Source of the DNA: Gammaproteobacteria bacterium | GTDB lineage: Bacteria; Pseudomonadota; Gammaproteobacteria; HK1 | DNA length: 64,000 nucleotides | Assembly (NCBI GenBank): GCA_021773635.1 | Contig: JAJFJV010000026.1 | Coordinates: forward strand, 1 to 64,000 | Direction of reading: 5' to 3' | In this document: piece by piece, positions 1 through 64,000 of the stretch | Layout: every line of letters begins with the position of its first letter | Position numbering within the stretch: the first letter of the stretch is position 1 | Notes under the pieces: generated by a model | Seen by the model: only the letters and a program-made list of their open reading frames with translations | What the model was told of the DNA's origin: nothing | The model's database searches: none | Position numbers and translations under genes: made by a program

Positions 1-365
1 TTGGCCAGCACCTCTTCCGCTACAAAGACACCATCCTTGCCAATTCGCCCGCGGGCGACGATGCCCTGACCCTCACGAAACAGGTCGGGAAGGATGCCGG
101 TATAGACAACGGTAATACGCTCTGCGGTATCGGTGAGGTCAAAGTGGACCGTAACCCCCCGGGTTTCCCGCCGAACACTTCCTGCTACCACGAGCCCGCC
201 CACGCGAACCGTGTGGTTTCCCGGAGCCTCGCCTGACTTAATCTGGGTCGGGCTATAGAAATAAAGCATATTCTCGCCGATGGCCCGAATCACCAGAACA
301 CCGGCCAGGGCCACGCCAAGTAACATAATGGCAACGAAGATCATGCGTTGTCGCCGTGGCTTCAT
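1..365 (-). CDS. ccmE: Cytochrome c maturation protein CcmE, 3' end outside window
   Basis: Periplasmic haem chaperone of System I cytochrome c biogenesis; it takes haem from CcmC and passes it to CcmF. The visible 121 residues begin MKPRRQRM, then one membrane anchor (about residues 9-27) and the start of the OB-fold (YFYSPTQI, VRVGGLV, VVYTGILPDLF). Reading ends at FVAEEVLA at the window edge, so the haem-binding His and Tyr of the C-terminal HxxxY motif lie outside. The ATG overlaps the ccmD stop (ATGA), showing translational coupling in a ccmABCDE operon. Confidence 0.95.
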   Translation of the reverse strand, partial: MKPRRQRMIFVAIMLLGVALAGVLVIRAIGENMLYFYSPTQIKSGEAPGNHTVRVGGLVVAGSVRRETRGVTVHFDLTDTAERITVVYTGILPDLFREGQGIVARGRIGKDGVFVAEEVLA

Positions 366-541
366 GGTTTTGATACTCCCGGTGAATTGGCAGGTCGCAG
401 GGATAGTCTGCGTTGCAGTCCACGGAGCCGCCACAGGGGCCCGATAATGTTGTAGCTGAGCATTACGGCGGCCAGGCCATAAGAGCCCCAGACGTAAAAA
501 GCGTAGCCGCCCATATGAAAAAATTCTGCCAGGTTATCCAT
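362..541 (-). CDS. ccmD: CcmD, small haem exporter subunit
   Basis: A 59-residue protein starting MDNLAEFFHMGGYAFYVWGSYG, with one membrane helix (about 10-34) and a basic tail (WRLRGLQRRL). This is the usual CcmD plan: a short single-span protein that helps release holo-CcmE from the CcmABC complex. It overlaps the 3' end of ccmC by 8 bases and the start of ccmE by 4, as expected for a tightly packed ccm operon. It is below the length cut-off of many gene callers. Confidence 0.9.
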   Translation of the reverse strand: MDNLAEFFHMGGYAFYVWGSYGLAAVMLSYNIIGPLWRLRGLQRRLSLRPANSPGVSKP

Positions 542-1274
542 GATTTTTCAGGGCATCCCGAATCCAGTTGCTGTTGTGCTCGCGCTCGAGCAGTTCTGCC
601 CTTGCGCGCATCAGCAGTGAGGTTGCGTAGTAGAACTTGCAGGCCAACGCCATGATCAGCAGCGGTACCAGCATGCTGGTATGAATGGACGGCGCGCCCA
701 TTTTGGAGACGGTGGCGCCCTGATGCAGGGTATTCCACCACTCCACCGAGAAATGGATGATGGGAATATTGATCATCCCCACCAGCGCGAGGATGGCGCT
801 CGCCCGACTCGCGGTGCGTTTGTCTTCACCGGCTGATTGCAGGGCAATGACTCCGAAATATAGGAACAGCAGGATAAGTTCAGAGGTCAGGCGCGCATCC
901 CACACCCACCAGGTGCCCCACATGGGTTTCCCCCACAGTGAGCCGGTGGCGAGTGCGATGAAGGTGAAGGAGGCACCGATGGGGGCGCTGCAAGCCGCTA
1001 CGACCTCTGCGAGTTTGATATGCCAAATCAGGCCAATACCGCCGGCGGCGGCCATCACCACGTAGATAAACAGCGACATCCAGGCACTGGGGACGTGGAT
1101 GAAAATAATGCGGTAACTGTCGCCCTGCTGGTAGTCGGCCGGAGCCAGGACCAGACCGCCGTAGAGACCAGCCAGCAGCAATAGTCCGGTTATGGCCGCG
1201 AGCCACGGCGTGGCCTTGCCCGCAAAGCGATAAAAGTAGGCCGGGGAGGAAAATCTATGGAGCCAGTACCACAT
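534..1274 (-). CDS. ccmC: Haem exporter/handling protein CcmC
   Basis: Integral membrane haem-handling protein of 246 residues, the family's usual size with six predicted helices. The tryptophan-rich haem-presenting loop WGTWWVWD lies at about 119-126. The two conserved periplasmic histidines are visible as IIFIHVP (His60) and NTLHQG (His184). CcmC attaches haem to CcmE. It lies 18 bases downstream of ccmB and overlaps ccmD, so it is co-transcribed. Confidence 0.96.
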   Translation of the reverse strand: MWYWLHRFSSPAYFYRFAGKATPWLAAITGLLLLAGLYGGLVLAPADYQQGDSYRIIFIHVPSAWMSLFIYVVMAAAGGIGLIWHIKLAEVVAACSAPIGASFTFIALATGSLWGKPMWGTWWVWDARLTSELILLFLYFGVIALQSAGEDKRTASRASAILALVGMINIPIIHFSVEWWNTLHQGATVSKMGAPSIHTSMLVPLLIMALACKFYYATSLLMRARAELLEREHNSNWIRDALKNHG

Positions 1275-1292
1275 ATATATGCCTGCTTACAC

Positions 1293-1976
1293 TTAATGGA
1301 TGCTGATTTTCAGCGCTGCTGCTGCCGCCAGCGGGGCCAGGGAGCAGGACAGTAGCAGCAAGCCCCCGAGAAAGTACAGTTGGCCGGTAACTATCAGGCC
1401 GTCGGCCGCTGCTGCTACCGCGTTGGCGGCAAAAATAAGTACCGGAAGGTAAAGCGGCAGCACCAGCAGCGACAGCAGGGCGCCTCCCCGGCGCAGGCCC
1501 ACGGTGAGGGCAACACCAATGGCACCCACCATGCTTAGTACCGGAGTACCCAGGGCAAGGGTGATCAACAGGGTCGGCATAGCCTCTGTGGGCAAGGCCA
1601 GAAAAACGCCCAACAGGGGGGCTATTAGCAGAAGCGGAAGGCCACTAACCAGCCAGTGGGCCAGTACTTTGGCAAGCACCAGGATGGTTGGCGGGCAGGG
1701 ACTCAGCAGTAACTGCTCCAGTGAGCCGTCCTCAAAATCCGAGCGGAACATGCGTTCCAGCGACAACAGGGTCGAGAGCAGGGCAGCAACCCAGATAATC
1801 CCCGGGGCCAGCGTTTGCAAGACTGCCTGGGAGGGGCTGATGGCCAATGGAAAAAGAGTGACGACGATGACAAAAAATAACAGCGGGTTGACCACCTCGC
1901 TGCGGCGCCGAAGGGCGAGCAGAAGATCGCGTGAAAGTACGGCCATGAACGCCCTGGAGATGGAGAAAGTTCTCAT
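1293..1976 (-). CDS. ccmB: Haem exporter permease CcmB
   Basis: Membrane subunit of the CcmAB ABC complex, 227 residues from the chosen ATG, almost entirely hydrophobic with about six helices. The start was set at MRTFSISRAF because this ATG overlaps the ccmA stop (ATGA) and gives normal length; the open frame runs 24 codons further upstream into ccmA. The early segment SRDLLLALRRRSEVVNPLLFF is typical of CcmB. With CcmA it drives release of holo-CcmE from CcmC. Confidence 0.94.
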   Translation of the reverse strand: MRTFSISRAFMAVLSRDLLLALRRRSEVVNPLLFFVIVVTLFPLAISPSQAVLQTLAPGIIWVAALLSTLLSLERMFRSDFEDGSLEQLLLSPCPPTILVLAKVLAHWLVSGLPLLLIAPLLGVFLALPTEAMPTLLITLALGTPVLSMVGAIGVALTVGLRRGGALLSLLVLPLYLPVLIFAANAVAAAADGLIVTGQLYFLGGLLLLSCSLAPLAAAAALKISIH

Positions 1977-2587
1977 GTAGTGAGGTGTAGCTCGCGGTGG
2001 ATACCCGGTTCCAGGGGAATGGCGTGATGACTGGTGATAACCACACATCCACCGTTGCTGGCGTGTTGGTGAAGCATCGCCTCCATGACGCCAATACTGG
2101 ACTGATCCAGAGCAGTAAACGGTTCATCCAGTACCCACAGGCGGGCGGCATTTAGCAAAAGGCGCGCTAGGGCGACCCGGCGACGTTGCCCGGCGGACAG
2201 GACATAGGCGGGAAGGTGAGTTTGCGCCGTAAGCCCAAAGTGGGCCAGGGCTTGCTCCGCGCTAAGTTCCGGGCTCTTGGCGGAGAGCGCGACTGCAAAA
2301 CGAAGGTTCTCCAAGGCGCTAAGTTCTTGTTTTATGCCGTCATGATGACCGATATGGATGACATCGTCCGAAAATGTGCTTTCATCATCTCTGATGTCCT
2401 TTTCTTGCCAGAGGATTTCCCCGGTTGCTGGGCGGGTCAGGCCACACAGGGCGCGAAGCAAGGTGGTTTTACCACAGCCGTTGGCCCCATGGACCTGCAG
2501 TACCTCACCAGCATGCAGATGAAGGTTGAGACCACTGAAAAGGATTCGGTCGCCTCGCTCACAACCGAGATCTACCGCGCGTAACAC
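1973..2587 (-). CDS. ccmA: Haem exporter ATP-binding protein CcmA
   Basis: ABC ATPase of 204 residues. Walker A is GANGCGKT (34-41), the ABC signature LSAGQ (130-134) and Walker B LWVLDEPF (150-157). It starts at GTG (VLRAVDLG), with AAAGGA about 13 bases upstream. It is the first gene of the ccm operon and has no same-strand gene upstream. The long intergenic region before it holds a minus-strand terminator, so ccmA needs a promoter between about 2590 and 2715, which I could not place. Confidence 0.95.
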   Translation of the reverse strand: MLRAVDLGCERGDRILFSGLNLHLHAGEVLQVHGANGCGKTTLLRALCGLTRPATGEILWQEKDIRDDESTFSDDVIHIGHHDGIKQELSALENLRFAVALSAKSPELSAEQALAHFGLTAQTHLPAYVLSAGQRRRVALARLLLNAARLWVLDEPFTALDQSSIGVMEAMLHQHASNGGCVVITSHHAIPLEPGIHRELHLTT

Positions 2588-2717
2588 TCTCTATATATCC
2601 TTTACTTGCATGTGAGCGAAGAGCCTGAGATGAAGCCGCTCATCTTACCCGTGGGTTGGACGCAGGAATAGGGAATCGCATTGTCACAAAAATTCCGGCA
2701 GGACTGTCGCTGCTTCC

Positions 2718-2769
2718 AAAAAAAGAAAACGCTCGCGGCAAAGAAAGGGGGGAGGGTTGCCGGCGAGCG
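2718..2769 (-). terminator. Rho-independent terminator on the minus strand
   Basis: GC-rich stem CGCTCGCCGGCAA pairing with TTGCCGCGAGCG (one bulged base), followed on the minus strand by a 12-base T-rich tract with a single C. On the plus strand the same tract is A-rich and precedes the stem, so termination works leftward only. No minus-strand protein gene lies between 2800 and 3287 to be terminated, which is the main argument for a separate small transcript. Confidence 0.75.
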
Positions 2770-2797
2770 CTGGAAAGTTCCAGAGAGGAGTAGTTTC
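2718..2797 (-). ncRNA. Candidate small RNA, CRP-type promoter, C-rich terminator loop
   Basis: An inferred transcript of about 80 nt. Reading the minus strand: a single-stranded 5' end with CUCCUCUC, a hairpin CUGGAA/UUCCAG (2770-2783), then a strong hairpin (arms 2730-2741 and 2757-2769, one bulge) whose 15-base loop is CCCUCCCCCCUUUCU, then a T-rich tail TTTTCTTTTTTT. The start is placed at about 2797 from a TAGATT -10 box and a TGTGA-N6-TCACA site. Loop and 5' end can pair with Shine-Dalgarno-like G-rich sequences, as in the known anti-SD small RNAs. Transcription itself is not shown by sequence; a leader or attenuator is the alternative. Confidence 0.55.
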
Positions 2798-2803
2798 AAG
2801 TTC

Positions 2804-2847
2804 AATCTAGTCCAGCGATAAGAAAGTAACTGTGACTTGAGTCACAG
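2804..2847 (-). promoter_or_regulatory. Perfect CRP-type site with class II spacing to a -10 box
   Basis: CTGTGACT-TG-AGTCACAG at 2830-2847 is a perfect 8+8 inverted repeat containing TGTGA-N6-TCACA, the CRP/Vfr/Clp consensus. On the minus strand TAGATT (2809-2804) fits a -10 box, which puts the start at about 2797 and the site centre (2838.5) at about -41.5, the class II activator position. No good -35 box is seen, as is usual at such promoters. The site could also serve the plus-strand FHA gene, but that is 440 bases away. Confidence 0.65.
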
Positions 2848-3287
2848 AGGGGCAATATCAGGCTAGAAGTTTGCTGGAAAGCCGATGACTTTGTGAACCT
2901 GTAGCCACAAATGCAACTTGATTGATCCAGCTTTACTGAAAATGAGTAAAGCTTGTCCTTCATTTAGTGAACAAAGCCGCCAAGTGTGACTTTAGTTGTC
3001 GTATGTAAATATAAGTTTCATTCTGATCTATTTGCAGTAATTCCGGGTATTTTCCCTGAAAGAGATATTAAATATGACAATTTGGTTACCACTTCGGATT
3101 GTGCGAGGATGTATGCTAATCTTAATAATTAAAATAAGAATATACTTGTAACGTATTGTTTATTATATATTAAGTAATGTGAAATAACTCGTTTCTCTGA
3201 GTTTGGCATGAACTTTGGTATGTATATGGTCGAAGGGCGAGAGGGAGGCTGGTTGTTTGCTGTAACTGACTGATAATGGTGTGAAAC

Positions 3288-4103
3288 ATGTGGGCTATAG
3301 AGAATCTGAAGGATTTTGAATATACCCTGAGCGTGCGCTCGAAGGTTCCACCACAGCGTCTGAGCGGGCTGATGGATTGCTCTGAATCCGAGGTCCAGCG
3401 TCAGGCCAAGAGTGTTGAACGAACCCTCAAACGTTTTGCCCAAGCAGTTGTGGGCAGCCTGGATAATTCTGCGAAGGTCGATAGCTTTTTACAGGAACTC
3501 GACCTCAAATGTATCTCCAAGGATCATGACTGGCGGGCAATTTTTGCCGAAATTCGCGCCCAGGATGTGGCTTTTGAGGGGCACAAGCGAATTCTGCTGG
3601 TGAAGTACATGCAGTACCTGAGTTTTCGCAAAGAGCTTCTGGATTTTATCTGCCAGAAGAGGGCGGGGCTGGAGCAAACCGCGTCCCATACAAGTGTGAA
3701 CGTATCTCAGCCTCCCGGTGGGGTTGCTCTTCAGCAAGGGGTGGCGGCCAGAACACCGGTGCCCAAGTCTTTCGAGCGATTACCCCTGGGGGAACTCGTG
3801 GAGATCCCCATCACTACCAAAGGGTGCCTGGATATACATCTGGCTGGACGTCGTTTTCGTCTTTCCGGAGGACGCCACCCCTGTTTTGTTGCAGAAAATG
3901 GTGTTACTCATTTCCTCACCCGCGGCCGGAATATTGTCGGCAGACATCCGGAAAGCGATATCGTCATCGATTCCGATTTTTTTGATGTTTCCCGGACTCA
4001 CCTGCTCATTGAGTGGGATGGTAGCAAGTTTGCCAACCTGACTGACCTCTCTTCTCGTGGTACCTATCTGCCCGCGGAATTGGTACCACCTCGCCAACGC
4101 TAA
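3288..4103 (+). CDS. FHA-domain protein
   Basis: 271 residues with a C-terminal forkhead-associated domain from about 205 to 265, a phosphothreonine-peptide reader. The FHA signature is complete: GRH (218-220), S223, SRTH (235-238), N250 and RGTY (257-260). The N-terminal 130 residues are predicted helical and match no family I recognise; a Pro/Gln-rich linker (about 135-165) separates the two parts. Such proteins usually act in Ser/Thr kinase signalling or scaffold assembly, but no kinase or phosphatase is nearby. The start codon has only a weak ribosome-binding site. Confidence 0.8.
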   Translation: MWAIENLKDFEYTLSVRSKVPPQRLSGLMDCSESEVQRQAKSVERTLKRFAQAVVGSLDNSAKVDSFLQELDLKCISKDHDWRAIFAEIRAQDVAFEGHKRILLVKYMQYLSFRKELLDFICQKRAGLEQTASHTSVNVSQPPGGVALQQGVAARTPVPKSFERLPLGELVEIPITTKGCLDIHLAGRRFRLSGGRHPCFVAENGVTHFLTRGRNIVGRHPESDIVIDSDFFDVSRTHLLIEWDGSKFANLTDLSSRGTYLPAELVPPRQR

Positions 4104-4164
4104 GGGCATGACGGCATACAAATTCCTTAATATTTCTCTGGGGCATCAAATGGGTAGGGCATAA

Positions 4165-5514
4165 GTGGGAACACATTTTGATTTACTGGCTATCGGGGCG
4201 GGTAGTGGTGGGCTTTCGGTCGTTGAGCGTGCGGCGGCCCATGGTGCTTCCTGCGCGATTGTGGAGCCGCATGAACTGGGAGGAACCTGCGTCAATCGTG
4301 GCTGTGTGCCAAAAAAGATGATGTGGTACGGGGCATCGTTGGCTCATAGCTTGCGCGAATCCGTGGATTACGGCTTCAGCCTTTCGACCGGGAAATTCGA
4401 TTGGCAGCGACTGAAAACCGTCCGTGAAGCCTACATCGAAGATATACGAGGGTGGTATGGGGGTTCTCTGGCTGATGCAGGAATAGAGAAAATTGAGGGT
4501 GCAGCGTGGTTTACCGCACCTCATACCGTGGTGGTGGACAATAAATCATACAGCGCAGAGCACATAGTTATCGCTACGGGTAGTTCTCCGCTTATACCTG
4601 AAATTCCAGGGGCTGAACTCGGTATCAGTTCGGACGGCTTTTTTAAGCTTGAACGTTGCCCGCAACGAGTCGCCTTGATCGGTGGAGGGTACATTGCGGT
4701 AGAAATTGCCTGCATGTTGAAGGCCTATGGGGCCGAAGTCACCCTGATACTGCGCGGATCCCAGCTATTACGGCATTTTGACAACATGTTGCGCGAAGTT
4801 TTGCTGGAGGAAATGCTCGATAGCGGCATCAATATCCTTTCCTCGGTACAGGTTCAGCGGGTTCGGGAAGCGGCAAGCGGGGAGAAAAGCCTCTCATGCA
4901 ACACCGGGCTGGAACTGGGTGGTTTTGATCTGTTGTTGTGGGCTACCGGGCGCACACCCAATACTGCTGGTTTGGGGCTGGAAAGCGTGGGTGTGAAAAC
5001 CCGGGAGGATGGCCACATTCTCACTGACGACTACCAGAGCACGAATATTCCGGGGCTTTATGCGATAGGCGACGTGACGGGCCGTTACCCCTTGACTCCG
5101 GTGGCGGTCGCGGCGGGTCGTCGGCTTGCCGATCGTCTGTTTGGTGGGATGCCTGATCGTCATCTGGAGTACCAGAATATTCCTACCGTCGTTTTCAGCC
5201 ATCCGCCACTTGGCTCTGTAGGATTGACCGAGGCGGAGGCTCGGGAGCGCCATGGGCGGGCGGTCAAGATTTACCAGAGTCGGTTCAGCCCAATGTACGC
5301 GGTACCTCTGGAGCATGGGCGAAAATCGGCGATGAAACTGGTGACTGTGGGTGCAGAAGAGAGAGTAGTGGGGTGTCATGTTATCGGCCCTGGTGCCGAT
5401 GAGATGTTACAGGGTTTTGCTGTCGCGCTCAGAATGGGGGCTACCAAGGCGGATTTTGATGATACCGTCGCAATTCATCCCACCAGTGCGGAAGAATTGG
5501 TCACCATGAGATAG
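4165..5514 (+). CDS. gor: Glutathione reductase (NADPH)
   Basis: Flavoprotein disulfide reductase of 449 residues, the usual Gor length. FAD-binding IGAGSGG is at 10-16, the redox-active pair at Cys42/Cys47 ([13 protein letters not shown]) and the C-terminal catalytic HPTSAEE at His438/Glu443. The second nucleotide fold GGGYIAVE is followed by arginines in [10 protein letters not shown], the pattern for NADPH rather than NADH. It starts at GTG. It keeps glutathione reduced in the cytoplasm. A nested palindrome follows the gene. Confidence 0.94.
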
Positions 5515-5542
5515 CGGGTGCGTGTATGAGGCATTGCAGGCT

Positions 5543-5578
5543 GGACAATAAATTGAGCAGTTGCTCACATTATTGTCC
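5543..5578. repeat. Nested 36-base palindrome downstream of gor
   Basis: Outer arms GGACAATAA and TTATTGTCC (9 bases, perfect) enclose inner arms TGAGCA-GT-TGCTCA (6 bases, perfect). As RNA it folds into a long hairpin with an internal loop. It sits 28 bases after the gor stop and 36 before the next gene. It has no T-tract on either strand, so it is not a standard intrinsic terminator. It may stabilise the gor 3' end or act as a protein-binding operator. Confidence 0.6.
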
Positions 5579-5614
5579 ATCACTTGTTCTTAGTGCTTTG
5601 ACGGAGGTACTGGC

Positions 5615-6139
5615 ATGAAACATTTTCTGCGCTTTCTCACGGAGGATGACCACCGCGTGTTGATGGATTCAGTAGAGCAACTTCGGGTGGCCGAAGGAGC
5701 GACTATCCTGCGTGAGGGTGAGAAACGACACGCCATATTTCTCATCCTTCAGGGGGATGCCCGCGTCGAGCGGACACACGGGGACTTCAATATCGAGATA
5801 TCACACCTTGAAGAGGGTGAGATATTTGGCGAAATGAGCTTTATCGAGGGTTTCGTTGCCAGTGCCAACGTGGTTGCCGCGAGCGCGATGAAGCTGGCGG
5901 TGATCGAATCTGCCGTGATTGAAGGCCTGGCAGTTGCTGATCCGGGCTTCAGTGGGCGATTCTACCAGTCACTGACCGAGATTCTCTCCAGACGGTTACG
6001 CGAAACCACCACACGTGGCCTGTCAGAGTACACATGGGGAGGCGGGATCCGGCGAGTTCCGGAAAAGGAGGCCCCTGCCGAAATGAAGTCGGTGTGGACG
6101 GGTGGTAGCCCCTTGCGGGATAAAGAATTTTTAGCTTAA
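5615..6139 (+). CDS. Cyclic-nucleotide-binding-domain protein without HTH
   Basis: 174 residues with one cNMP-binding beta-roll (about 10-125): LILQGDARVER, then the phosphate-binding cassette FGEMSFIEGFVASANVVA at 71-88. The Arg that normally contacts the cyclic phosphate (the PR-A/T-A position) is replaced by residues of VASA, so cAMP or cGMP binding is doubtful. The tail after residue 130 is not a winged helix, so this is not a CRP-type transcription factor. A GGAGG ribosome site supports the start. It overlaps the next, convergent gene by 4 bases. Probable role: a stand-alone sensor or a degenerate binding fold. Confidence 0.8.
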   Translation: MKHFLRFLTEDDHRVLMDSVEQLRVAEGATILREGEKRHAIFLILQGDARVERTHGDFNIEISHLEEGEIFGEMSFIEGFVASANVVAASAMKLAVIESAVIEGLAVADPGFSGRFYQSLTEILSRRLRETTTRGLSEYTWGGGIRRVPEKEAPAEMKSVWTGGSPLRDKEFLA

Positions 6140-6513
6140 TTTACGAAACAGCGTTGATCGGCCAAGGCGCCCCGTAATTGACCCAGACGTTGGTATAAGC
6201 CCGTTTTTTCTCCCGCGCTCAGGTAAGCGCGGGAAGCGGAGTATCCCAGATAATAAAAGGCAGGCGTGATAACGAGTCCTGCGGCAACGGCTGCCTGATT
6301 GCGGGGATCAGCCCAGTAGTTGCCGGGGAGGCCATTTAGCCGGGCGGTGAGTACATTGGTTTCACGGTAGAGCTCCCGACAACCCCGCTGGGCATCTGCA
6401 AATTCCTGGGCGGAAATGCCGGGTGCCGTGATTGTTGAGAAGGCGTGGGCGGTGGCCACGGGCGCCAGGCTAATAAGACTACAGAGCAGGCTGGAAAACA
6501 GAATGCGGGACAT
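6136..6513 (-). CDS. Small secreted protein of unknown function
   Basis: 125 residues from an ATG with GGAGGA eight bases upstream; the open frame extends 34 codons further but that part has no ribosome site. A clear Sec signal peptide (MSRILFSSLLCSLISLAPVATAHA) is followed by a short helical domain. Two cysteines, RGCREL and the near-terminal QRCFVN, could form a disulfide. A hydrophobic stretch AAVAAGLVITPAFYYLGYSAS may be a membrane helix. I do not recognise the family. Convergent with the cNMP gene. Confidence 0.7.
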   Translation of the reverse strand: MSRILFSSLLCSLISLAPVATAHAFSTITAPGISAQEFADAQRGCRELYRETNVLTARLNGLPGNYWADPRNQAAVAAGLVITPAFYYLGYSASRAYLSAGEKTGLYQRLGQLRGALADQRCFVN

Positions 6514-6639
6514 GGGATTTTTCCTCCAGACAGGGTTTGGGGCTGTTAGGCAGCTTAGCGGCCGGTTTGCCGAACAGTTTAGCTTGCATGGCAGACGGCG
6601 TTTCAATGCAGACACGCTTTTATCCGGAAATTTTGCCTG

Positions 6640-8769
6640 ATGTCCATATTGCGGTGGATTTTCATCAGCTTCCCCCTGCTTCTCATACTGCTGGCGACTC
6701 TCTTCTGGGGGTTATTGCATTCGATTGATCGCGAGGTTTATCGGCAATTATTGGAAACCGAGATTTCACGGTTAACCGGGAGAGCTTTTCAAGTTGAGGG
6801 AGCCTTGGGCGTGGAGCTATTGCCCCGGCCAGCACTTGTCGCCGGCGGGGTGAGTTTGGCCAATGCCCCTTGGGGCAGTCGAAAAAAAATGCTGGAGCTC
6901 GGTCATCTGCGTATGGAGCTGGCATTACGCCCTTTATTGGATGGGCGTATCTCCATCACCAGAATTGTGGTCTCCGAGCTGCAGTTATTGTTGGAAAGAA
7001 GCCCCGAGAACAAGCCCAACTGGCATTTTGAGAGCCACAGTGATGGAGCCGGTGGAAATATACTGGCTGATGGATTTGCCCTATGGGACATCCATCAGGT
7101 GCTTGCCCATAAGGCAAGGCTCACCATAAACGATGGTGATGAGCCTCTGCATATCCAGGCAGAGGCTTTGCGGCTTCGAGCGTTGAATCGGAGTAGCCCG
7201 CTGGAGGTCTATCTGAAAGGTGAGGTACTGGAACGAAATTTCATATTTTCCGGGGCAATCGAAAATATGTCGCGGCTACTTGCCAATGAAGTGATAACGC
7301 TTCGGGGCAAGGCCATTCATGGAAGTTCAGAACTGAGGTTTCAGGGGGAATTGGAGCAGCCGCTTGATATGGGGGTGCCACGACTAACGCTGTCGGGTGA
7401 GGGGCCAGCACTCGCTGAAATACTTCCGGATTTGCCGGCCAATATTGCATTTCTTCCTTATCAGTTTCTGTTTTCAGCAAGAACTGACGCGTCGAAGTGG
7501 ATTGTGGACGGAATTCGTCTGGAGGTTGGGGGAAATAGTCTGTCCGGGGAGGTGACCCTCGATCCGGGCAAGAAACAGGCCCGGCTGGAAACGTCCATGA
7601 TTGCTATTGAAGGACCGGAACTGCGGGTGCTTTTCCCAACGTTACCGGCCTGGATCGGGGATGTTCCTTATCAGCTTTCCGTCATGGCCAGCGGCGACAT
7701 CACACATTGGAACCTGAGAAAACTCCAGTTCAAGGTGGGGGAGAATCGGCTGACGGGAGATTTGACGGTGGACCGGAGCGGAAAGCGACCACTGATTGCG
7801 GGCGAACTGCATGCCACGCTACTACAGCTCCCCGACAAGCTATTCAAGGAAACCGACGTTGTGGGGGAATCGTTGAATGGAGATGACGGCCTGTTCAGCA
7901 CTGAAGAGATCGATAGTGAAGCCCTGTCATGGGTGGATGGAAATCTGACCCTGCAGGTGGAGTCATTAAAGAGTGCGGTGCTACCGATAAATAATCTGCA
8001 TGCCCGGTTACAGCTGGAAGACGGATACTTGCAGCTGACATCGCTGCAACTGGCTGCTGCTGGCGGAACCCTCACGGCTTCCGGGAGTATCCATGGGGCG
8101 GAATCCGGGCAGGTTGCTCTCAAGGCGAGCGGTAAGAAACTCGATTTGCTCCGGCTGGCAGACCCACTGGGACTGGACGCCGATGAACTCAGTGGAAAGA
8201 TCGATTTTACCCTCGACTTGAACGCCCACGGGCGCTCACCCGCCACACTTGCCAAGAGCCTCAATGGTGATGTGAAATTACTACTGACCGACGGGCGTGT
8301 GCGCGCCGGGATGCATGAATATCTGGTGGGGGGACTCAGCACCATACTCGGTGCGTTCTTTAGTAAGCAGTCGGATACGTCAACGATACATTGTGCCGTC
8401 GCTCACATGCATTTTCAGCAGGGTAGAGGTGAAAGTCGCCTGCTGGTGGTGGATACCGAACACTCGCTCCTGAAAGGGAAGGGAAAACTCGATTTACAGC
8501 AGGAGAGTCTGGATTTTCTCGTTGAGCCCAAGCCCAAGGGAGTAACCCTCAACCTTGGCGTGCCGATGAGAATTCACGGCCCGATACGGGAACCGGTGGC
8601 GTCGCCACAGGCGCTAGGCGCAGCGCGCAAGATTGGCGGTTTGCTCGGCATAATTTTTTTCCCGCCCGCTGCCTTGCTGGGTTTGGGGGAATTGGGGGCG
8701 GGAGAAGCCCCGGCTTGCAGCAAGGCACTCGGAGCAAACCAGCTGAAAGAAGTGCCTCCTTTAAATTAA
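6640..8769 (+). CDS. AsmA family protein
   Basis: 709 residues. An N-terminal membrane anchor (about 5-27) is followed by the AsmA start ([24 protein letters not shown]) and a long region of repeated beta-strands. The C-terminal AsmA-like domain contains [17 protein letters not shown] and [20 protein letters not shown]. AsmA-like proteins are inner-membrane-anchored periplasmic proteins now linked to phospholipid transport to the outer membrane. It ends in LN, overlapping the convergent rne stop by 4 bases, and is probably monocistronic. Confidence 0.88.
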
Positions 8770-11342
8770 TCCGGGTCTTTGCGGGTCTTCTCGGATAGTT
8801 GCCCGTCTCCCGGGCTGACATCCGGTACGCGATTAGGGGTTTTTTGAGGCGCGGCTGCCACTGGTTTTGCCGCTGGGCCCGAGGCTTTTATTGGTGTTTC
8901 GACGGTCGCTTTCACTGGAGTAGCCTGGACCGGTGTCTCGGGGATTTTTTTAGCCGTGGGCGCCTTCTCAGGGCTCGTTTTTTCGCCACTTCCAGCACTT
9001 TTATCCACCGTTCTCCGCCTTGACGGGACATCGGCTTTCGCCTTTTCTGTCTGCGACCTCGATGGCTCGGCAGGTGTCTTGGATGCAGGTTGGGCTGCCA
9101 CCTTTTGTGCCGACTCTGATGCCTTGGGTGCAGCTGGTTGTTCGTTTACGCGAGATGCGGATTTTTCCTCACTGGCAGCTGGAGTCTTGGTGTCTCCCCC
9201 CGATTCGTTGGCCTTGCTGTCTTGTTGATTTTCTGCCGCCGCGGTTCCGGGCTGACGTCCACGTCCACGTCCACGGCCGCGACCGCCTCGTCGGCGCCCC
9301 CGGCGAGGAGCCGTGCCAGATTGTTCCTGCCCGGCCTGCTGAGCGTTCCCCTCCGGTTTCGTCCTTGTTTCCTTACTGGCTTGCGGTTCGTTTGCCTCTG
9401 CCGCCGGTGTTTGTTTCGGGCTGCGTGCCCCTTCTCCGGCAGCCTTGCGGGTACGCCGGTCATCCGGGCGACGTCTGTTTGCACCACCTCGGCGCCCACT
9501 GCCCCGGCGGCGATTGCTTGCCGGGCGTGCTGTCTGCTGCTGTGCCTGCTGGCGAGCACCTCTACGCGGGGTTTCAGCAGATCTGGCCGGTGCTTTTGCG
9601 CTCTCTTCAGCGGGAGCCTCGGGGGTCTGTTCCTCGCTGGAATCCTTGTCGTTGCTGAACAGGTTCGATAGAAATTTCTTGATAAGGCCGGTTTCTTCTT
9701 TCTCGCCTGTTGTGGTCGTGGTAACAGGTGTTTGCCGCACGACACCCTTTACCGCTGGTTCCGGTGTGTGTGCCTGAGGCTTGTCGGCCAGTAATTCCAG
9801 TTCAGCCTCCGGGGCAGTCCCGCTCAGTTTATAACTGGGCTGTGTCTGGGCCTCGTGTTGGCTGTCATTGTCCCGAACGCGTTCTACGATGTAATTCGGG
9901 GATTCAAGGGCAGGATCGGGTACCAGGACGACATGTATCCCCTGGCGTTGTTCCAACTCGTGGATACTTTCCCGCTTTTCATTAAGCAAAAAGGTGCCAA
10001 CGTTAAGGGGCACCTTGACCATGATTTTCCCGGTTTTCTCTTTCAACGCCTCTTCGTCAATAAGGCGAAGGATGGAGAGGGCAAGGGATTCGGCGCTGCG
10101 AATTTGTCCATGGCCGTTGCAGCGCGGGCATACGCTCAGACTCGATTCGCCCAGCGAGGGACGTAATCGTTGTCTGGACATTTCCAGCAGCCCAAAGCGA
10201 GAGATTCGGGCCACCTGTATGCGCGCCCGATCCGGGCGCAGTGCGTCGCGCAGGCGTTGCTCTACTGCGCGCTGGTTACGAGCCGGGCTCATATCGATAA
10301 AGTCGATTACGACGAGTCCACCCAGATCGCGCAAGCGCAGTTGGCGGGCAATTTCGTCGGCTGCCTCAAGATTGGTATTAAGGGCGGTTTCTTCGATATC
10401 TCCGCCCTTGGTTGCCCGCGCCGAGTTGATGTCGATAGATACCAGCGCTTCGGTATGATCGATAACCAGAGAGCCACCGGAGGGCAAGCTGATGGAGTGA
10501 CTAAAGGCTGACTCGATCTGACTTTCGATCTGGTAACGGCTGAAAAGTGGAGTGTTGTCCTGGTAGAACTTGAGCTTGGACAGGTTGTGCGGCATGACGT
10601 GGCGAATGAACTCATTCGCTTCGTTGTACAGGGCTTCATCGTCGATAAGAATCTCACCGATATCCCGCCGAAAATAGTCGCGGATGGCTCGGATAATGAG
10701 ATTGCTTTCCTGATGAATGAGTGCCGGTGGAGATAACTCCTGCGAGGCGGTATCAATGGCGCCCCACAGCTGGAGCAGATAATCCAGGTCCGCCTGGAGT
10801 TCTTCCTCATTCCGGCCTACCCCGGCGGTACGAACGATGAGGCCCATACCCTCGGGGATCTCAAGGTTACTCAGGGTTTCCCGCAGGTTGCTGCGCTCAT
10901 CCCCCTCCACCCGGCGTGAGATACCACCGGCACGTGGATTGTTAGGCATCAGCACGAGGTAGCGCCCGGCCAGGCTGATGAAGGTGGTCAGTGCGGCCCC
11001 CTTGTTGCCGCGTTCTTCCTTGTCCACCTGCACCAGTAGCTTCTGGCCTTCCCGAAGGACATCCTTAATGGATGGGCGACCACCACCAGAAGACTCTTTG
11101 CTTTTCCCGAAGTATTGCCGTGAGACCTCTTTAAACGGCAAAAATCCGTGCCGTTTGGAGCCATAATCGACAAAGGCTGCTTCCAGGCTGGGTTCGATGC
11201 GGGTGATTTTTGCGAGGTAAATGTTGGACTTTTTCTGGCCTCTGGATGGCACCTCGATATCGAGGTTAGAGAGGCGCTGGCCATCGGCAATTGCGACCCG
11301 CAGTTCTTCTGGCTGGGTCGCGTTGATCAGCATTCTTTTCAT
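8766..11342 (-). CDS. rne: Ribonuclease E
   Basis: Endoribonuclease of 858 residues that starts mRNA decay and processes rRNA and tRNA. It has an S1 domain (about 35-125), catalytic aspartates Asp304 (SIDINS) and Asp347 (VIDFIDM), and the Zn-link CPRC at 405-408. The C-terminal 330 residues are low-complexity, rich in Ala/Pro/Lys/Arg, with the RNA-binding arginine tract [15 protein letters not shown]. They form the disordered degradosome scaffold, shorter than in E. coli (1061 residues total). The start has AAGGAG eight bases upstream. A long leader precedes it. Confidence 0.97.
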
Positions 11343-11831
11343 CTAAATACTCCTTGGCCATGCAAGGGCCCGGGCATTAAATGCAGGCGGGCACAAGCGC
11401 GGCTGGCGGATTTATGCCATGGCAGGAGCAGTGGGAGATAGGCGCATAGCGCCCGGATAGGGGAAAACCGGAACCCAAACAATTGGTTGCCGGAATATAT
11501 GGTGGACAACTCGCCGGCCCTTCAGCAAGTAAAATAAGGCACCGACGTGCCTGCCAAAGCAGGCGTCCCGGGAAATTTTCCCAAGGTTGTTTCACGCGGC
11601 CGAGCCTGCGTGAACGGTCGCGCAGGGCAATCCAACTTGATGGATCCCGCGCAACACCACGGCCCCCTGGCCGTTCAAAACCGCTCGTGCCGTCCGTCGA
11701 CATGACGGATGACATCAAATCTGTTTTTTTCAAGGGCGCATCGACAAGGATGTTCCCCGGCGGCGGCCGATATCGTGCATCGTGCCGCTGACTGTAATTC
11801 TTGCCACAGCGGTTAAGCTCGTTGCTGTGCG
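11343..11831 (-). other. Long rne 5' leader, probable autoregulatory region
   Basis: About 490 bases between the predicted rne promoter and the rne ATG. It can form several hairpins on the minus strand, for example GCCTGC-TTTG-GCAGGC (near 11553-11568) and CCGTC-ATGTC-GACGG (near 11693-11707). E. coli rne has a 361-nt leader through which RNase E degrades its own mRNA; a leader of similar length here suggests the same control, though I could not verify sequence homology. Open frames inside it (for example 11377-11733 minus) look non-coding. Confidence 0.5.
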
Positions 11832-11837
11832 CCGCCG

Positions 11838-11865
11838 ACTATAGCATGGGGGTCGGGCGCATCAA
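11838..11865 (-). promoter_or_regulatory. Predicted rne promoter
   Basis: Minus strand: TTGATG (11865-11860), 16-base spacer, TATAGT (11843-11838), predicted start near 11831. It is the best sigma70-like match in the region between rne and the divergent rluC. Confidence 0.5.
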
Positions 11866-11957
11866 ACTGCTATCATGCGGCCCATGTTAAACCTGTTTTT
11901 CAATACTATGGAATCGCCTGTAGCTTGGGTTGCCCCCTATGTAGGCGGGTGTCCCGC

Positions 11958-12935
11958 ATGAGCCGGGAGCAATCTGGCCTGATTCGCTCGGCGGTTCAGC
12001 TGGTCGAGATCGATAGCCATCATGAAGGGCAGCGAATCGATAATTTTCTCCATTATTGCCTGAAGGATATTCCCAAGACACGGATCTACAGGATCCTTCG
12101 CAAAGGGGAGGTGCGGGTAAATAAAGGGAGAATTCGTCAGGGGTATCGCCTGCAGAAGGGCGATATTGTGCGCATCCCCCCGCTTTCCCGGCGTCCGCTC
12201 CAGGCCCCGCCTCCACGCAACGAAAAGCTGCTACAACGTATTGCCAGCAGAATCCTCCAGGAGGATAAACGCGTGCTGGTACTGAATAAGCCGTCCGGTA
12301 TTGCCGTACACGGGGGAAGTGGTATCAGCCTGGGGGTGATTGAGGCCCTGCGGACATTGCGTGGCGAGGGCGCCTATCTTGAACTGGTTCACCGCCTGGA
12401 CCGGGAAACCTCGGGCTGTCTGGTGATCGCCAAACGGCGGAGTGCTTTACGCTATCTCCATGAGTGTCTGCGGGAGCAGCGGGTGCGCAAATGCTACTTC
12501 GCACTGGTTAAGGGGCGCTGGACTGAGCGTAAGGCAGTCACTGGTGCATTGCAGAAATATGGCACGCGTTCCGGTGAGCGGGTGGTGCGTATGGCGCCCG
12601 ATGGCAAGCCGGCGACGACCCATTTTGAGCCACTGGCAAGTACCGCTGACTATAGTTTGATGCGGGTAAAGCCATTGACTGGTCGAACCCATCAAATTCG
12701 TGTTCATGCGGCTGAGAGCGGACACCCTATTGCCGGGGATTCAAAGTACGGCGATGCGGAATTCAATCGTGAAATGCGCGCTCGGGGTAGCCTGAACAGG
12801 CTCTTTCTCCATGCCGCCAGCCTGGCATATCCCGCGGCTGAAGACGGAAAGACGATCCTTCTGAAAGCTCCGTTGGACGAGGAACTTGGAAACGTGCTGA
12901 AAAAGTTGGGCCTGAGTGCGAGTTACGACTCTTGA
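11958..12935 (+). CDS. rluC: 23S rRNA pseudouridine synthase RluC
   Basis: 325 residues from ATG (MSREQSGLIR). An N-terminal S4 domain (RIDNFLHYCLKDIPKTRIYR, RKGEVRVNKGR) is followed by a pseudouridine synthase domain with the catalytic Asp148 in HRLDR (145-149) and GRTHQIRVH. The match to E. coli RluC is end to end (VLNKPSG.AVHGGSG, LNRLFLHAA), so it should modify 23S positions 955, 2504 and 2580. Divergent from rne, the same arrangement as in E. coli. An upstream ATG at 11925 is possible but adds residues unlike the family. Confidence 0.95.
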   Translation: MSREQSGLIRSAVQLVEIDSHHEGQRIDNFLHYCLKDIPKTRIYRILRKGEVRVNKGRIRQGYRLQKGDIVRIPPLSRRPLQAPPPRNEKLLQRIASRILQEDKRVLVLNKPSGIAVHGGSGISLGVIEALRTLRGEGAYLELVHRLDRETSGCLVIAKRRSALRYLHECLREQRVRKCYFALVKGRWTERKAVTGALQKYGTRSGERVVRMAPDGKPATTHFEPLASTADYSLMRVKPLTGRTHQIRVHAAESGHPIAGDSKYGDAEFNREMRARGSLNRLFLHAASLAYPAAEDGKTILLKAPLDEELGNVLKKLGLSASYDS

Positions 12936-13603
12936 GTAAGGGGCAGCGCCTGCTGGTTTTTGACTGGGATGGGACGCTACTCGATTCCACTGCGGTAATC
13001 GTCGCCGCTGCCCAGGCGGCTACCACGGATCTTGATATTGAGCAGCCATCAGAGGCATGTATCCGCGGAATTATTGGTCTCAATCTGGCGGATGCTATAG
13101 CGAGATTGTTTCCCGCAGAAGATGCCAGTTTTTGTGAGGTTTTCAGGCAAAGCTATCGAGCCCGCTTTGCCGAAATACATCAATGCTCACCAACCAAACT
13201 ATTTCCAGAGGTTCCCTCGGTACTGGGCTCTCTGGTGGATATGGGCTATGTCCTGGCTATCGCTACCGGCAAGGCGCGCAAGGGTTTTGAGCTGGAAGCC
13301 GGGCGTACTGGTGTAGAGAGATATTTTCGCGCGACCCGCTGCGCCGATGAGGCGCCCTCCAAGCCTCACCCGGCGATGCTGCTACAGCTTATGGAAGAGC
13401 TGGATATGGAGGCCGAACAGACGGTAATGGTAGGGGATACGGACTACGACCTTGAAATGGCTGAACGGGCAGGAGTTGCGGCGGTGGCCGTAAGTTATGG
13501 TGCCCATCCCCGCGACAGGCTGCTGGCACGAGCGCCCGCCACCTGTCTGGAAAGCCTGACTGAACTCCCCACTTGGCTAGAGAGGAAGCATGTTGATGGA
13601 TGA
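12932..13603 (+). CDS. HAD hydrolase, phosphoglycolate-phosphatase-like
   Basis: 223 residues, HAD class I. The nucleophile motif FDWDGTLLDS gives Asp11 and Asp13; motif III is KPHPAMLLQ and motif IV GDTDYDLEMA. The start is TTG overlapping the rluC stop (TTGA). Proteins of this type often follow rluC in gammaproteobacteria and are annotated as phosphoglycolate phosphatase or pyrophosphatase; the real substrate is not known. It overlaps sppA by 14 bases, so rluC, this gene and sppA form one operon. Confidence 0.88.
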   Translation: MSKGQRLLVFDWDGTLLDSTAVIVAAAQAATTDLDIEQPSEACIRGIIGLNLADAIARLFPAEDASFCEVFRQSYRARFAEIHQCSPTKLFPEVPSVLGSLVDMGYVLAIATGKARKGFELEAGRTGVERYFRATRCADEAPSKPHPAMLLQLMEELDMEAEQTVMVGDTDYDLEMAERAGVAAVAVSYGAHPRDRLLARAPATCLESLTELPTWLERKHVDG

Positions 13604-14582
13604 GAGCGATTGGGATCCAACGACTGATGTGAAGACGGATACCACCCCGCGTGAGGATTTGGCCTGGGAACGTAAAGTGCTGGACAAACTGGCCTTTGCA
13701 GCGCTTTCGGAACAGCGGCGTGCACGTCGCTGGGGAATATTTTTCAAGCTGGCCAGCCTCACTTACGTGGGCTTGCTGCTGTGGTTTTACCTCCCTTGGC
13801 AAAGCCTTTCCCCGACCATGGGGGAAAAGCATAGCGCACTGGTAGATATTCGCGGCGTGATCTCGGCGGATAGTGAGGCGAGTGCAGACCACGTGGCTAC
13901 TGGCCTGCGTGCGGCCTTTGAAGATGAACATACCGCCGGCGTAATTCTGCGTATCAATAGCCCGGGGGGGAGCCCGGTCCAGGCCGGCTATATCAACGAC
14001 GAAATCCGGCGACTAAGGAAAAAACACCCGGACATCCCCCTCTATACAGTGATCTCCGATGTGTGTGCTTCCGGTGGCTACTATATAGCCGTAGCGGGCG
14101 ATCGGATCTATGCGGACAAATCCAGTGTTGTGGGCTCCATTGGCGTATTGATGAACGGTTTTGGCTTTGTCGACAGCCTGGAAAAACTCGGCGTTGAACG
14201 GCGCCTGCTAACCGCGGGGAAACACAAGGGGCTGATGGACCCTTTTTCGCCACTTCAGGACGAGGAGCGTACCCACATACAGCGCCTGCTCGATCAGATG
14301 CACGCCCAATTTATCCAAGTGGTGAAAAATGGTCGCGGTGAACGTCTGAAAGGTGGTGAAAAACTCTTCAGTGGCCTCATCTGGAGTGGCGAGGAAAGCG
14401 TGGAGCTGGGGCTGGTGGATGCCCTGGGTAGCGCTGGCTATGTAGCGCGGGAGGTGATCGGGGTGGAGGAAATCGTCGATTTTAGTGCGCGTAAAGGTTA
14501 CCTGGAAAGGATAAGTGAGGGGATCGGTAGCGCGGTAGCGAGCGCCTTGTCAAGCGAGTTGGCCTTCAGTCTGCCGCGTTGA
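13590..14582 (+). CDS. sppA: Signal peptide peptidase SppA-type S49 protease
   Basis: 330 residues, the short S49 form. One membrane anchor is at about 49-70, then the protease domain. The catalytic dyad is visible: Ser161 in CASGGYY and Lys213 in GKHKGLMDP, 52 residues later as in the short SppA enzymes. RINSPGGSP forms the oxyanion region. It degrades leftover signal peptides in the inner membrane. GAGAGGAAG precedes the ATG. Its 3' end overlaps the convergent maf gene by 33 bases. Confidence 0.92.
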   Translation: MLMDESDWDPTTDVKTDTTPREDLAWERKVLDKLAFAALSEQRRARRWGIFFKLASLTYVGLLLWFYLPWQSLSPTMGEKHSALVDIRGVISADSEASADHVATGLRAAFEDEHTAGVILRINSPGGSPVQAGYINDEIRRLRKKHPDIPLYTVISDVCASGGYYIAVAGDRIYADKSSVVGSIGVLMNGFGFVDSLEKLGVERRLLTAGKHKGLMDPFSPLQDEERTHIQRLLDQMHAQFIQVVKNGRGERLKGGEKLFSGLIWSGEESVELGLVDALGSAGYVAREVIGVEEIVDFSARKGYLERISEGIGSAVASALSSELAFSLPR

Positions 14583-15182
14583 TCCACGGCCATTTTCGGA
14601 CGCCAGGACATCAATGCCTGCTTGTTCAAGCATTCCAACCAGGCGAATCAGCGGCAGGCCGATGAGGGCATTAGGGTCTTCGCCCGACAGGCGTGAAAAT
14701 AAGCTGATTCCCAGGCCTTCCGCCTTGAACCCGCCGGCACAATCCAGAGGCCTCTCCCGGCGTACGTAATTTTCAATTTGTGCATCACTCAACGGTCGCA
14801 GGCTGACCCGAAAGGGTACGAGGTCTACCTGTGCCAGACCGCGGCGAGCGTCAAACAGGCATAAGCCGGTGAGAAATTGCACCTCTGTGCCCGCCATTTT
14901 TCTCAGCTGTTCCTCGCAGCGTGCAACCGTTAGCGGTTTTCCGAGGATTTCACCTTTGGCGACGGCCACCTGATCGGAGCCAATAATGAGGCTTTGCGGA
15001 TAATGGCTGGCGCCGGCCCGTGCCTTTGCCTCGGCAAGACGAAGCACCAGTTCCGCCGGAGACTCGCCCTCCCGACGTGCCTCGTCAACCTGCGGTGCGC
15101 AGATATCAAAGGGCAATCCCAAGCGTGCCAGCAGGGAACGGCGATAGCGGGAGGTGGAAGCCAGTACGATGGGGGAATTCAC
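14550..15182 (-). CDS. maf: Maf/YceF nucleotide pyrophosphatase
   Basis: 210 residues from a GTG start. Maf motifs are ASTSRYRRSLLARLG (8-22) and the catalytic SDQVA. Members hydrolyse non-canonical or modified NTPs; the YceF subgroup acts on m7GTP. The position beside yceD-rpmF matches E. coli yceF, favouring that subgroup. It is divergent from yceD across a 73-base promoter region and convergent with sppA. Confidence 0.9.
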   Translation of the reverse strand: MNSPIVLASTSRYRRSLLARLGLPFDICAPQVDEARREGESPAELVLRLAEAKARAGASHYPQSLIIGSDQVAVAKGEILGKPLTVARCEEQLRKMAGTEVQFLTGLCLFDARRGLAQVDLVPFRVSLRPLSDAQIENYVRRERPLDCAGGFKAEGLGISLFSRLSGEDPNALIGLPLIRLVGMLEQAGIDVLASENGRGSTRQTEGQLA

Positions 15183-15217
15183 GGGGTATTGCTCACTCTG
15201 TTTGGGCTACGCTTATT

Positions 15218-15246
15218 TTGACATGGATGGGACACTCAAATAACAT
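15218..15246 (+). promoter_or_regulatory. Strong sigma70 promoter of the yceD-rpmF-plsX-fab operon
   Basis: TTGACA (15218-15223), 17-base spacer, TAACAT (15241-15246). The predicted start is near 15253, only about three bases before the yceD ATG at 15256, so the mRNA would be leaderless or nearly so. Confidence 0.7.
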
Positions 15247-15255
15247 CGCGCGGCT

Positions 15256-15774
15256 ATGGAAAAGCAGCTGGAAGGAGAGATCTCTCCTTTGAAGCTCGCC
15301 CGCACCGGGGCGAGGCTCCGCGGACGAATTGCTTTGGCTCGACTGCCGCGCCTTTTGGCGTGTGTGGAGCGGGGTGGCGAGGGCGTGGAGCTGGCGCTGG
15401 AATTTTCCCGGGATATAGAGGATAGAAGCCTCGTGCAGGGAACGCTCCGGGCGAGTGTTGACTTAATCTGTCAGCGTTGCCTGGAGGTATTTACCCAGCA
15501 ATTAGAAATTGATGTACATCTTGGGTTTGTGACGAGTGACGAAGAGGCGAAGGCCTTGCCCGAGGGTCTGGAGGCCTGCCTGCTGACAGACGGGGTGGTA
15601 ATTCTGGAGACCCTGATCGAGGATGAGCTATTGCTGGGCCTGCCAGATGTTCCGCTGCATCCCCGGGAGGCATGCCCGGCTGGCGATAAATTCAGGCCAC
15701 TGCCTGCGAATGAAAAGGCCTCGGAAGGCAACCCGTTTGCCGTGTTGGGGCAGTTGAAAGGGAAAGTAAACTAA
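15256..15774 (+). CDS. yceD: YceD family 23S rRNA accumulation protein (DUF177)
   Basis: 172 residues. The family signature is complete: LICQRCLEVF with the paired cysteines, EDELLLGLPDVPLHP, and the C-terminal NPFAVLGQLKGK. YceD is needed for normal 23S rRNA levels and always precedes rpmF. First gene of the fatty-acid/phospholipid operon, with a strong promoter directly upstream and no ribosome-binding site visible, which fits a leaderless start. Confidence 0.93.
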   Translation: MEKQLEGEISPLKLARTGARLRGRIALARLPRLLACVERGGEGVELALEFSRDIEDRSLVQGTLRASVDLICQRCLEVFTQQLEIDVHLGFVTSDEEAKALPEGLEACLLTDGVVILETLIEDELLLGLPDVPLHPREACPAGDKFRPLPANEKASEGNPFAVLGQLKGKVN

Positions 15775-15871
15775 CTTTCCGTGTGGGCCGGATGTTAGTC
15801 CGGCGGAGATGTAGATGATTTTTGGGTGGAAGCGCTCTTCTGCCTTTACGATTAGCATGTGAGGAATACAA

Positions 15872-16051
15872 ATGGCAGTTCAAAAGAGCAAAAAGAGCCG
15901 GTCAAGGCGTGATATGCGACGCAGCCACGATACCCTGGGTACACCGACTCTTTCCATCGAACCAAGCACTGGTGAGGCCCACCGCCGTCACCACATTAGC
16001 AGTGATGGTTATTATCGCGGTCGCAAAGTGCTCCCGGGTGCGGACGATTAG
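15872..16051 (+). CDS. rpmF: 50S ribosomal protein L32
   Basis: 59 residues beginning [21 protein letters not shown] and ending [18 protein letters not shown]. This is the zinc-free gammaproteobacterial L32: the [15 protein letters not shown] core is intact and no CxxC pair is present. GAGGAA lies seven bases before the ATG. It sits between yceD and plsX as in most Proteobacteria, linking ribosome and membrane synthesis. Short enough to be missed by automatic calling. Confidence 0.96.
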
Positions 16052-16054
16052 GAT

Positions 16055-17077
16055 TTGAGCTACACCATTGCCGTGGATGCCATGGGTGGCGATCACGGCC
16101 CCAGCGTTGTTATTCCGGCCTCCCTGAACGTACTCGCCCGGGAACCGGATCTGTGCCTTATCCTGGTCGGCAACGAGACGCAAATCCTGGCTGAATTGGC
16201 GGCCAACAAAACAGAGCCAGGTGAACGCTTGCGTGTCCACCACGCCTCCCAAAAGGTGGCTATGGATGATTTGCCTTCCCAGGCACTACGCACCAAGAAA
16301 GACTCTTCTATGCGGGTCGCCATCAATCTGGTCAAGGATCAGGTTGCCGGTGCCTGTGTCAGTGCCGGCAATACGGGTGCCTTGATGGCAACGGCCCGTT
16401 TCGTGCTCAAAACTTTGCCCGGTATTAATCGCCCGGCCATCGTTTCGACCCTGCCCGCCATGGTGGGCCATACTCATGTGCTGGACTTGGGAGCCAACGT
16501 GGCGGCGACCGCGGAGCAATTGTTCCAGTTCGCGGTGATGGGATCGGTGCTCACCAGTGCAGTGGACAATATTCCCCGGCCACGAGTGGGACTGCTGAAT
16601 ATTGGCGAGGAGGAAATCAAGGGCAACGAGTGTGTCAAGGACGCGGCCCGTCTGCTGGCCTCCAGCGATCTTCACTACATTGGCTTTGTTGAGGGTGATG
16701 ATATCTACAAGGGAACCGCGGACGTCATTGTTTGTGATGGCTTTGCGGGGAATGTTGCGCTTAAATCCAGTGAAGGCGTGGCACGTATGATTGGCCATTT
16801 CGCCCGCGAGGAATTTGGCCGCAATCCCTTTACCCGTCTGGCTGGTTTGATGGCGGTGCCAGTGCTACGTGCATTACGCAAGAAGTGTGATCCCAGGAAC
16901 TATAATGGCGCCAGTTTTCTGGGTCTCAAGGGCATCGTGGTTAAGAGCCACGGTGGTGCGGATGTCATGTCTTTTGGTAACGCTATCAATGAAGCGATTG
17001 CTGAAATCAAAAAGAATGTACCAGTCCGCATTGATGAACACCTGGCGTCCATGCTGACGAGTCGGGAGGCGATATGA
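16055..17077 (+). CDS. plsX: Phosphate acyltransferase PlsX
   Basis: 340 residues from a TTG start three bases after rpmF (AGGATTTG). The family start [13 protein letters not shown] is clear, with GNTGALMA and [15 protein letters not shown] further on. PlsX converts acyl-ACP to acyl-phosphate for PlsY, the first step of phospholipid synthesis. Its TGA overlaps the fabH ATG, so the two are translationally coupled. Confidence 0.96.
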
Positions 17078-18042
17078 GCTACGCCCGGATAGCCGCTACC
17101 GGGTCTTATTTGCCCGAAAAAATCCTCACCAACGCCGAACTTGAGGCGATGGTCGATACCTCCGATGCCTGGATTCAGGAGCGCACGGGTATCCGCGAGC
17201 GCCACATTGCCGCAGAGGGACAAACTACCTGTGACCTGGCAGAACAGGCGTCGCGCAGGGCGCTGGACGCCGCGGGCCTGGAAGCCTCAGAGATTGATCT
17301 TATAATCGTCGGTACTACGACCCCCGATCGCGTCTATCCCTCTACCGCTTGCATGCTACAGGCGCGTCTGGGCATTAAGGGATGTGCCGCCTTTGATTTG
17401 CAGGCGGTATGCACGGGATTTATCTACGCGCTCGGTGTGGCCGAGCAGTTCATCCGCTCTGGCAGTGCCAAAAAGGCCCTTGTTTTAGGTGCAGACACGC
17501 ATTCGCGTTTGGTGGACTGGACGGACCGGGGAACCTGCATACTCTTTGGTGACGGCGCTGGCGCGGTTATTCTGGAGGCCAGCGATGAGCCAGGGATCTA
17601 TTCCACCCATTTGCATGCAGACGGCAGCTACGGGGAATTGTTGCGCGTGAATGGCGGTATTTCCCAGGGCTATGACCAGCTGGTTGCCGGCACGGCGTTT
17701 GTGGAGATGCGAGGATCGGAGGTTTTCAAGGTTGCGGTGCGGACTTTGGGGCGCATCGTGGATGAAACCCTGGCCGCCAACAATATGAGCAAGGAAGAGG
17801 TCGATTGGCTGATTCCTCATCAGGCCAATATTCGCATTATTCAGGCGACGGCAAAAAAAATGGGTATGCCGATGGAGAAGGTGGTACTCACTATCGATCG
17901 TCACGGCAATACCTCAGCCGCCTCGGTTCCGCTGGCATTGGACAGTGCCGTGCGCTCGGGACAAATAAAGCGTGGCGAGACCCTCCTGATGGAGGCCTTT
18001 GGCAGTGGTTTCACCTGGGGCTCTGCTCTGCTTCGTTTCTAA
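17074..18042 (+). CDS. fabH: 3-oxoacyl-ACP synthase III (FabH)
   Basis: 322 residues, normal length. The catalytic triad is visible: Cys113 (AVCTGF), His in PHQANIRI, Asn in HGNTSAAS. FabH condenses acetyl-CoA with malonyl-ACP and starts each fatty acid. Residue pattern and neighbours are typical of FabH rather than a dedicated secondary-metabolite enzyme. Confidence 0.97.
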
Positions 18043-18057
18043 TAGGGTTTTCGGTTA

Positions 18058-19002
18058 ATGACGAATCGTTTTGGCGTGATCTTTCCGGGTCAGGGTTCGC
18101 AATCTGTCGGTATGCTGGCGGAGCTGGCACTGAGTTGCTCCGAGATTCGTGAGACTTTCACTGAAGCCGCGGATGTTCTTGGTTATGACCTGTGGGACGT
18201 GGTGCAAACCGACTCTGCGGGCACACTGAATATGACGACGATCACCCAGCCCGCAATGCTCGCAGCGGGGGTTGCTGTATGGCGCTGTTGGCGGGCTCGT
18301 GGTGGTGCTCAGGCTGCCCTCATGGCAGGTCATAGTCTGGGCGAATACAGCGCGCTGGTTTGTGCCGGGGCACTGGATTATCCCACCGCACTGTCTTTGG
18401 TGGAGGCGCGCGCACGCTATATGCAGGAGGCGGTACCAGAGGGGCAGGGGGCGATGGCGGCTATCCTTGGCCTGGATGATGAAGGGGTGCAGGCAGCTTG
18501 TGCCGAGGGTGCCGAAGATGGTGTCGTTTCGGCGGTTAATTTCAACGCGCCAGGACAGGTCGTGATCGCTGGCGACAGCGCGGCGGTTGAGCGAGCTCAG
18601 GCCATCGCACTGGAAAAGGGCGCCAAAAAAGCCATCCCCCTGCCCGTGAGCGTGCCCTCCCATTGCAGTTTGATGGAGCCTGCGGCGCGCCGACTGAAGG
18701 ATAAATTAAAGGCCGCCAACGTGGCCGTACCCACGATCCCGGTTTTGCATAATGTAGATGCCCGTACGAGCCAGAGCGCCGGGGACACACGAAACGCGCT
18801 GGTGGAACAGTTATCAAAACCGGTGCGCTGGGTGGACACCATTCGCGAAATGCAGGCGCAAGGCGTGGATGGATTGATGGAATGTGGACCCGGGCGCGTA
18901 CTCACCGGGTTGAACCGGCGGATCGAGCGTCGTATGCGGATCTTTCCAATTTTTGATTCCACCAGCCTGAATAAGGCACTGGCGGAGCTGGCGGGGAAAT
19001 AA
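18058..19002 (+). CDS. fabD: Malonyl-CoA:ACP transacylase (FabD)
   Basis: 314 residues. FPGQGSQ at 9-15, the nucleophile Ser93 in GHSLGEYSAL and the catalytic His in VPSHCSLM are all present. FabD loads malonyl groups onto ACP for FabH, FabF and FabB. It lies 15 bases after fabH and directly abuts fabG. Confidence 0.97.
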   Translation: MTNRFGVIFPGQGSQSVGMLAELALSCSEIRETFTEAADVLGYDLWDVVQTDSAGTLNMTTITQPAMLAAGVAVWRCWRARGGAQAALMAGHSLGEYSALVCAGALDYPTALSLVEARARYMQEAVPEGQGAMAAILGLDDEGVQAACAEGAEDGVVSAVNFNAPGQVVIAGDSAAVERAQAIALEKGAKKAIPLPVSVPSHCSLMEPAARRLKDKLKAANVAVPTIPVLHNVDARTSQSAGDTRNALVEQLSKPVRWVDTIREMQAQGVDGLMECGPGRVLTGLNRRIERRMRIFPIFDSTSLNKALAELAGK

Positions 19003-19749
19003 ATGGGAATTTTGAGTGGTGAATGCGCCCTGGTAACGGGCGCAACTCGGGGGATTGGTCGAGGGATCGCGTTGGCGTTGGCCCGTCAGGGCGCAAGGAT
19101 CATAGGAACAGCAACCACCGAGCCCGGCGCCCACTCCATTGACGAATATCTTGAGGACGAGGGCCTGGAAGGGCGTGGTGCGGTATTGGATGTGGCGAGC
19201 AGCGCATCAGTCGAGGCCTTTTTCGTGGAGCTCAAGAAAAATTCGGAGCTACCGGGTATCCTCATCAATAATGCGGGCATTACCCGGGACAATCTTTTTA
19301 TGCGATTGGCGGAGGAAGATTGGGAGGCGGTCATCAATACCAATCTGTCTTCCCTGTATCGGATGACGCGTCCCTGTGTGCGTAGCATGATGAAGGCACG
19401 GGGAGGGAGAATCATTAATATCGCCTCCGTGGTTGGGGCAACCGGAAATCCGGGGCAGGTGAATTACGCGGCGGCCAAGGCAGGGGTAATGGGTTTTACC
19501 AAGGCGCTGGCGCGTGAACTTGGCCCGCGGGGTATTACCGTCAATGCGGTGGCGCCCGGCTTCATTGAGACGGACATGACCGCGGCGCTGACGGAAGAGC
19601 AGCGCGCTGTCCTGATTACCGGAGTACCGCTCAAAAAGTTGGGTGGGGTGGAGGACGTAGCGGCGGCGGTGGTGTTTCTTTCATCTCCGGGGGCCGGATA
19701 TATTACCGGTGAAACCCTGCATGTAAACGGCGGGATGCACATGTCCTAA
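19003..19749 (+). CDS. fabG: 3-oxoacyl-ACP reductase (FabG)
   Basis: 248-residue short-chain dehydrogenase. NADPH motif GATRGIGRGIA (12-22), NNAG, and the catalytic Ser/Tyr/Lys set ending in YAAAKAG. It reduces beta-ketoacyl-ACP in each elongation round. It begins at the base after the fabD stop; GGGG lies just upstream. It is followed by a 160-base AT-rich gap with the acpP promoter. Confidence 0.96.
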   Translation: MGILSGECALVTGATRGIGRGIALALARQGARIIGTATTEPGAHSIDEYLEDEGLEGRGAVLDVASSASVEAFFVELKKNSELPGILINNAGITRDNLFMRLAEEDWEAVINTNLSSLYRMTRPCVRSMMKARGGRIINIASVVGATGNPGQVNYAAAKAGVMGFTKALARELGPRGITVNAVAPGFIETDMTAALTEEQRAVLITGVPLKKLGGVEDVAAAVVFLSSPGAGYITGETLHVNGGMHMS

Positions 19750-19834
19750 ACATCATGTCGTTAATTAAAAAAATTATGTAACATGCTGAATTAATAGGTA
19801 AATACAAGCTTTTTATTTGTCGGAATAATTCGCC

Positions 19835-19862
19835 TTGCAACTTGGGGCTTTTTTTATAAACT
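19835..19862 (+). promoter_or_regulatory. Predicted acpP promoter
   Basis: TTGCAA (19835-19840), 16-base spacer, TAAACT (19857-19862), start near 19869. The stretch 19750-19860 is strikingly AT-rich compared with the genes, as is common before highly expressed acpP. Confidence 0.45.
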
Positions 19863-19909
19863 AAGCGCGGAGCAGGCACAGGGCCGCAGTCACCGGAGGT
19901 TTTACTCGC

Positions 19910-20146
19910 ATGAGTACTGTCGAAGAGCGCGTCAAGCAGATCGTTATCGAGCAGCTTGGTGTTACCGAAGAAGAGGTTAGTGAGGATTCGTCCTTTGTGG
20001 ATGACCTGGGAGCTGATTCACTGGATACAGTGGAATTGGTGATGGCGCTTGAAGAGGAATTCAATTGCGAAATCCCGGATGAGGATGCAGAGAAGATCAC
20101 TACGGTAGCCCAGGCGAACGAGTATGTTCGTGCGCATATGGACTAG
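19910..20146 (+). CDS. acpP: Acyl carrier protein
   Basis: 78 residues, acidic. The phosphopantetheine attachment site is Ser37 in [24 protein letters not shown] lies upstream of the ATG. It carries acyl chains for fatty acid, lipid A and lipoate synthesis. A terminator-like hairpin between acpP and fabF would let acpP be made in excess. Confidence 0.98.
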
Positions 20147-20164
20147 TAGCTAGCTGAAATCCAG

Positions 20165-20204
20165 GGCTGCGCGTCATCCAGCGGGTGAGCGCGGCCTTTT
20201 TTTT
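20165..20204 (+). terminator. Intrinsic terminator/attenuator between acpP and fabF
   Basis: Stem GGCTGCGC (20165-20172) with GCGCGGCC (20189-20196), eight pairs including one G-U, followed by eight T. It lies only six bases before the fabF ATG, so fabF must be made by readthrough or its ribosome site is partly masked. Confidence 0.7.
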
Positions 20205-20210
20205 GGGGGT

Positions 20211-21452
20211 ATGGTTTTGAGAAGACGAGTTGTAGTGACGGGCATGGGCGCGATAACACCCGTGGGCAATACGGTTGCAGACTCCTGGGCCGCTATCCTC
20301 GCTGGAGAGAGCGGGATTGCCCCCATTGAAAGCTTTGATACGGAGGGATTCGCCAGCCGAATCGGCGGAACGATCAAGGATTTCAATCTCGAACTTTATA
20401 TGGCTCGCAAAGCAGCTCGGACCACCGACCCCTTTATTCATTACGGCATGGCGGCCGGGATACAGGCTATCGAGGATTCTGGCCTCGAGATTACTGAGAG
20501 CAATGCCGAACAGGTAGGCATTGCCATCGGTTCCGGAATTGGCGGATTGCTTGGTATAGAGAAGGGCTATGGTTCCTTTCTCAAGGGTGGGGCGAGAAGA
20601 ATTTCTCCCTTTTTCGTGCCCAGCAGCATCATCAACATGGTGGCCGGGAATCTTTCTATCCGCTACGGCATTAAAGGCCCCAATTTCGGCGTAGTCACGG
20701 CTTGTGCTACCGGGACCCACAATATCGGCATGGGTGCTCGCATGATCGAGCGTGGAGATGTGGATGCCATGATCGTGGGGGGAACTGAAATGGCGACTAC
20801 GCCCACCGGGCTTGGTGGTTTCGCAGCGGCGCGCGCACTCTCCACACGCAATGATGAACCACAGCAGGCGAGTCGTCCGTGGGACCGTGGCCGGGATGGC
20901 TTTGTGCTGGGTGACGGTGCCGGCGTGCTGGTACTGGAATCGCTGGAAAGCGCCCAGGCCCGCGGGGCTAATATTTATGCCGAGGTATCCGGTTTTGCCA
21001 TGAATGGCGATGCCTATCACATTACGGTGCCCCCGGATGACGCCAACGGCGCCAGCCGTTGTATGGGTCTTGCGCTCAAGGATGCGGGGCTCAATCCGGA
21101 ACAGGTGGGCTATGTAAATGCTCACGGTACATCGACGCCTGCAGGCGACATAGCCGAGACTCGCGCGGTGAAATCTGCCTTCGGTAACCATGCTTCGGCT
21201 GTGGCCGTCAGTTCTACAAAGTCCATGACCGGACATCTGCTGGGTGCAGCGGGCAGTGTCGAGGCCATCTTCAGCGTGCTTGCACTGCGAGATCAGGTGG
21301 CCCCACCGACTATCAATCTGGATGACCCTGATGATGGTTGTGATCTGGATTACGTTCCCCATGAGGCCCGGGAAATGCCTTTGGATGCAGTGATGTCCAA
21401 CTCCTTCGGCTTTGGTGGTACCAACGGCACCCTGGTCTTCTCTCGCCTATAG
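20211..21452 (+). CDS. fabF: 3-oxoacyl-ACP synthase II (FabF)
   Basis: 413 residues. Cys-His-His ketosynthase: nucleophile in [23 protein letters not shown] and [11 protein letters not shown]. It elongates fatty acids and controls the cis-vaccenate step. The start [14 protein letters not shown] is family-typical, preceded by GGGGG, which follows the terminator T-tract. A 420-codon frame on the opposite strand is a shadow of this gene. Confidence 0.96.
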
Positions 21453-21479
21453 TCGCTGTCTGTTCCTCGGGATGGCTCC

Positions 21480-22301
21480 GTGATACTCATAAACGGCGCG
21501 CCCGATGACAACATCCCGGTTACAGACCGTGGTCTGCTCTATGGTGACGGGGTGTTTGAAACTATCGCCATCATCTCCGGGTCGGCACTCAATTTTGATG
21601 CCCATCTCGCTCGCCTGAGTGAGGGTTGCCGGCGTCTGGGTATTTTCGCCCCCGCCCATGAAGTGTTACGGGACGAGGCGGATCGGCTGGCGGGTGATTG
21701 TCCCTGCGGGGTGCTTAAGATTATCGTCACCCGCGGAGGTGGCGGACGGGGATATCGCCCGAACCCGAAAATGCCCGTCACCCGCATCCTCATGCTCCAG
21801 CCAGCGCCGGATTATCCCTCTGAAAATCGTACTCGTGGGGTCGTGGTCGGCATCTGTAATACTCGAATTGCAGACCAGGTAGAGCTGGCGGGTATCAAGC
21901 ATCTTAATCGATTGCCACAGATACTCGCCCGCAGCGAACCCGGTCAGGATAAATTTTCCGAAAGTCTGATGCTTGACGCCCGTGGAAGGCTTGCGGAAGG
22001 TAGCATGAGTAACCTCTTCATGTTCCGCGGCCAGACCTTGGTGACACCGCCACTGGCCACCCTGGGCGTGGCTGGAACCGTGCGCCAGGTGATTCTTGAG
22101 ATTGCCCCGGAGCTGGGCTGGACTACCTTGCTTGAAGAGATATCGGTCGAGGAGCTGTATGCCGCGGACGAGGCCTTCCTCAGTAATAGCTTGATCGGAA
22201 TATGGCCGCTTCGGGCGATTGAGAACACTACTCTGAATAGTGGAAAGAGGTCGGCGCAGCTGCTTGAGCGTCTGATTCGAGATGGCATGGTTCCGCCATG
22301 A
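21480..22301 (+). CDS. pabC: Aminodeoxychorismate lyase
   Basis: 273-residue fold-type IV PLP enzyme from a GTG start. DRGLLYGDGVFET at 17-29, the PLP lysine in GIKHLNRLPQ, and EGSMSNLFMFRG are present. It forms 4-aminobenzoate for folate. It sits between fabF and mltG as in E. coli and overlaps mltG by 4 bases. Confidence 0.94.
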   Translation: MILINGAPDDNIPVTDRGLLYGDGVFETIAIISGSALNFDAHLARLSEGCRRLGIFAPAHEVLRDEADRLAGDCPCGVLKIIVTRGGGGRGYRPNPKMPVTRILMLQPAPDYPSENRTRGVVVGICNTRIADQVELAGIKHLNRLPQILARSEPGQDKFSESLMLDARGRLAEGSMSNLFMFRGQTLVTPPLATLGVAGTVRQVILEIAPELGWTTLLEEISVEELYAADEAFLSNSLIGIWPLRAIENTTLNSGKRSAQLLERLIRDGMVPP

Positions 22302-23368
22302 ATGATGAAAAGCAGTCAACGGGCGTGCGCGTGCCATCAATACTGCGTCTGGCCGTGGCCGGGGTCCTGTTACTCGCTGGACTGCTGGGCGCGTGGTTCC
22401 TTGATGACTTTCAAGATTATCTGGACCAGCCGATGTTTGGTGGAACCGGGTCCTGGCATCAGACGGTTGCACCGGGCGCCACTCTGGGACAGCTAAGCGC
22501 TGAGTTGGCAACCCGCCATGGCTTGCCCCATCCGGAATACCTGCTCTGGTACGGGCGCTGGTCCGGTCTGGCAGAGAAAATCCGTGCTGGCGAGTATCAA
22601 ATTCCCGCTGCAACTACGCCCCGGCAATTTTTACAGATCCTGGTCGGGGGCAAGGTGATTCAATATGCCTTGGGTTTTCCGGAGGGTTTGAATTTTCCCC
22701 ATTGGATAAAACTGCTGCAGCAGGAACCCCGGCTCGCAAATAGTCTGAAGGGACTGGACGAGAAGGCGATTCTCGAACGGCTGGGTCTTGGTGAGAACCA
22801 TCCGGAGGGGCTATTTTTCCCCGATACCTATCATTACACCCGCGCTACTACAGGCATCGACATCCTGCGTCGAGCTTACGAAAGAATGCAACAGGTGTTG
22901 GCCGAAGAGTGGCAAAAACGGGCCTCAGGCCTGCCGCTGAATAGCCCTTACGAGGCCCTGATTCTCGCCTCCATTGTGGAAAAAGAGACCGCTCGCCCAG
23001 AGGAAAGGGCGCAGATTGCCGGTGTGTTCATACGGCGGATTGAGAAAAACATGCGACTGGAAACCGACCCCACCGTAATCTACGGTCTGGGGGAGAGTTT
23101 TGATGGTAATTTGCGCCGTCATCACCTGCGTGAAGATACGCCCTACAATACCTATCGGCGCAAGGGCTTACCGCCGACGCCGATCGCCATGCCCGGTCGT
23201 GCAGCGCTGCATGCCGTACTGCATCCGGCGCCGGGAGATGCCTTGTACTTCGTCGCGCGTGGGGACGGAACACACCAGTTTTCCAGTAGTTATCCCTTGC
23301 ATCAGCAGGCGGTAAATCGCTATCAACGACGTAGAAAGCGCGTCCGGGAGCAATCTGATGGCCAGTGA
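22298..23368 (+). CDS. mltG: Endolytic murein transglycosylase MltG
   Basis: 356 residues (YceG family): one inner-membrane anchor at about 14-33, a LysM-like region and the catalytic domain with the active Glu in ASIVEKETA, followed by DPTVIYGLG and YNTYRRKGLPPTPIAMPG. It cleaves nascent glycan strands and sets their length. It overlaps pabC and tmk. Confidence 0.95.
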   Translation: MNDEKQSTGVRVPSILRLAVAGVLLLAGLLGAWFLDDFQDYLDQPMFGGTGSWHQTVAPGATLGQLSAELATRHGLPHPEYLLWYGRWSGLAEKIRAGEYQIPAATTPRQFLQILVGGKVIQYALGFPEGLNFPHWIKLLQQEPRLANSLKGLDEKAILERLGLGENHPEGLFFPDTYHYTRATTGIDILRRAYERMQQVLAEEWQKRASGLPLNSPYEALILASIVEKETARPEERAQIAGVFIRRIEKNMRLETDPTVIYGLGESFDGNLRRHHLREDTPYNTYRRKGLPPTPIAMPGRAALHAVLHPAPGDALYFVARGDGTHQFSSSYPLHQQAVNRYQRRRKRVREQSDGQ

Positions 23369-24002
23369 CAAGCGTGGATATTTCCTGAGCTTTGAAGGCG
23401 GCGAGGGCATGGGCAAGTCGACCCAAATTGCGCTGACGGACCAATTTCTGCGCGCGGCGGGCAAGCGGGTGGTGCTTACGCGGGAGCCCGGAGGGACGCC
23501 GCTGGGAGAGCGCATCCGCGAATTGTTACTGGATCGCGACGGCGGCATGCAGTGCGAGAGCGAGTTACTGCTGATGTTTGCCGCCCGCGCGGAACACCTC
23601 GCGCAGGTCATCAGGCCGGCACTGGATGCCGGGAAGTGGGTTATTTGTGATCGTTTCACCGATGCCAGCTATGCCTATCAGGGCGGTGGCAGAGGTATAT
23701 CGGCCGCACGGATCGCGGTGCTTGAGAAATGGGTGCAGGGGGCATTGAGGCCCGATCGAACCTTTCTCCTTGATGGCTCCGTCAGCGTGGGAATGAAACG
23801 GGTGGGGCGTCGCGGGGAACGGGACCGGTTTGAACAGGAGGAGCGCGAATTCTTCCAGCGGGTGCGCGCGAGCTACCTGGAGCGGGCACGCCTGGAGCCG
23901 GCTCGCTTTGTGCTGCTTGATGCCACGGCTTCGGTGGAAGAGGTGAGTGCGGATATTGCTGCCGGGCTTGAGGATTTACTGCTCACACCGGGGGCGGAAT
24001 GA
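23358..24002 (+). CDS. tmk: Thymidylate kinase
   Basis: 214 residues. P-loop FEGGEGMGKST (about 12-22), REPGGTPLGE with the dTMP-binding Arg, and DRFTDASYAYQGGGRG. It converts dTMP to dTDP. It overlaps mltG by 11 bases and holB by 4. Confidence 0.96.
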   Translation: MASDKRGYFLSFEGGEGMGKSTQIALTDQFLRAAGKRVVLTREPGGTPLGERIRELLLDRDGGMQCESELLLMFAARAEHLAQVIRPALDAGKWVICDRFTDASYAYQGGGRGISAARIAVLEKWVQGALRPDRTFLLDGSVSVGMKRVGRRGERDRFEQEEREFFQRVRASYLERARLEPARFVLLDATASVEEVSADIAAGLEDLLLTPGAE

Positions 24003-24982
24003 CTGCGCTACTGCCTTGGCAAAATAACCTTTGGCGACAAATAGTCGGGCGTCGTGAGCGTATGCCCCATGCCTTGTTGCTGAGTGGTCCACAAGGCATC
24101 GGTAAACAGCACTTTGCCAATCACTTGGCATCGGCCTTGCTGTGCCAGGCGCCGCAAGATGGTCATCCCTGCGGCACGTGTCGCCCGTGCCGCCTGTATA
24201 GCAGCGGGAATCACCCGGATTTTCTGGCAGTTGAGCCGGAAAAACGCAGCATCATGGTGCACCAAATCCGCGAACTCATTGAGTTTACTGCCCTGACCCG
24301 CCATTTTGAGGGCGCAAAACTGGTGCTGATCTCACCGGCCGAGGCGCTCAACCGGCACGCGGCCAACAGCCTTCTCAAGGTGCTGGAAGAACCACCGGCA
24401 GAATGTATTTTTATCCTCATTTCCCATGCCTCTGGGCGTTTGCCGGCCACTTTGCGCAGTCGTTGCCAGCAGTTGCACTTGGCAGCACCACCATTGCCGA
24501 TGGCACTGGCCTGGTTAAAGGAACAGGGATGTGTCGAGGAAGAGGGGCGATTGGCCCTGGAGATCGCTGAAGGCAGCCCCTTTCGAGCTCTGGAGATGCT
24601 CGAAAATAATCGGGTAGCACAATATCAGGATCTGCTGAAAGGTATACACAGTCTAATTTCGGGTCAGGAAGATCCGCTGCTGGTGGCACGGGAATGGAAG
24701 TCTATCGGTGGCGAATGGGTGGTGCCTTGGATGCTTGCGATGACCTCCAGGCTTGGCCGGCACTATCTGCTTCCCACCCGTGGGGATGATAAGACCGATC
24801 CCGCTCGTGCTATGCAAAAGATCAGCGAGGGGCTAGACTTGGGGCGCCTGCTGGCACTTTACCAACATTGTCTGGACACGCGACGGCTGCAGGCCGCGGC
24901 GATTCCGCTGAATGAGCCCTTACTACTTGAAGGACTCGCTATCGCCTGGGCAGAGGCGGGCAGCGTTCGTCAGGGCAGTTAG
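23999..24982 (+). CDS. holB: DNA polymerase III delta-prime subunit
   Basis: 327 residues. A modified P-loop region (SGPQGIGKQ), a four-cysteine zinc module (CQAPQDGHPCGTCRPC), DLLKVLEEPP-type sequence (SLLKVLEEPPAECI) and the SRC motif in LRSRCQQL identify the clamp-loader delta-prime. It works with HolA and DnaX to load the sliding clamp. Confidence 0.95.
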   Translation: MTALLPWQNNLWRQIVGRRERMPHALLLSGPQGIGKQHFANHLASALLCQAPQDGHPCGTCRPCRLYSSGNHPDFLAVEPEKRSIMVHQIRELIEFTALTRHFEGAKLVLISPAEALNRHAANSLLKVLEEPPAECIFILISHASGRLPATLRSRCQQLHLAAPPLPMALAWLKEQGCVEEEGRLALEIAEGSPFRALEMLENNRVAQYQDLLKGIHSLISGQEDPLLVAREWKSIGGEWVVPWMLAMTSRLGRHYLLPTRGDDKTDPARAMQKISEGLDLGRLLALYQHCLDTRRLQAAAIPLNEPLLLEGLAIAWAEAGSVRQGS

Positions 24983-25022
24983 CGGACAGGCGCTTTTTTT
25001 AACCACATCAGGGGCATCGCAT

Positions 25023-25367
25023 ATGCCGGCACCACGACAGGGCATTCTTTCCTTGACCATCCGCGACAAGAGCGCTCTCTATGCCTCCTACATGCCGTTT
25101 ATCAAAAACGGCGGTTTATTCATCCCCACGAATAAATCCTATGGCCTCGGAGATGAGGTATTCATGCTTTTAACCCTGATGGACGACAAGCAGAAGATGC
25201 CCATCGCCGGCAAGATTGTATGGATTACACCGAAGGGAGCGCAGGGAAATCGTACCGCGGGTATCGGTGTTCAGTTCAGTGATATGGACAAGGGCCAGAC
25301 CCACAACAAGATCGAAAATCACCTTGCGGCAGCGCTGAAATCAGAGCGCCAGACGCACACCATGTAG
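25023..25367 (+). CDS. pilZ: PilZ domain protein, type IV pilus-associated
   Basis: 114 residues from ATG (MPAPRQGILS); the open frame starts earlier inside holB but that part is not PilZ-like. It resembles the original Pseudomonas PilZ, a PilZ-fold protein lacking the RxxxR c-di-GMP motif that is needed for type IV pilus assembly through PilB. The key part is NGGLFIPTNKSYGLGDEVFMLL and GKIVWITPKG. The holB-pilZ-tatD order is the same as in Pseudomonas, which predicts type IV pili in this organism. Confidence 0.9.
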   Translation: MPAPRQGILSLTIRDKSALYASYMPFIKNGGLFIPTNKSYGLGDEVFMLLTLMDDKQKMPIAGKIVWITPKGAQGNRTAGIGVQFSDMDKGQTHNKIENHLAAALKSERQTHTM

Positions 25368-25369
25368 CG

Positions 25370-26158
25370 GTGCCGCAGCTCACCGACTCCCATTGTCACC
25401 TCAACCTGCTGAGTGCCGTCCGCAAAGGTCTGGACGTGGGAGAGGTGGTCGCTGAGGCTGCCAATGATGGGGTGGGGCACCTGCTCTGCGTCTCCGTCGA
25501 GCTGGACGATTTCCCCCTGCTACAGGGCTATGCCCAACGCTTTCCCCAACTCTTTATCTCCGCCGGCTTGCATCCCAATCACGGGACAGACGTGGAGCCG
25601 GATGAGGCCGCTATTGCGGCCGTAGCGGCAGCCCCCGAGGTGGTCGCCATTGGCGAAACGGGTCTCGACTATTTTCGTTCCGAGGGTGCTCTCGGTTGGC
25701 AACAGGAGCGTTTTCGCCGCCATATCCGGGTTGCGCGGACCCTGAAAAAGCCCCTGATCATCCATTGCCGGGAGGCGCGGGAAGATACCCTGCGCATACT
25801 GCGCGAGGAGCATGCGGAGGAGGTGGGGGGGGTGATGCATTGCTTCGTGGAGGACTGGGAGGCCGCTCAGGAGGCCCTGGATCTCGGGTTTTATATTTCC
25901 TTTTCCGGAATTGTGACCTACAAGAACGCCGAACAGGTGCAGTATGCCGCGGCACGGGTGCCACAAGACCGCCTGCTGGTAGAAACCGACTCGCCTTATC
26001 TTGCGCCGGTGCCCCGCCGTGGTCGGGAAAATCACCCAAAGTTTGTGCGTTTCGTGGCGGAATTCCTGGCCACCCACCGGGACGTCGAGTTCGAAACCCT
26101 GGCGGCTGCGACTACGGATAACTTTTTCAGGCTTTTCAGCCACGCGGCCAGGGCCTGA
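25370..26158 (+). CDS. TatD family metal-dependent hydrolase (YcfH)
   Basis: 262 residues from a GTG start two bases after pilZ. TIM-barrel metal ligands: DSHCHLN (6-12), GETGLDYF, HCREA, and ETDSPYLAP. TatD-family enzymes are DNases or tRNA deacylases; the exact substrate of this YcfH branch is uncertain. It is last in the pabC-mltG-tmk-holB-pilZ-tatD operon. Confidence 0.92.
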   Translation: MPQLTDSHCHLNLLSAVRKGLDVGEVVAEAANDGVGHLLCVSVELDDFPLLQGYAQRFPQLFISAGLHPNHGTDVEPDEAAIAAVAAAPEVVAIGETGLDYFRSEGALGWQQERFRRHIRVARTLKKPLIIHCREAREDTLRILREEHAEEVGGVMHCFVEDWEAAQEALDLGFYISFSGIVTYKNAEQVQYAAARVPQDRLLVETDSPYLAPVPRRGRENHPKFVRFVAEFLATHRDVEFETLAAATTDNFFRLFSHAARA

Positions 26159-26163
26159 GCCGG

Positions 26164-27840
26164 ATGGAAAGACCCTGGTTGGCGAGCTATCCGCCAGGGA
26201 TGTCCCAGGATATCGGAGGCGACGAGCTTCGCTCACTCACGGCGCTTTTGGAGCAATGCGCCCTGCGTTATTCAAAACGCCCGGCTTTCGTCAGTTTTGG
26301 CCATACCCTCAGTTATCGGGAAGTAGATGAACTGAGCCGCCATTTTGCCGCCTTCCTGCAGGCTCGTGGCCTCGAGCGCGGCACGCGTATCGGGCTGATG
26401 ATGCCGAACCTGCTGCAATATCCTGTCACCGCTTTTGCTGCCCTGCGTGCTGGCCTGATAGTGGTCAACATCAACCCCCAGTACACCGCCAGGGAATTAC
26501 GCATTCAGCTTCGTGATGCGGATCTAAAGGCCATCGTAGTGCTCAACGTGCTCGCCGGGAGTTTGCGCGAGGTGCTAGAAGATACCCCGGTCAAGACGGT
26601 TGTGGTGACCGCGATAGGGGATCTGTTGCCACGCCCCAAGGCGTGGGCGCTCGCTCTGGCCCTGAAAATGTCCGGGGGCTGGTGCAAGCAATCGGCCATC
26701 CCCGGGGCCATAGCCTGGCGTACGGCACTCTCCCGGGGGCGACAGCGTGAATACAGATCCCTATCCCTGTGTCCCGATGACGCCGCTTTTTTACAGTACA
26801 CCGGGGGCACAACGGGGGTAGCCAAGGGCGCCGTACTGAGCCACGGCAACCTGCTGGCCAATGTACGCCAAATCACGCCATGGATTCGTTATCCGTGGTT
26901 GACAGGGAAGGGGCTGGCCGAGAGCGAGGAGGTCATCCTCACGGCTCTGCCGCTCTACCATATCTTCGCGTTGACGGCGAACTGGCTGGTTTTTTTCTCC
27001 CTCGGTGCACTCAATGTGCTGGTAACTGATCCGCGGGATTTGCCCGGGCTTGTACGCACTTTGGCTCGCTATCCCGTGACCTGTATAACCGGCGTTAATA
27101 CGCTATTTGCGGGATTGCTGCGGACGCCCGGTTTTAAAAAACTCGATTTCTCCAGATTCAAGATGAGCCTGGGTGGGGGAATGGCGGTCCAGTCTGCCGT
27201 TGCCGATGAATGGCGCGCAGTCACCAATACGGTATTGACCGAGGCCTATGGCCTGACCGAGGCCTCACCCGCAGTATGTATTAATCCCCTTGATGCAGCC
27301 GACGCAGGAGGAATTGGCTACCCCTTGCCGGCAACGGATTGTGAGATTCGTGATGAGGCCGGGTGCAGCTTGCCGCCAGGCGAAACCGGTGAGTTATGGG
27401 TGCACGGTCCCCAGGTGATGCGGGGTTACTGGCGGCGCCCGGCAGAAAGCGCTGCGGTGCTAGAGGATGGCTGGTTACGCACCGGAGACCTGGCAACCAT
27501 GGATGAAAAGGGCCGAATCCACCTCAAGGATCGTCTCAAGGATATGATCCTGGTCTCGGGGTTCAATGTGTATCCCAATGAAATAGAAGGGGTGCTCGCC
27601 AGTCATCCCGGGGTGGCCGAGGTGGGGGTTGTGGGCATTGCAGACGAGAAATCCGGGCAGCGCGTCAAGGCGGTCGTGGTGGCCGCTGACTCCGGTCTGG
27701 ATACAGGGAAACTGGACGCCTGGTGTCGGCAGAATCTCGCCGCTTACAAGGTGCCGAAAGTGATTGAATTTCGCACCAGCTTGCCGAAGTCCACGGTGGG
27801 CAAGATCCTGCGCCGGGAGTTGCGCGCGCCGGGCGAGTAG
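26164..27840 (+). CDS. fadD: Long-chain fatty acid-CoA ligase
   Basis: 558 residues, ANL adenylating enzyme. AMP-binding P-loop YTGGTTGVAKGAVLSH, the FadD linker NVYPNEIEGVL after GDLATMDEKGRIHLKDRLKDMI, and the catalytic Lys in LPKSTVGKILRR. The N-terminal stretch MMPNLLQYPVTAFAALRAG is very close to FadD of E. coli. It activates fatty acids for beta-oxidation and phospholipids. It begins six bases after tatD. Confidence 0.9.
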   Translation: MERPWLASYPPGMSQDIGGDELRSLTALLEQCALRYSKRPAFVSFGHTLSYREVDELSRHFAAFLQARGLERGTRIGLMMPNLLQYPVTAFAALRAGLIVVNINPQYTARELRIQLRDADLKAIVVLNVLAGSLREVLEDTPVKTVVVTAIGDLLPRPKAWALALALKMSGGWCKQSAIPGAIAWRTALSRGRQREYRSLSLCPDDAAFLQYTGGTTGVAKGAVLSHGNLLANVRQITPWIRYPWLTGKGLAESEEVILTALPLYHIFALTANWLVFFSLGALNVLVTDPRDLPGLVRTLARYPVTCITGVNTLFAGLLRTPGFKKLDFSRFKMSLGGGMAVQSAVADEWRAVTNTVLTEAYGLTEASPAVCINPLDAADAGGIGYPLPATDCEIRDEAGCSLPPGETGELWVHGPQVMRGYWRRPAESAAVLEDGWLRTGDLATMDEKGRIHLKDRLKDMILVSGFNVYPNEIEGVLASHPGVAEVGVVGIADEKSGQRVKAVVVAADSGLDTGKLDAWCRQNLAAYKVPKVIEFRTSLPKSTVGKILRRELRAPGE

Positions 27841-27920
27841 AGAGTACAATGCCCGCCGTTTTCTTCGTGCTGCACGGTGTAATCGGCGTGAGCCTGTCTG
27901 GATAAATATAGGGGGAGCAA

Positions 27921-28526
27921 GTGGAACTGGTTTGCCTGGACCTGGAAGGGGTACTGATCCCGGAGATCTGGATTAACGTTGCCGAGCGCACGGGTATCGA
28001 GGAGTTGCGCGCCACCACCCGCGATATCCCGGATTACGATGTGCTGATGAGACAGCGCCTGGATTTGCTTGAGACCCATGGCCTGGGGTTGGCCGAGATT
28101 CAGGCGGTTATAGATACCCTGGAACCACTGCCTGGTGCCAGTGAATTTGTATCCTGGTTACGGCAGCACTTCCAACTCATCATCCTCTCCGATACCTTTT
28201 ATGAGTTTGCCGCACCGCTGATGAAAAAACTCGGTTCGCCCACGTTGTTTTGTCATCGGCTCGAGGTCGACGAGAAAGGGCGAGTTGTGAACTATCACTT
28301 GCGCCAGGCAGACCAGAAGCGGTGTGCGGTGGAGGCCTTCCAGGGTCTCAATTTTCGCGTCTATGCTGCGGGTGATTCCTATAACGACACCAGCATGCTG
28401 GCTGCGGCGGATGCCGGTATTCTGTTTTGCCCGCCAGAGAACGTTATACAAGAGTTCCCCCAGTTTCCCGTCACCCGAAATTATGCCGAACTACAGGCGG
28501 CTTTCGCTGAAGCAAGCCAGGCTTAG
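27921..28526 (+). CDS. thrH: Bifunctional phosphoserine phosphatase/homoserine phosphotransferase ThrH
   Basis: 201-residue HAD enzyme. Motif I is [13 protein letters not shown] rather than the DxDGT of Ser[18 protein letters not shown] and [10 protein letters not shown] complete the site. This combination is diagnostic of ThrH, known in Pseudomonas, where it dephosphorylates phosphoserine and can transfer the phosphate to homoserine. GTG start with GGGGGAG upstream. Convergent with the EAL gene. Confidence 0.93.
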
Positions 28527-30175
28527 CCGATAAGGCGCGCCTCGGCGACGGCATCGCCCTGGGCAAAATCCACGCCGATCTTGGCTAACAACGCCAGGCT
28601 GCGAGTGTCCTCTACACATTCGGCAACGGTGGACAGGCCAAAGAGATGTCCGATTTGGTTGATGGATTCCACCATTGCCAGGTCGGATGCGTCGTCGGCC
28701 ATACAGCGCACGAAGCCTCCGTCAATCTTGAGTTGATCAACATCAAGATTTTTCAGATAGGCAAAGGAACTGAGCCCTGAGCCAAAGTCATCCAGGGCGA
28801 ACTCGCAGCCCAGTTTCTTCAGTCCCGAGATAAAGTTACGGGCCGATTCCAGGTTGTCGATGGCGGCAGTTTCGGTGATTTCAAAGCAGATTCGCTCGCC
28901 GGCAACACCGGCCTGTTTCAGCTCGTGGAGCACGTCGGTCCGAAAATCCACATTGGAAAGGGACTGGCCGGACAAATTTATGGCGCACCGGTCCACTTCA
29001 GCGAAGGTTTCGGGCGCTGTTTTTAACAGTTCCAGTGCCCGCCGTACGACCCAGCGATCAATGGAGGGCATCAGATTGAAATGCTCGGCCGCGGAGATAA
29101 ATGTATGAGGTGCCACCAGCTTGCCATTCTCATCCACCATGCGTACCAGCAGCTCGCCTTGCGGTTTTTTGGCTGATCCCGGAGAGATGGGAACGATGGG
29201 TTGTAACATCAGCTGGAACAGGTTTTTCTCCACTGCGTGTTGAACCTGTTGCATCCAGTGCAGCAGTTCTTCCTGATCTGCCCGTAGCAGATCACTTGCG
29301 GTGTGGAGATGAACCCGGTTACGGCCCTGTTCGCGGGCCAGGTGGCAGGCGTTGGCCGCTGCGCTCATTAATTCAGTTGCGCTGCCACTTTCGGCATTCA
29401 GGGCTACGACACCGATGCTGGCACTGACCTCGAACAAGTGTCCCTCCCAGGGAAACTGGGTCTGCAGTACATCGCTGCGCAGGGTGTCGGCGATAGAGAG
29501 ACAGTCCTTACAGGAACAATCCTCCAGAATGACGGCAAATTGCCCTCCTTCCAGACGGGCAATGGTATCGCTGTCGCGCACGCTGTGGCGCAGGCGTTTG
29601 GCGATCTCCCGTAACAGCGCATCGCCGGCAGAATAGCCGCAGTAATCATTAATCATGCGGAAGGGGTCAAGGTCGAGGTGGCAGAGGGCGTAGCGCTCGC
29701 CACTGCTGCGACTATGGACCAGCTTGGCACGCAGGCAGCGTTCGAACTCCCGGCGGTTGATCAGTCCGGTAAGGCGGTCGTGAGTCGCCTGGAAATTGCC
29801 TAGCCGCTGCAGCCCGGTGAGCTCGGTCAAGTCACGGATAATCACCGCGATATGGTCGCTCTCTCCGCGCATGAAGACCGTGCGTACTCCCACGGAATAT
29901 TGCTTGCCGCTCTGGGCAATGGCCAGGCGCAACGGGGCCGGATAGTCCTTGCCGACCTTGCCATGCGCGCTATCCGTAACGGGATCGATTTCAGCGTCTC
30001 CATTCCCCTCCAGGGTGAAACTCATAAGCTCATTTAGCTGAGCCCGCTCCGCGCCGTCGTCGGAAAGCCCTGTAAGCCCCTTCGCCGCATCATTAAGAGA
30101 CTGCACCTGACCACGAAGATCGGTGATGATAATGCTGTCGCTGATGGCATTGAGAATATCTGTTTCTGTTATCAC
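28523..30175 (-). CDS. PAS-GGDEF-EAL protein, probable c-di-GMP phosphodiesterase
   Basis: 550 residues: PAS (about 5-120), GGDEF (about 135-300) and EAL (about 305-545). The GGDEF signature is degraded to EGGQF, so cyclase activity is unlikely. The EAL part keeps the catalytic set in recognisable form: [44 protein letters not shown]. It should degrade c-di-GMP with the GGDEF as a GTP-binding regulatory domain. No transmembrane helix, so cytoplasmic. GTG start with no clear ribosome site. Overlaps convergent thrH by 4 bases. Confidence 0.88.
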
Positions 30176-30261
30176 AGGAATAAGTCTAGTTCTCTATCGG
30201 AGTGGTTGTTTACGCCAGGCAGTGTGCTTTGGGCCCAGGTCTGAACGAATGAAAATCCGGA

Positions 30262-31014
30262 CTAGTGCATGAGCGAGCTGAGCGAGAGGCGCTGGAAGTC
30301 ACCCGCTTCGGTACAGCGCAGAATACTTTCTCCGTGATACCAGTCACCCAGCACGAATCTGCGTGCCGGCATACCATCAACAAGATGCTCATGGTCAGCG
30401 GGTCGATGGGTATGGCCATGGATAAGCAATCGTGCCCCGGAGTTACGCAATGCCTGCTCCACCACAGCCGGATTGACATCCATAATGGCGTCACTTTTTT
30501 CCACCATGGCAGCACGGGATCGCAAGCGCAGTGCCTCGGCCTGCTGGCGGCGCTCGTTTAGCGGGAGGGTCAGGAATTGGCGCTGAAAATCCGGTCGGCG
30601 GGTGAGGGCGCGAAGTTTCTGATAGTCAAGATCGTCGACACAATACAGATCGCCATGACTCAGCAATACCGGCTGGCCGTAAAGATCAATGACCGAGGGG
30701 TCCGGGAGGAGTTGGCAACCACTCCTTGCCAGGAAGTCCTTCCCAAGGAGGAAATCGTGATTCCCGTGCATGACCTGCACGGGAACACCGTTTCCGGCCA
30801 GAAGAGCCAGTGCCGCCATGACCTCTGGATGAGGCGGTGAATCGTCATCATCCCCGAGCCACTGGTCAAAAAGATCGCCGAGTATGTAGAGGCCGCCCGT
30901 GTGGCCGGACGCCAATTCCAGCAAGGCGAGAAAGGCCGCTACCCGCTCGGGGCGGGTGGTGCTGAGGTGGATGTCAGAGACAAACAGGGTCGACACGGCG
31001 CGACTGCGTGCCAA
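30262..31014 (-). CDS. lpxH: UDP-2,3-diacylglucosamine hydrolase LpxH
   Basis: Calcineurin-like pyrophosphatase that makes lipid X in lipid A synthesis. Metal motifs SDIHL, GDLFDQWLGDDD, GNHDF and the C-terminal HGHTHRPADH are intact. The frame begins with TTG at 31014 (250 residues); a GTG at 30996 aligns better with the E. coli start and is an alternative. It follows ppiB at close spacing, the same pair as ppiB-lpxH in E. coli. Confidence 0.94.
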   Translation of the reverse strand: MARSRAVSTLFVSDIHLSTTRPERVAAFLALLELASGHTGGLYILGDLFDQWLGDDDDSPPHPEVMAALALLAGNGVPVQVMHGNHDFLLGKDFLARSGCQLLPDPSVIDLYGQPVLLSHGDLYCVDDLDYQKLRALTRRPDFQRQFLTLPLNERRQQAEALRLRSRAAMVEKSDAIMDVNPAVVEQALRNSGARLLIHGHTHRPADHEHLVDGMPARRFVLGDWYHGESILRCTEAGDFQRLSLSSLMH

Positions 31015-31019
31015 GAGGC

Positions 31020-31520
31020 TCAGGCTTCAATCAGTTCAGCGTGCTCCAGCATGACGTCATCTACCGGGACATCGGCGTGGCCACCGCTACGGGTGGTTTC
31101 GACCTTGGCAATTTTATTTACCACATCCATGCCCCCAACTACCTTGCCGAAAACACAATAGCCCCAGCCGTCAGTGCTGCGCGTTTTGAAATCGAGGAAT
31201 TTGTTGTCGTTGAGGTTGATGAAAAACTGGGAGCTGGCCGAATGCGGATCCGGAGTGCGGGCCATAGCGACGGTGCCGGTACGATTGCTGAGCCCGTTGT
31301 CGGCCTCGTTATCAATGGTATCACGACCCTGCTTCTGCTCCATGCCCGCAGTAAAACCGCCGCCCTGAATCATGAAACCGTCAATAACACGGTGAAAAAT
31401 GGTGCCGTCATAATGGGAATTTCGGACATATTGAGCGAAATTTTCCACCGTCTGGGGGGCCTTTTCCTCATCGAGTTCGAGTTCAATGGCGCCAAAGGTG
31501 GTTTGTAAGCGGATGTTCAC
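31020..31520 (-). CDS. ppiB: Peptidyl-prolyl cis-trans isomerase B (cyclophilin)
   Basis: 166 residues from a GTG start preceded by AGGAGA; the open frame continues about 118 codons upstream without cyclophilin similarity. Active-site segments FHRVIDGFMIQGGGF and ASSQFFINL, plus GYCVFGKVVGGMDVV, are typical of cytoplasmic PpiB. No signal peptide. First gene of ppiB-lpxH. Confidence 0.95.
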   Translation of the reverse strand: MNIRLQTTFGAIELELDEEKAPQTVENFAQYVRNSHYDGTIFHRVIDGFMIQGGGFTAGMEQKQGRDTIDNEADNGLSNRTGTVAMARTPDPHSASSQFFINLNDNKFLDFKTRSTDGWGYCVFGKVVGGMDVVNKIAKVETTRSGGHADVPVDDVMLEHAELIEA

Positions 31521-31620
31521 GCATGTTTCTCCTGAGATGGCCTGACCCTGACCACCTCTGAGGTGGTGATAGTGGGACAAGGCGGGTTGCACCAACCGGT
31601 GATCAGGCACGAAGAGAGCT

Positions 31621-31650
31621 CTGACCGGTTTGCAGCGGTTCCCGTATAAT
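31621..31650 (+). promoter_or_regulatory. Predicted gltX promoter
   Basis: Perfect -10 TATAAT (31645-31650) with a weak -35 CTGACC (31621-31626), spacer 18. The start would be about 31657, five bases before the first possible ATG (31662) and 20 before the second (31677). Spaced arms AACCGGT (about 31594-31600) and ACCGGTT (31624-31630) overlap the -35 and could be an operator. Confidence 0.55.
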
Positions 31651-31661
31651 ACGCGATTCTT

Positions 31662-33095
31662 ATGCATCCGCCACGTATGAAGACTCGATTCGCCCCCAGC
31701 CCAAGCGGTTACCTCCATCTGGGAAATGCCCGTACCGCCCTGTTCAATGCCCTGTTTGCGGCGTCGGAAGGGGACGGGACGTTTTTGTTGCGTATCGAGG
31801 ATAGCGATGCGGAACGCTCTACGGTGGATTATCGAGACGCCATCGTCGAGGACCTCCGTTGGCTTGGCGTCCATTGGCAGGAGGGCTATGGCCTAAAAGG
31901 CGCGGACACGACGACCACTTATACCCAGGCCGGGCGCGGCGCGCTGTATGCAGAGTACTTGTCCCGACTGGAGGCAGAAGGCCACGCCTACCCGTGTTTT
32001 TGCACCCCGGAAATCCTGGCAGGGCAGCGTGTCGAGCAGCGGGCTGCCGGCAAGCCTCCGCGTTATCCGGGCACGTGCCGTCACCTGAAAGCCCCGGAAA
32101 TTGAGCGCCGACTTGCTGGTGGTGAAGTCCCCGCACTGCGTTTTCGGGTAGAGCCAGCGGCCAAACCGGACTTTGATGATCTGGTGCGCGGCTCACAGGC
32201 GTTTCGTGGTGCGGATATAGGGGATTTCATTATTCGGCGGGCGGATGGTGGTCCCGCCTTCTTTTTCTGCAATGCTATTGATGACGCGTTGATGGGGGTG
32301 AGCCACGTGTTACGCGGTGAAGACCATCTTTCCAACACGCCGCGCCAGCTTTTATTGTTACAAGCGCTGGGTTTGCCAGTACCGATCTACGGCCATTTAC
32401 CCTTGCTGCTGGGAGATAACGGCAAACCTTTGTCCAAGCGCCTGGGTGATGTCAGTCTGCGTGCCCTGCGCGAACTGGGCTATTTCCCGGAGGCCCTGCT
32501 CAATTATCTGGCCCGCCTGGGGCACGCCTACACGGACAATGGCCTGTTGTCCTTTGGTGATCTGGCGAGCGCCTTTCAGGTTCATAAGATAGCCTCTGCG
32601 CCGGCTCATTATGATCCCGCCCAGCTGGCCCACTGGCAGAAGCTGGCGCTGGGGGAGGCTGAAGAAGGAGTCCTCTGGGAATGGATGGGGAAGGAAACCC
32701 GGGCGCGGGTACCCGTCGGGCAGGAAATGCAGTTTGTTGCCGCGATTCGCGGCAATATCCGCTTTCCCGACGAGGCCCTGGCGTGGGCAGAACGGCTTTT
32801 TTCTACCACGCTTGAACGGGACGACGAGTCTCTGGAGATTATCCGGGAAAGCGGGGCGAATTATTTTCAGACGGCGACGGTACTGTTATCTGAATATGTT
32901 GATTTCAAGAACTTTATGGCCCGCTTGCGGGACGCCACAGGCTGCCAGGGAAAGGCGCTGTTTCAGCCGCTTCGTGCAGGCCTGACGGGGTGCCTGTCCG
33001 GGCCGGAGCTGGCGCCACTGGTGCTGCTGCTCGGCACGGAACAAGCAGTTCAGCGACTAAATGAATGTGTGCACATCCTGAAGGGGAAACGGTGA
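31662..33095 (+). CDS. gltX: Glutamyl-tRNA synthetase
   Basis: 477 residues from the first ATG, or 472 from the ATG at 31677 ([11 protein letters not shown]), which fits the family and the promoter position better. Class I motifs are HLGN (in [12 protein letters not shown]) and [12 protein letters not shown] (KMSKS). A zinc module CFC...GTCRHL is like that of E. coli GluRS. It charges tRNA-Glu. Whether it is discriminating cannot be told from the sequence. It overlaps cysS by 4 bases. Confidence 0.93.
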
Positions 33096-34477
33096 AAATA
33101 TTTAATACGTTGAGCGGCCAGAAAGAGCCGCTGCAACCCATAGAACCGGGCAAGGTACGAATGTATGTGTGCGGGATGACCGTCTATGACCTGTGTCATC
33201 TCGGTCATGCCCGGGTGCTGGTGATATTCGACGTGGTGGTCCGCCATCTGCGCGATTCAGGCTATGAGGTCACCTATGTACGCAACATCACTGATATCGA
33301 TGACAAGATCATTCAGCGGGCCAACGAGGTGGGTGAGGATTTTAATGCCCTGACGGGTCGCTTTATCGAAGCCATGCATGAAGATTGCGCTGCTCTGGGC
33401 GTATTGCCGCCCAACGAGGAGCCGCGGGCCACGGAATCTATGGAGAGCATCGTCGGGATGGTGGCCACCCTGATGGACAAGGGCTATGCCTATGCCGGTG
33501 AGAGTGGCGATATCTATTATGCGGTCAAGAAGTTCAAATCCTATGGACGCCTTTCCGGGCGCCGGCTGGACGATCTGCAGGCCGGTGCGCGTGTGGACGT
33601 GGATGAGGCCAAGGCCGACCCGATGGATTTCGTGCTCTGGAAGCGGGCCAAGCCCGGTGAGCCGAGCTGGGATTCACCCTGGGGACCGGGCCGTCCTGGT
33701 TGGCATATCGAGTGTTCGGCCATGTCCACAGACTGCCTGGGTTCCCACTTTGATATCCATGGCGGCGGTATGGATCTCAAATTCCCCCACCACGAAAATG
33801 AGATAGCACAATCCGAGGCGGCGACTGGGGAACCCTTTGTAAACTGCTGGATGCACAACGGTTTCGTGCGTGTCGCCGAAGAAAAAATGTCCAAGTCCCT
33901 GGGTAATTTTTTCACCGTGCGTGAGGTATTAAAGCAATACCCTGCGGAGGTGGTGCGCTACTTTATCCTCTCCAGCCAGTATCGTAGTCCGCTCAACTAC
34001 TCTGACCAGAACTTGCAAAATGCCGCCGGTGCAATGGAGCGCCTGTATCTTGCCTTGCGTGGTTTGCCCGGTGATGAAAAATGCCCGACTAACCCGGAGG
34101 CCAAGGCGCGTTTTCGTGCCGCCATGGACGATGACTTCAACACCCCGGAGGCCTTGGCGGTGTTATTCGAGCTCGCCAAGGAAATTAACCGGAAACGGGA
34201 AAACGCCGTGCATGAGGCCACTGCGCTGGCTGCCAGTTTGCGTCGGCTGGGAGCGGTGCTGGGTCTGCTACAAGATGATCCGGAGGCTTTTCTGCGCCAA
34301 AGTACTGGCGATGCGGGTGCCGATGATGCACATATCGATAGTCTGGTGGCACAGCGCGACGAAGCCCGTCGTACCAAGGACTGGGCCAATGCCGATCGGC
34401 TACGCGATGAGCTACAACTGATGGGTATCGTGGTGGAGGATGGCGCCGGGGGAAGCAGCTGGCGGCGGGGGAGTTAG
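33092..34477 (+). CDS. cysS: Cysteinyl-tRNA synthetase
   Basis: 461 residues from GTG (VKIFNTLSG), exactly the E. coli length; AAGGGG lies just upstream and the GTG overlaps the gltX stop. Zinc ligands: [29 protein letters not shown] is [10 protein letters not shown]. The frame extends nine codons further upstream but without a ribosome site. gltX and cysS form one unit. Confidence 0.95.
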
Positions 34478-34491
34478 CGCTAAAGTCGCCT

Positions 34492-35349
34492 CTACGGGGC
34501 GTCGGCCATCTCTGCCGCCTGCAGGGTATTTTGCAGCAGGGTAGCTACGGTCATGGGGCCAACTCCCCCAGGCACCGGGGTAATCCAGCTGGCTCGCTCA
34601 CGGGCAGCCTCAAACTCCACATCACCCACCAGAGTGTCATCATCCCGTCGGTTGATGCCCACATCGATGACGATGGCACCTTCCTTAATCCAGTCGCCGC
34701 GCACCAGTTCAGGGCGCCCGGCCGAGACAATCACCAGGTCTGCGGCACGGATCTTCGCCGGCAAGTCCCGTGTGCGAGTATGGCAAATAGTGATGGTGCA
34801 GCGCGCCGCCAGCAATTCCATAGCCACCGGACGGCCGACAATGTTGGATTGGCCAAGGATCAGGGCGTCCAGGCCCTCCAGGCTGACTCCGGTACGGGCG
34901 AGCAGCGTCATGATGCCACGCGGGGTACAGGAGCGGAGACGCGGCAGGCGCAATACCATTCGACCGACGTTGTAGGGATGAAATCCATCCACATCTTTGT
35001 CGGGGTCGATGCGCTCTATAACCGCTTCTTCATCGATATGCGCGGGCAGAGGCAGTTGCACCAGAATGCCATGAACCATGGCATCCCCATTTAGCGTATC
35101 GATGAGCGACAGCAATTCTTTCTGGCTGATGTTGCCATCCAGGTCATGGGAAAAGGATTTGAAACCCACTTCCTCACAGGCCCTGCGTTTGTTGCGGACA
35201 TAGACCTGTGAAGCGGCATCGCCTCCGATAATCAGTACCGCCAGGCCGGGTGCGGACAGGCCTCTGCTGAGTCGCTGTTTAACTGCATCTCGCACCTGGG
35301 CACGGATTTCCGCGGCCAGGGCCTTACCATCAAGAATATTTGCCGACAT
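34492..35349 (-). CDS. folD: Bifunctional methylenetetrahydrofolate dehydrogenase/cyclohydrolase FolD
   Basis: 285 residues. Catalytic Lys in [21 protein letters not shown], and the dinucleotide region [16 protein letters not shown] followed by CHTRT. C-terminal [15 protein letters not shown]. It interconverts methylene-THF and formyl-THF using NADP. Convergent with cysS and divergent from the tRNA operon, a common pseudomonad-type arrangement. Confidence 0.96.
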
Positions 35350-35457
35350 GGGGTGTGGAATCGCTGTTGGAATGGGTCTGTAGTCGCCGAATTGGCAAGC
35401 CTGCAGATTCTCGCACGGGAGACGTTAAAGCTCCACCTGCAGGCTGACTTGTGTGCG

Positions 35458-35486
35458 TTGACGAGACCCGGAGGCGGGCGTATTAT
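35458..35486 (+). promoter_or_regulatory. Promoter of the tRNA-Pro-Arg-His-Lys operon
   Basis: TTGACG (35458-35463), 17-base spacer, TATTAT (35481-35486), followed by a GC-rich discriminator (CGCCTCGC), the hallmark of stringently controlled stable-RNA promoters. Start near 35493, giving about 77 bases of leader before tRNA-Pro. Confidence 0.7.
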
Positions 35487-35569
35487 CGCCTCGCTTCGAT
35501 GGGTGGCAACGAGTGCTGTCACCATCGGAGTGGCGTTTCCAGGGCATAGTAGCCAGGGTTGCCGGAAAC

Positions 35570-35646
35570 CGGGGCATGGCGCAGTTTGGTAGCGCACCTG
35601 CTTTGGGAGCAGGGGGTCGGGGGTTCAAATCCCTCTGCCCCGACCA
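35570..35646 (+). tRNA. tRNA-Pro (anticodon TGG)
   Basis: 77 bases, encoded CCA. Acceptor CGGGGCA pairs with TGCCCCG; anticodon loop TTTGGGA gives TGG; T-loop TTCAAAT. First gene of a four-tRNA operon. Confidence 0.97.
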
Positions 35647-35706
35647 ACTCCGGTAATATAAATCCCTTCGTGGCTATGTCGGATGTTTATGTCGGCGGTA
35701 GCTTAT

Positions 35707-35783
35707 GCGCCCGTAGCTCAGCTGGATAGAGCATCGGCCTTCTAAGCCGGCGGTCGCAGGTTCGAGTCCTGCCGGGCGCGCCA
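35707..35783 (+). tRNA. tRNA-Arg (anticodon TCT)
   Basis: 77 bases with encoded CCA. Acceptor GCGCCCG pairs with CGGGCGC; anticodon loop CTTCTAA gives TCT, reading AGA/AGG. T-loop TTCGAGT. Confidence 0.97.
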
Positions 35784-35795
35784 CGTTACTTTTAT

Positions 35796-35872
35796 GGTGA
35801 GCGTAGCTCAGTTGGTAGAGCTCCGGATTGTGATTCCGGCGGTCGTGGGTTCGAGCCCCATCGTTCACCCCA
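35796..35872 (+). tRNA. tRNA-His (anticodon GTG)
   Basis: 77 bases counting the extra G at position -1, which pairs with C73 in this tRNA. Acceptor GTGAGCG pairs with CGTTCAC through one G-T pair; anticodon loop TTGTGAT gives GTG; CCA encoded. Confidence 0.96.
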
Positions 35873-35891
35873 GTTTGTTTGTCATTGTTTT

Positions 35892-35967
<76 letters not shown>

Positions 35968-35973
35968 AAATAG

Positions 35974-36008
35974 AAAGGGCTAGGCGCGAGCCTAGCCCTT
36001 TTTGGTTT
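35974..36008 (+). terminator. Terminator of the tRNA operon
   Basis: Twelve-pair stem AAAGGGCTAGGC/GCCTAGCCCTTT closed by a GCGA tetraloop, then TTTTT and GGTTTTT. Strong intrinsic terminator for the tRNA-Pro to tRNA-Lys transcript. Confidence 0.9.
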
Positions 36009-36052
36009 TTGTGGTCTCAAATCGGGGGTAACGCCCGGTAGGCGGTGACGGT

Positions 36053-36058
36053 TATACT
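36053..36058 (+). promoter_or_regulatory. -10 box of the tRNA-Leu transcript
   Basis: TATACT at 36053-36058, start near 36065, eight bases before the mature tRNA-Leu 5' end. The -35 region is poor. Transcription may continue into tig. Confidence 0.4.
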
Positions 36059-36072
36059 CGCCTGATTACGTA

Positions 36073-36157
<85 letters not shown>

Positions 36158-36210
36158 GTTCTGAATGACGCTCCCCCTGGGGCATCTGTTGCACGACGTT
36201 GAGGTGTTAG

Positions 36211-37509
36211 ATGGAAGTATCTGTTGAGGTCACCAGCGGTCTGGGCCGCCGGATGAAAGTTGAATTACCAGAAGATCGGGTTTCAGGTGAGGTGCAGGAC
36301 CGCCTGAAGCAGATGAGCCGTACGGTCAAGCTGGACGGTTTTCGGCAGGGCAAGGTGCCGTTGCGTATCGTCACCCAGCGCTTTGGTGGGCAAGTTCGCC
36401 ATGAAGTGGTGGACAAACTGGTCAAAAGCAGCTTTCAGGAAGCCGTAGCAGAGCAGAAATTGAATCTGGCAGGCAGCCCCAATATCGAACCTGTTGAGGG
36501 CGAGACAGGGGCGGGCGTCGCTTACACGGCTGAATTTGAAGTCTACCCTGATGTGGTGATTGCGCCTTTGGAGAAATTGGAAATATCTCGTCCGACAGCC
36601 GAATTGGAAGATGCCGATGTAGAACGCATGATCGAGCGATTGCAACGGCAGCGGCGCACCTGGAGCGAGGTAGAGCGTGCAGCAAAGGATGGTGATCGCC
36701 TGCGGGTCGATTTTGACGGCCTGCTGGATGGCGAGGAACTGGAAGGTGGCAAGGGTAATGACGTCACCGTGGAAATTGGTTCCGGCAGCATGATTAAAGG
36801 TTTCGAGGACGGTCTGATCGGCGCCAAGGGCGGCGACGAACGGGAGCTCGATTTAGACTTTCCCGAGGATTATCACGTCGAGGGATTACAGGGTAAAGCG
36901 GTTCAATTTAAGGTTAAGGTCCATGTTGTGGAAGAGGGCGAATTACCTGAAATTGATGAGGAATTCGGACGCGGATACGGTGTCCAGGAAGGAGGTGTAG
37001 CGGCCTTCAAGGCAGAAGTACGCAAAAATCTGCACCGGGAGCTGGTTGATGCCCTGAAGGCCAAGACCAAAGAGCAGGTATTGGACAAATTGCTGGAGGC
37101 CAATCCGGTTGAGCTACCCAATGCCATGCTGCAGCAGGAAACGGCCCGGCTTTATGCCCGACAGCGGCAGTCTCTGGTAAAACAGGGCGCCAAGCCTGAG
37201 GACATCAAGCTCGACCCCGAGGCCCTGTTGGCGCAGGCCAATCGCAGGCTTGCACTGGCCCTGCTGCTGGCGGAAATCACCAAGGCGGGTAATATTGAGG
37301 CGGATGACGAAAAGGTGAAGGAAATGATTGCCAATATCGCCGCGTCCTACGAGGACCCCAAGGAGGTTACCACCTGGTTTTACGGGGAAGAGGGTCGATT
37401 GTCGGATATCCGCTCCGCCGTACTTGAAGATCAGATTGTCGAGCACATTCTAGCCCAGGCAAAGGTCAGTGAAGAATCGACCAGCGTTGAAGCCTTGTTG
37501 AACCCATAA
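36211..37509 (+). CDS. tig: Trigger factor
   Basis: 432 residues, normal length. N-terminal ribosome-binding domain with the signature GFRQGKVP (about 44-51), a central FKBP-type isomerase domain ([27 protein letters not shown]) and a C-terminal helical cradle. It is the first chaperone to meet nascent chains. Its stop codon TAA overlaps the clpP ATG (TAATG), so clpP translation is coupled to it. Confidence 0.97.
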
Positions 37510-38153
37510 TGGGCGGCCCTTACGAAGGTGATAGTGATAACACGGTGCGTGCCTTGAATCTCGTCCCCATCGTTATCGAGCAGACGGCGCGCGGTGAGCG
37601 TTCTTATGACATCTATTCACGGATGCTCAAGGAGCGGGTGATTTTCCTTGTGGGTCCGGTTGAGGATTATTCGGCCAACCTGATTGTTGCCCAAATGCTT
37701 TATCTGGAATCAGAAAACCCGGATAAGGATATTCACTTTTATATTAATTCCCCCGGTGGCGCGGTAAATGCCGGTCTCGCCATTTATGACACCATGCAAT
37801 ACATCAAGCCTGACGTTGGCACCATGTGTGTTGGGCAGGCGGCAAGCATGGGGGCGTTGCTACTGGCGGGAGGGACCCAGGGAAAGCGCTATTGTCTGCC
37901 GCACTCCCGCGTCATGATCCATCAACCTCTTGGCGGTTTTCAGGGGCAGGCTACGGATATCGATATTCATGCCCGTGAGATCCTGAACATCAAGGCCCGC
38001 CTGAACGAAATTCTTGCCAAGCACACGGGGCAAACGCTTAAGAAGGTTCAGGCAGATACTGAACGGGATCATTTTCTCGGCGGGGAAGAGGCGGTTAATT
38101 ACGGTTTGGTGGATAAAGTCCTGGTTAGTCGCAAGACTACCGCCGATGAGTAA
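37509..38153 (+). CDS. clpP: ATP-dependent Clp protease proteolytic subunit
   Basis: 214 residues. Catalytic triad: Ser113 (GQAASMGA), His138 (SRVMIHQP), Asp187 (TERDHFL). Forms the double-heptamer protease chamber used by ClpX. A short N-terminal propeptide, as in E. coli, is likely removed. It lies 16 bases before clpX. Confidence 0.97.
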
Positions 38154-38169
38154 TTTCTGAGGTGCATTC

Positions 38170-39450
38170 ATGAGCGACGATATACAAGACAAGGGTGACG
38201 ACAAGGAACGTTTGCTCTATTGCTCTTTCTGCGGAAAAAGCCAGCACGAGGTGCGTAAGCTCATCGCGGGCCCTTCGGTCTTTATCTGCGACGAATGTGT
38301 AGAGCTTTGCAACGATATTATTCGTGAAGAAATTCAGGAGAAGGACGGGGATGGTGATGGCAGCAAGCTTCCCACTCCCCGGGAAATAAATCGTATCTTG
38401 GATGATTATGTCATCGGGCAGCAGCACGCCAAGAAGGTATTGTCAGTTGCTGTATACAATCATTACAAACGCCTCGAGTCCGGCCTGAATGTGGATGAGG
38501 TCGAGCTATCCAAAAGCAATGTTCTGTTGATTGGGCCAACTGGCTGTGGAAAGACCCTGCTCGCTGAAACCCTGGCGCGACTCCTGAATGTTCCCTTCAC
38601 CATCGCCGATGCAACCACCCTCACCGAGGCAGGTTATGTCGGGGAGGATGTGGAAAATATTATTCAGAAACTGCTGCAAAAATGTGATTATGATGTAGAA
38701 AAGGCACAGACCGGCATCGTCTATGTTGACGAGATCGACAAGATCTCCCGCAAGTCAGACAACCCATCCATTACCCGTGATGTATCGGGGGAGGGTGTGC
38801 AGCAGGCGCTGCTGAAGTTGATAGAAGGCACCATTGCTTCTGTGCCACCGCAAGGTGGCCGCAAGCATCCTCAGCAGGAATTTTTGCAGGTCAATACGGC
38901 TAACATCCTTTTCATCTGTGGTGGTGCCTTTGACGGCCTGGTGAAAATTATAGAGAAACGCTCGTCCTCCCAGGGTGGAATCGGATTCGGCGCTACCGTA
39001 AAAGGAAAAAGCGACCAGAAGAAGATCGGTGAGGTACTTGAGCAGGTCGAGCCGGAAGACTTGATTAACTATGGCCTGATTCCTGAATTTGTGGGACGCC
39101 TGCCCATTCTTGCCAGCCTGAATGAACTTGATCGCGATCAGCTAATCCAAATACTGATCGAGCCGAAAAATGCGCTCACCAAGCAGTATAAAAAACTTTT
39201 TGAAATGGAAGGCTGCGAGATCGAATTCAGGAAAGATGCGTTGTATGCGGTTGCTGAAAAGGCTATGGAGCGGAAAACAGGAGCGCGCGGCTTGCGATCC
39301 ATTATTGAAAATGAACTGCTCGATACCATGTATGATCTTCCTTCCATGGAGAACGTGGTCAAGGTTGTTATTGATGACTCCGTAGTCAAGGGTAAATCCG
39401 AGCCGCTAATTATCTATGAGGGTGATAAACAGCGTAGCGCAAGTGAGTAA
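38170..39450 (+). CDS. clpX: ATP-dependent Clp protease ATPase subunit ClpX
   Basis: 426 residues. N-terminal four-cysteine zinc domain (CSFCGKSQ and CDECVELC), Walker A GPTGCGKT, Walker [10 protein letters not shown], the pore loop GYVGEDVE and the IGF-type ClpP-binding loop GIGFGA. It unfolds substrates for ClpP. An AGGTGC-like site precedes the ATG. Confidence 0.98.
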
Positions 39451-39519
39451 TATTTTGGCTAAGCGTGTGGCACGCCTTAAGAACTTGATGCTGCTCGCTC
39501 ATGGTAGGTTGAGATTGAA

Positions 39520-41940
39520 ATGTCAGAAGACATGAAACAAAGCAGTTCCCATATGCCCCTCCTGCCACTGCGGGATGTCGTGGTTTATCCCTATATGGTG
39601 ATTCCCCTGTTTGTGGGCCGGGAAAGATCTATTCATGCTCTGGAAGCGGCGATGGGCGGTGACAAAAAGCTTTTGCTGGCGGCACAAAAAGATGCGGCCA
39701 TCGATGATCCTGACAGCACGGACATCTATAAAGTTGGAACCATTGCCAATATCCTGCAATTGCTGAAACTTCCTGACGGGACGGTAAAAGTTCTGATCGA
39801 AGGCGTGCAACGTGCAAATATCCTTAGCCACATTGAGTCCAGTGATTCCTATATGGTAGAGGTTTCCCCGATCGCGGAAGATGCTGGAGACGAGAGAGAA
39901 ACCGAAATTCTGTCCCGTTCATTATTGGGGCAATTTGAAAAATATGTGAAGTTAAACAAGAAAATTCCGCCTGAGATATTGGCCTCTCTTTCCGGGATAG
40001 AAAGCACTGAACGGCTGGCAGATACCATCGCTGCTCATCTCTCCATAAAGATACTCAAGAAACAGGAAATTCTGGAGCTTATAGATCCGCGGGAACGAAT
40101 CGAACGCCTCATTTCAAATCTGGCGGAGGAGATTGATCTGCTCCAGGTGGAAAGAAGAATTCGGGGGCGTGTTAAAAGGCAGATGGAAAAAAGCCAGCGT
40201 GAGTACTATCTGAACGAGCAGATGAAAGCTATTCAGAGAGAGCTTGGTGATATGGAGGATACGCCGAGCGAATTTGAGGAATTGGAGAAAAAGATCGCCG
40301 CATCCGGAATGCCAAAGGATGTACGGGAAAAAGCCGATGGCGAATTGGGAAAGCTGAAAATGATGTCTCCCATGTCAGCCGAGGCAACTGTGGTCCGCAA
40401 CTATATTGATTGTCTTGTGGGCGTTCCCTGGCAGAAAAAAACCCGGGTCAGAAATAATTTGGGAAAGGCTGAGGAAATTCTTGAAGAAGACCATTACGGT
40501 CTGGAACAGGTAAAGCAGCGGATTATTGAGTATCTCGCCGTACAGCAGCGCGTAAAGAAACTGAAAGGACCAATACTCTGCCTGGTGGGACCACCCGGAG
40601 TGGGAAAGACCTCCGTGGGGCAGTCTATTGCCCGTGCTACTAATCGAAAATTTACCCGTATGTCGTTGGGGGGCGTCCGGGATGAGGCTGAAATCCGCGG
40701 TCACCGACGCACTTATATTGGGGCTTTGCCGGGAAGAATTGTTCAGAATCTTTCTAAAGTCGGGGTAAAAAATCCGCTATTTCTGCTCGATGAAGTGGAT
40801 AAAATGGCCATGGACTTTCGTGGAGATCCCTCTTCGGCCTTGCTTGAGGTTCTGGATCCGGAACAGAACAACAGTTTTAACGATCATTATCTTGAGGTTG
40901 ACTATGACCTCTCCGACGTAATGTTTGTCGCTACGGCAAATACCCTGAATATTCCTGCTCCACTATTGGATCGGATGGAGGTTATTCGCCTCCCGGGATA
41001 CACCGAGGAGGAGAAGACTAGCATTGCGAGTCGCTATCTTTCCAAAAAGCAGTTTAAGAATAATGGCTTGAAAGAGTCAGAGATTCGCCTCTCGAAAAAT
41101 GCCCTGAAACACATCGTACGTCATTACACGCGCGAGGCGGGGGTCAGAAATCTTGAACGCGAAATTGCAAAAATTTCCCGCAAGGTAGTGCGTGAACTGG
41201 TTTCTGATTCTGATAGGAAATCAGTGCATGTTACACCGCGAAACATTTCCAAATATCTTGGTGTGGAGCGCTATCAATACGGACAGGTAGAGGAAGAGGA
41301 TCGCATTGGGCAGGTTACCGGTCTGGCCTGGACCGAGGTGGGTGGGGAATTGCTGACCATAGAAGCCGTGACAGTCCCCGGAAAGGGACGCAGTGCGTAT
41401 ACGGGCCGTCTGGGTGACGTTATGCAGGAATCTATCCAGGCCGCTATTACGGTAGTCCGGAATCGTACGGAGCTGCTGGGGATCGATGCTGACTTTTTTC
41501 AGAAAAGTGACATACATATACATGTTCCAGAGGGGGCTACGCCCAAGGATGGCCCCAGTGCCGGTGTCGGAATGTGTACTGCGCTGATTTCAGCTCTTAC
41601 CAGGATTCCTGCGCGTGCCGACGTTGCTATGACCGGGGAAATTACCCTTCGCGGGGAGGTTTTAGCGATTGGAGGTTTGAAAGAGAAGTTGCTCGCTGCC
41701 CTCCGAGGGGGGATTCGAGAGGTGTTGATTCCCGAGGAAAATGTTCGGGACCTCGTGGAAATACCCAATAAAATCAAGCAGAATTTGAGCATAACGCCAG
41801 TCAAATGGATTGATGATGTGCTGGCATTGGCACTCCAGAAAACGCCTCAGGCGCTGAAGAAGGAATTGGCTGACAAGGACCTGCCCGAAGGCAGTTCAGG
41901 TTCTGGAAGTCACGATGATGGTTCGGTGATCAGGCACTGA
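39520..41940 (+). CDS. lon: ATP-dependent protease Lon
   Basis: 806 residues: N-terminal LAN domain ([21 protein letters not shown]), coiled coil, AAA+ module with Walker [10 protein letters not shown] and a C-terminal Ser-Lys protease with Ser in PKDGPSAG and Lys in [10 protein letters not shown]. It degrades misfolded and regulatory proteins. The gene is noticeably less GC-rich than its neighbours. Order clpX-lon-hupB-ppiD is standard. Confidence 0.98.
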
Positions 41941-41954
41941 TTCCGGGCATTTGC

Positions 41955-41984
41955 TTGACACGCGTTTTTCCCGCTTGGTATATA
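41955..41984 (+). promoter_or_regulatory. hupB promoter
   Basis: TTGACA (41955-41960), 18-base spacer, TATATA (41979-41984), start near 41991, leaving about 90 bases of leader before hupB. Confidence 0.6.
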
Positions 41985-42082
41985 GGGTGCGCTTTGCTAT
42001 TGGGTAACGGTAGATATTGGCCCAGGGTCAAAACGGTTTTCGTCGAAGTTGGCGAGTCATTTATAACGAGGGAGAATTCTTA

Positions 42083-42355
42083 ATGAATAAATCGCAGTTA
42101 ATTGACGTGGTTGCAGAAAGTGCTGATCTGTCCAGAGCAGCGGCTGACAGTGCTGTAAATGCTGTTATTCAGGCAATTTCAGATTCCTTGAGCAACAACG
42201 ATCCGGTCACCATCGTTGGCTTTGGAACCTTCTCCACTCGCGACCGTGCAGCCCGAGCCGGACGCAACCCTCGCACTGGCGAAACCATCCAAATCGCGGC
42301 TTCCACACTGCCCGTATTTAAGGCTGGTAAAGCGTTAAAAGATGCCGTAGGCTAG
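42083..42355 (+). CDS. hupB: DNA-binding protein HU
   Basis: 90 residues from ATG (MNKSQLIDVVAE) with GAGGGAG upstream; the open frame runs 22 codons further back into the leader. DNA-binding arm signature GFGTFSTRDRAARAGRNPRTGE is intact with the intercalating proline in RNP. Nucleoid protein. Its place after lon matches HU-beta. Confidence 0.97.
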   Translation: MNKSQLIDVVAESADLSRAAADSAVNAVIQAISDSLSNNDPVTIVGFGTFSTRDRAARAGRNPRTGETIQIAASTLPVFKAGKALKDAVG

Positions 42356-42390
42356 CTCGCCTTCTGGTCGGGGGCTTAGCCTCAGCCGTG

Positions 42391-42466
42391 GGGTGCTTAG
42401 CTCAGTTGGGAGAGCGTCGCCTTTACACGGCGAAGGTCGGGGGTTCGAACCCCTCAGCACCCACCA
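42391..42466 (+). tRNA. tRNA-Val (anticodon TAC)
   Basis: 76 bases with encoded CCA. Acceptor GGGTGCT pairs with AGCACCC; anticodon stem and loop CGCC-TTTACAC-GGCG gives TAC. Confidence 0.97.
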
Positions 42467-42476
42467 TCAAGTTTTA

Positions 42477-42553
42477 GGAGTGGTAGTTCAGTTGGTTAGA
42501 ATACCGGCCTGTCACGCCGGGGGTCGCGGGTTCGAGTCCCGTCCGCTCCGCCA
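42477..42553 (+). tRNA. tRNA-Asp (anticodon GTC)
   Basis: 77 bases with encoded CCA, ten bases after tRNA-Val. Acceptor GGAGTGG pairs with CCGCTCC through one G-T; anticodon loop CTGTCAC gives GTC. Confidence 0.97.
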
Positions 42554-42560
42554 CTGATAT

Positions 42561-42592
42561 AAAGGCGCCCCGTTTGGTGCGCCTTTTTTTTT
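42561..42592 (+). terminator. Terminator after tRNA-Val/tRNA-Asp
   Basis: Stem AAAGGCGC (42561-42568) with GCGCCTTT (42579-42586) and nine T in all. It separates the hupB/tRNA unit from ppiD. Confidence 0.88.
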
Positions 42593-42624
42593 GGCCAAAA
42601 TTCATGCCGAGGTAAATTGAAGTC

Positions 42625-44541
42625 ATGCTCGAATTTATCCGTGAGCGGGCCCAGGGATGGATAGCCTGGGTTATCGTCATACTAATCTCTATTCCCTTTG
42701 CGCTATTCGGCATCAATAGCTATTTTGGCACCGATCCGAATGCACCCGTCATCATCATTGATGATGCTGAAATAGGCTTAATCGATTTTCAGCGCGCCTA
42801 TCAGAATGACCTGGCAACCCTGCGGACTCGCTTTGGTAATCAGTTCGATCAAAATCTGCTGGACGAGAATCGGCTGAAGCAGCTGACGGTTGAGCGTCTG
42901 GTGCAGGCGGAGCTTGTCTCACTGGTTGCGGCAAGGGACGGACTCAGAATCGGAGAGGCCCAACTCGCCAGTGCATTGAGAGGGCAGCAAAACTTCAGGG
43001 AGGGCGAGAATTTCTCTCCATCCCGATATCAAAACTGGCTTCAGTCGCAGGGGTATACCTCGGATCGGTTCGAGGAACTGTATAAAGGCGTTCTGCTTAG
43101 CCAGCAATTGCGTTCAGGTATTGAAGCATCCCGCTTTTCCACCCGGCGCGACCGGGAACAATTGAAAAAGCTGATTTCCCAGGCCCGTGACTTTTCCCTG
43201 CTACGGATAAAGTCGGCAATGTTGAAGGATGGAGGGGCTCCGGATGAGGCGGCGCTGGCTGAGTATTACAGCCGCAACCAGGAACAGTTTCGCACCACGG
43301 AAAAGCTGAAGCTGCGCTATCTGAGTCTGTCTGGCAAGGAACTTGCCGCAGGTGTGTCTGCCAGTGAACAGGCCCTGCGCGAACTCTACGAGGCGCAAAA
43401 GCTGGATTACGTAGTTCCCGAGCAGCGCTCGGCACGGCATCTGCTGATCGCGGTCAAAAGCGATGCAGATACCAAGACAGTTGATGAGGCGCTGCAACGG
43501 GTCAATGGGCTACGAGAGCAAATCCTGGCGGGTGCATCCTTTGAAGAATTAGCCAAAACACATTCCGATGACCCGGGTTCATCCAGGCAAGGTGGTGACC
43601 TGGGATTCTTCAGCAAGGGTGTTATGGACCCGGAGTTTGAGAAGGCAGCGTTTGCCCTGGAGCCAGGCGGATTGAGTGAAGCTGTTCGAAGTGCCTTTGG
43701 CTTTCATCTGATTCAGCTGGATAAAATTGAGGCGGAACGTGGCAAGCGCTTCGCGGATGTAAGGGAGGAACTACTTACCCGCTATCGAAGCGAGGAAGCT
43801 GAAAAAATCCTCTACGAGCAGGTGGATCGGCTGGCAACACTGGCTTTCGAAAATCCCGACTCATTGGATGTTGCTGCTGAAGAGCTGGGGCTGGAGGTGA
43901 AGGAAAGTCGCTGGATTGAGCGCGCCGGGGTGGCAGGTGACCCGCTGCTTGGGGATCGAAAGCTATTGTCCGCGGCCTTTTCAGACGACGTCCTGGAGGC
44001 TAAAAACAACAGCGAAGTGATTGAGCTGGCCGATGGGCGCTATGTGGTTCTGAGGATCTCTGAACATGCGGTGCCGGCCGTGCGCAAACTCGACGAGGTA
44101 CGAGGGGAAATTGCACTGCTCCTGAAAGCGCAAGCCGTCAGGAAAATGCTGGAGGAAAACGGACGCAAGGCACTGCAGAACCTCAGGCAGGGGATATCGC
44201 CGGACAATGTAGCGCAACAGCTCGGCGCTAAATGGGTATTGCATAAGGGGCTGACCCGTCACGATCTGTCCCTGGAACCGGAAGTCCTGAAAAGGGTATT
44301 CCGCATGGCAAAACCTGCTGGTACGGATGCCGTATTTGATGGCTTGCTCGATGGCAATGGTGATTTTGTCCTCATTGCCTTAAACCGGGTGGGAGAGCAA
44401 CCAGCGGATAGCGAAGGGGCCAAGAATCAGCAAGCCGCACTGGAATCGCTGCTCGGAAAGGGCGGTGGTTCAGAGTATGCAGCCTACTTGCAGAGCCTGC
44501 GTAATGCTGCGGATATCGTGATTCATCAGAATCGCTTGTAA
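42625..44541 (+). CDS. ppiD: Peptidyl-prolyl isomerase / chaperone PpiD
   Basis: 638 residues. One N-terminal membrane helix (about 13-33, WIAWVIVILISIPFALFG) with a large periplasmic part: a SurA-like N domain, one parvulin domain (RSARHLLIAV, GGDLGFFSKGVMDPEFE, FGFHLIQL, about 270-375) and a C-terminal chaperone region. It helps newly translocated periplasmic proteins near the Sec translocon. After hupB as in E. coli. Confidence 0.93.
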   Translation: MLEFIRERAQGWIAWVIVILISIPFALFGINSYFGTDPNAPVIIIDDAEIGLIDFQRAYQNDLATLRTRFGNQFDQNLLDENRLKQLTVERLVQAELVSLVAARDGLRIGEAQLASALRGQQNFREGENFSPSRYQNWLQSQGYTSDRFEELYKGVLLSQQLRSGIEASRFSTRRDREQLKKLISQARDFSLLRIKSAMLKDGGAPDEAALAEYYSRNQEQFRTTEKLKLRYLSLSGKELAAGVSASEQALRELYEAQKLDYVVPEQRSARHLLIAVKSDADTKTVDEALQRVNGLREQILAGASFEELAKTHSDDPGSSRQGGDLGFFSKGVMDPEFEKAAFALEPGGLSEAVRSAFGFHLIQLDKIEAERGKRFADVREELLTRYRSEEAEKILYEQVDRLATLAFENPDSLDVAAEELGLEVKESRWIERAGVAGDPLLGDRKLLSAAFSDDVLEAKNNSEVIELADGRYVVLRISEHAVPAVRKLDEVRGEIALLLKAQAVRKMLEENGRKALQNLRQGISPDNVAQQLGAKWVLHKGLTRHDLSLEPEVLKRVFRMAKPAGTDAVFDGLLDGNGDFVLIALNRVGEQPADSEGAKNQQAALESLLGKGGGSEYAAYLQSLRNAADIVIHQNRL

Positions 44542-44577
44542 ATAAGCAATACCCTGGCCTGTGATAGCATTTGCTCC

Positions 44578-45078
44578 ATGCTACTTCACCATCATCAGGC
44601 TCCGGGCTATTACCAGCGTCCCCGAAACCTCGGGGCGCTCATTTCCCTTTATGAGAGTAACTTTACCCAGGTTCAGCATCTGATCCCTGATCTGCCCCAG
44701 CTGCAGGGTACGGTCGTTTCCAGTGTGCATGGAGTCCATGATCTCTATCTCTCGATTCAGCAACGGTCCCCATATACGACGTTGATTTTCCTTTCCTATC
44801 GCTTTGCTTCCCAGCATCAAATAGCAGAAGAACCCAACGCTCATATCCGTATCTATCATGATGCGAGAACGGCGGAGCTACTCGGGCACAGCCGAAAAAA
44901 TCTGGCCACTCGCCGTACGCACTCCCGCTACCAACGGATGCCTGAGCTGGAGCGGCGCTGGCGGCTGAACAGATTTCTCTACAAGTGGCTCGGCTTCTGC
45001 CAGCATCAGGGGCATCTGTTTCTCAGCGGCATGATGGATTGCCCGGCTAACCCCTCGGGGGCACGCGCCGCCTCCTGA
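44578..45078 (+). CDS. DUF1249 (YqiB-like) protein
   Basis: 166 residues. Recognised by the YqiB pattern: ALISLYESNFTQVQHLIPDL, SPYTTLIFL, IRIYHDARTAELL, NRFLYKWLGFCQHQGHL. Cytoplasmic, function unknown; in E. coli the homologue is next to cpdA. Here it lies between ppiD and mazG. ATG at 44578 without a strong ribosome site; the first residues MLLHHHQAPGYYQRP are not conserved. Confidence 0.85.
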   Translation: MLLHHHQAPGYYQRPRNLGALISLYESNFTQVQHLIPDLPQLQGTVVSSVHGVHDLYLSIQQRSPYTTLIFLSYRFASQHQIAEEPNAHIRIYHDARTAELLGHSRKNLATRRTHSRYQRMPELERRWRLNRFLYKWLGFCQHQGHLFLSGMMDCPANPSGARAAS

Positions 45079-45084
45079 ACGCCT

Positions 45085-45879
45085 ATGACCGAGATGGAAG
45101 CGCTACTGGAGCTTATGCGTGCATTGCGCGATCCCGAGCAAGGCTGCCCCTGGGATCGTGAGCAGGATTTTTCAAGCATCGCGCCTTTTACCGTAGAAGA
45201 GGCATACGAGGTGGCCGATGCCATTCACCGGCAACACCCGGAAGATCTTTGTGAAGAGCTGGGCGACCTGTTATTTCAGGTGGTATTCCATGCACAGTTG
45301 GCAACGGAGCAGGGCTGGTTCAATTTTGGCGACGTGGTCTCCGGAATCGTCAGCAAAATGAAACGGCGCCATCCCCACGTATTTGGTGATGAAAGTATTG
45401 CCACATCCGCCGACCAGAGCATTGCCTGGGAGGCTCACAAGGCGCGTGAACGGGAAAACAAAGCTCAGACAGGTGAGACCAAGGGTCTGCTTGCAGATCT
45501 GCCACGGAACCTGCCGCCAGTTCAGCTTGCCGCCAAGATGCAGAAAAAGGCCGCGCAGGTGGGCTTTGACTGGCCGGACGGAAAGGCGGTGCTGGCCAAA
45601 ATTCGCGAAGAACTGGAAGAGTTAGAGTTGGAGCTGGGCGAGGGCGCCGGTAACGAGCGCATCGCCGAGGAGATGGGAGACCTGCTGTTCTCCTGCATCA
45701 ACCTGTGTCGACACTACGGCATAGAGGGAGATACCAGCCTGCGTCACACCAACCGCAAGTTCGAGCGGCGTTTTCAGCATATGGAGGAGCACACGGCTGC
45801 CAACGGGCGACGGTTGGAGGACTGCACCCTGGAAGAGCTGGAAGCCATGTGGAGTGCCGCCAAGCAGGCCTGTAGCTAA
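45085..45879 (+). CDS. mazG: Nucleoside triphosphate pyrophosphohydrolase MazG
   Basis: 264 residues with two MazG repeats. The first carries the metal motif VEEAYEVADAI and EELGDLLFQVVFHAQ; the second EELEELELELG...EEMGDLLFSCINLCRHYG. It removes non-canonical NTPs and can lower ppGpp levels. Six bases after the DUF1249 gene, so in one operon. A small hairpin TAAGGAG-GTT-CTCCTTA overlaps the stop codon, and conserved gene order ends here. Confidence 0.94.
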   Translation: MTEMEALLELMRALRDPEQGCPWDREQDFSSIAPFTVEEAYEVADAIHRQHPEDLCEELGDLLFQVVFHAQLATEQGWFNFGDVVSGIVSKMKRRHPHVFGDESIATSADQSIAWEAHKARERENKAQTGETKGLLADLPRNLPPVQLAAKMQKKAAQVGFDWPDGKAVLAKIREELEELELELGEGAGNERIAEEMGDLLFSCINLCRHYGIEGDTSLRHTNRKFERRFQHMEEHTAANGRRLEDCTLEELEAMWSAAKQACS

Positions 45880-45915
45880 GGAGGTTCTCCTTATCACCGG
45901 TGAGGGGAGGAGTGG

Positions 45916-47505
45916 TCAACCAATTCGCTGGCGGACTCCGGCGCGGTAGCGCTCAACCCACTCGTCATCGGCGCGTGTTCGGACCGTGCGGCGATCGGCC
46001 GCGAGCTGTGCAGCGGCGGCCCGGTAGCTACCGGTTTCGGCGACTAGCAACGAGCAATAGCGGGCCTGCAGTTCATCAAGCGTCAACGCACCCGCCGCGA
46101 CCTGTTCGCCCAGCTCGTGTCGAAGGTCACCCGTGGAGGCCGACCGCATAACGGGCAATGGCCGGTATTCGCCGCGTATCACAATATTGCGCACACACTG
46201 TTCCAACTCACGCATATTGCCGGGCCACGCATAGTCACTCGGCAGATTTTCTTCGATCCACGCCATCACCTCTTGCGTGGTCGCCCCGGTTGCCCGTTCA
46301 CTGTCGCCTAGCAACTGGCCAACCAGATGGCGCACCAGGTTGAACAGATCTTCGGGGGTATCGTCGATCTGCTGCCTGAGTGACGGTGTCGCGACCATGT
46401 CTGCGCACAGCCGGTAGTAAAAATCGGCGCGGATGTGGCCACGCTGCATGTCACTGCCAAGGTCCCGATTCGTCGCACTGATGATTTTGCCGTTAAAGCG
46501 TCGCTGCCGGGTCTCGCCGATGCGCTGAAAACCGCGGTCCTGCAATACGCGCAACAACGTGACCTGCGTCGACTCGTTCAGCTCACCGATCTCATCAAGA
46601 AACACACAACCGTAGCGGCCGCATGATTCCAGCCAGCCCTTACGGTCCGACACCGCGCCGGTAAACGCGCCCTTGCTGTGACCGAATAACTCGGACTCGA
46701 CCAGTGTCTTCGAGAATGCGGTGATATTGATGGCGTGAAAGTCTGGTTCCAGCGTAGTTTCGAACCGCCCGGCCACTGCGTCGAATGGAATATAGCGCGC
46801 CGCGCCGATTGCGCGTGCGACCAGTTCCTTGCCGGTTCCCGAAGGCCCGGTGATGAGCGTTGGGATTTCACCCATACGCTGGTACAGCAGGCGCGCATAG
46901 CGGCGCATGTCATATGTAAAGATCGACTCCCACACGGCCATGCGTAGTCTAGCGGCCGGCAGTGAACCGCCGAAAATATTCTGGTAGATGGCGGCAAACG
47001 CGCGCGCCACCTGGAATTGCAACGCAAACAGGCTGGCGGCCGGATACAGGCTCGGGATGCATAGGCCAGGCAATTCCAGCAGTTGCTGGTAATCACGCTG
47101 AAAATCATCCCACACGGATACCCGCTGCGGCGTAGTACCAGGCCGAGCGGTCAGCGCCTCGATCTCCGGGTTCGCGCCACTAAAAAATCGATGGTAAAGC
47201 ACATAGGTCGCCAGATCCCGGTATAGCTCGATATCTGCATCACCGGCGTCTTTGCCAGTAATCAGCACGGTGCGCGCGGTCTCCAGTAATCGCTCAGCAA
47301 GGGCCCCGAGCTTTTCCGTGTTTCGGAACACCTTGTCCGGCAACAATGGCGCTGGACGGTGAATGAATGGGCGATCATGCTTAAAGTCCCGGCCCAACGC
47401 CCGTTTTTCCAATTCAATCCGCCGTTTGGAAAACGGGTTGCAGTAGCTGCGTGAGACTATCGCATCAGCGGCAGCGCGTTGTTCATCGTTCAATAAATGT
47501 TCCAT
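45916..47505 (-). CDS. Sigma54-dependent enhancer-binding protein with unrecognised sensor domain
   Basis: 529 residues. Central AAA+ domain: Walker A GPSGTGKE (220-227), sigma54-contacting GAFTGA loop (279-284), Walker B VFLDEIGE (301-308) and sensor region SATNRDLG. A Fis-type helix-turn-helix closes the protein (about 480-515, YRAAAAQLAADRRTV). The N-terminal 210 residues are mostly helical and are not a receiver, GAF, PAS or ACT domain that I can recognise; they presumably sense the signal. Divergent from the radical SAM operon, which has a sigma54 promoter, so this is its likely activator. Confidence 0.9.
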   Translation of the reverse strand: MEHLLNDEQRAAADAIVSRSYCNPFSKRRIELEKRALGRDFKHDRPFIHRPAPLLPDKVFRNTEKLGALAERLLETARTVLITGKDAGDADIELYRDLATYVLYHRFFSGANPEIEALTARPGTTPQRVSVWDDFQRDYQQLLELPGLCIPSLYPAASLFALQFQVARAFAAIYQNIFGGSLPAARLRMAVWESIFTYDMRRYARLLYQRMGEIPTLITGPSGTGKELVARAIGAARYIPFDAVAGRFETTLEPDFHAINITAFSKTLVESELFGHSKGAFTGAVSDRKGWLESCGRYGCVFLDEIGELNESTQVTLLRVLQDRGFQRIGETRQRRFNGKIISATNRDLGSDMQRGHIRADFYYRLCADMVATPSLRQQIDDTPEDLFNLVRHLVGQLLGDSERATGATTQEVMAWIEENLPSDYAWPGNMRELEQCVRNIVIRGEYRPLPVMRSASTGDLRHELGEQVAAGALTLDELQARYCSLLVAETGSYRAAAAQLAADRRTVRTRADDEWVERYRAGVRQRIG

Positions 47506-47526
47506 AGTGGGACATATTATGTTCCA
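47498..47526. repeat. Clustered inverted half-sites, probable upstream activator sequence
   Basis: Three alternating half-sites: TGTTCCA (47498-47504), TGGGACA (47508-47514), TGTTCCA (47520-47526). The last two form the 19-base inverted repeat 47508-47526 with one mismatch; its centre is about 107 bases upstream of the predicted sigma54 start. A fourth, imperfect copy (CGTCCCA, 47590-47596) abuts the -24 box. The first half-site overlaps the first codons of the regulator gene, which suggests autoregulation. Confidence 0.6.
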
Positions 47527-47596
47527 TTAATCTGCTTTCGTCACGGGCGGATTATTTAATTCCTCATTTAATCAATGGCTTAAGCAAAACGTCCCA

Positions 47597-47613
47597 TTGG
47601 CATGGTTCTCGCA
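47597..47613 (+). promoter_or_regulatory. Sigma54 (-24/-12) promoter of the radical SAM operon
   Basis: TTGGCATGGTTCTCGCA: GG at 47599-47600, ten bases, GC at 47611-47612. This keeps the invariant GG-N10-GC and most of the TGGCACG-N4-TTGC consensus. Start expected near 47624, 27 bases before the ATG at 47651. It also rules out the earlier TTG start of the open frame. Confidence 0.8.
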
Positions 47614-47650
47614 AAATGATAGATACCAGAACCAATACGAGGATCTACCA

Positions 47651-49159
47651 ATGACTGCCGCTGCCCTGTCCCTGCCTACTATTGGCACCACCGAGCCGAC
47701 GCTGGACCTGACCGGCCTGCTAAAACGTCGCATGCAACTGCCACAACGTCACCGCCTGCTACACGCGTACCCGCTACGCGCCGGCATGCCCCATCTCGAT
47801 TGGCTGCCGACCGCCAGACAGGCTGAGCTGCTCGATGCAGCCCAAATCCGACCAAGCGGCCAGCGCGGCCTGTTGATCGGCGTGCTGCCACACCCATTCT
47901 GCAATCCGGCCGTACGCGGCTGCGGGTTCTGTACCTTCCCTCACCAGTCTTGGCACCGTTCCACCGCACGGACAACCGTGCGGGCGGTCATCGACGAGAT
48001 CAAGGCCCGTCACGCGGCGAACCCTGCCATCGCGGATAAGCCGGTACAGGGAGTGTACTTCGGTGGCGGTACCGCGAACCTCGCGCCAGTGGATTCGCTA
48101 CGCGAGTTATCGCACACACTAAATGCGTATTTCGATCTGAGTCAGGCCGAAATCACACTGGAGGGTGCGCCGATATATTTTCTGAAACGCGACCGGCCAA
48201 TGACCGCATTGCGAAGTGCAATGGATGCACGCCACTTCCGCATCAGCATGGGTGTTCAGACCTTCGACCCAAAACAACTGCACCGCATGGGCCGGCAGGC
48301 CTTCGGTAATGCACAGACCTTCGCCGACGTCGTTGCATACGCGCACGCGGAGGGTATGACGGTGTCGGGCGACCTGCTATTCAACCTGCCGAATCAGTGG
48401 TACCAGGCCATGCGCGACGACGTGCTCCGCGCTATCGACATCGGGCTGGACCAAATCTGCCTGTACCATCTGGTCCTGTTCCGTGGACTCGGCACCGAGT
48501 GGTCCAAAGATCCGGACATGCTGGCCGGCCTGCCCGATAATGCACACGCCGCGGAACACTGGCTGAAACTACGCGAAGAATTGCTAAACGCCGGATTCGT
48601 GCAGACCTCATTGACCAACTTTGAGCGCGCCCCGGTGCACGCGACACCCGAACGCTTTCTGTACGAAGAACTCAGCTTCCAACCTGACTGTTTCGACATG
48701 CTCGGTTTCGGACCATCGGCAATCTCGTTCACCGCGGACCCGACATTCCAGCGTGGCTGGAAGTTGGTTAATACCGAATCCGCCCCAGCCTACCAGCAAT
48801 GTATCGCGCAACGTGGCAATGCATGGGAACGCTTCTTTGACTACGGGTCCCGGGACCTGCGCGTGTTCTACCTCACACGCCGATTGGCTGCACTGAAAGT
48901 TGAACTAAAAGACTACGTGCACCACTTCGGTTCGAAGGCAATGAACGACTTCAATCTGTGGTTCCGCGCCATCATGCAGGCAGGTCTGATGAACAAGCAG
49001 GCCATGATCATGACGCCGACCGCGGCCGGGATGTTTTATGCTGATGCCATGGCCTCTGTGCTGGTACTCGCGCACGACATAACCTGGCCCCGACGCTATT
49101 CCGCCGCGGACCATGCCATTGCCAGAAACAGTGTCAGCAATGACGCCGGATACATGTAG
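47651..49159 (+). CDS. HemN/HemW-like radical SAM protein with CX6CX2C motif
   Basis: 502 residues from ATG with GAGGAT upstream. HemN-type features: PHPFC...CGFCTFPHQ, YFGGGTANL (GGG at 138-140), EITLEGAP, ISMGVQTFD and GDLLFNLP, then a HemN-type C-terminal region. The cluster cysteines are Cys84, Cys91 and Cys94, a CX6CX2C spacing instead of CX3CX2C. An extension of about 75 residues precedes the core. HemN makes protoporphyrinogen, and HemW delivers haem; the substrate here is unknown. First gene of a sigma54-driven operon with the DUF2817 gene. Confidence 0.85.
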   Translation: MTAAALSLPTIGTTEPTLDLTGLLKRRMQLPQRHRLLHAYPLRAGMPHLDWLPTARQAELLDAAQIRPSGQRGLLIGVLPHPFCNPAVRGCGFCTFPHQSWHRSTARTTVRAVIDEIKARHAANPAIADKPVQGVYFGGGTANLAPVDSLRELSHTLNAYFDLSQAEITLEGAPIYFLKRDRPMTALRSAMDARHFRISMGVQTFDPKQLHRMGRQAFGNAQTFADVVAYAHAEGMTVSGDLLFNLPNQWYQAMRDDVLRAIDIGLDQICLYHLVLFRGLGTEWSKDPDMLAGLPDNAHAAEHWLKLREELLNAGFVQTSLTNFERAPVHATPERFLYEELSFQPDCFDMLGFGPSAISFTADPTFQRGWKLVNTESAPAYQQCIAQRGNAWERFFDYGSRDLRVFYLTRRLAALKVELKDYVHHFGSKAMNDFNLWFRAIMQAGLMNKQAMIMTPTAAGMFYADAMASVLVLAHDITWPRRYSAADHAIARNSVSNDAGYM

Positions 49160-49168
49160 GGGATATCG

Positions 49169-50410
49169 ATGAGAAAGATACTCACGGGCGTCTTGCTGGC
49201 CGCACTCGTTGGTGCGCCGCTGATTATAGTTGGCCCGGTGCTACAACGGTCGATGGCCTCGTTGGAATGCGTTCCGGCAAGTTACCCGGAGTCACCCTTG
49301 AGTACCGATATCCAGTTCAGCGACCGTTACCCGGCCGCGCGCGCGCGGTTTCTGGATGCGGCCGCTGACAATGGCATCACGGTGGAATCACTACGTCATC
49401 AACTGACCGGGCCCCACGGTGAGAACCTGTTTACCGATATCGCGTGGATCGGCCCAGCCAATGCGCCCACGGTGTTGCTACTGATATCTGGCACGCACGG
49501 TGTCGAGGGTTTTGCCGGTTCCGCGATCCAGACCGGCCTGCTGCAGGATGGTATTGCAACCCGCCTGCCTCCGAGCTTGGCGATTCTGATGGTGCATGCA
49601 ATCAACCCATGGGGTATGGCACACCTGCGCCGTTTCAACGAGGACAATATCGACGTCAACCGTAATGGCATCGACCACCGTGCCTTACCACCCGAAAATC
49701 CCGGGTACCAGCGCATGGCCGCGTTGCTGGCCCCCGTCGACATGAACCTGGCATCGGAGTTCGTCGCTTGGTCAGGGCTACTGTGGAATAGCCTGCGGCA
49801 TGGCCGCCAGGCGGTGGTCAGCGCCATCAGCCAGGGCCAGTACTCACACCCGCGTGGCCTGTTTTACGGCGGCGATGATGCAACCTGGTCCAGCCGCATA
49901 CTGCAAGGCATTACGGTACGCCACCTCGGCACAGCGCAACACGTTATAGTCCTCGATATCCATACGGGCCTCGGCGCGTTTGGTAACGCGGCGCTGATGG
50001 TCAGCGAAACTAGAAACCCGCTGGTCCACCAGCGGGCGGCCAGGATCTGGGGTGACGACAAGGTCGATGCCCGGGTCAAGGGTACGTCGGTATCGGTATA
50101 TCTAAATACCACCCTCAAGGATATCCTCGCGCCGCTTCTGCCCGATACAACGGTAACACCCGTGACGCTTGAATTTGGGACGGTGCCACGCGACGAAGCG
50201 CTCATTGCGTTGCGCACGGAGAACTGGCTGCATCATCACGGTGGACCCGGACACCCGCGCTATGACGCCATCAAGACCTGCCTGACGTCGGCATTCAATC
50301 CAAATTCGGGCGAGTGGCAAATGCTGGTTTGGAAGCAGGGCCGCGAGGTAGTGGAATCGGTGCTAGCGTGGGCGCGCGCCCGGCCGACAGAAACCGTGGC
50401 TCCGGTGTAG
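49169..50410 (+). CDS. Membrane-anchored DUF2817 (M14-like) metallopeptidase-like protein
   Basis: 413 residues. An N-terminal hydrophobic anchor or signal (about 4-26) precedes a DUF2817 domain (about 55-395). Putative zinc ligands: His110 and Glu113 (SGTHGVEGFAGS) and His265 (DIHTGLG); NEDNIDVNRN at 157-166 and Glu335 (TLEFGT) match the carboxypeptidase-like pattern. Most family members are cytoplasmic; the anchor suggests the periplasm. It begins nine bases after the radical SAM gene with AGGGGAT upstream, so they are co-transcribed. Substrate unknown. Confidence 0.8.
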   Translation: MRKILTGVLLAALVGAPLIIVGPVLQRSMASLECVPASYPESPLSTDIQFSDRYPAARARFLDAAADNGITVESLRHQLTGPHGENLFTDIAWIGPANAPTVLLLISGTHGVEGFAGSAIQTGLLQDGIATRLPPSLAILMVHAINPWGMAHLRRFNEDNIDVNRNGIDHRALPPENPGYQRMAALLAPVDMNLASEFVAWSGLLWNSLRHGRQAVVSAISQGQYSHPRGLFYGGDDATWSSRILQGITVRHLGTAQHVIVLDIHTGLGAFGNAALMVSETRNPLVHQRAARIWGDDKVDARVKGTSVSVYLNTTLKDILAPLLPDTTVTPVTLEFGTVPRDEALIALRTENWLHHHGGPGHPRYDAIKTCLTSAFNPNSGEWQMLVWKQGREVVESVLAWARARPTETVAPV

Positions 50411-50447
50411 CTCCGGTAGAGAGAAGCGAGAAATCACGAGTCCAGAC

Positions 50448-50774
50448 ATGTATAGCATTTGGCGCGAGTTGAAGGGCTGGGGCCTTCTCTTTCTTTGGAT
50501 TGTGGGGATCATTGTCTTGGTCCTCCTCACACCGCTGTTTTCTCTAGTCGGACGATTCAAACGACGCAACCGCCGGGCATCTGAGCAGGAAGAGGACCAG
50601 CAAGTCCAGACCTCGCCATCAACCTCGGAACCAGTAGAAGAAGATGAATGTAAGCCACTTACGTTCTGGTCAATGGTTTGTCTCGAATGGCAAATTCGAT
50701 TCATCATGGCTGCGGTGGGGTTGGTTGTGGTGCTCATCGGGGTTGCCGTGGGGATGCTTTTAGCCGCGATCTGA
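50448..50774 (+). CDS. Small protein with two predicted membrane helices
   Basis: 108 residues. Helix 1 about 11-33 (WGLLFLWIVGIIVLVLLTPLF), then a basic patch (GRFKRRNRR), an acidic linker (EQEEDQQ, EPVEEDE) and helix 2 about 85-107 (FIMAAVGLVVVLIGVAVGMLL). The hydrophobic/positive-inside pattern supports a real protein, but no family was recognised. 37 bases after the DUF2817 gene; it may be the last gene of that operon or a separate one. Codon use is looser than in the two genes before it. Confidence 0.55.
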   Translation: MYSIWRELKGWGLLFLWIVGIIVLVLLTPLFSLVGRFKRRNRRASEQEEDQQVQTSPSTSEPVEEDECKPLTFWSMVCLEWQIRFIMAAVGLVVVLIGVAVGMLLAAI

Positions 50775-51122
50775 ACAAAATCTAAACCAAGAGCGCTCAC
50801 GTGGCGAAGCCAAGAGTTTTCTAGCTGAAGAACGCCGGTCCAAGGGCAGGGGCATGTGGTTGCGCTGCTTTTCGACGAATAGACCGATTCCTCTTCCTGA
50901 TATTCTTTAGACTTCTCGATGGGCTTCACGATCATCGGATGATCCAAATGTCCGGGATTTAGGGATCTAGTGTCGCCAGTATGCATTTCGCTTCGGCCTT
51001 ACGTAATTTGCCGAACCGGAGGAGATTTGAGTACGCGGATCGTTGTAGCGGCTGCCCCTTGACTGAATTTGTCAGACTCCGGATCGAGTTACCCAGCAGA
51101 CCATTTATGAGGCGAATCACTC
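50775..51122. other. 348-base stretch without a supported gene
   Basis: Open frames on both strands here (50363-50986 minus, 50981-51262 plus) have no recognisable domain or ribosome site and overlap better genes. A possible -35 (TTGACT near 51057) precedes the peptidase gene, without a clear -10. No terminator, tRNA, attC site or long repeat was seen. Confidence 0.5.
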
Positions 51123-52130
51123 ATGCGACCCTGGCAGGCGAAGACCTTCAAATGTGCGGCAACCTCCCTTGTCTTCCTGTTGGTTATCGGTGTCGGCCTG
51201 TGGATGACGGTCACGCAACCTCTGATTGGGGAAGTCTCTCCGACCGAGCCGATCACTGTTGATCCTTTTCGTCTGCGGACACATGTGACGGCTCTCGCCG
51301 AGGAATTTCGACCACGCGATTGGCTGCACCCAAAAAATCTGGATCAGGCGGCAGGCTACATTCGGAGCGAGTTTGAGAGCGCAGGATTGACGGTGGCGGA
51401 TCAAACATATGAGATGGAAGGCAGAACCTATCGAAACGTCATCGCATCAATTGGGCCGGATACCAAGGGCCGGGTCGTTGTAGGGGCCCACTACGATGCG
51501 TTTGGTGAACTTCCCGGAGCCGACGACAACGCAAGTGGAGTGGCAGGCCTGATCGAGCTTGCACATCGACTGCCTGGAATCAATTCTAGCGTTCGAATAG
51601 ATCTCGTGGCATTTACCCTGGAAGAGCCCATGACTCCTGAGGGCGACGGGCTGTTCCGCAGCGAGTTCGGAGGCAGTTCCGTCTACATCCGTTCGCTTGA
51701 GGAACAAGGACGGGGCGTTCGCGTGTTTCTCAACTTGGAAATGATCGGATATTTTAGCGATGAAAATGGGAGTCAGCAGTTCCCGTTGGGTCTCATCGGT
51801 ATGTTCTATCCGTCGATGGGTAACTTCATCACGATCGTTGGCCGCGTAGGGCAGGGAAAGATCGTTCGTCGCGTCAAGGGAGCAATGCGGTCGGCCACCG
51901 CCCTCCCGGTTCATTCCATGAGTGCACACGAGATTGTTGAAGGCGTGGATTGGTCCGACCATTCCAACTTCTGGAATGCGGGTTATGATGCCGTGATGAT
52001 CACAGATACGAGTTTCCTGCGTAACACTGCGTATCACACGGAGGGAGACACTGCGGATCGACTTGACTACGAGCGCATGGCAATGGTCGTCGAGGGCGTC
52101 TACGCTGCTGTGAGAGAGTTCGCCCGGTGA
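51123..52130 (+). CDS. M28 family metallopeptidase, membrane-anchored
   Basis: 335 residues. A hydrophobic segment at about 11-31 acts as signal or anchor. The M28 two-zinc site is complete: GAHYDAF (His123, Asp125), PGADDNASG (Asp135), the catalytic pair TLEEP (Glu167/168), SDHSNFWNAG, and NTAYHTEGDT. Predicted periplasmic aminopeptidase. Frequent GGA and TCG codons differ from the neighbouring housekeeping genes and suggest acquisition from elsewhere. No operon partner. Confidence 0.88.
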   Translation: MRPWQAKTFKCAATSLVFLLVIGVGLWMTVTQPLIGEVSPTEPITVDPFRLRTHVTALAEEFRPRDWLHPKNLDQAAGYIRSEFESAGLTVADQTYEMEGRTYRNVIASIGPDTKGRVVVGAHYDAFGELPGADDNASGVAGLIELAHRLPGINSSVRIDLVAFTLEEPMTPEGDGLFRSEFGGSSVYIRSLEEQGRGVRVFLNLEMIGYFSDENGSQQFPLGLIGMFYPSMGNFITIVGRVGQGKIVRRVKGAMRSATALPVHSMSAHEIVEGVDWSDHSNFWNAGYDAVMITDTSFLRNTAYHTEGDTADRLDYERMAMVVEGVYAAVREFAR

Positions 52131-52204
52131 TGTCGGTGTCACCAATGCGCGGTGTTTGCTATTGGGTGCGATCAGCGTCTAAATCTGATAGACCCCCAGA
52201 ATTC

Positions 52205-53038
52205 CTAATCCTCTGGCCCGGAGGTTTTCCCCTCAATCAACGCATAGGCAGAATGATTGTGGATGGATTCAAAGTTTTCTGACTCCACCACGTAGTGACC
52301 AATCCGGTCGTCGTTGTTTAATCTGATAGCCACATCCCGGACCATGTCCTCGACAAACTTGGGATTGTCATAGGCCTGCTCGGTCACAAACTTCTCATCC
52401 GGTCGCTTTAGCAGGCCATAGAGCTGACAGGACGCTTCGCCTTCAACAATATCTATAAGCTCCTCGATCCACACGAAATCAAGGGTCTCGGCGCGCACGG
52501 TCACGCAGGAGCGCTGGTTATGCGCGCCGTAGTCGGAAATCTGTTTTGAACAGGGGCACAGGCTCGTTACCGGGACCTCCACCTTGATGTCCATGTGCGC
52601 CTGACCATCGGTAATCCGGCCGATCAGGCTGATTTGGTAATCGATCAGGCTCCTTACCCCGGTGACGGGAGCGGCCTTGTCGACAAAGTACGGGAAGCTC
52701 ATTTCAATATCCCCGGATTCTGCCTCCAGTCGTTCAGTCATTTCCGACAGCATGTGCCGGAAGGATTTGGTCGTGATTTCGTATTCGTGCTGATTCAGGA
52801 TCTCCACGAAACGGGACATATGGGTGCCCTTGAAATCGTGGGGCAGGTTTACGTACATATTGAAGTTGGCGATGGTGTGTTGCTCGCCTCCGGAGCGGTC
52901 TCGCACCCGTACCGGATGGCGGATGCCCTTGATGCCCACCTTGTCGATGGCAATACGGCGGGAATCCCGGCTACCCTGTACGTCGGCCATCTGCTCCCCG
53001 GCCGGAATTTCAATCACGCTGTCTAGCTTTGCTTTCAT
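52205..53038 (-). CDS. folE2: GTP cyclohydrolase IB (FolE2)
   Basis: 277 residues, the metal-promiscuous alternative to FolE. The key cysteine is Cys161 in TSLCPCSKQ, with GAHNQRS shortly after and the Glu-rich [14 protein letters not shown]. It makes 7,8-dihydroneopterin triphosphate, the entry to folate and queuosine. Its ATG overlaps the queD stop (ATGA), so it is in one operon with QueD, the next enzyme of the queuosine route. Confidence 0.95.
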
Positions 53039-53421
53039 GGTTGCCTATCACTGTATTTCACGCAGGCATGGTCGGTCTCCCAAAGGGTGATCGCACACAC
53101 GCGGACGCGCTCATCGTCGAGGGTTTTGGCTATCTCCCGATAAAGATACCGGGCCAGGTTTTCCGCCGTCGGGTTAATTTCGTCAAAGGGTGAAATGTCG
53201 TTTAGATAACGGTGGTCAAGTTTGTCGGTGGCATCGCGGGTGAGCTGGCGTATGCGTTTGAAATCTATCGCCATCCCGAGTTCATCCAGAGCAATGGCCT
53301 CTGCTTCCACTTCGACCTTCCAGTTATGACCATGCATACGGCTACAGGCCCCTGGATAGTCGCGCAGGGTGTGGGCCGAGGAAAAGTCGGTAGTGACCTT
53401 GAGGGTGTAGTTATCAGACAT
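53035..53421 (-). CDS. queD: 6-carboxytetrahydropterin synthase QueD
   Basis: 128 residues. Zinc ligands His17 (FSSAH), His30 and His32 (CSRMHGH) and the catalytic Cys26, spaced CxxxHGH as in QueD rather than in eukaryotic PTPS. Converts dihydroneopterin triphosphate to 6-carboxytetrahydropterin for the tRNA base queuosine. First gene of queD-folE2. Confidence 0.95.
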
Positions 53422-53494
53422 AATATCCGAGTATTTTACTCAGGTTATGGCTCGCTGCCAAACCGTGGACGATGTGCGCTATCTATCGGAGCTT

Positions 53495-54397
53495 TCAGTG
53501 CTGGCGGCACACGATAAATTCAGAAATTTCTCGTAGCGACCCGGCGGCCGTTCCCAGTGAGGAGAGACTGGACAGAGCCTCTTCATGCAACTCCCGGGCC
53601 CGATGTTTGGCCGGTGCCAGCCCCATCAGGGAGGTGTAGGTGGGTTTGTCTCGCGCCAGATCCGCGCCTCTTTGTTTTCCCAGGGTATGCGTATCACCCT
53701 CTACGTCGAGAATATCGTCCTGAATCTGAAAGGCGAGTCCGATACAGCTGGCGTAGTGGTCGAGTTTCTTCAGCACGCTACGGTCGACCACGGGAGCTGC
53801 AAGGGCGCCGAGTTTAACACTGGCGCGAATAAGGGCACCGGTTTTGTGGATATGCATATTCTCCAGCTCGGTCAGGTTGAGGCGGTTGCCCACCGCGGCC
53901 AGATCCATAGCCTGACCACCCGCCATCCCGCGCGAACCAGAGGCCTGACTCAGGGTTTCTATCATCTCCAGGGAGCGGCGAGCATTGATACCTTCGGAGG
54001 TCTCATGGGCCAGCATATTAAAAGCCTGGGTTTGCAGCGCATCACCAACAAGAATTGCTGTGGCTTCATCAAAGGCCTTGTGGCAAGTGGGCTGACCCCG
54101 CCTCAGATCATCATCATCCATGGCTGGCAGATCATCGTGTACCAGGGAATAGGCGTGGATAAGCTCCATTGCGCAGGCCGGGGCATCAAGCTGTTGCAGA
54201 TCGGCGTCAAGAGCGGTGCCAGTGGCGTAGACCAGTACGGCACGAATTCGCTTGCCCCCGTTCAGTACCGCGTAGCGCATGGCCTCGTGCAGGCGTGAGG
54301 GTTCAATATCGGCAGCGGGCAGACGCGTTTGCAGGGCCTGTTCAACCCGTCGCCGATAATCATCCAGCATTTGCCTGAATTGATGGTCAGTTTGCAT
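53495..54397 (-). CDS. ispA: Farnesyl diphosphate synthase
   Basis: 300 residues from ATG (MQTDHQFRQM), which overlaps the xseB 3' end by 11 bases; the frame runs 39 codons further into xseB. Aspartate-rich motifs are DDLPAMDDDDLRRG and FQIQDDILD. Makes farnesyl-PP for undecaprenyl-PP, quinones and haem O. dxs, the usual third gene of xseB-ispA-dxs, is absent here. Confidence 0.95.
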   Translation of the reverse strand: MQTDHQFRQMLDDYRRRVEQALQTRLPAADIEPSRLHEAMRYAVLNGGKRIRAVLVYATGTALDADLQQLDAPACAMELIHAYSLVHDDLPAMDDDDLRRGQPTCHKAFDEATAILVGDALQTQAFNMLAHETSEGINARRSLEMIETLSQASGSRGMAGGQAMDLAAVGNRLNLTELENMHIHKTGALIRASVKLGALAAPVVDRSVLKKLDHYASCIGLAFQIQDDILDVEGDTHTLGKQRGADLARDKPTYTSLMGLAPAKHRARELHEEALSSLSSLGTAAGSLREISEFIVCRQH

Positions 54398-54626
54398 CCG
54401 CGTCAAAGGCTTCCGTCGCGGCGCCACCCTCTTTCTCAGTGAGAATACGGATTCGCTGCTCGGCGGCATCCAGCGCCTGCTGACACTGCTGGCTAAGTGC
54501 TGTTCCACGTTCAAAGGTCTGCATGGATTCTTCCAGGCTTAATTGCCCAGATTCCATTCGGGCAACCAGTTGTTCCAGTTCTTTTATGGCGGCCTCGAAA
54601 TCCGGGGCTTTTTTCTTGCGTGGCAC
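54387..54626 (-). CDS. xseB: Exodeoxyribonuclease VII small subunit
   Basis: 79 residues from GTG (VPRKKKAPDF), the usual length, with GGGAG upstream; the open frame starts 37 codons earlier but that part is not XseB. Core DFEAAIKELEQLVARMESGQLSLEESMQTFERG is family-typical. Forms the single-strand nuclease with XseA. First gene of xseB-ispA. Confidence 0.94.
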   Translation of the reverse strand: MPRKKKAPDFEAAIKELEQLVARMESGQLSLEESMQTFERGTALSQQCQQALDAAEQRIRILTEKEGGAATEAFDADAN

Positions 54627-54827
54627 GCGGTGATGCTCCCAATCAGATGAGGAGCGAATTGTAATCGATCTTGGCCGTGGTGGAGGAGGGCAAATAGCGT
54701 CGCACGATGGTCTGGTGTGTAAATGGCCACTGCCCACATGAGAGTACCGGTGTCCAGGAGCAACTTTGGACTGAATCCGGGCATAATGCGCGCTGTGGGT
54801 ATATACGCGTTCTATTGAGTATTCAGT

Positions 54828-55418
54828 ATGAAGAGAAATTATTCTTTGCTTCGGGCGATGTGCTGTCTCAGCCTGGCTCTTTTTGTGTGTTCAGCCTGGG
54901 CCCAGATTGATGAAGAAGAACCCAAGCCCTGGCTGGAAGAAAAGGCCGAGCCCTGGAAGGAGCAGGGATACAAACTTCCCCCTTATCCTCGCGAGCAGGA
55001 CCTGGCCCCCCTTATTGCCTCCGGACTGAGCCTGCAACATGAGTATTTCATCGATTTGAATTCGCTTTCCCGCGGGGACGATAACGTGTTTCGCTATACC
55101 ATCGTCGTGAGCTCTGCCAGCGGTGCGCGCAACATTTTTCATGAGGGAATTCGCTGTTTGGGCGGGGTTGCTATCCAGGCCCCCGCACTGGTGAAAATAT
55201 ACGCCTACGGCAGTTCTTCCGGCGAGTTTCGACCCGCGCGTACCAGTGAATGGCGTCGGCTTAGAGGGAACGGCGTATATTCGTATCGACGCGCCCTGGC
55301 CGATGATTTTTTTTGCGATGCCCCTATGGCCTACCTTGATACACGTCGTATGAAGCTGCGCTTTGCCGGGAAAGACTGGAGTGATGGAAGTGGTAGTACT
55401 GAGGAAATAGAGCGATAA
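54828..55418 (+). CDS. CNP1-like secreted protein
   Basis: 196 residues with a Sec signal peptide (CLSLALFVCSAWAQ, about 12-26). The mature part has PWLEEKAEPWKEQGYKLPPYP and RYTIVVSSASGARNIFHEGIRC, typical of the CNP1-like family (named after a Neisseria protein), function unknown. Two cysteines, GIRCLGG and DFFCDAP, may form a disulfide. 24 bases upstream of parE. Confidence 0.85.
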   Translation: MKRNYSLLRAMCCLSLALFVCSAWAQIDEEEPKPWLEEKAEPWKEQGYKLPPYPREQDLAPLIASGLSLQHEYFIDLNSLSRGDDNVFRYTIVVSSASGARNIFHEGIRCLGGVAIQAPALVKIYAYGSSSGEFRPARTSEWRRLRGNGVYSYRRALADDFFCDAPMAYLDTRRMKLRFAGKDWSDGSGSTEEIER

Positions 55419-55442
55419 ACGCATGCCAGGTAGCCACAAGAA

Positions 55443-57326
55443 ATGACTGAAAATTATGACGCCTCTGCTATTGAGGTGCTTAGCGGGCTCGACCCGGTAC
55501 GTCGCCGGCCGGGGATGTATACCGATACCACCCGCCCCAACCACCTTGCCCAGGAAGTCATCGACAACAGCGTTGATGAAGCCATTGCCGGCCACGCGAC
55601 CCGCATCAGCGTCAGCCTGAAGAAAGATGGTTCCCTGCTGGTCAGCGACGATGGACGCGGGATGCCTGTAGACATCCATCCCGAGGAAGGGATGCCTGCA
55701 GTCGAGCTGATCATGACCCGACTGCACGCCGGCGGTAAGTTCTCCTCCGATAACTATCGTTTTTCCGGTGGTCTTCACGGGGTGGGCATCTCGGTGGTCA
55801 ATGCCTTGTCCCGGCACCTGGAAGTCTGGGTTCGGCGCGATGGCAAGGAATTCAATATGGCCTTCGCCAACGGCGAAAAGGTTTCCGATCTGGAGGTCGT
55901 GGGCAGCGTCGGCCAGCGCAATACCGGTACCACCGTCCACTTCTGGCCCGATCCCGGATTCTTTGATTCTCCCCGTTTTTCCCTGGCCAGCCTGCGTCAC
56001 GTCATGCGTGCCAAGGCGGTATTGTGCCCGGGCCTCGTCATGGAGCTTCTTGATGAGGAAAGTGGTGAAGATGCCCTGTGGTGCTTCGAGGACGGGCCTG
56101 GGGGCTATCTGGCCGAGGCCACCGCAGGGGTCGAGCTGTTGCCGCCCACCCCCTTCACTGGCAGCCTGGAGGGCAATACCGAGGCCGTGGACTGGGCGGT
56201 TCTGTGGCTGCCGGACGAAGGGGAGTGCCTGACCGAGAGCTACGTTAATCTGGTGCCTACGGCCCAGGGTGGAACCCACGTCAATGGCCTGCGGGCCGGA
56301 TTGCTGGAGGCCGTGAGGGAATATTGCGAGTTCCGCAAGCTGTTGCCGCGAGGGCTAAAGATTGCCCCGGATGATGTATGGGAGCGCTGTGCCTACGTGC
56401 TCTCCGTGAAGATGCTGGAGCCCCAGTTTACCGGCCAAACCAAGGAGAGATTATCCTCGCGGGAATGTGCGGCCTTTGTTTCCGGGGTAGTGCGGGACGC
56501 CTTCAGCCTGTGGCTCAACCAGCATCCGGAAACCGGCGATCGCATCGCCAATCTGGCTATCGAAAACGCCCAACGCCGTAGCCGCAAGGGTCGCAAGATA
56601 ATCCGTCGGAAGTATGTCTCCGGCCCCCCCTTGCCGGGCAAGCTGTCGGACTGCAGTTCGCAGGATTTGAGCGAGACCGAGTTGTTTGTGGTGGAGGGGG
56701 ATTCGGCGGGTGGTTCGGCCAAACAGGCGCGAGACCGTGAGTTTCAGGCGGTCATGCCCTTGCGCGGAAAGATCCTCAATACCTGGGAACTGCCATCAAC
56801 CGAAGTCCTGGCTTCCCAGGAGATCCACAATATTTCTGTTGCCCTCGGGGTGGAGCCTGGCGGGGATCTGACAGGATTGCGTTATGGCAAGCTCTGCATA
56901 CTCGCCGATGCCGACTCGGACGGGGCCCACATCGCCACCCTGATCTGCGCTCTTATGCTGCGGCATTTCCGGCCTCTGGTGGACGCCGGACATGTTTATG
57001 TCGCCATGCCCCCGCTTTATCGCATTGATGTGGGCAAGGACGTCTTCTATGCCCTTGATGATGCGGAGAAGAAGGGCGTGCTGGAGCGTATCGCGGCCGA
57101 AAAGCGGCGTGGCAAGGTCAATGTTCAGCGCTTCAAGGGTCTGGGAGAAATGAACCCGGTGCAGCTGCGAGAGACGACCATGGCACCCGAAACCCGCCGC
57201 CTGGTGCAATTAACCGCTGCGGCCGAAGATGAAACGGAAGCCATGCTGGACATGCTGCTGGCCAAAGCACGCTCTCCGGACCGGCGGGCCTGGCTGGAGG
57301 ACAGCGGCAATCTGGCAACGGTGTAG
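55443..57326 (+). CDS. parE: DNA topoisomerase IV subunit B
   Basis: 627 residues. GHKL ATPase domain (DNSVDEAIAGH, DDGRGMPVD, GGLHGVGISVVNALS), transducer domain and Toprim region with EGDSAGGSA and DADSDGAHI. It decatenates sister chromosomes with ParC. Length (about 630) and the neighbouring parC distinguish it from GyrB. ParC is encoded 2.4 kb away on the same strand, past a minus-strand transporter operon. Confidence 0.95.
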   Translation: MTENYDASAIEVLSGLDPVRRRPGMYTDTTRPNHLAQEVIDNSVDEAIAGHATRISVSLKKDGSLLVSDDGRGMPVDIHPEEGMPAVELIMTRLHAGGKFSSDNYRFSGGLHGVGISVVNALSRHLEVWVRRDGKEFNMAFANGEKVSDLEVVGSVGQRNTGTTVHFWPDPGFFDSPRFSLASLRHVMRAKAVLCPGLVMELLDEESGEDALWCFEDGPGGYLAEATAGVELLPPTPFTGSLEGNTEAVDWAVLWLPDEGECLTESYVNLVPTAQGGTHVNGLRAGLLEAVREYCEFRKLLPRGLKIAPDDVWERCAYVLSVKMLEPQFTGQTKERLSSRECAAFVSGVVRDAFSLWLNQHPETGDRIANLAIENAQRRSRKGRKIIRRKYVSGPPLPGKLSDCSSQDLSETELFVVEGDSAGGSAKQARDREFQAVMPLRGKILNTWELPSTEVLASQEIHNISVALGVEPGGDLTGLRYGKLCILADADSDGAHIATLICALMLRHFRPLVDAGHVYVAMPPLYRIDVGKDVFYALDDAEKKGVLERIAAEKRRGKVNVQRFKGLGEMNPVQLRETTMAPETRRLVQLTAAAEDETEAMLDMLLAKARSPDRRAWLEDSGNLATV

Positions 57327-57372
57327 GGCCTGCTTCCCCCGACTCCGAGTCGAATGGCCCGTGCTTTAGCCG

Positions 57373-58197
57373 TTACTCCGCCGGCAGCAGAGAAAAGGCT
57401 TGCTCCCCCCGCGGACGAAAATTCCTGACGAGTTGTTGCCCCGCATCCCCGCTTAGCCAGTCTATAAAGCGCATCACGTACTTGTATTTTACATGCGGAT
57501 GGCGCCCCGGATTTACTGGCAAAATGCTGTATACGTTGCGCATTCCGGCCTTTCTGCCGAGCAGGATTTCCAATTCTCCTGGCCTTTTGAAAGCAAGCCA
57601 GGTAGCGGGATCGCTCAGGGTGTAAGCGGACTGGGCGACGGCCATTTGCAGGGTGGCGCCCATGCCACTGCCGACCTCGCGATACCATCCTCCACGGGGT
57701 TGGTGGCCGGCGGATTTCCACAGCGCGCGTTCGGCCATATGGGTGCCGCTTTGGTCGCCCCGGGAAATGAAGGGTGACCGCTGGCGGGCAATGGCTAAAA
57801 ATGCCGCCTCTACACTCGGAGCATCCCGGATTCCTGCTGGATCAGTGTCCGGTCCGAGCAACACGAAGTGGTTGTACATAACGGGATAACGTTGGGTACC
57901 AAATCCCCCTGCAAGGAAGTTGTGTTCGGCCTCGGGATGATGGACAAATATCAGGTCTGCATCTCCCCGTTCTGCGATACGGATGGCCTGACCGGAGCCC
58001 ACTGCCAACACCCGCACGGCTATTCCGCTCTCTTGCTGAAAACGGGGAAGCAGGACATCAAGCAGGCCGGAGTTATCCAGTGAGGTGGTTGAGGCCATGC
58101 GTATAACGGGCGGATTCTCTTCATCGCAGGCGGTGATGAGCCCGGTTAACAGAAGCACCCACAGGGCGCCCACGACCCTTTGCTTTGCAGTCCTCAC
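57373..58197 (-). CDS. tupA: Tungstate-type ABC transporter substrate-binding lipoprotein
   Basis: 274 residues from GTG overlapping the tupC stop (GTGA). Lipoprotein signal VVGALWVLLLTGLITAC with the lipobox cysteine at about 24. Oxyanion-binding pattern ASTTSLDNSGLLDVLLP and SRGDQSGTHMAE is that of TupA rather than ModA. It should bind tungstate (or molybdate) in the periplasm. The frame extends 15 codons upstream, without a better start. Confidence 0.88.
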   Translation of the reverse strand: MRTAKQRVVGALWVLLLTGLITACDEENPPVIRMASTTSLDNSGLLDVLLPRFQQESGIAVRVLAVGSGQAIRIAERGDADLIFVHHPEAEHNFLAGGFGTQRYPVMYNHFVLLGPDTDPAGIRDAPSVEAAFLAIARQRSPFISRGDQSGTHMAERALWKSAGHQPRGGWYREVGSGMGATLQMAVAQSAYTLSDPATWLAFKRPGELEILLGRKAGMRNVYSILPVNPGRHPHVKYKYVMRFIDWLSGDAGQQLVRNFRPRGEQAFSLLPAE

Positions 58198-58919
58198 CCC
58201 GGGGCAAGCTCCCCGTTTATGAAGGCCTGGGCCTCGACGCATTGCGGGCCGGCAAAAAAGTGCTCTGCAGGGCCCTGCTCCAGCACCTGACCTTGCCAGA
58301 AAAAAACGATCTCGTCGGCGAGGCGATGAGCCTGGGCCAGATCATGGGTCGTCATGATCACCTTGGTGCCGCCTGCACCAATGGCGGCAACCATTCGCTC
58401 TACCTCCAGGGTCGCCCCCGGATCAAGACTGGCGCAGGGTTCATCCAATAGTAATACGCGGGGTTTCAGGGCCCAGGCGCGGGCCAGGCTAAGGCGCTGT
58501 TGTTCCCCCACGGAAAGTAGCTGGGCGGAACGCCGGGCCAGCGGCAGTAGGCGGGCCCGTTGTAGTGCTGAGGTCACCAGGGCAGGGCGCTCACGGCGAG
58601 GAATGCCGCGTACGCCGAGGGCATAAGCGATATTGTCGGCGACACTGCGACGCAACAATACCGGTCGCTGGAAGACCATGGCCTGTCCATGGCGCGTGTC
58701 CTCGGCGCTTTTTCCGTTCCAGGTGATGGTCCCGGATGTGGCCTCAAGCAGGCCATGGCAGAGCTTTAGAAACAGGGTTTTTCCCGCACCGTTGGGGCCG
58801 AGAATCATGCTCAAGCCGGGGTGTTCGATACGCAGCGATATCTGTTTCAGCAGCGGGGTGTCGCCAGAACTGAAGCAGAGTCCGGAGGCCACCATAGGCA
58901 ATAGCATAGGTTCAGGCAT
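58194..58919 (-). CDS. tupC: Tungstate-type ABC transporter ATP-binding protein
   Basis: 241 residues. Walker A GPNGAGKT, signature LSVGEQQRLSLARAW, Walker B VLLLDEPCASLD. It energises TupB. It overlaps tupB by 8 bases and tupA by 4, so the operon order is tupB-tupC-tupA. Confidence 0.88.
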   Translation of the reverse strand: MPEPMLLPMVASGLCFSSGDTPLLKQISLRIEHPGLSMILGPNGAGKTLFLKLCHGLLEATSGTITWNGKSAEDTRHGQAMVFQRPVLLRRSVADNIAYALGVRGIPRRERPALVTSALQRARLLPLARRSAQLLSVGEQQRLSLARAWALKPRVLLLDEPCASLDPGATLEVERMVAAIGAGGTKVIMTTHDLAQAHRLADEIVFFWQGQVLEQGPAEHFFAGPQCVEAQAFINGELAPG

Positions 58920-59616
58920 AGCGCTGCTTTACCCGATCCCGGACGATGATAACGGCCAGGTTAAGAGCCAGTGAGAGACCCATGAGTACGATGCCCAGGG
59001 CAAGGGCAAGTTGCAGGTTTCCCTTGCTGGTTTCCAATGCGATGCTGGTGGTCATCACCCGGGTCAGATGATGGATGTTGCCCCCGACCATGAGCACCGC
59101 TCCGACCTCGGCGCTGGCCCGGCCAAAGCCGGCGAGGGCGGCACTCACCAGGTTAAAACGCCCATCCCAGAGTACCGTGGTCATAGTGCGCCACGGCCCC
59201 GCGCCGAGGGAGCGCAACTGCTCGTCATAACTACGATGGAATTCCGTTGCACTTTCGCAGGTGAGTGCGGCGATGATAGGCGTCACCAGCAGCCACTGGG
59301 CGATCACCATGGCAGCGGGGGTGTAGAGCAGGCCGAGTGGTCCGAGGGGGCCACTGCGAGACAGCAACAGGAATACCACCAGGCCGGCAATCACCGGTGG
59401 CAGGCCCATGAAGGCGTGTAGCCCGGCGTTGACCAAATCACGGCCGGGAAAGCGAAACAGGGCCACGGCCGCTCCGAGCGGAAAACCCGTCAAGGCGCCG
59501 AGCAATACGGCACTCAGGCTTATCTTCAGGGAAAGGGTAACGATTTCCAGCAAACCCGGGTCCAACTGCAGCAACAGCTGCAATGCCGTGGCAAAGGCCT
59601 CATGGATATCTGTCAT
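58912..59616 (-). CDS. tupB: Tungstate-type ABC transporter permease
   Basis: 234 residues, about five or six membrane helices. The EAA-type loop HRSYDEQLRSLGAGPWRT...LAGFGRASAEVGAVLMVGGN is the TupB/ModB pattern. First gene of tupBCA, divergent from parC over only 80 bases, with no Moco riboswitch visible in that gap. Confidence 0.88.
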   Translation of the reverse strand: MTDIHEAFATALQLLLQLDPGLLEIVTLSLKISLSAVLLGALTGFPLGAAVALFRFPGRDLVNAGLHAFMGLPPVIAGLVVFLLLSRSGPLGPLGLLYTPAAMVIAQWLLVTPIIAALTCESATEFHRSYDEQLRSLGAGPWRTMTTVLWDGRFNLVSAALAGFGRASAEVGAVLMVGGNIHHLTRVMTTSIALETSKGNLQLALALGIVLMGLSLALNLAVIIVRDRVKQRYA

Positions 59617-59696
59617 TGCGGGTGGCTTCCTGAATTTGGCAAGGGACCATAATCTGCACTCTACGGCGCTTCATATCCAGTACACTAGCGCCCGCG

Positions 59697-61958
59697 ATGA
59701 GTCAGCAAAAGCAAAACCCCGACACCGAAACCCTGCCGATTAAAAGCTTTGCCGAGCGTGCCTACCTGGATTACTCCATGTACGTCATTCTCGACCGCGC
59801 GTTGCCGCATATCGGGGATGGGCTCAAGCCGGTACAGCGGCGCATAGTCTATGCCATGTCCGAGCTGGGTCTGGCGGCAGGGGTCAAGTTCAAGAAATCC
59901 GCCCGTACTGTTGGCGATGTGCTGGGTAAATATCATCCGCATGGTGACAGCGCCTGCTACGAGGCCATGGTGCTGCTGGCCCAGCCTTTTTCCACCCGCT
60001 ATCCGCTGGTGGATGGCCAGGGCAACTGGGGTTCCATCGATGATCCCAAGTCCTTTGCCGCGATGCGCTATACCGAATGCCGCCTGACGGCCTTTGCCGA
60101 GATATTGCTTGAGGAACTGCCTCACGGCACGGTGGATTGGGCGCCAAATTTTGATGGCACGCTGGAGGAGCCCAAGCTGTTGCCAGCCCGTTTGCCCCAC
60201 GTCTTGCTAAACGGTGCATCGGGCATTGCCGTGGGTATGGCCACGGACATTCCCCCACATAATCTGCGTGAAGTGGGGGCCGCCTGTATTCGTTTGCTGG
60301 ATGATGCGAACACCTCGCTGGAGGCGCTTTGTGAATGCATCCAGGGGCCGGATTATCCCTGTGATGCCGACATCATCACACCGGCGGAAGATATCCAGGC
60401 GCTCTATCGCGGCGGTAGCGGCAGTATCCGTATGCGCGCCCGCTATGAGCGTGAAAGTGGCGCCATCGTTATTACTGCACTGCCCTATCAGGTCTCCGGG
60501 GCCAAGGTGATGGAGCAGATAGCGCAGCAAATGATCGCCAAGAAGCTGCCGCTGGTGGAGGATCTGCGCGATGAGTCGGATCATGAAAACCCGGTGCGGC
60601 TGCTGATCCTGCCGCGTTCAAACCGGGTGGATGTGGATGCCCTGATGTCGCATCTGTTTGCCACCACTAATCTGGAACGAAGTTACCGGGTCAATCTGAA
60701 TTTGGTGGGCATGGATGGGCGTCCCCGGGTGATGGATTTGCGCTCCCTGCTGTTGGAGTGGCTGGATTTCCGTCAGCAGACGGTGCGCCGTCGCCTGACC
60801 TTCAGGCTCGACAAGGTCTGTGCCCGCCTGCATCGGCTCGATGGCCTGCTGATTGCCTACCTGAACCTGGATGAAGTCATTGCCATCGTGCGGGAGGACG
60901 ATGAACCCAGGGCGGTGCTGATGGCACGCTTTGCGCTCAGCGAGCTGCAGGCGGATGCGATCCTGGATACCCGGCTACGTCAGCTCGCACGCCTGGAGGA
61001 GATGAAGATCACCACCGAGCAGGCCGAGCTCAAGGTTGAGGAGGCCGGGTTGCGCAAGACTCTGGGCACCAAGCGCCGCTTGCGGCGCCTTGTGCGGGAT
61101 GAAATTGAGGCCGACGTAGAGACTTTTGGTGACTCACGACGGTCGGCGCTGATCGATGTGGAGCCGGCACGGGCACTGGAGCATAAATCATTGATTTCGG
61201 CCGAGCCGATTACAGTGGTGCTTTCCGAGCGCGGCTGGATCCGTGCCGCCCGCGGGCATGAGATCGACCCGGCATCCCTTAATTTCAAATCCGGTGATGC
61301 CTTTAAGGCCGCCGCCGCCGGGCGCAGTACCCAGAACGTGGTTTTTATCGACTCTACCGGCCGGGCCTACACCATTGCTGCCCACAGTCTGCCGTCGGCA
61401 CGGGGACTCGGTGAACCCTTGTCGGGGCGTATACAGCCGCCTGACGGGGCAACCTTTGAGGGAGTCATGCTGGCGGAGCCGGAGGCCTTGTTCGTTCTGG
61501 CCTCCGATGCGGGTTATGGCTTCGTGGTGGCCTTGAGTACGCTCTACACCAGGAACCGTGCCGGTAAGGTGGTTTTATCCCTCCCTGCCGGTGCCGAGGT
61601 GCTAAGTCCGGCGCGGGTAAGCAATGCGGAAACCGATCGGGTGGCGATGGTCAGTAATCTGGGGAGACTGCTGATTTGCCCGTTAAGCGAGTTGCCACAG
61701 CTAAATAAGGGTAAGGGACTGAAAATATTGCATATTCCTGTTCCCAGGCTCAAGGCTCGTGAGGAGTATGTGGTGGCCATAAGCGTACTTCCGGCTAACG
61801 CGAGTCTGGTGCTCCATGCCGGCAAACGTCATCTGCAACTCAAGGGGGCTGACCTTGATGTCTACTACTCCGCTCGTGGTCTGCGTGGTCGTCTATTACC
61901 CCGAGGCTTGCAACGTGTTCAGGCCATGAAAGTCACGCAAAAAAAAGCCGAGGCTTGA
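59697..61958 (+). CDS. parC: DNA topoisomerase IV subunit A
   Basis: 753 residues. Catalytic Tyr125 in RYTECRL; quinolone region [12 protein letters not shown] has the susceptible-type Ser85 and Glu89. The C-terminal beta-pinwheel lacks the GyrA box, as expected for ParC. Works with ParE. A TACACT -10-like box at 59681-59686 would give a very short leader. The stop codon lies in the loop of a minus-strand terminator hairpin. Confidence 0.96.
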
Positions 61959-61966
61959 GCCTCGGC
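61939..61966 (-). terminator. Rho-independent terminator inside the 3' end of parC
   Basis: Stem GCCGAGGC/GCCTCGGC with a four-base loop, followed on the minus strand by TTTTTTTT. The loop contains the parC stop codon on the other strand. On the plus strand the hairpin has no T-tract. Confidence 0.8.
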
Positions 61967-62061
61967 CAACGAACGGGTTGAAAGGGAGGAGGGGGTACCC
62001 GTTCAATTAGTGGAGCGGCGTTTTCCCATAAAACTTTAGCTTTATTGAAATCCATAATATA
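61939..62061 (-). ncRNA. Candidate small RNA with anti-Shine-Dalgarno loop
   Basis: Read on the minus strand: hairpin GAACGGGT/ACCCGTTC (61997-62004 with 61971-61978) exposing the 18-base loop ACCCCCUCCUCCCUUUCA, then a terminator hairpin (61947-61966) and eight T. CCCCUCCUCCC is complementary to strong Shine-Dalgarno sequences. Upstream is very AT-rich, with GATAAT at 62073-62068 as a possible -10, placing the start near 62061 (about 120 nt). No minus-strand gene to the right needs this terminator: the next is the plus-strand DUF1015 gene. Confidence 0.55.
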
Positions 62062-62144
62062 ATAAGTATTATCAATATGTTGGTATGTGAACTTAATTTA
62101 AATAATATTATCTGAAATCGTTATTAGATGAGAATTTGTGTCTT

Positions 62145-63380
62145 ATGCCCCTAGTTAAAGCCTTTACTGGACTACGTCCCGCCCCGGGTTATGTCGAAGC
62201 CGTTGCCGCACCGCCTTATGATGTTGTCAGCCAGCATGAAGCGCGGGAGATGGCCGCCGGCCATCCCTGGAGCTTCCTGCATATTTCCCGTCCGGAAATT
62301 GATCTTCCAGAGGGCACGGACCCCTACGGGGATGAGGTTTATGCGAAGGGAAAGGCCAATCTCGAGTCCATGCGCGAGGCGGGCGTTCTGCTAAGGGATG
62401 AAGTCCCCTGTTTCTATCTATATCGTCTGCAGACCGCCCGGCATCAGCAGACCGGGCTGGTTGCCGCTACCTCAGTGGCCGCCTACGAAAGCGGGCGGGT
62501 ATGCAAACACGAGCTAACCCAACCCGCCAAGGAAGATGACCGTACCCGCCAGATCGATAGCCTCAATGCTCAGACCGGGCCCGTCTTTCTGACCTGCCGG
62601 CAGAGCCCGGAATTCAATGCCCTGGCGGCGGAGGTCGGCGCGACAGAGCCTGCCTACGATTTTTGCCGTGACGATGGCGTTCAGCACAGTCTGTGGGTGA
62701 TAAATCAGCCTGGCCACATCGATACCTTAAGCAGATTGTTTGAGGGCATGGAGCACTTATACATCGCGGACGGGCACCACCGCTCGGCGGCAGCGGCACG
62801 GGTGACGGAAAATCGGCGAGAGGCCCGTTCCGGCGATGAGGAAGGACCGGAAGACTACTTTCTCAGCGTTATATTTCCCGAGGATGAGGTCCGCATTCTT
62901 GATTACAATCGCGTAGTACGGGATCTCAATGGACTGGGACCCGCGGATTTTCTGGCAAAACTGGAAGTCGGTTTTCGTGTCCGCGAGAGCGATACCGCGG
63001 TGCAGCCCCAAAAACGCGGGGAGTTTGGTCTCTATCTCGACGGGTGTTGGTATCGCCTGGAACTTCCGTCCGATGCTATCCCCGAGGATCCGGTAGAACG
63101 TCTGGATGTCAGCCTGCTAACCAACCAGTTGCTAACGCCCATCCTCGGTATTGAGGACCTGCGCCGCGATCCCCGGATAGGCTTTGTCGGCGGTATCCGC
63201 GGTACGCAAGGGCTGGAATCATGTGTGGATTCCGGCGAGATGGCCGCCGCCTTTGCGCTCCATCCTACCGCTATGGCCGAGGTGATGGCAGTGGCCGATG
63301 CCGGGCGCCTGATGCCGCCCAAGTCCACCTGGTTTGAGCCCAAACTGGCAGACGGAATAGTCTCCTATCTGCTCGATTGA
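62145..63380 (+). CDS. DUF1015 family protein
   Basis: 411 residues from ATG (MPLVKAFTGLRP). Conserved blocks: APPYDVVSQHEA near the N-terminus, HISRPEID, CKHELTQPAKEDDR, and ADGHHRSAAA around residue 205, a possible metal or catalytic motif. The C-terminus has NQLLTPILGIEDLRRDPRIGFVGG. The family is widespread, sometimes called serine-kinase-like (SerK), but function is not certain here. Monocistronic, convergent with epmB. Confidence 0.85.
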   Translation: MPLVKAFTGLRPAPGYVEAVAAPPYDVVSQHEAREMAAGHPWSFLHISRPEIDLPEGTDPYGDEVYAKGKANLESMREAGVLLRDEVPCFYLYRLQTARHQQTGLVAATSVAAYESGRVCKHELTQPAKEDDRTRQIDSLNAQTGPVFLTCRQSPEFNALAAEVGATEPAYDFCRDDGVQHSLWVINQPGHIDTLSRLFEGMEHLYIADGHHRSAAAARVTENRREARSGDEEGPEDYFLSVIFPEDEVRILDYNRVVRDLNGLGPADFLAKLEVGFRVRESDTAVQPQKRGEFGLYLDGCWYRLELPSDAIPEDPVERLDVSLLTNQLLTPILGIEDLRRDPRIGFVGGIRGTQGLESCVDSGEMAAAFALHPTAMAEVMAVADAGRLMPPKSTWFEPKLADGIVSYLLD

Positions 63381-63384
63381 ACGC

Positions 63385-64000
63385 TTAGATTGATGTTTTG
63401 CTGACTTTTCCACCTTCTTCTTTAACCAGCCGGGGTAATAGATAGCCGGGCAGGCTCGCACGCAGCTCTTTCATGAGCCTGAGCGCCTCCTTCTCAGATA
63501 CCTCGAAGTGGTGGGCTCCCTGCACCCGGTCCAGCAGGTGCAGATAGTAGGGCAAGGTATCGGCCTCAAACAGCACTCGGGACAGGGTCGCCAGGGTGCT
63601 GGAGCAATCATTGATTCCCCGCAATAGTACAGACTGATTGAGCAGGAGAACCCCGGCGGTCCTGATGCGACGAAGCGCCTGGGCAACTTCACTGTCGATC
63701 TCCTGTGGATGATTGGCATGGATCACCATTACGGGTTGCAGGCGCGTCCCGGTCAGCCACGATAGCAGTGCCTCTGTTACCCGTGATGGCAATACGATAG
63801 GCAGGCGGGTATGAATCCTGAGCGTACGAAGGTGCGGGATCTCTGCCAGCTGTTCAACAAACTCACTCAGCCGACGGTCATCAAGGGTTAGTGGGTCACC
63901 CCCACTGAAAATGACTTCATGGATGCTGGTGTCAGCCCGGATATGGGCTAGCCATGTATCCCACAAGCGATGGCCTATGTTCGCGCTGTAGGGAAAATGC
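63385..64000 (-). CDS. epmB: EF-P beta-lysylation protein EpmB, 5' part outside window
   Basis: The visible 204 codons are the C-terminal two thirds of a lysine 2,3-aminomutase-type radical SAM enzyme. At the window edge the reading HFPYSANIGH follows where the CxxxCxxC cluster should be. FSGGDPLTLDD, RIHTRLPIVLPSR, NHPQEI and YYLHLLDRVQGAHHF are present, and the end GYLLPRLVKEEGGKVSKTSI matches EpmB rather than KamA. It makes beta-lysine for modification of elongation factor P. Confidence 0.92.
   Translation of the reverse strand, partial: HFPYSANIGHRLWDTWLAHIRADTSIHEVIFSGGDPLTLDDRRLSEFVEQLAEIPHLRTLRIHTRLPIVLPSRVTEALLSWLTGTRLQPVMVIHANHPQEIDSEVAQALRRIRTAGVLLLNQSVLLRGINDCSSTLATLSRVLFEADTLPYYLHLLDRVQGAHHFEVSEKEALRLMKELRASLPGYLLPRLVKEEGGKVSKTSI

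Follow-up and report, generated by a model that had tools for sequence, protein, structure and literature searches.

In the PspF-pspABC system, the gene of the enhancer-binding protein (EBP) lies divergent to a sigma-54 promoter (PMC11237479). In HemN and NocN, a tyrosine (Tyr56 and Tyr34, respectively) stacks on the adenine of the second SAM (PMC12871812). The open-access literature yielded no paper on the EBP family treated here, which we refer to as NPF, or on the function of DUF2817. The window analysed here, 64,000 nucleotides in length, had been described in a first-pass annotation as carrying a three-gene sigma-54 unit between mazG and folE2. All elements of this unit were confirmed; its extent had to be corrected to five genes at 45880-52204. 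The features are as follows:

45880-52204, no strand: probable acquired island between mazG and folE2, a segment missing from both sister species.
45916-47505, minus strand: sigma-54 EBP of the NPF family (PF00158, Walker A, GAFTGA, N-domain model, tree).
47498-47503, no strand: predicted operator half-site TGTTCC, the first of three (sequence; the 11-bp register is also found in L112 and L113).
47508-47526, no strand: predicted palindromic EBP operator TGGGACATATTATGTTCCA, half-sites at 47509 and 47520 (family motif GNACA-N5-TGTNC).
47598-47613, plus strand: predicted sigma-54 -24/-12 promoter TGGCATGGTTCTCGCA, GG-N10-GC (consensus match, position, family recurrence).
47651-49159, plus strand: HemN-fold radical SAM protein with a CX6CX2C motif (PF04055, structure model, tree).
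49169-50410, plus strand: DUF2817 zinc-hydrolase-like protein, predicted N-terminal anchor at residues 4-22 (PF10994, hydropathy, zinc residues).
50448-50774, plus strand: 108-aa protein with two predicted membrane segments, 37 bp after the DUF2817 gene.
51123-52130, plus strand: anchored M28-family peptidase, island member after a 348-bp gap.

In two sister species of the same genus (G001 and G002), mazG and folE2 are convergent with their stops 3-9 bp apart, and the flanks of the segment are collinear with both genomes at 67-96% identity. The 6.3-kb segment with its five genes (EBP, radical SAM protein, DUF2817, 108-aa membrane protein and M28 peptidase) is absent from both sister species compared (2/2) and, because mazG abuts folE2 in these, the unit is larger than the three genes initially reported. 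The segment itself is directly observed; the two sister genomes and the EBP tree described below suggest that it was gained here rather than lost in the sisters. We therefore read the interval between mazG and folE2 as a horizontally acquired, self-switched sigma-54 island, with a probability of about 0.6. GC content and codon use differ little between the island and its surroundings, none of the five genes encodes an integrase or transposase, and the search for repeats at the island ends was not informative, as the direct repeats were only 7-mers and none was long. Elsewhere in the window, three genes on the minus strand (57373-59616) between parE-like and parC-like genes are absent from that position in both sister species; they encode a solute-binding protein, an ATPase and a permease and by eye resemble a tungstate/molybdate-type ABC importer.

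The regulator had been proposed to be a dedicated EBP, and a sigma-54 activator-type AAA+ domain was indeed found (PF00158, 153 bits, E 7e-45 in Pfam) with a Walker A motif and a GAFTGA loop at residues 279-284. The protein consists of an all-alpha N-domain (residues 1-205, approximately), the AAA+ domain (213-367) and a putative C-terminal DNA-binding region, where no HTH profile matched at E 0.1 and the stretch nevertheless aligns across the NPF family. The structure model of the N-domain is all-helical with a mean pLDDT of 87. Comparison with known folds gave no convincing PDB match (Foldseek best E 0.7), and VIA-align reached a Z of 5.7 at most, within the helical-bundle background (14-3-3, Cas12). 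RpoN is encoded in the genome (PF04552, 234 bits), and the EBP is transcribed divergently from the operon headed by the radical SAM gene. Proteins with this unannotated N-domain, which carries an NPF motif, form a family occurring mostly in Myxococcota: full-length relatives were detected in 22/141 Myxococcota genomes and in four others among the 369 genomes of the EBP's own class. The island EBP shares 44-49% identity with one Myxococcota subgroup and about 35% with members of its own class, and in the tree it groups with that subgroup (100/100), apart from the members of its own class.

Of all aspects of the island, regulation is the best supported. The probable EBP binding sites and the GG-N10-GC promoter suggested earlier are both present. 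In the operator TGGGACATATTATGTTCCA, 8/9 arm pairs match, and 0.05 such palindromes are expected in the window. The predicted half-sites at 47498, 47509 and 47520 all lie in an 11-bp register at the start of the EBP gene, approximately 75-100 bp upstream of the -24/-12 promoter. A search of the genome with 0-1 mismatch returned the island site as the sole match, and the EBP therefore looks dedicated. The second-best match, with two mismatches, is located at L153:1501-1519 (G000 C42:16023) near two genes recognised by eye, one ftsY-like and one for an M16-like peptidase; no sigma-54 promoter match lies beside this site. The island promoter TGGCATGGTTCTCGCA deviates at two positions from TGGCACG-N4-TTGCW, and consensus matches in the 64 kb are alone not above chance (6 found, 3.3 expected). 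Its position and the recurrence of divergent sigma-54 promoters across the NPF family lend this match weight and together suggest that the radical SAM-headed operon is under sigma-54 control.

This recurrence was determined upstream of 26 family genes. The motif GNACA-N(3-7)-TGTNC occurred in 8/26, compared to 0.5 expected from dinucleotide shuffles (sd 0.7, max 3), and in all eight the spacer was exactly five. A sigma-54 promoter with two mismatches at most pointed away from the EBP in 13/26 (0.3 in shuffled sequences, max 2) and lay on the EBP strand in 0/26. The sigma-54 consensus is the known one and was not fitted; the operator motif was picked after the palindromes had been seen, and some loci are near-identical, so that both counts overstate independence (L111-113 and L094/L097/L098 are related, non-independent loci). 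One locus, L109, was omitted from the counts due to an interrupted frame; it was inspected by hand as L125 and has a divergent sigma-54 promoter. The regulatory architecture recurs across the family, and the layout of operator and promoter in the island fits it.

The genes accompanying other NPF EBPs differ from those of the island. PspA genes are divergent or adjacent to the EBP in L111-L113 and also lie near it in L126 and L049, and genes for YiaAB membrane proteins adjoin it in L094, L096-L098, L104 and L107. A PlsC-type acyltransferase (PF01553) is encoded beside five of the six closest EBP relatives (L120, L121, L123, L124 and L125). These acyltransferases are 39-52% identical to the L125 copy, and the pairs, which are divergent, occur in Myxococcota, with a transposase-like gene intervening in L121; the sigma-54 promoter is clear in L125 and not in L120, L123 or L124. 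Further neighbours are one MFS transporter and one VIT/VWA protein. Because PspA, YiaAB and PlsC-type acyltransferases are among the neighbours, gene association points to the NPF EBP as a switch of membrane homeostasis, and by analogy the island EBP may respond to a membrane-type signal. None of the NPF loci examined pairs with a radical SAM gene of the CX6CX2C clade, with DUF2817 or with an island-type M28 peptidase. As no relative was found to control a radical SAM or DUF2817 gene, the physiological role proposed for the EBP is one transferred across changed targets, and the switch seems, by this analogy, to have exchanged lipid or membrane targets for the radical SAM-DUF2817 operon. In genome G203, an M14-like gene (L101:1-406, by eye) is located near an NPF EBP, and a CX6CX2C radical SAM gene is found on another contig.

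The radical SAM gene starts with the ATG at 47651 behind AGGA at 47640-47643; the TTG at 47597 given in the open reading frame list is an unlikely start as it lies in the promoter. The protein contains the motif C84-X6-C91-X2-C94 (PF04055), and its structure model matches the fold of HemN throughout its length, with the N-terminal region and the C-terminal domain of HemN both represented (1olt; Z 32.7, rmsd 3.2, 408 residues aligned, TM 0.69/0.79). Positions matching the conserved E, Q, R and D of the HemN family are kept (E171, Q203, R215 and D241). The best curated profile, TIGR04107 for HutW/ChuW, scores 131 bits against a cut-off of 400 over residues 82-472; HemN (51.7, cut-off 325) and HemW (77, cut-off 205) are missed as well. 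The tree places the CX6CX2C proteins in a clade of their own (100/99), whose sister is a CX8CX2C clade (98/96). The CX6CX2C clade stands apart from the HemN, HemW, HutW and STM4012 representatives, with the deeper order unsure owing to long branches. Cut-offs and tree together speak against a HemN, HutW or HemW equivalog; as to the tetrapyrrole-related compound suggested earlier, the protein has the HemN fold but misses the curated cut-offs.

Orthologues with 38-49% identity occur in Myxococcota and Planctomycetota and share CX6CX2C and GGGTANL. All complete relatives end in Met-Gly, which the island protein lacks, ending in Tyr-Met. At the position of the second-SAM tyrosine, the CX6CX2C clade has an aliphatic residue and the CX8CX2C clade keeps Tyr; the alignment of this region sets LLIGVLPHPFC against LYVHIPFC. 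The clade thus combines an altered cluster spacing with the lack of a residue deemed conserved for a HemN-like second SAM, and its chemistry should accordingly not be guessed from HemN annotations; as a speculative reading, it could be a new HemN-fold class, possibly with a single SAM. Among 94 related genomes only matches of general HemN/HemW similarity were found, and a profile search of 398 genomes from the phylum brought up one further strong match, a member of the sister clade; the genome itself carries two other HemN/HemW-type genes. Loci of the CX8CX2C sister clade are L065, L066, L067, L068, L070 and L079, and in L065 a methyltransferase-like gene adjoins.

A gap of 9 bp separates the radical SAM gene from the DUF2817 gene, whose ribosome-binding site overlaps the radical SAM stop, and the earlier claim of a two-gene operon is borne out as far as the close spacing of the pair is concerned. 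At the junction (49154-49171), the Tyr-Met of the radical SAM protein is followed by TAG-GGG; the two genes share a reading frame, interrupted by this TAG alone. PF10994 matches over its full length (profile 1-341, 342 bits, cut-off 23), and the zinc-site residues H110, E113, H265 and E335 are present, with the ligands assigned by the M14/AstE family pattern. The single hydrophobic segment, residues 4-22, has a mean hydropathy of 2.5; among the relatives examined, the sequence preceding the domain reaches 1.3 at most. From this N-terminal segment the protein is likely anchored and facing the periplasm, on the opposite side of the membrane from the cytoplasmic radical SAM protein. Two proteins predicted in different compartments argue for co-regulation rather than consecutive steps, although a transported intermediate would still be compatible with the data. 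The 108-aa gene likely belongs to the operon; its codon fit is lower, and a hairpin resembling a terminator (50471-50487) might separate it from the genes before it. For the M28 gene behind the 348-bp gap, operon membership is uncertain.

The trio of EBP, radical SAM protein and DUF2817 is a one-off assembly and not a conserved pathway. Homologues occur apart: none of eight radical SAM orthologue loci (Myxococcota and Planctomycetota), several on short contigs where a distant partner could be missed, has DUF2817 proper or an NPF EBP within the sequence examined, and a conserved three-gene module is accordingly rejected. In the plasmid collection, the matches listed comprised radical SAM relatives below 29% and DUF2817 relatives below 40% identity and no linked pair. 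The first reading is therefore upheld for the EBP, its sites, the sigma-54 promoter and the gene pair but not for a recurring set. Neighbours of the orthologues are inconsistent, namely a TetR regulator upstream in 3/8, an FHA-sigma54 regulator in 1/8, an MbnB/TglH-type RiPP enzyme gene in 1/8 and a related M14 gene in 1/8, and the radical SAM protein thus seems to stand alone, with local regulators that vary from locus to locus. The RiPP enzyme gene (L015:6438-7322, MbnB/TglH/ChrH-type, PF05114) is divergent to the orthologue; the M14/DUF2817-related gene (L078:4729-5637, Planctomycetota) encodes a lipoprotein-like N-terminus and lies on the same strand, approximately 0.8 kb upstream.

With regard to function, the all-alpha N-domain may read a membrane or envelope signal, upon which the EBP would bind the operator, remodel RNAP-sigma54 by ATP hydrolysis and switch on the radical SAM and DUF2817 genes, and probably that of the 108-aa membrane protein as well. 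As a guess, the cytoplasmic radical SAM enzyme might modify a small, probably membrane-associated compound of lipid, quinone or tetrapyrrole type, and the anchored zinc hydrolase might act independently on a periplasmic amide or ester, with the two sharing regulation without forming consecutive steps. The wider proposal, in which an unannotated family with its own sensor and operator governs membrane repair in Myxococcota and some Pseudomonadota and has here been re-wired to a new HemN-fold class that remodels a lipid or quinone on stress, is a speculation that we consider improbable as a whole. The tight junction and shared promoter, together with the same-strand M14/DUF2817-related gene of L078, would also suit a radical SAM enzyme whose product, a peptide, amide or tetrapyrrole conjugate, is then trimmed by DUF2817. 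No such partner turned up at the remaining seven orthologue loci within the contig stretches examined, DUF2817 occurs without a CX6CX2C radical SAM protein in 20/113 Myxococcota, and the predicted compartments differ. Neither a precursor-like gene nor a leader-binding domain was recognised, so the peptide version proposed earlier is not supported, and successive action on one compound is rather unlikely in general.

An anaerobic haem or porphyrin enzyme similar to HutW or HemN, serving tetrapyrrole salvage or decarboxylation, would explain the full-length HemN fold and the rank of TIGR04107 as best curated family at 131 bits. We hold this to be doubtful, as the HutW, HemN and HemW cut-offs are missed widely, the motif is CX6CX2C instead of CX3CX2C in a separate clade, two other HemN/HemW-type genes are available in the genome, and the island has no haem uptake gene. 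The five-gene set was found nowhere else searched, and the gap before M28 and the codon fit of the 108-aa gene could indicate a loose collection of acquired genes, with a working EBP and promoter and no joint role of the genes downstream. Against this, which we also regard as unlikely, stand the tight radical SAM-DUF2817 junction, the intact frames and a single switch whose operator and promoter are both intact. Returning to the island as an acquired, self-switched unit, the NPF regulator family is the most interesting result of the analysis: this unannotated group of sigma-54 activators, repeatedly found beside membrane-homeostasis genes, now has an operator, a promoter and a target set that can be tested, and the island suggests that its switch can be reused for a different operon.

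Compared to PspF-pspABC, the island has the same divergent layout of EBP and sigma-54 promoter, and several members of the NPF family lie beside PspA genes; however, an N-domain of 205 aa precedes the AAA+ domain of the island EBP, in contrast to the AAA+ plus HTH architecture described for PspF, and the island lacks PspA and its operon encodes enzymes. HemN, the oxygen-independent coproporphyrinogen III oxidase (1olt), shares the fold over 408 residues and E171, Q203, R215 and D241 with the radical SAM protein but differs in its CX3CX2C motif and in Tyr56, which has no equivalent here. HutW/ChuW, the anaerobic haem-degrading radical SAM methyltransferase, provides the best curated profile; the island protein stays at 131 of 400 bits, has no haem-utilisation neighbours and stands apart in the tree. 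Class C radical SAM methylases (NocN, 9p2u) share with the island protein a radical SAM domain of the HemN-like type (E 1e-43 by profile), yet the equivalent of Tyr34 is missing from the CX6CX2C clade and present in the CX8CX2C sister clade. Finally, DUF2817 matches the M14-like zinc hydrolases (PF10994, AstE/AspA) over the full length of the family and in its zinc-site residues, and is set apart by a strong N-terminal membrane segment unseen upstream of the homologous domains examined.
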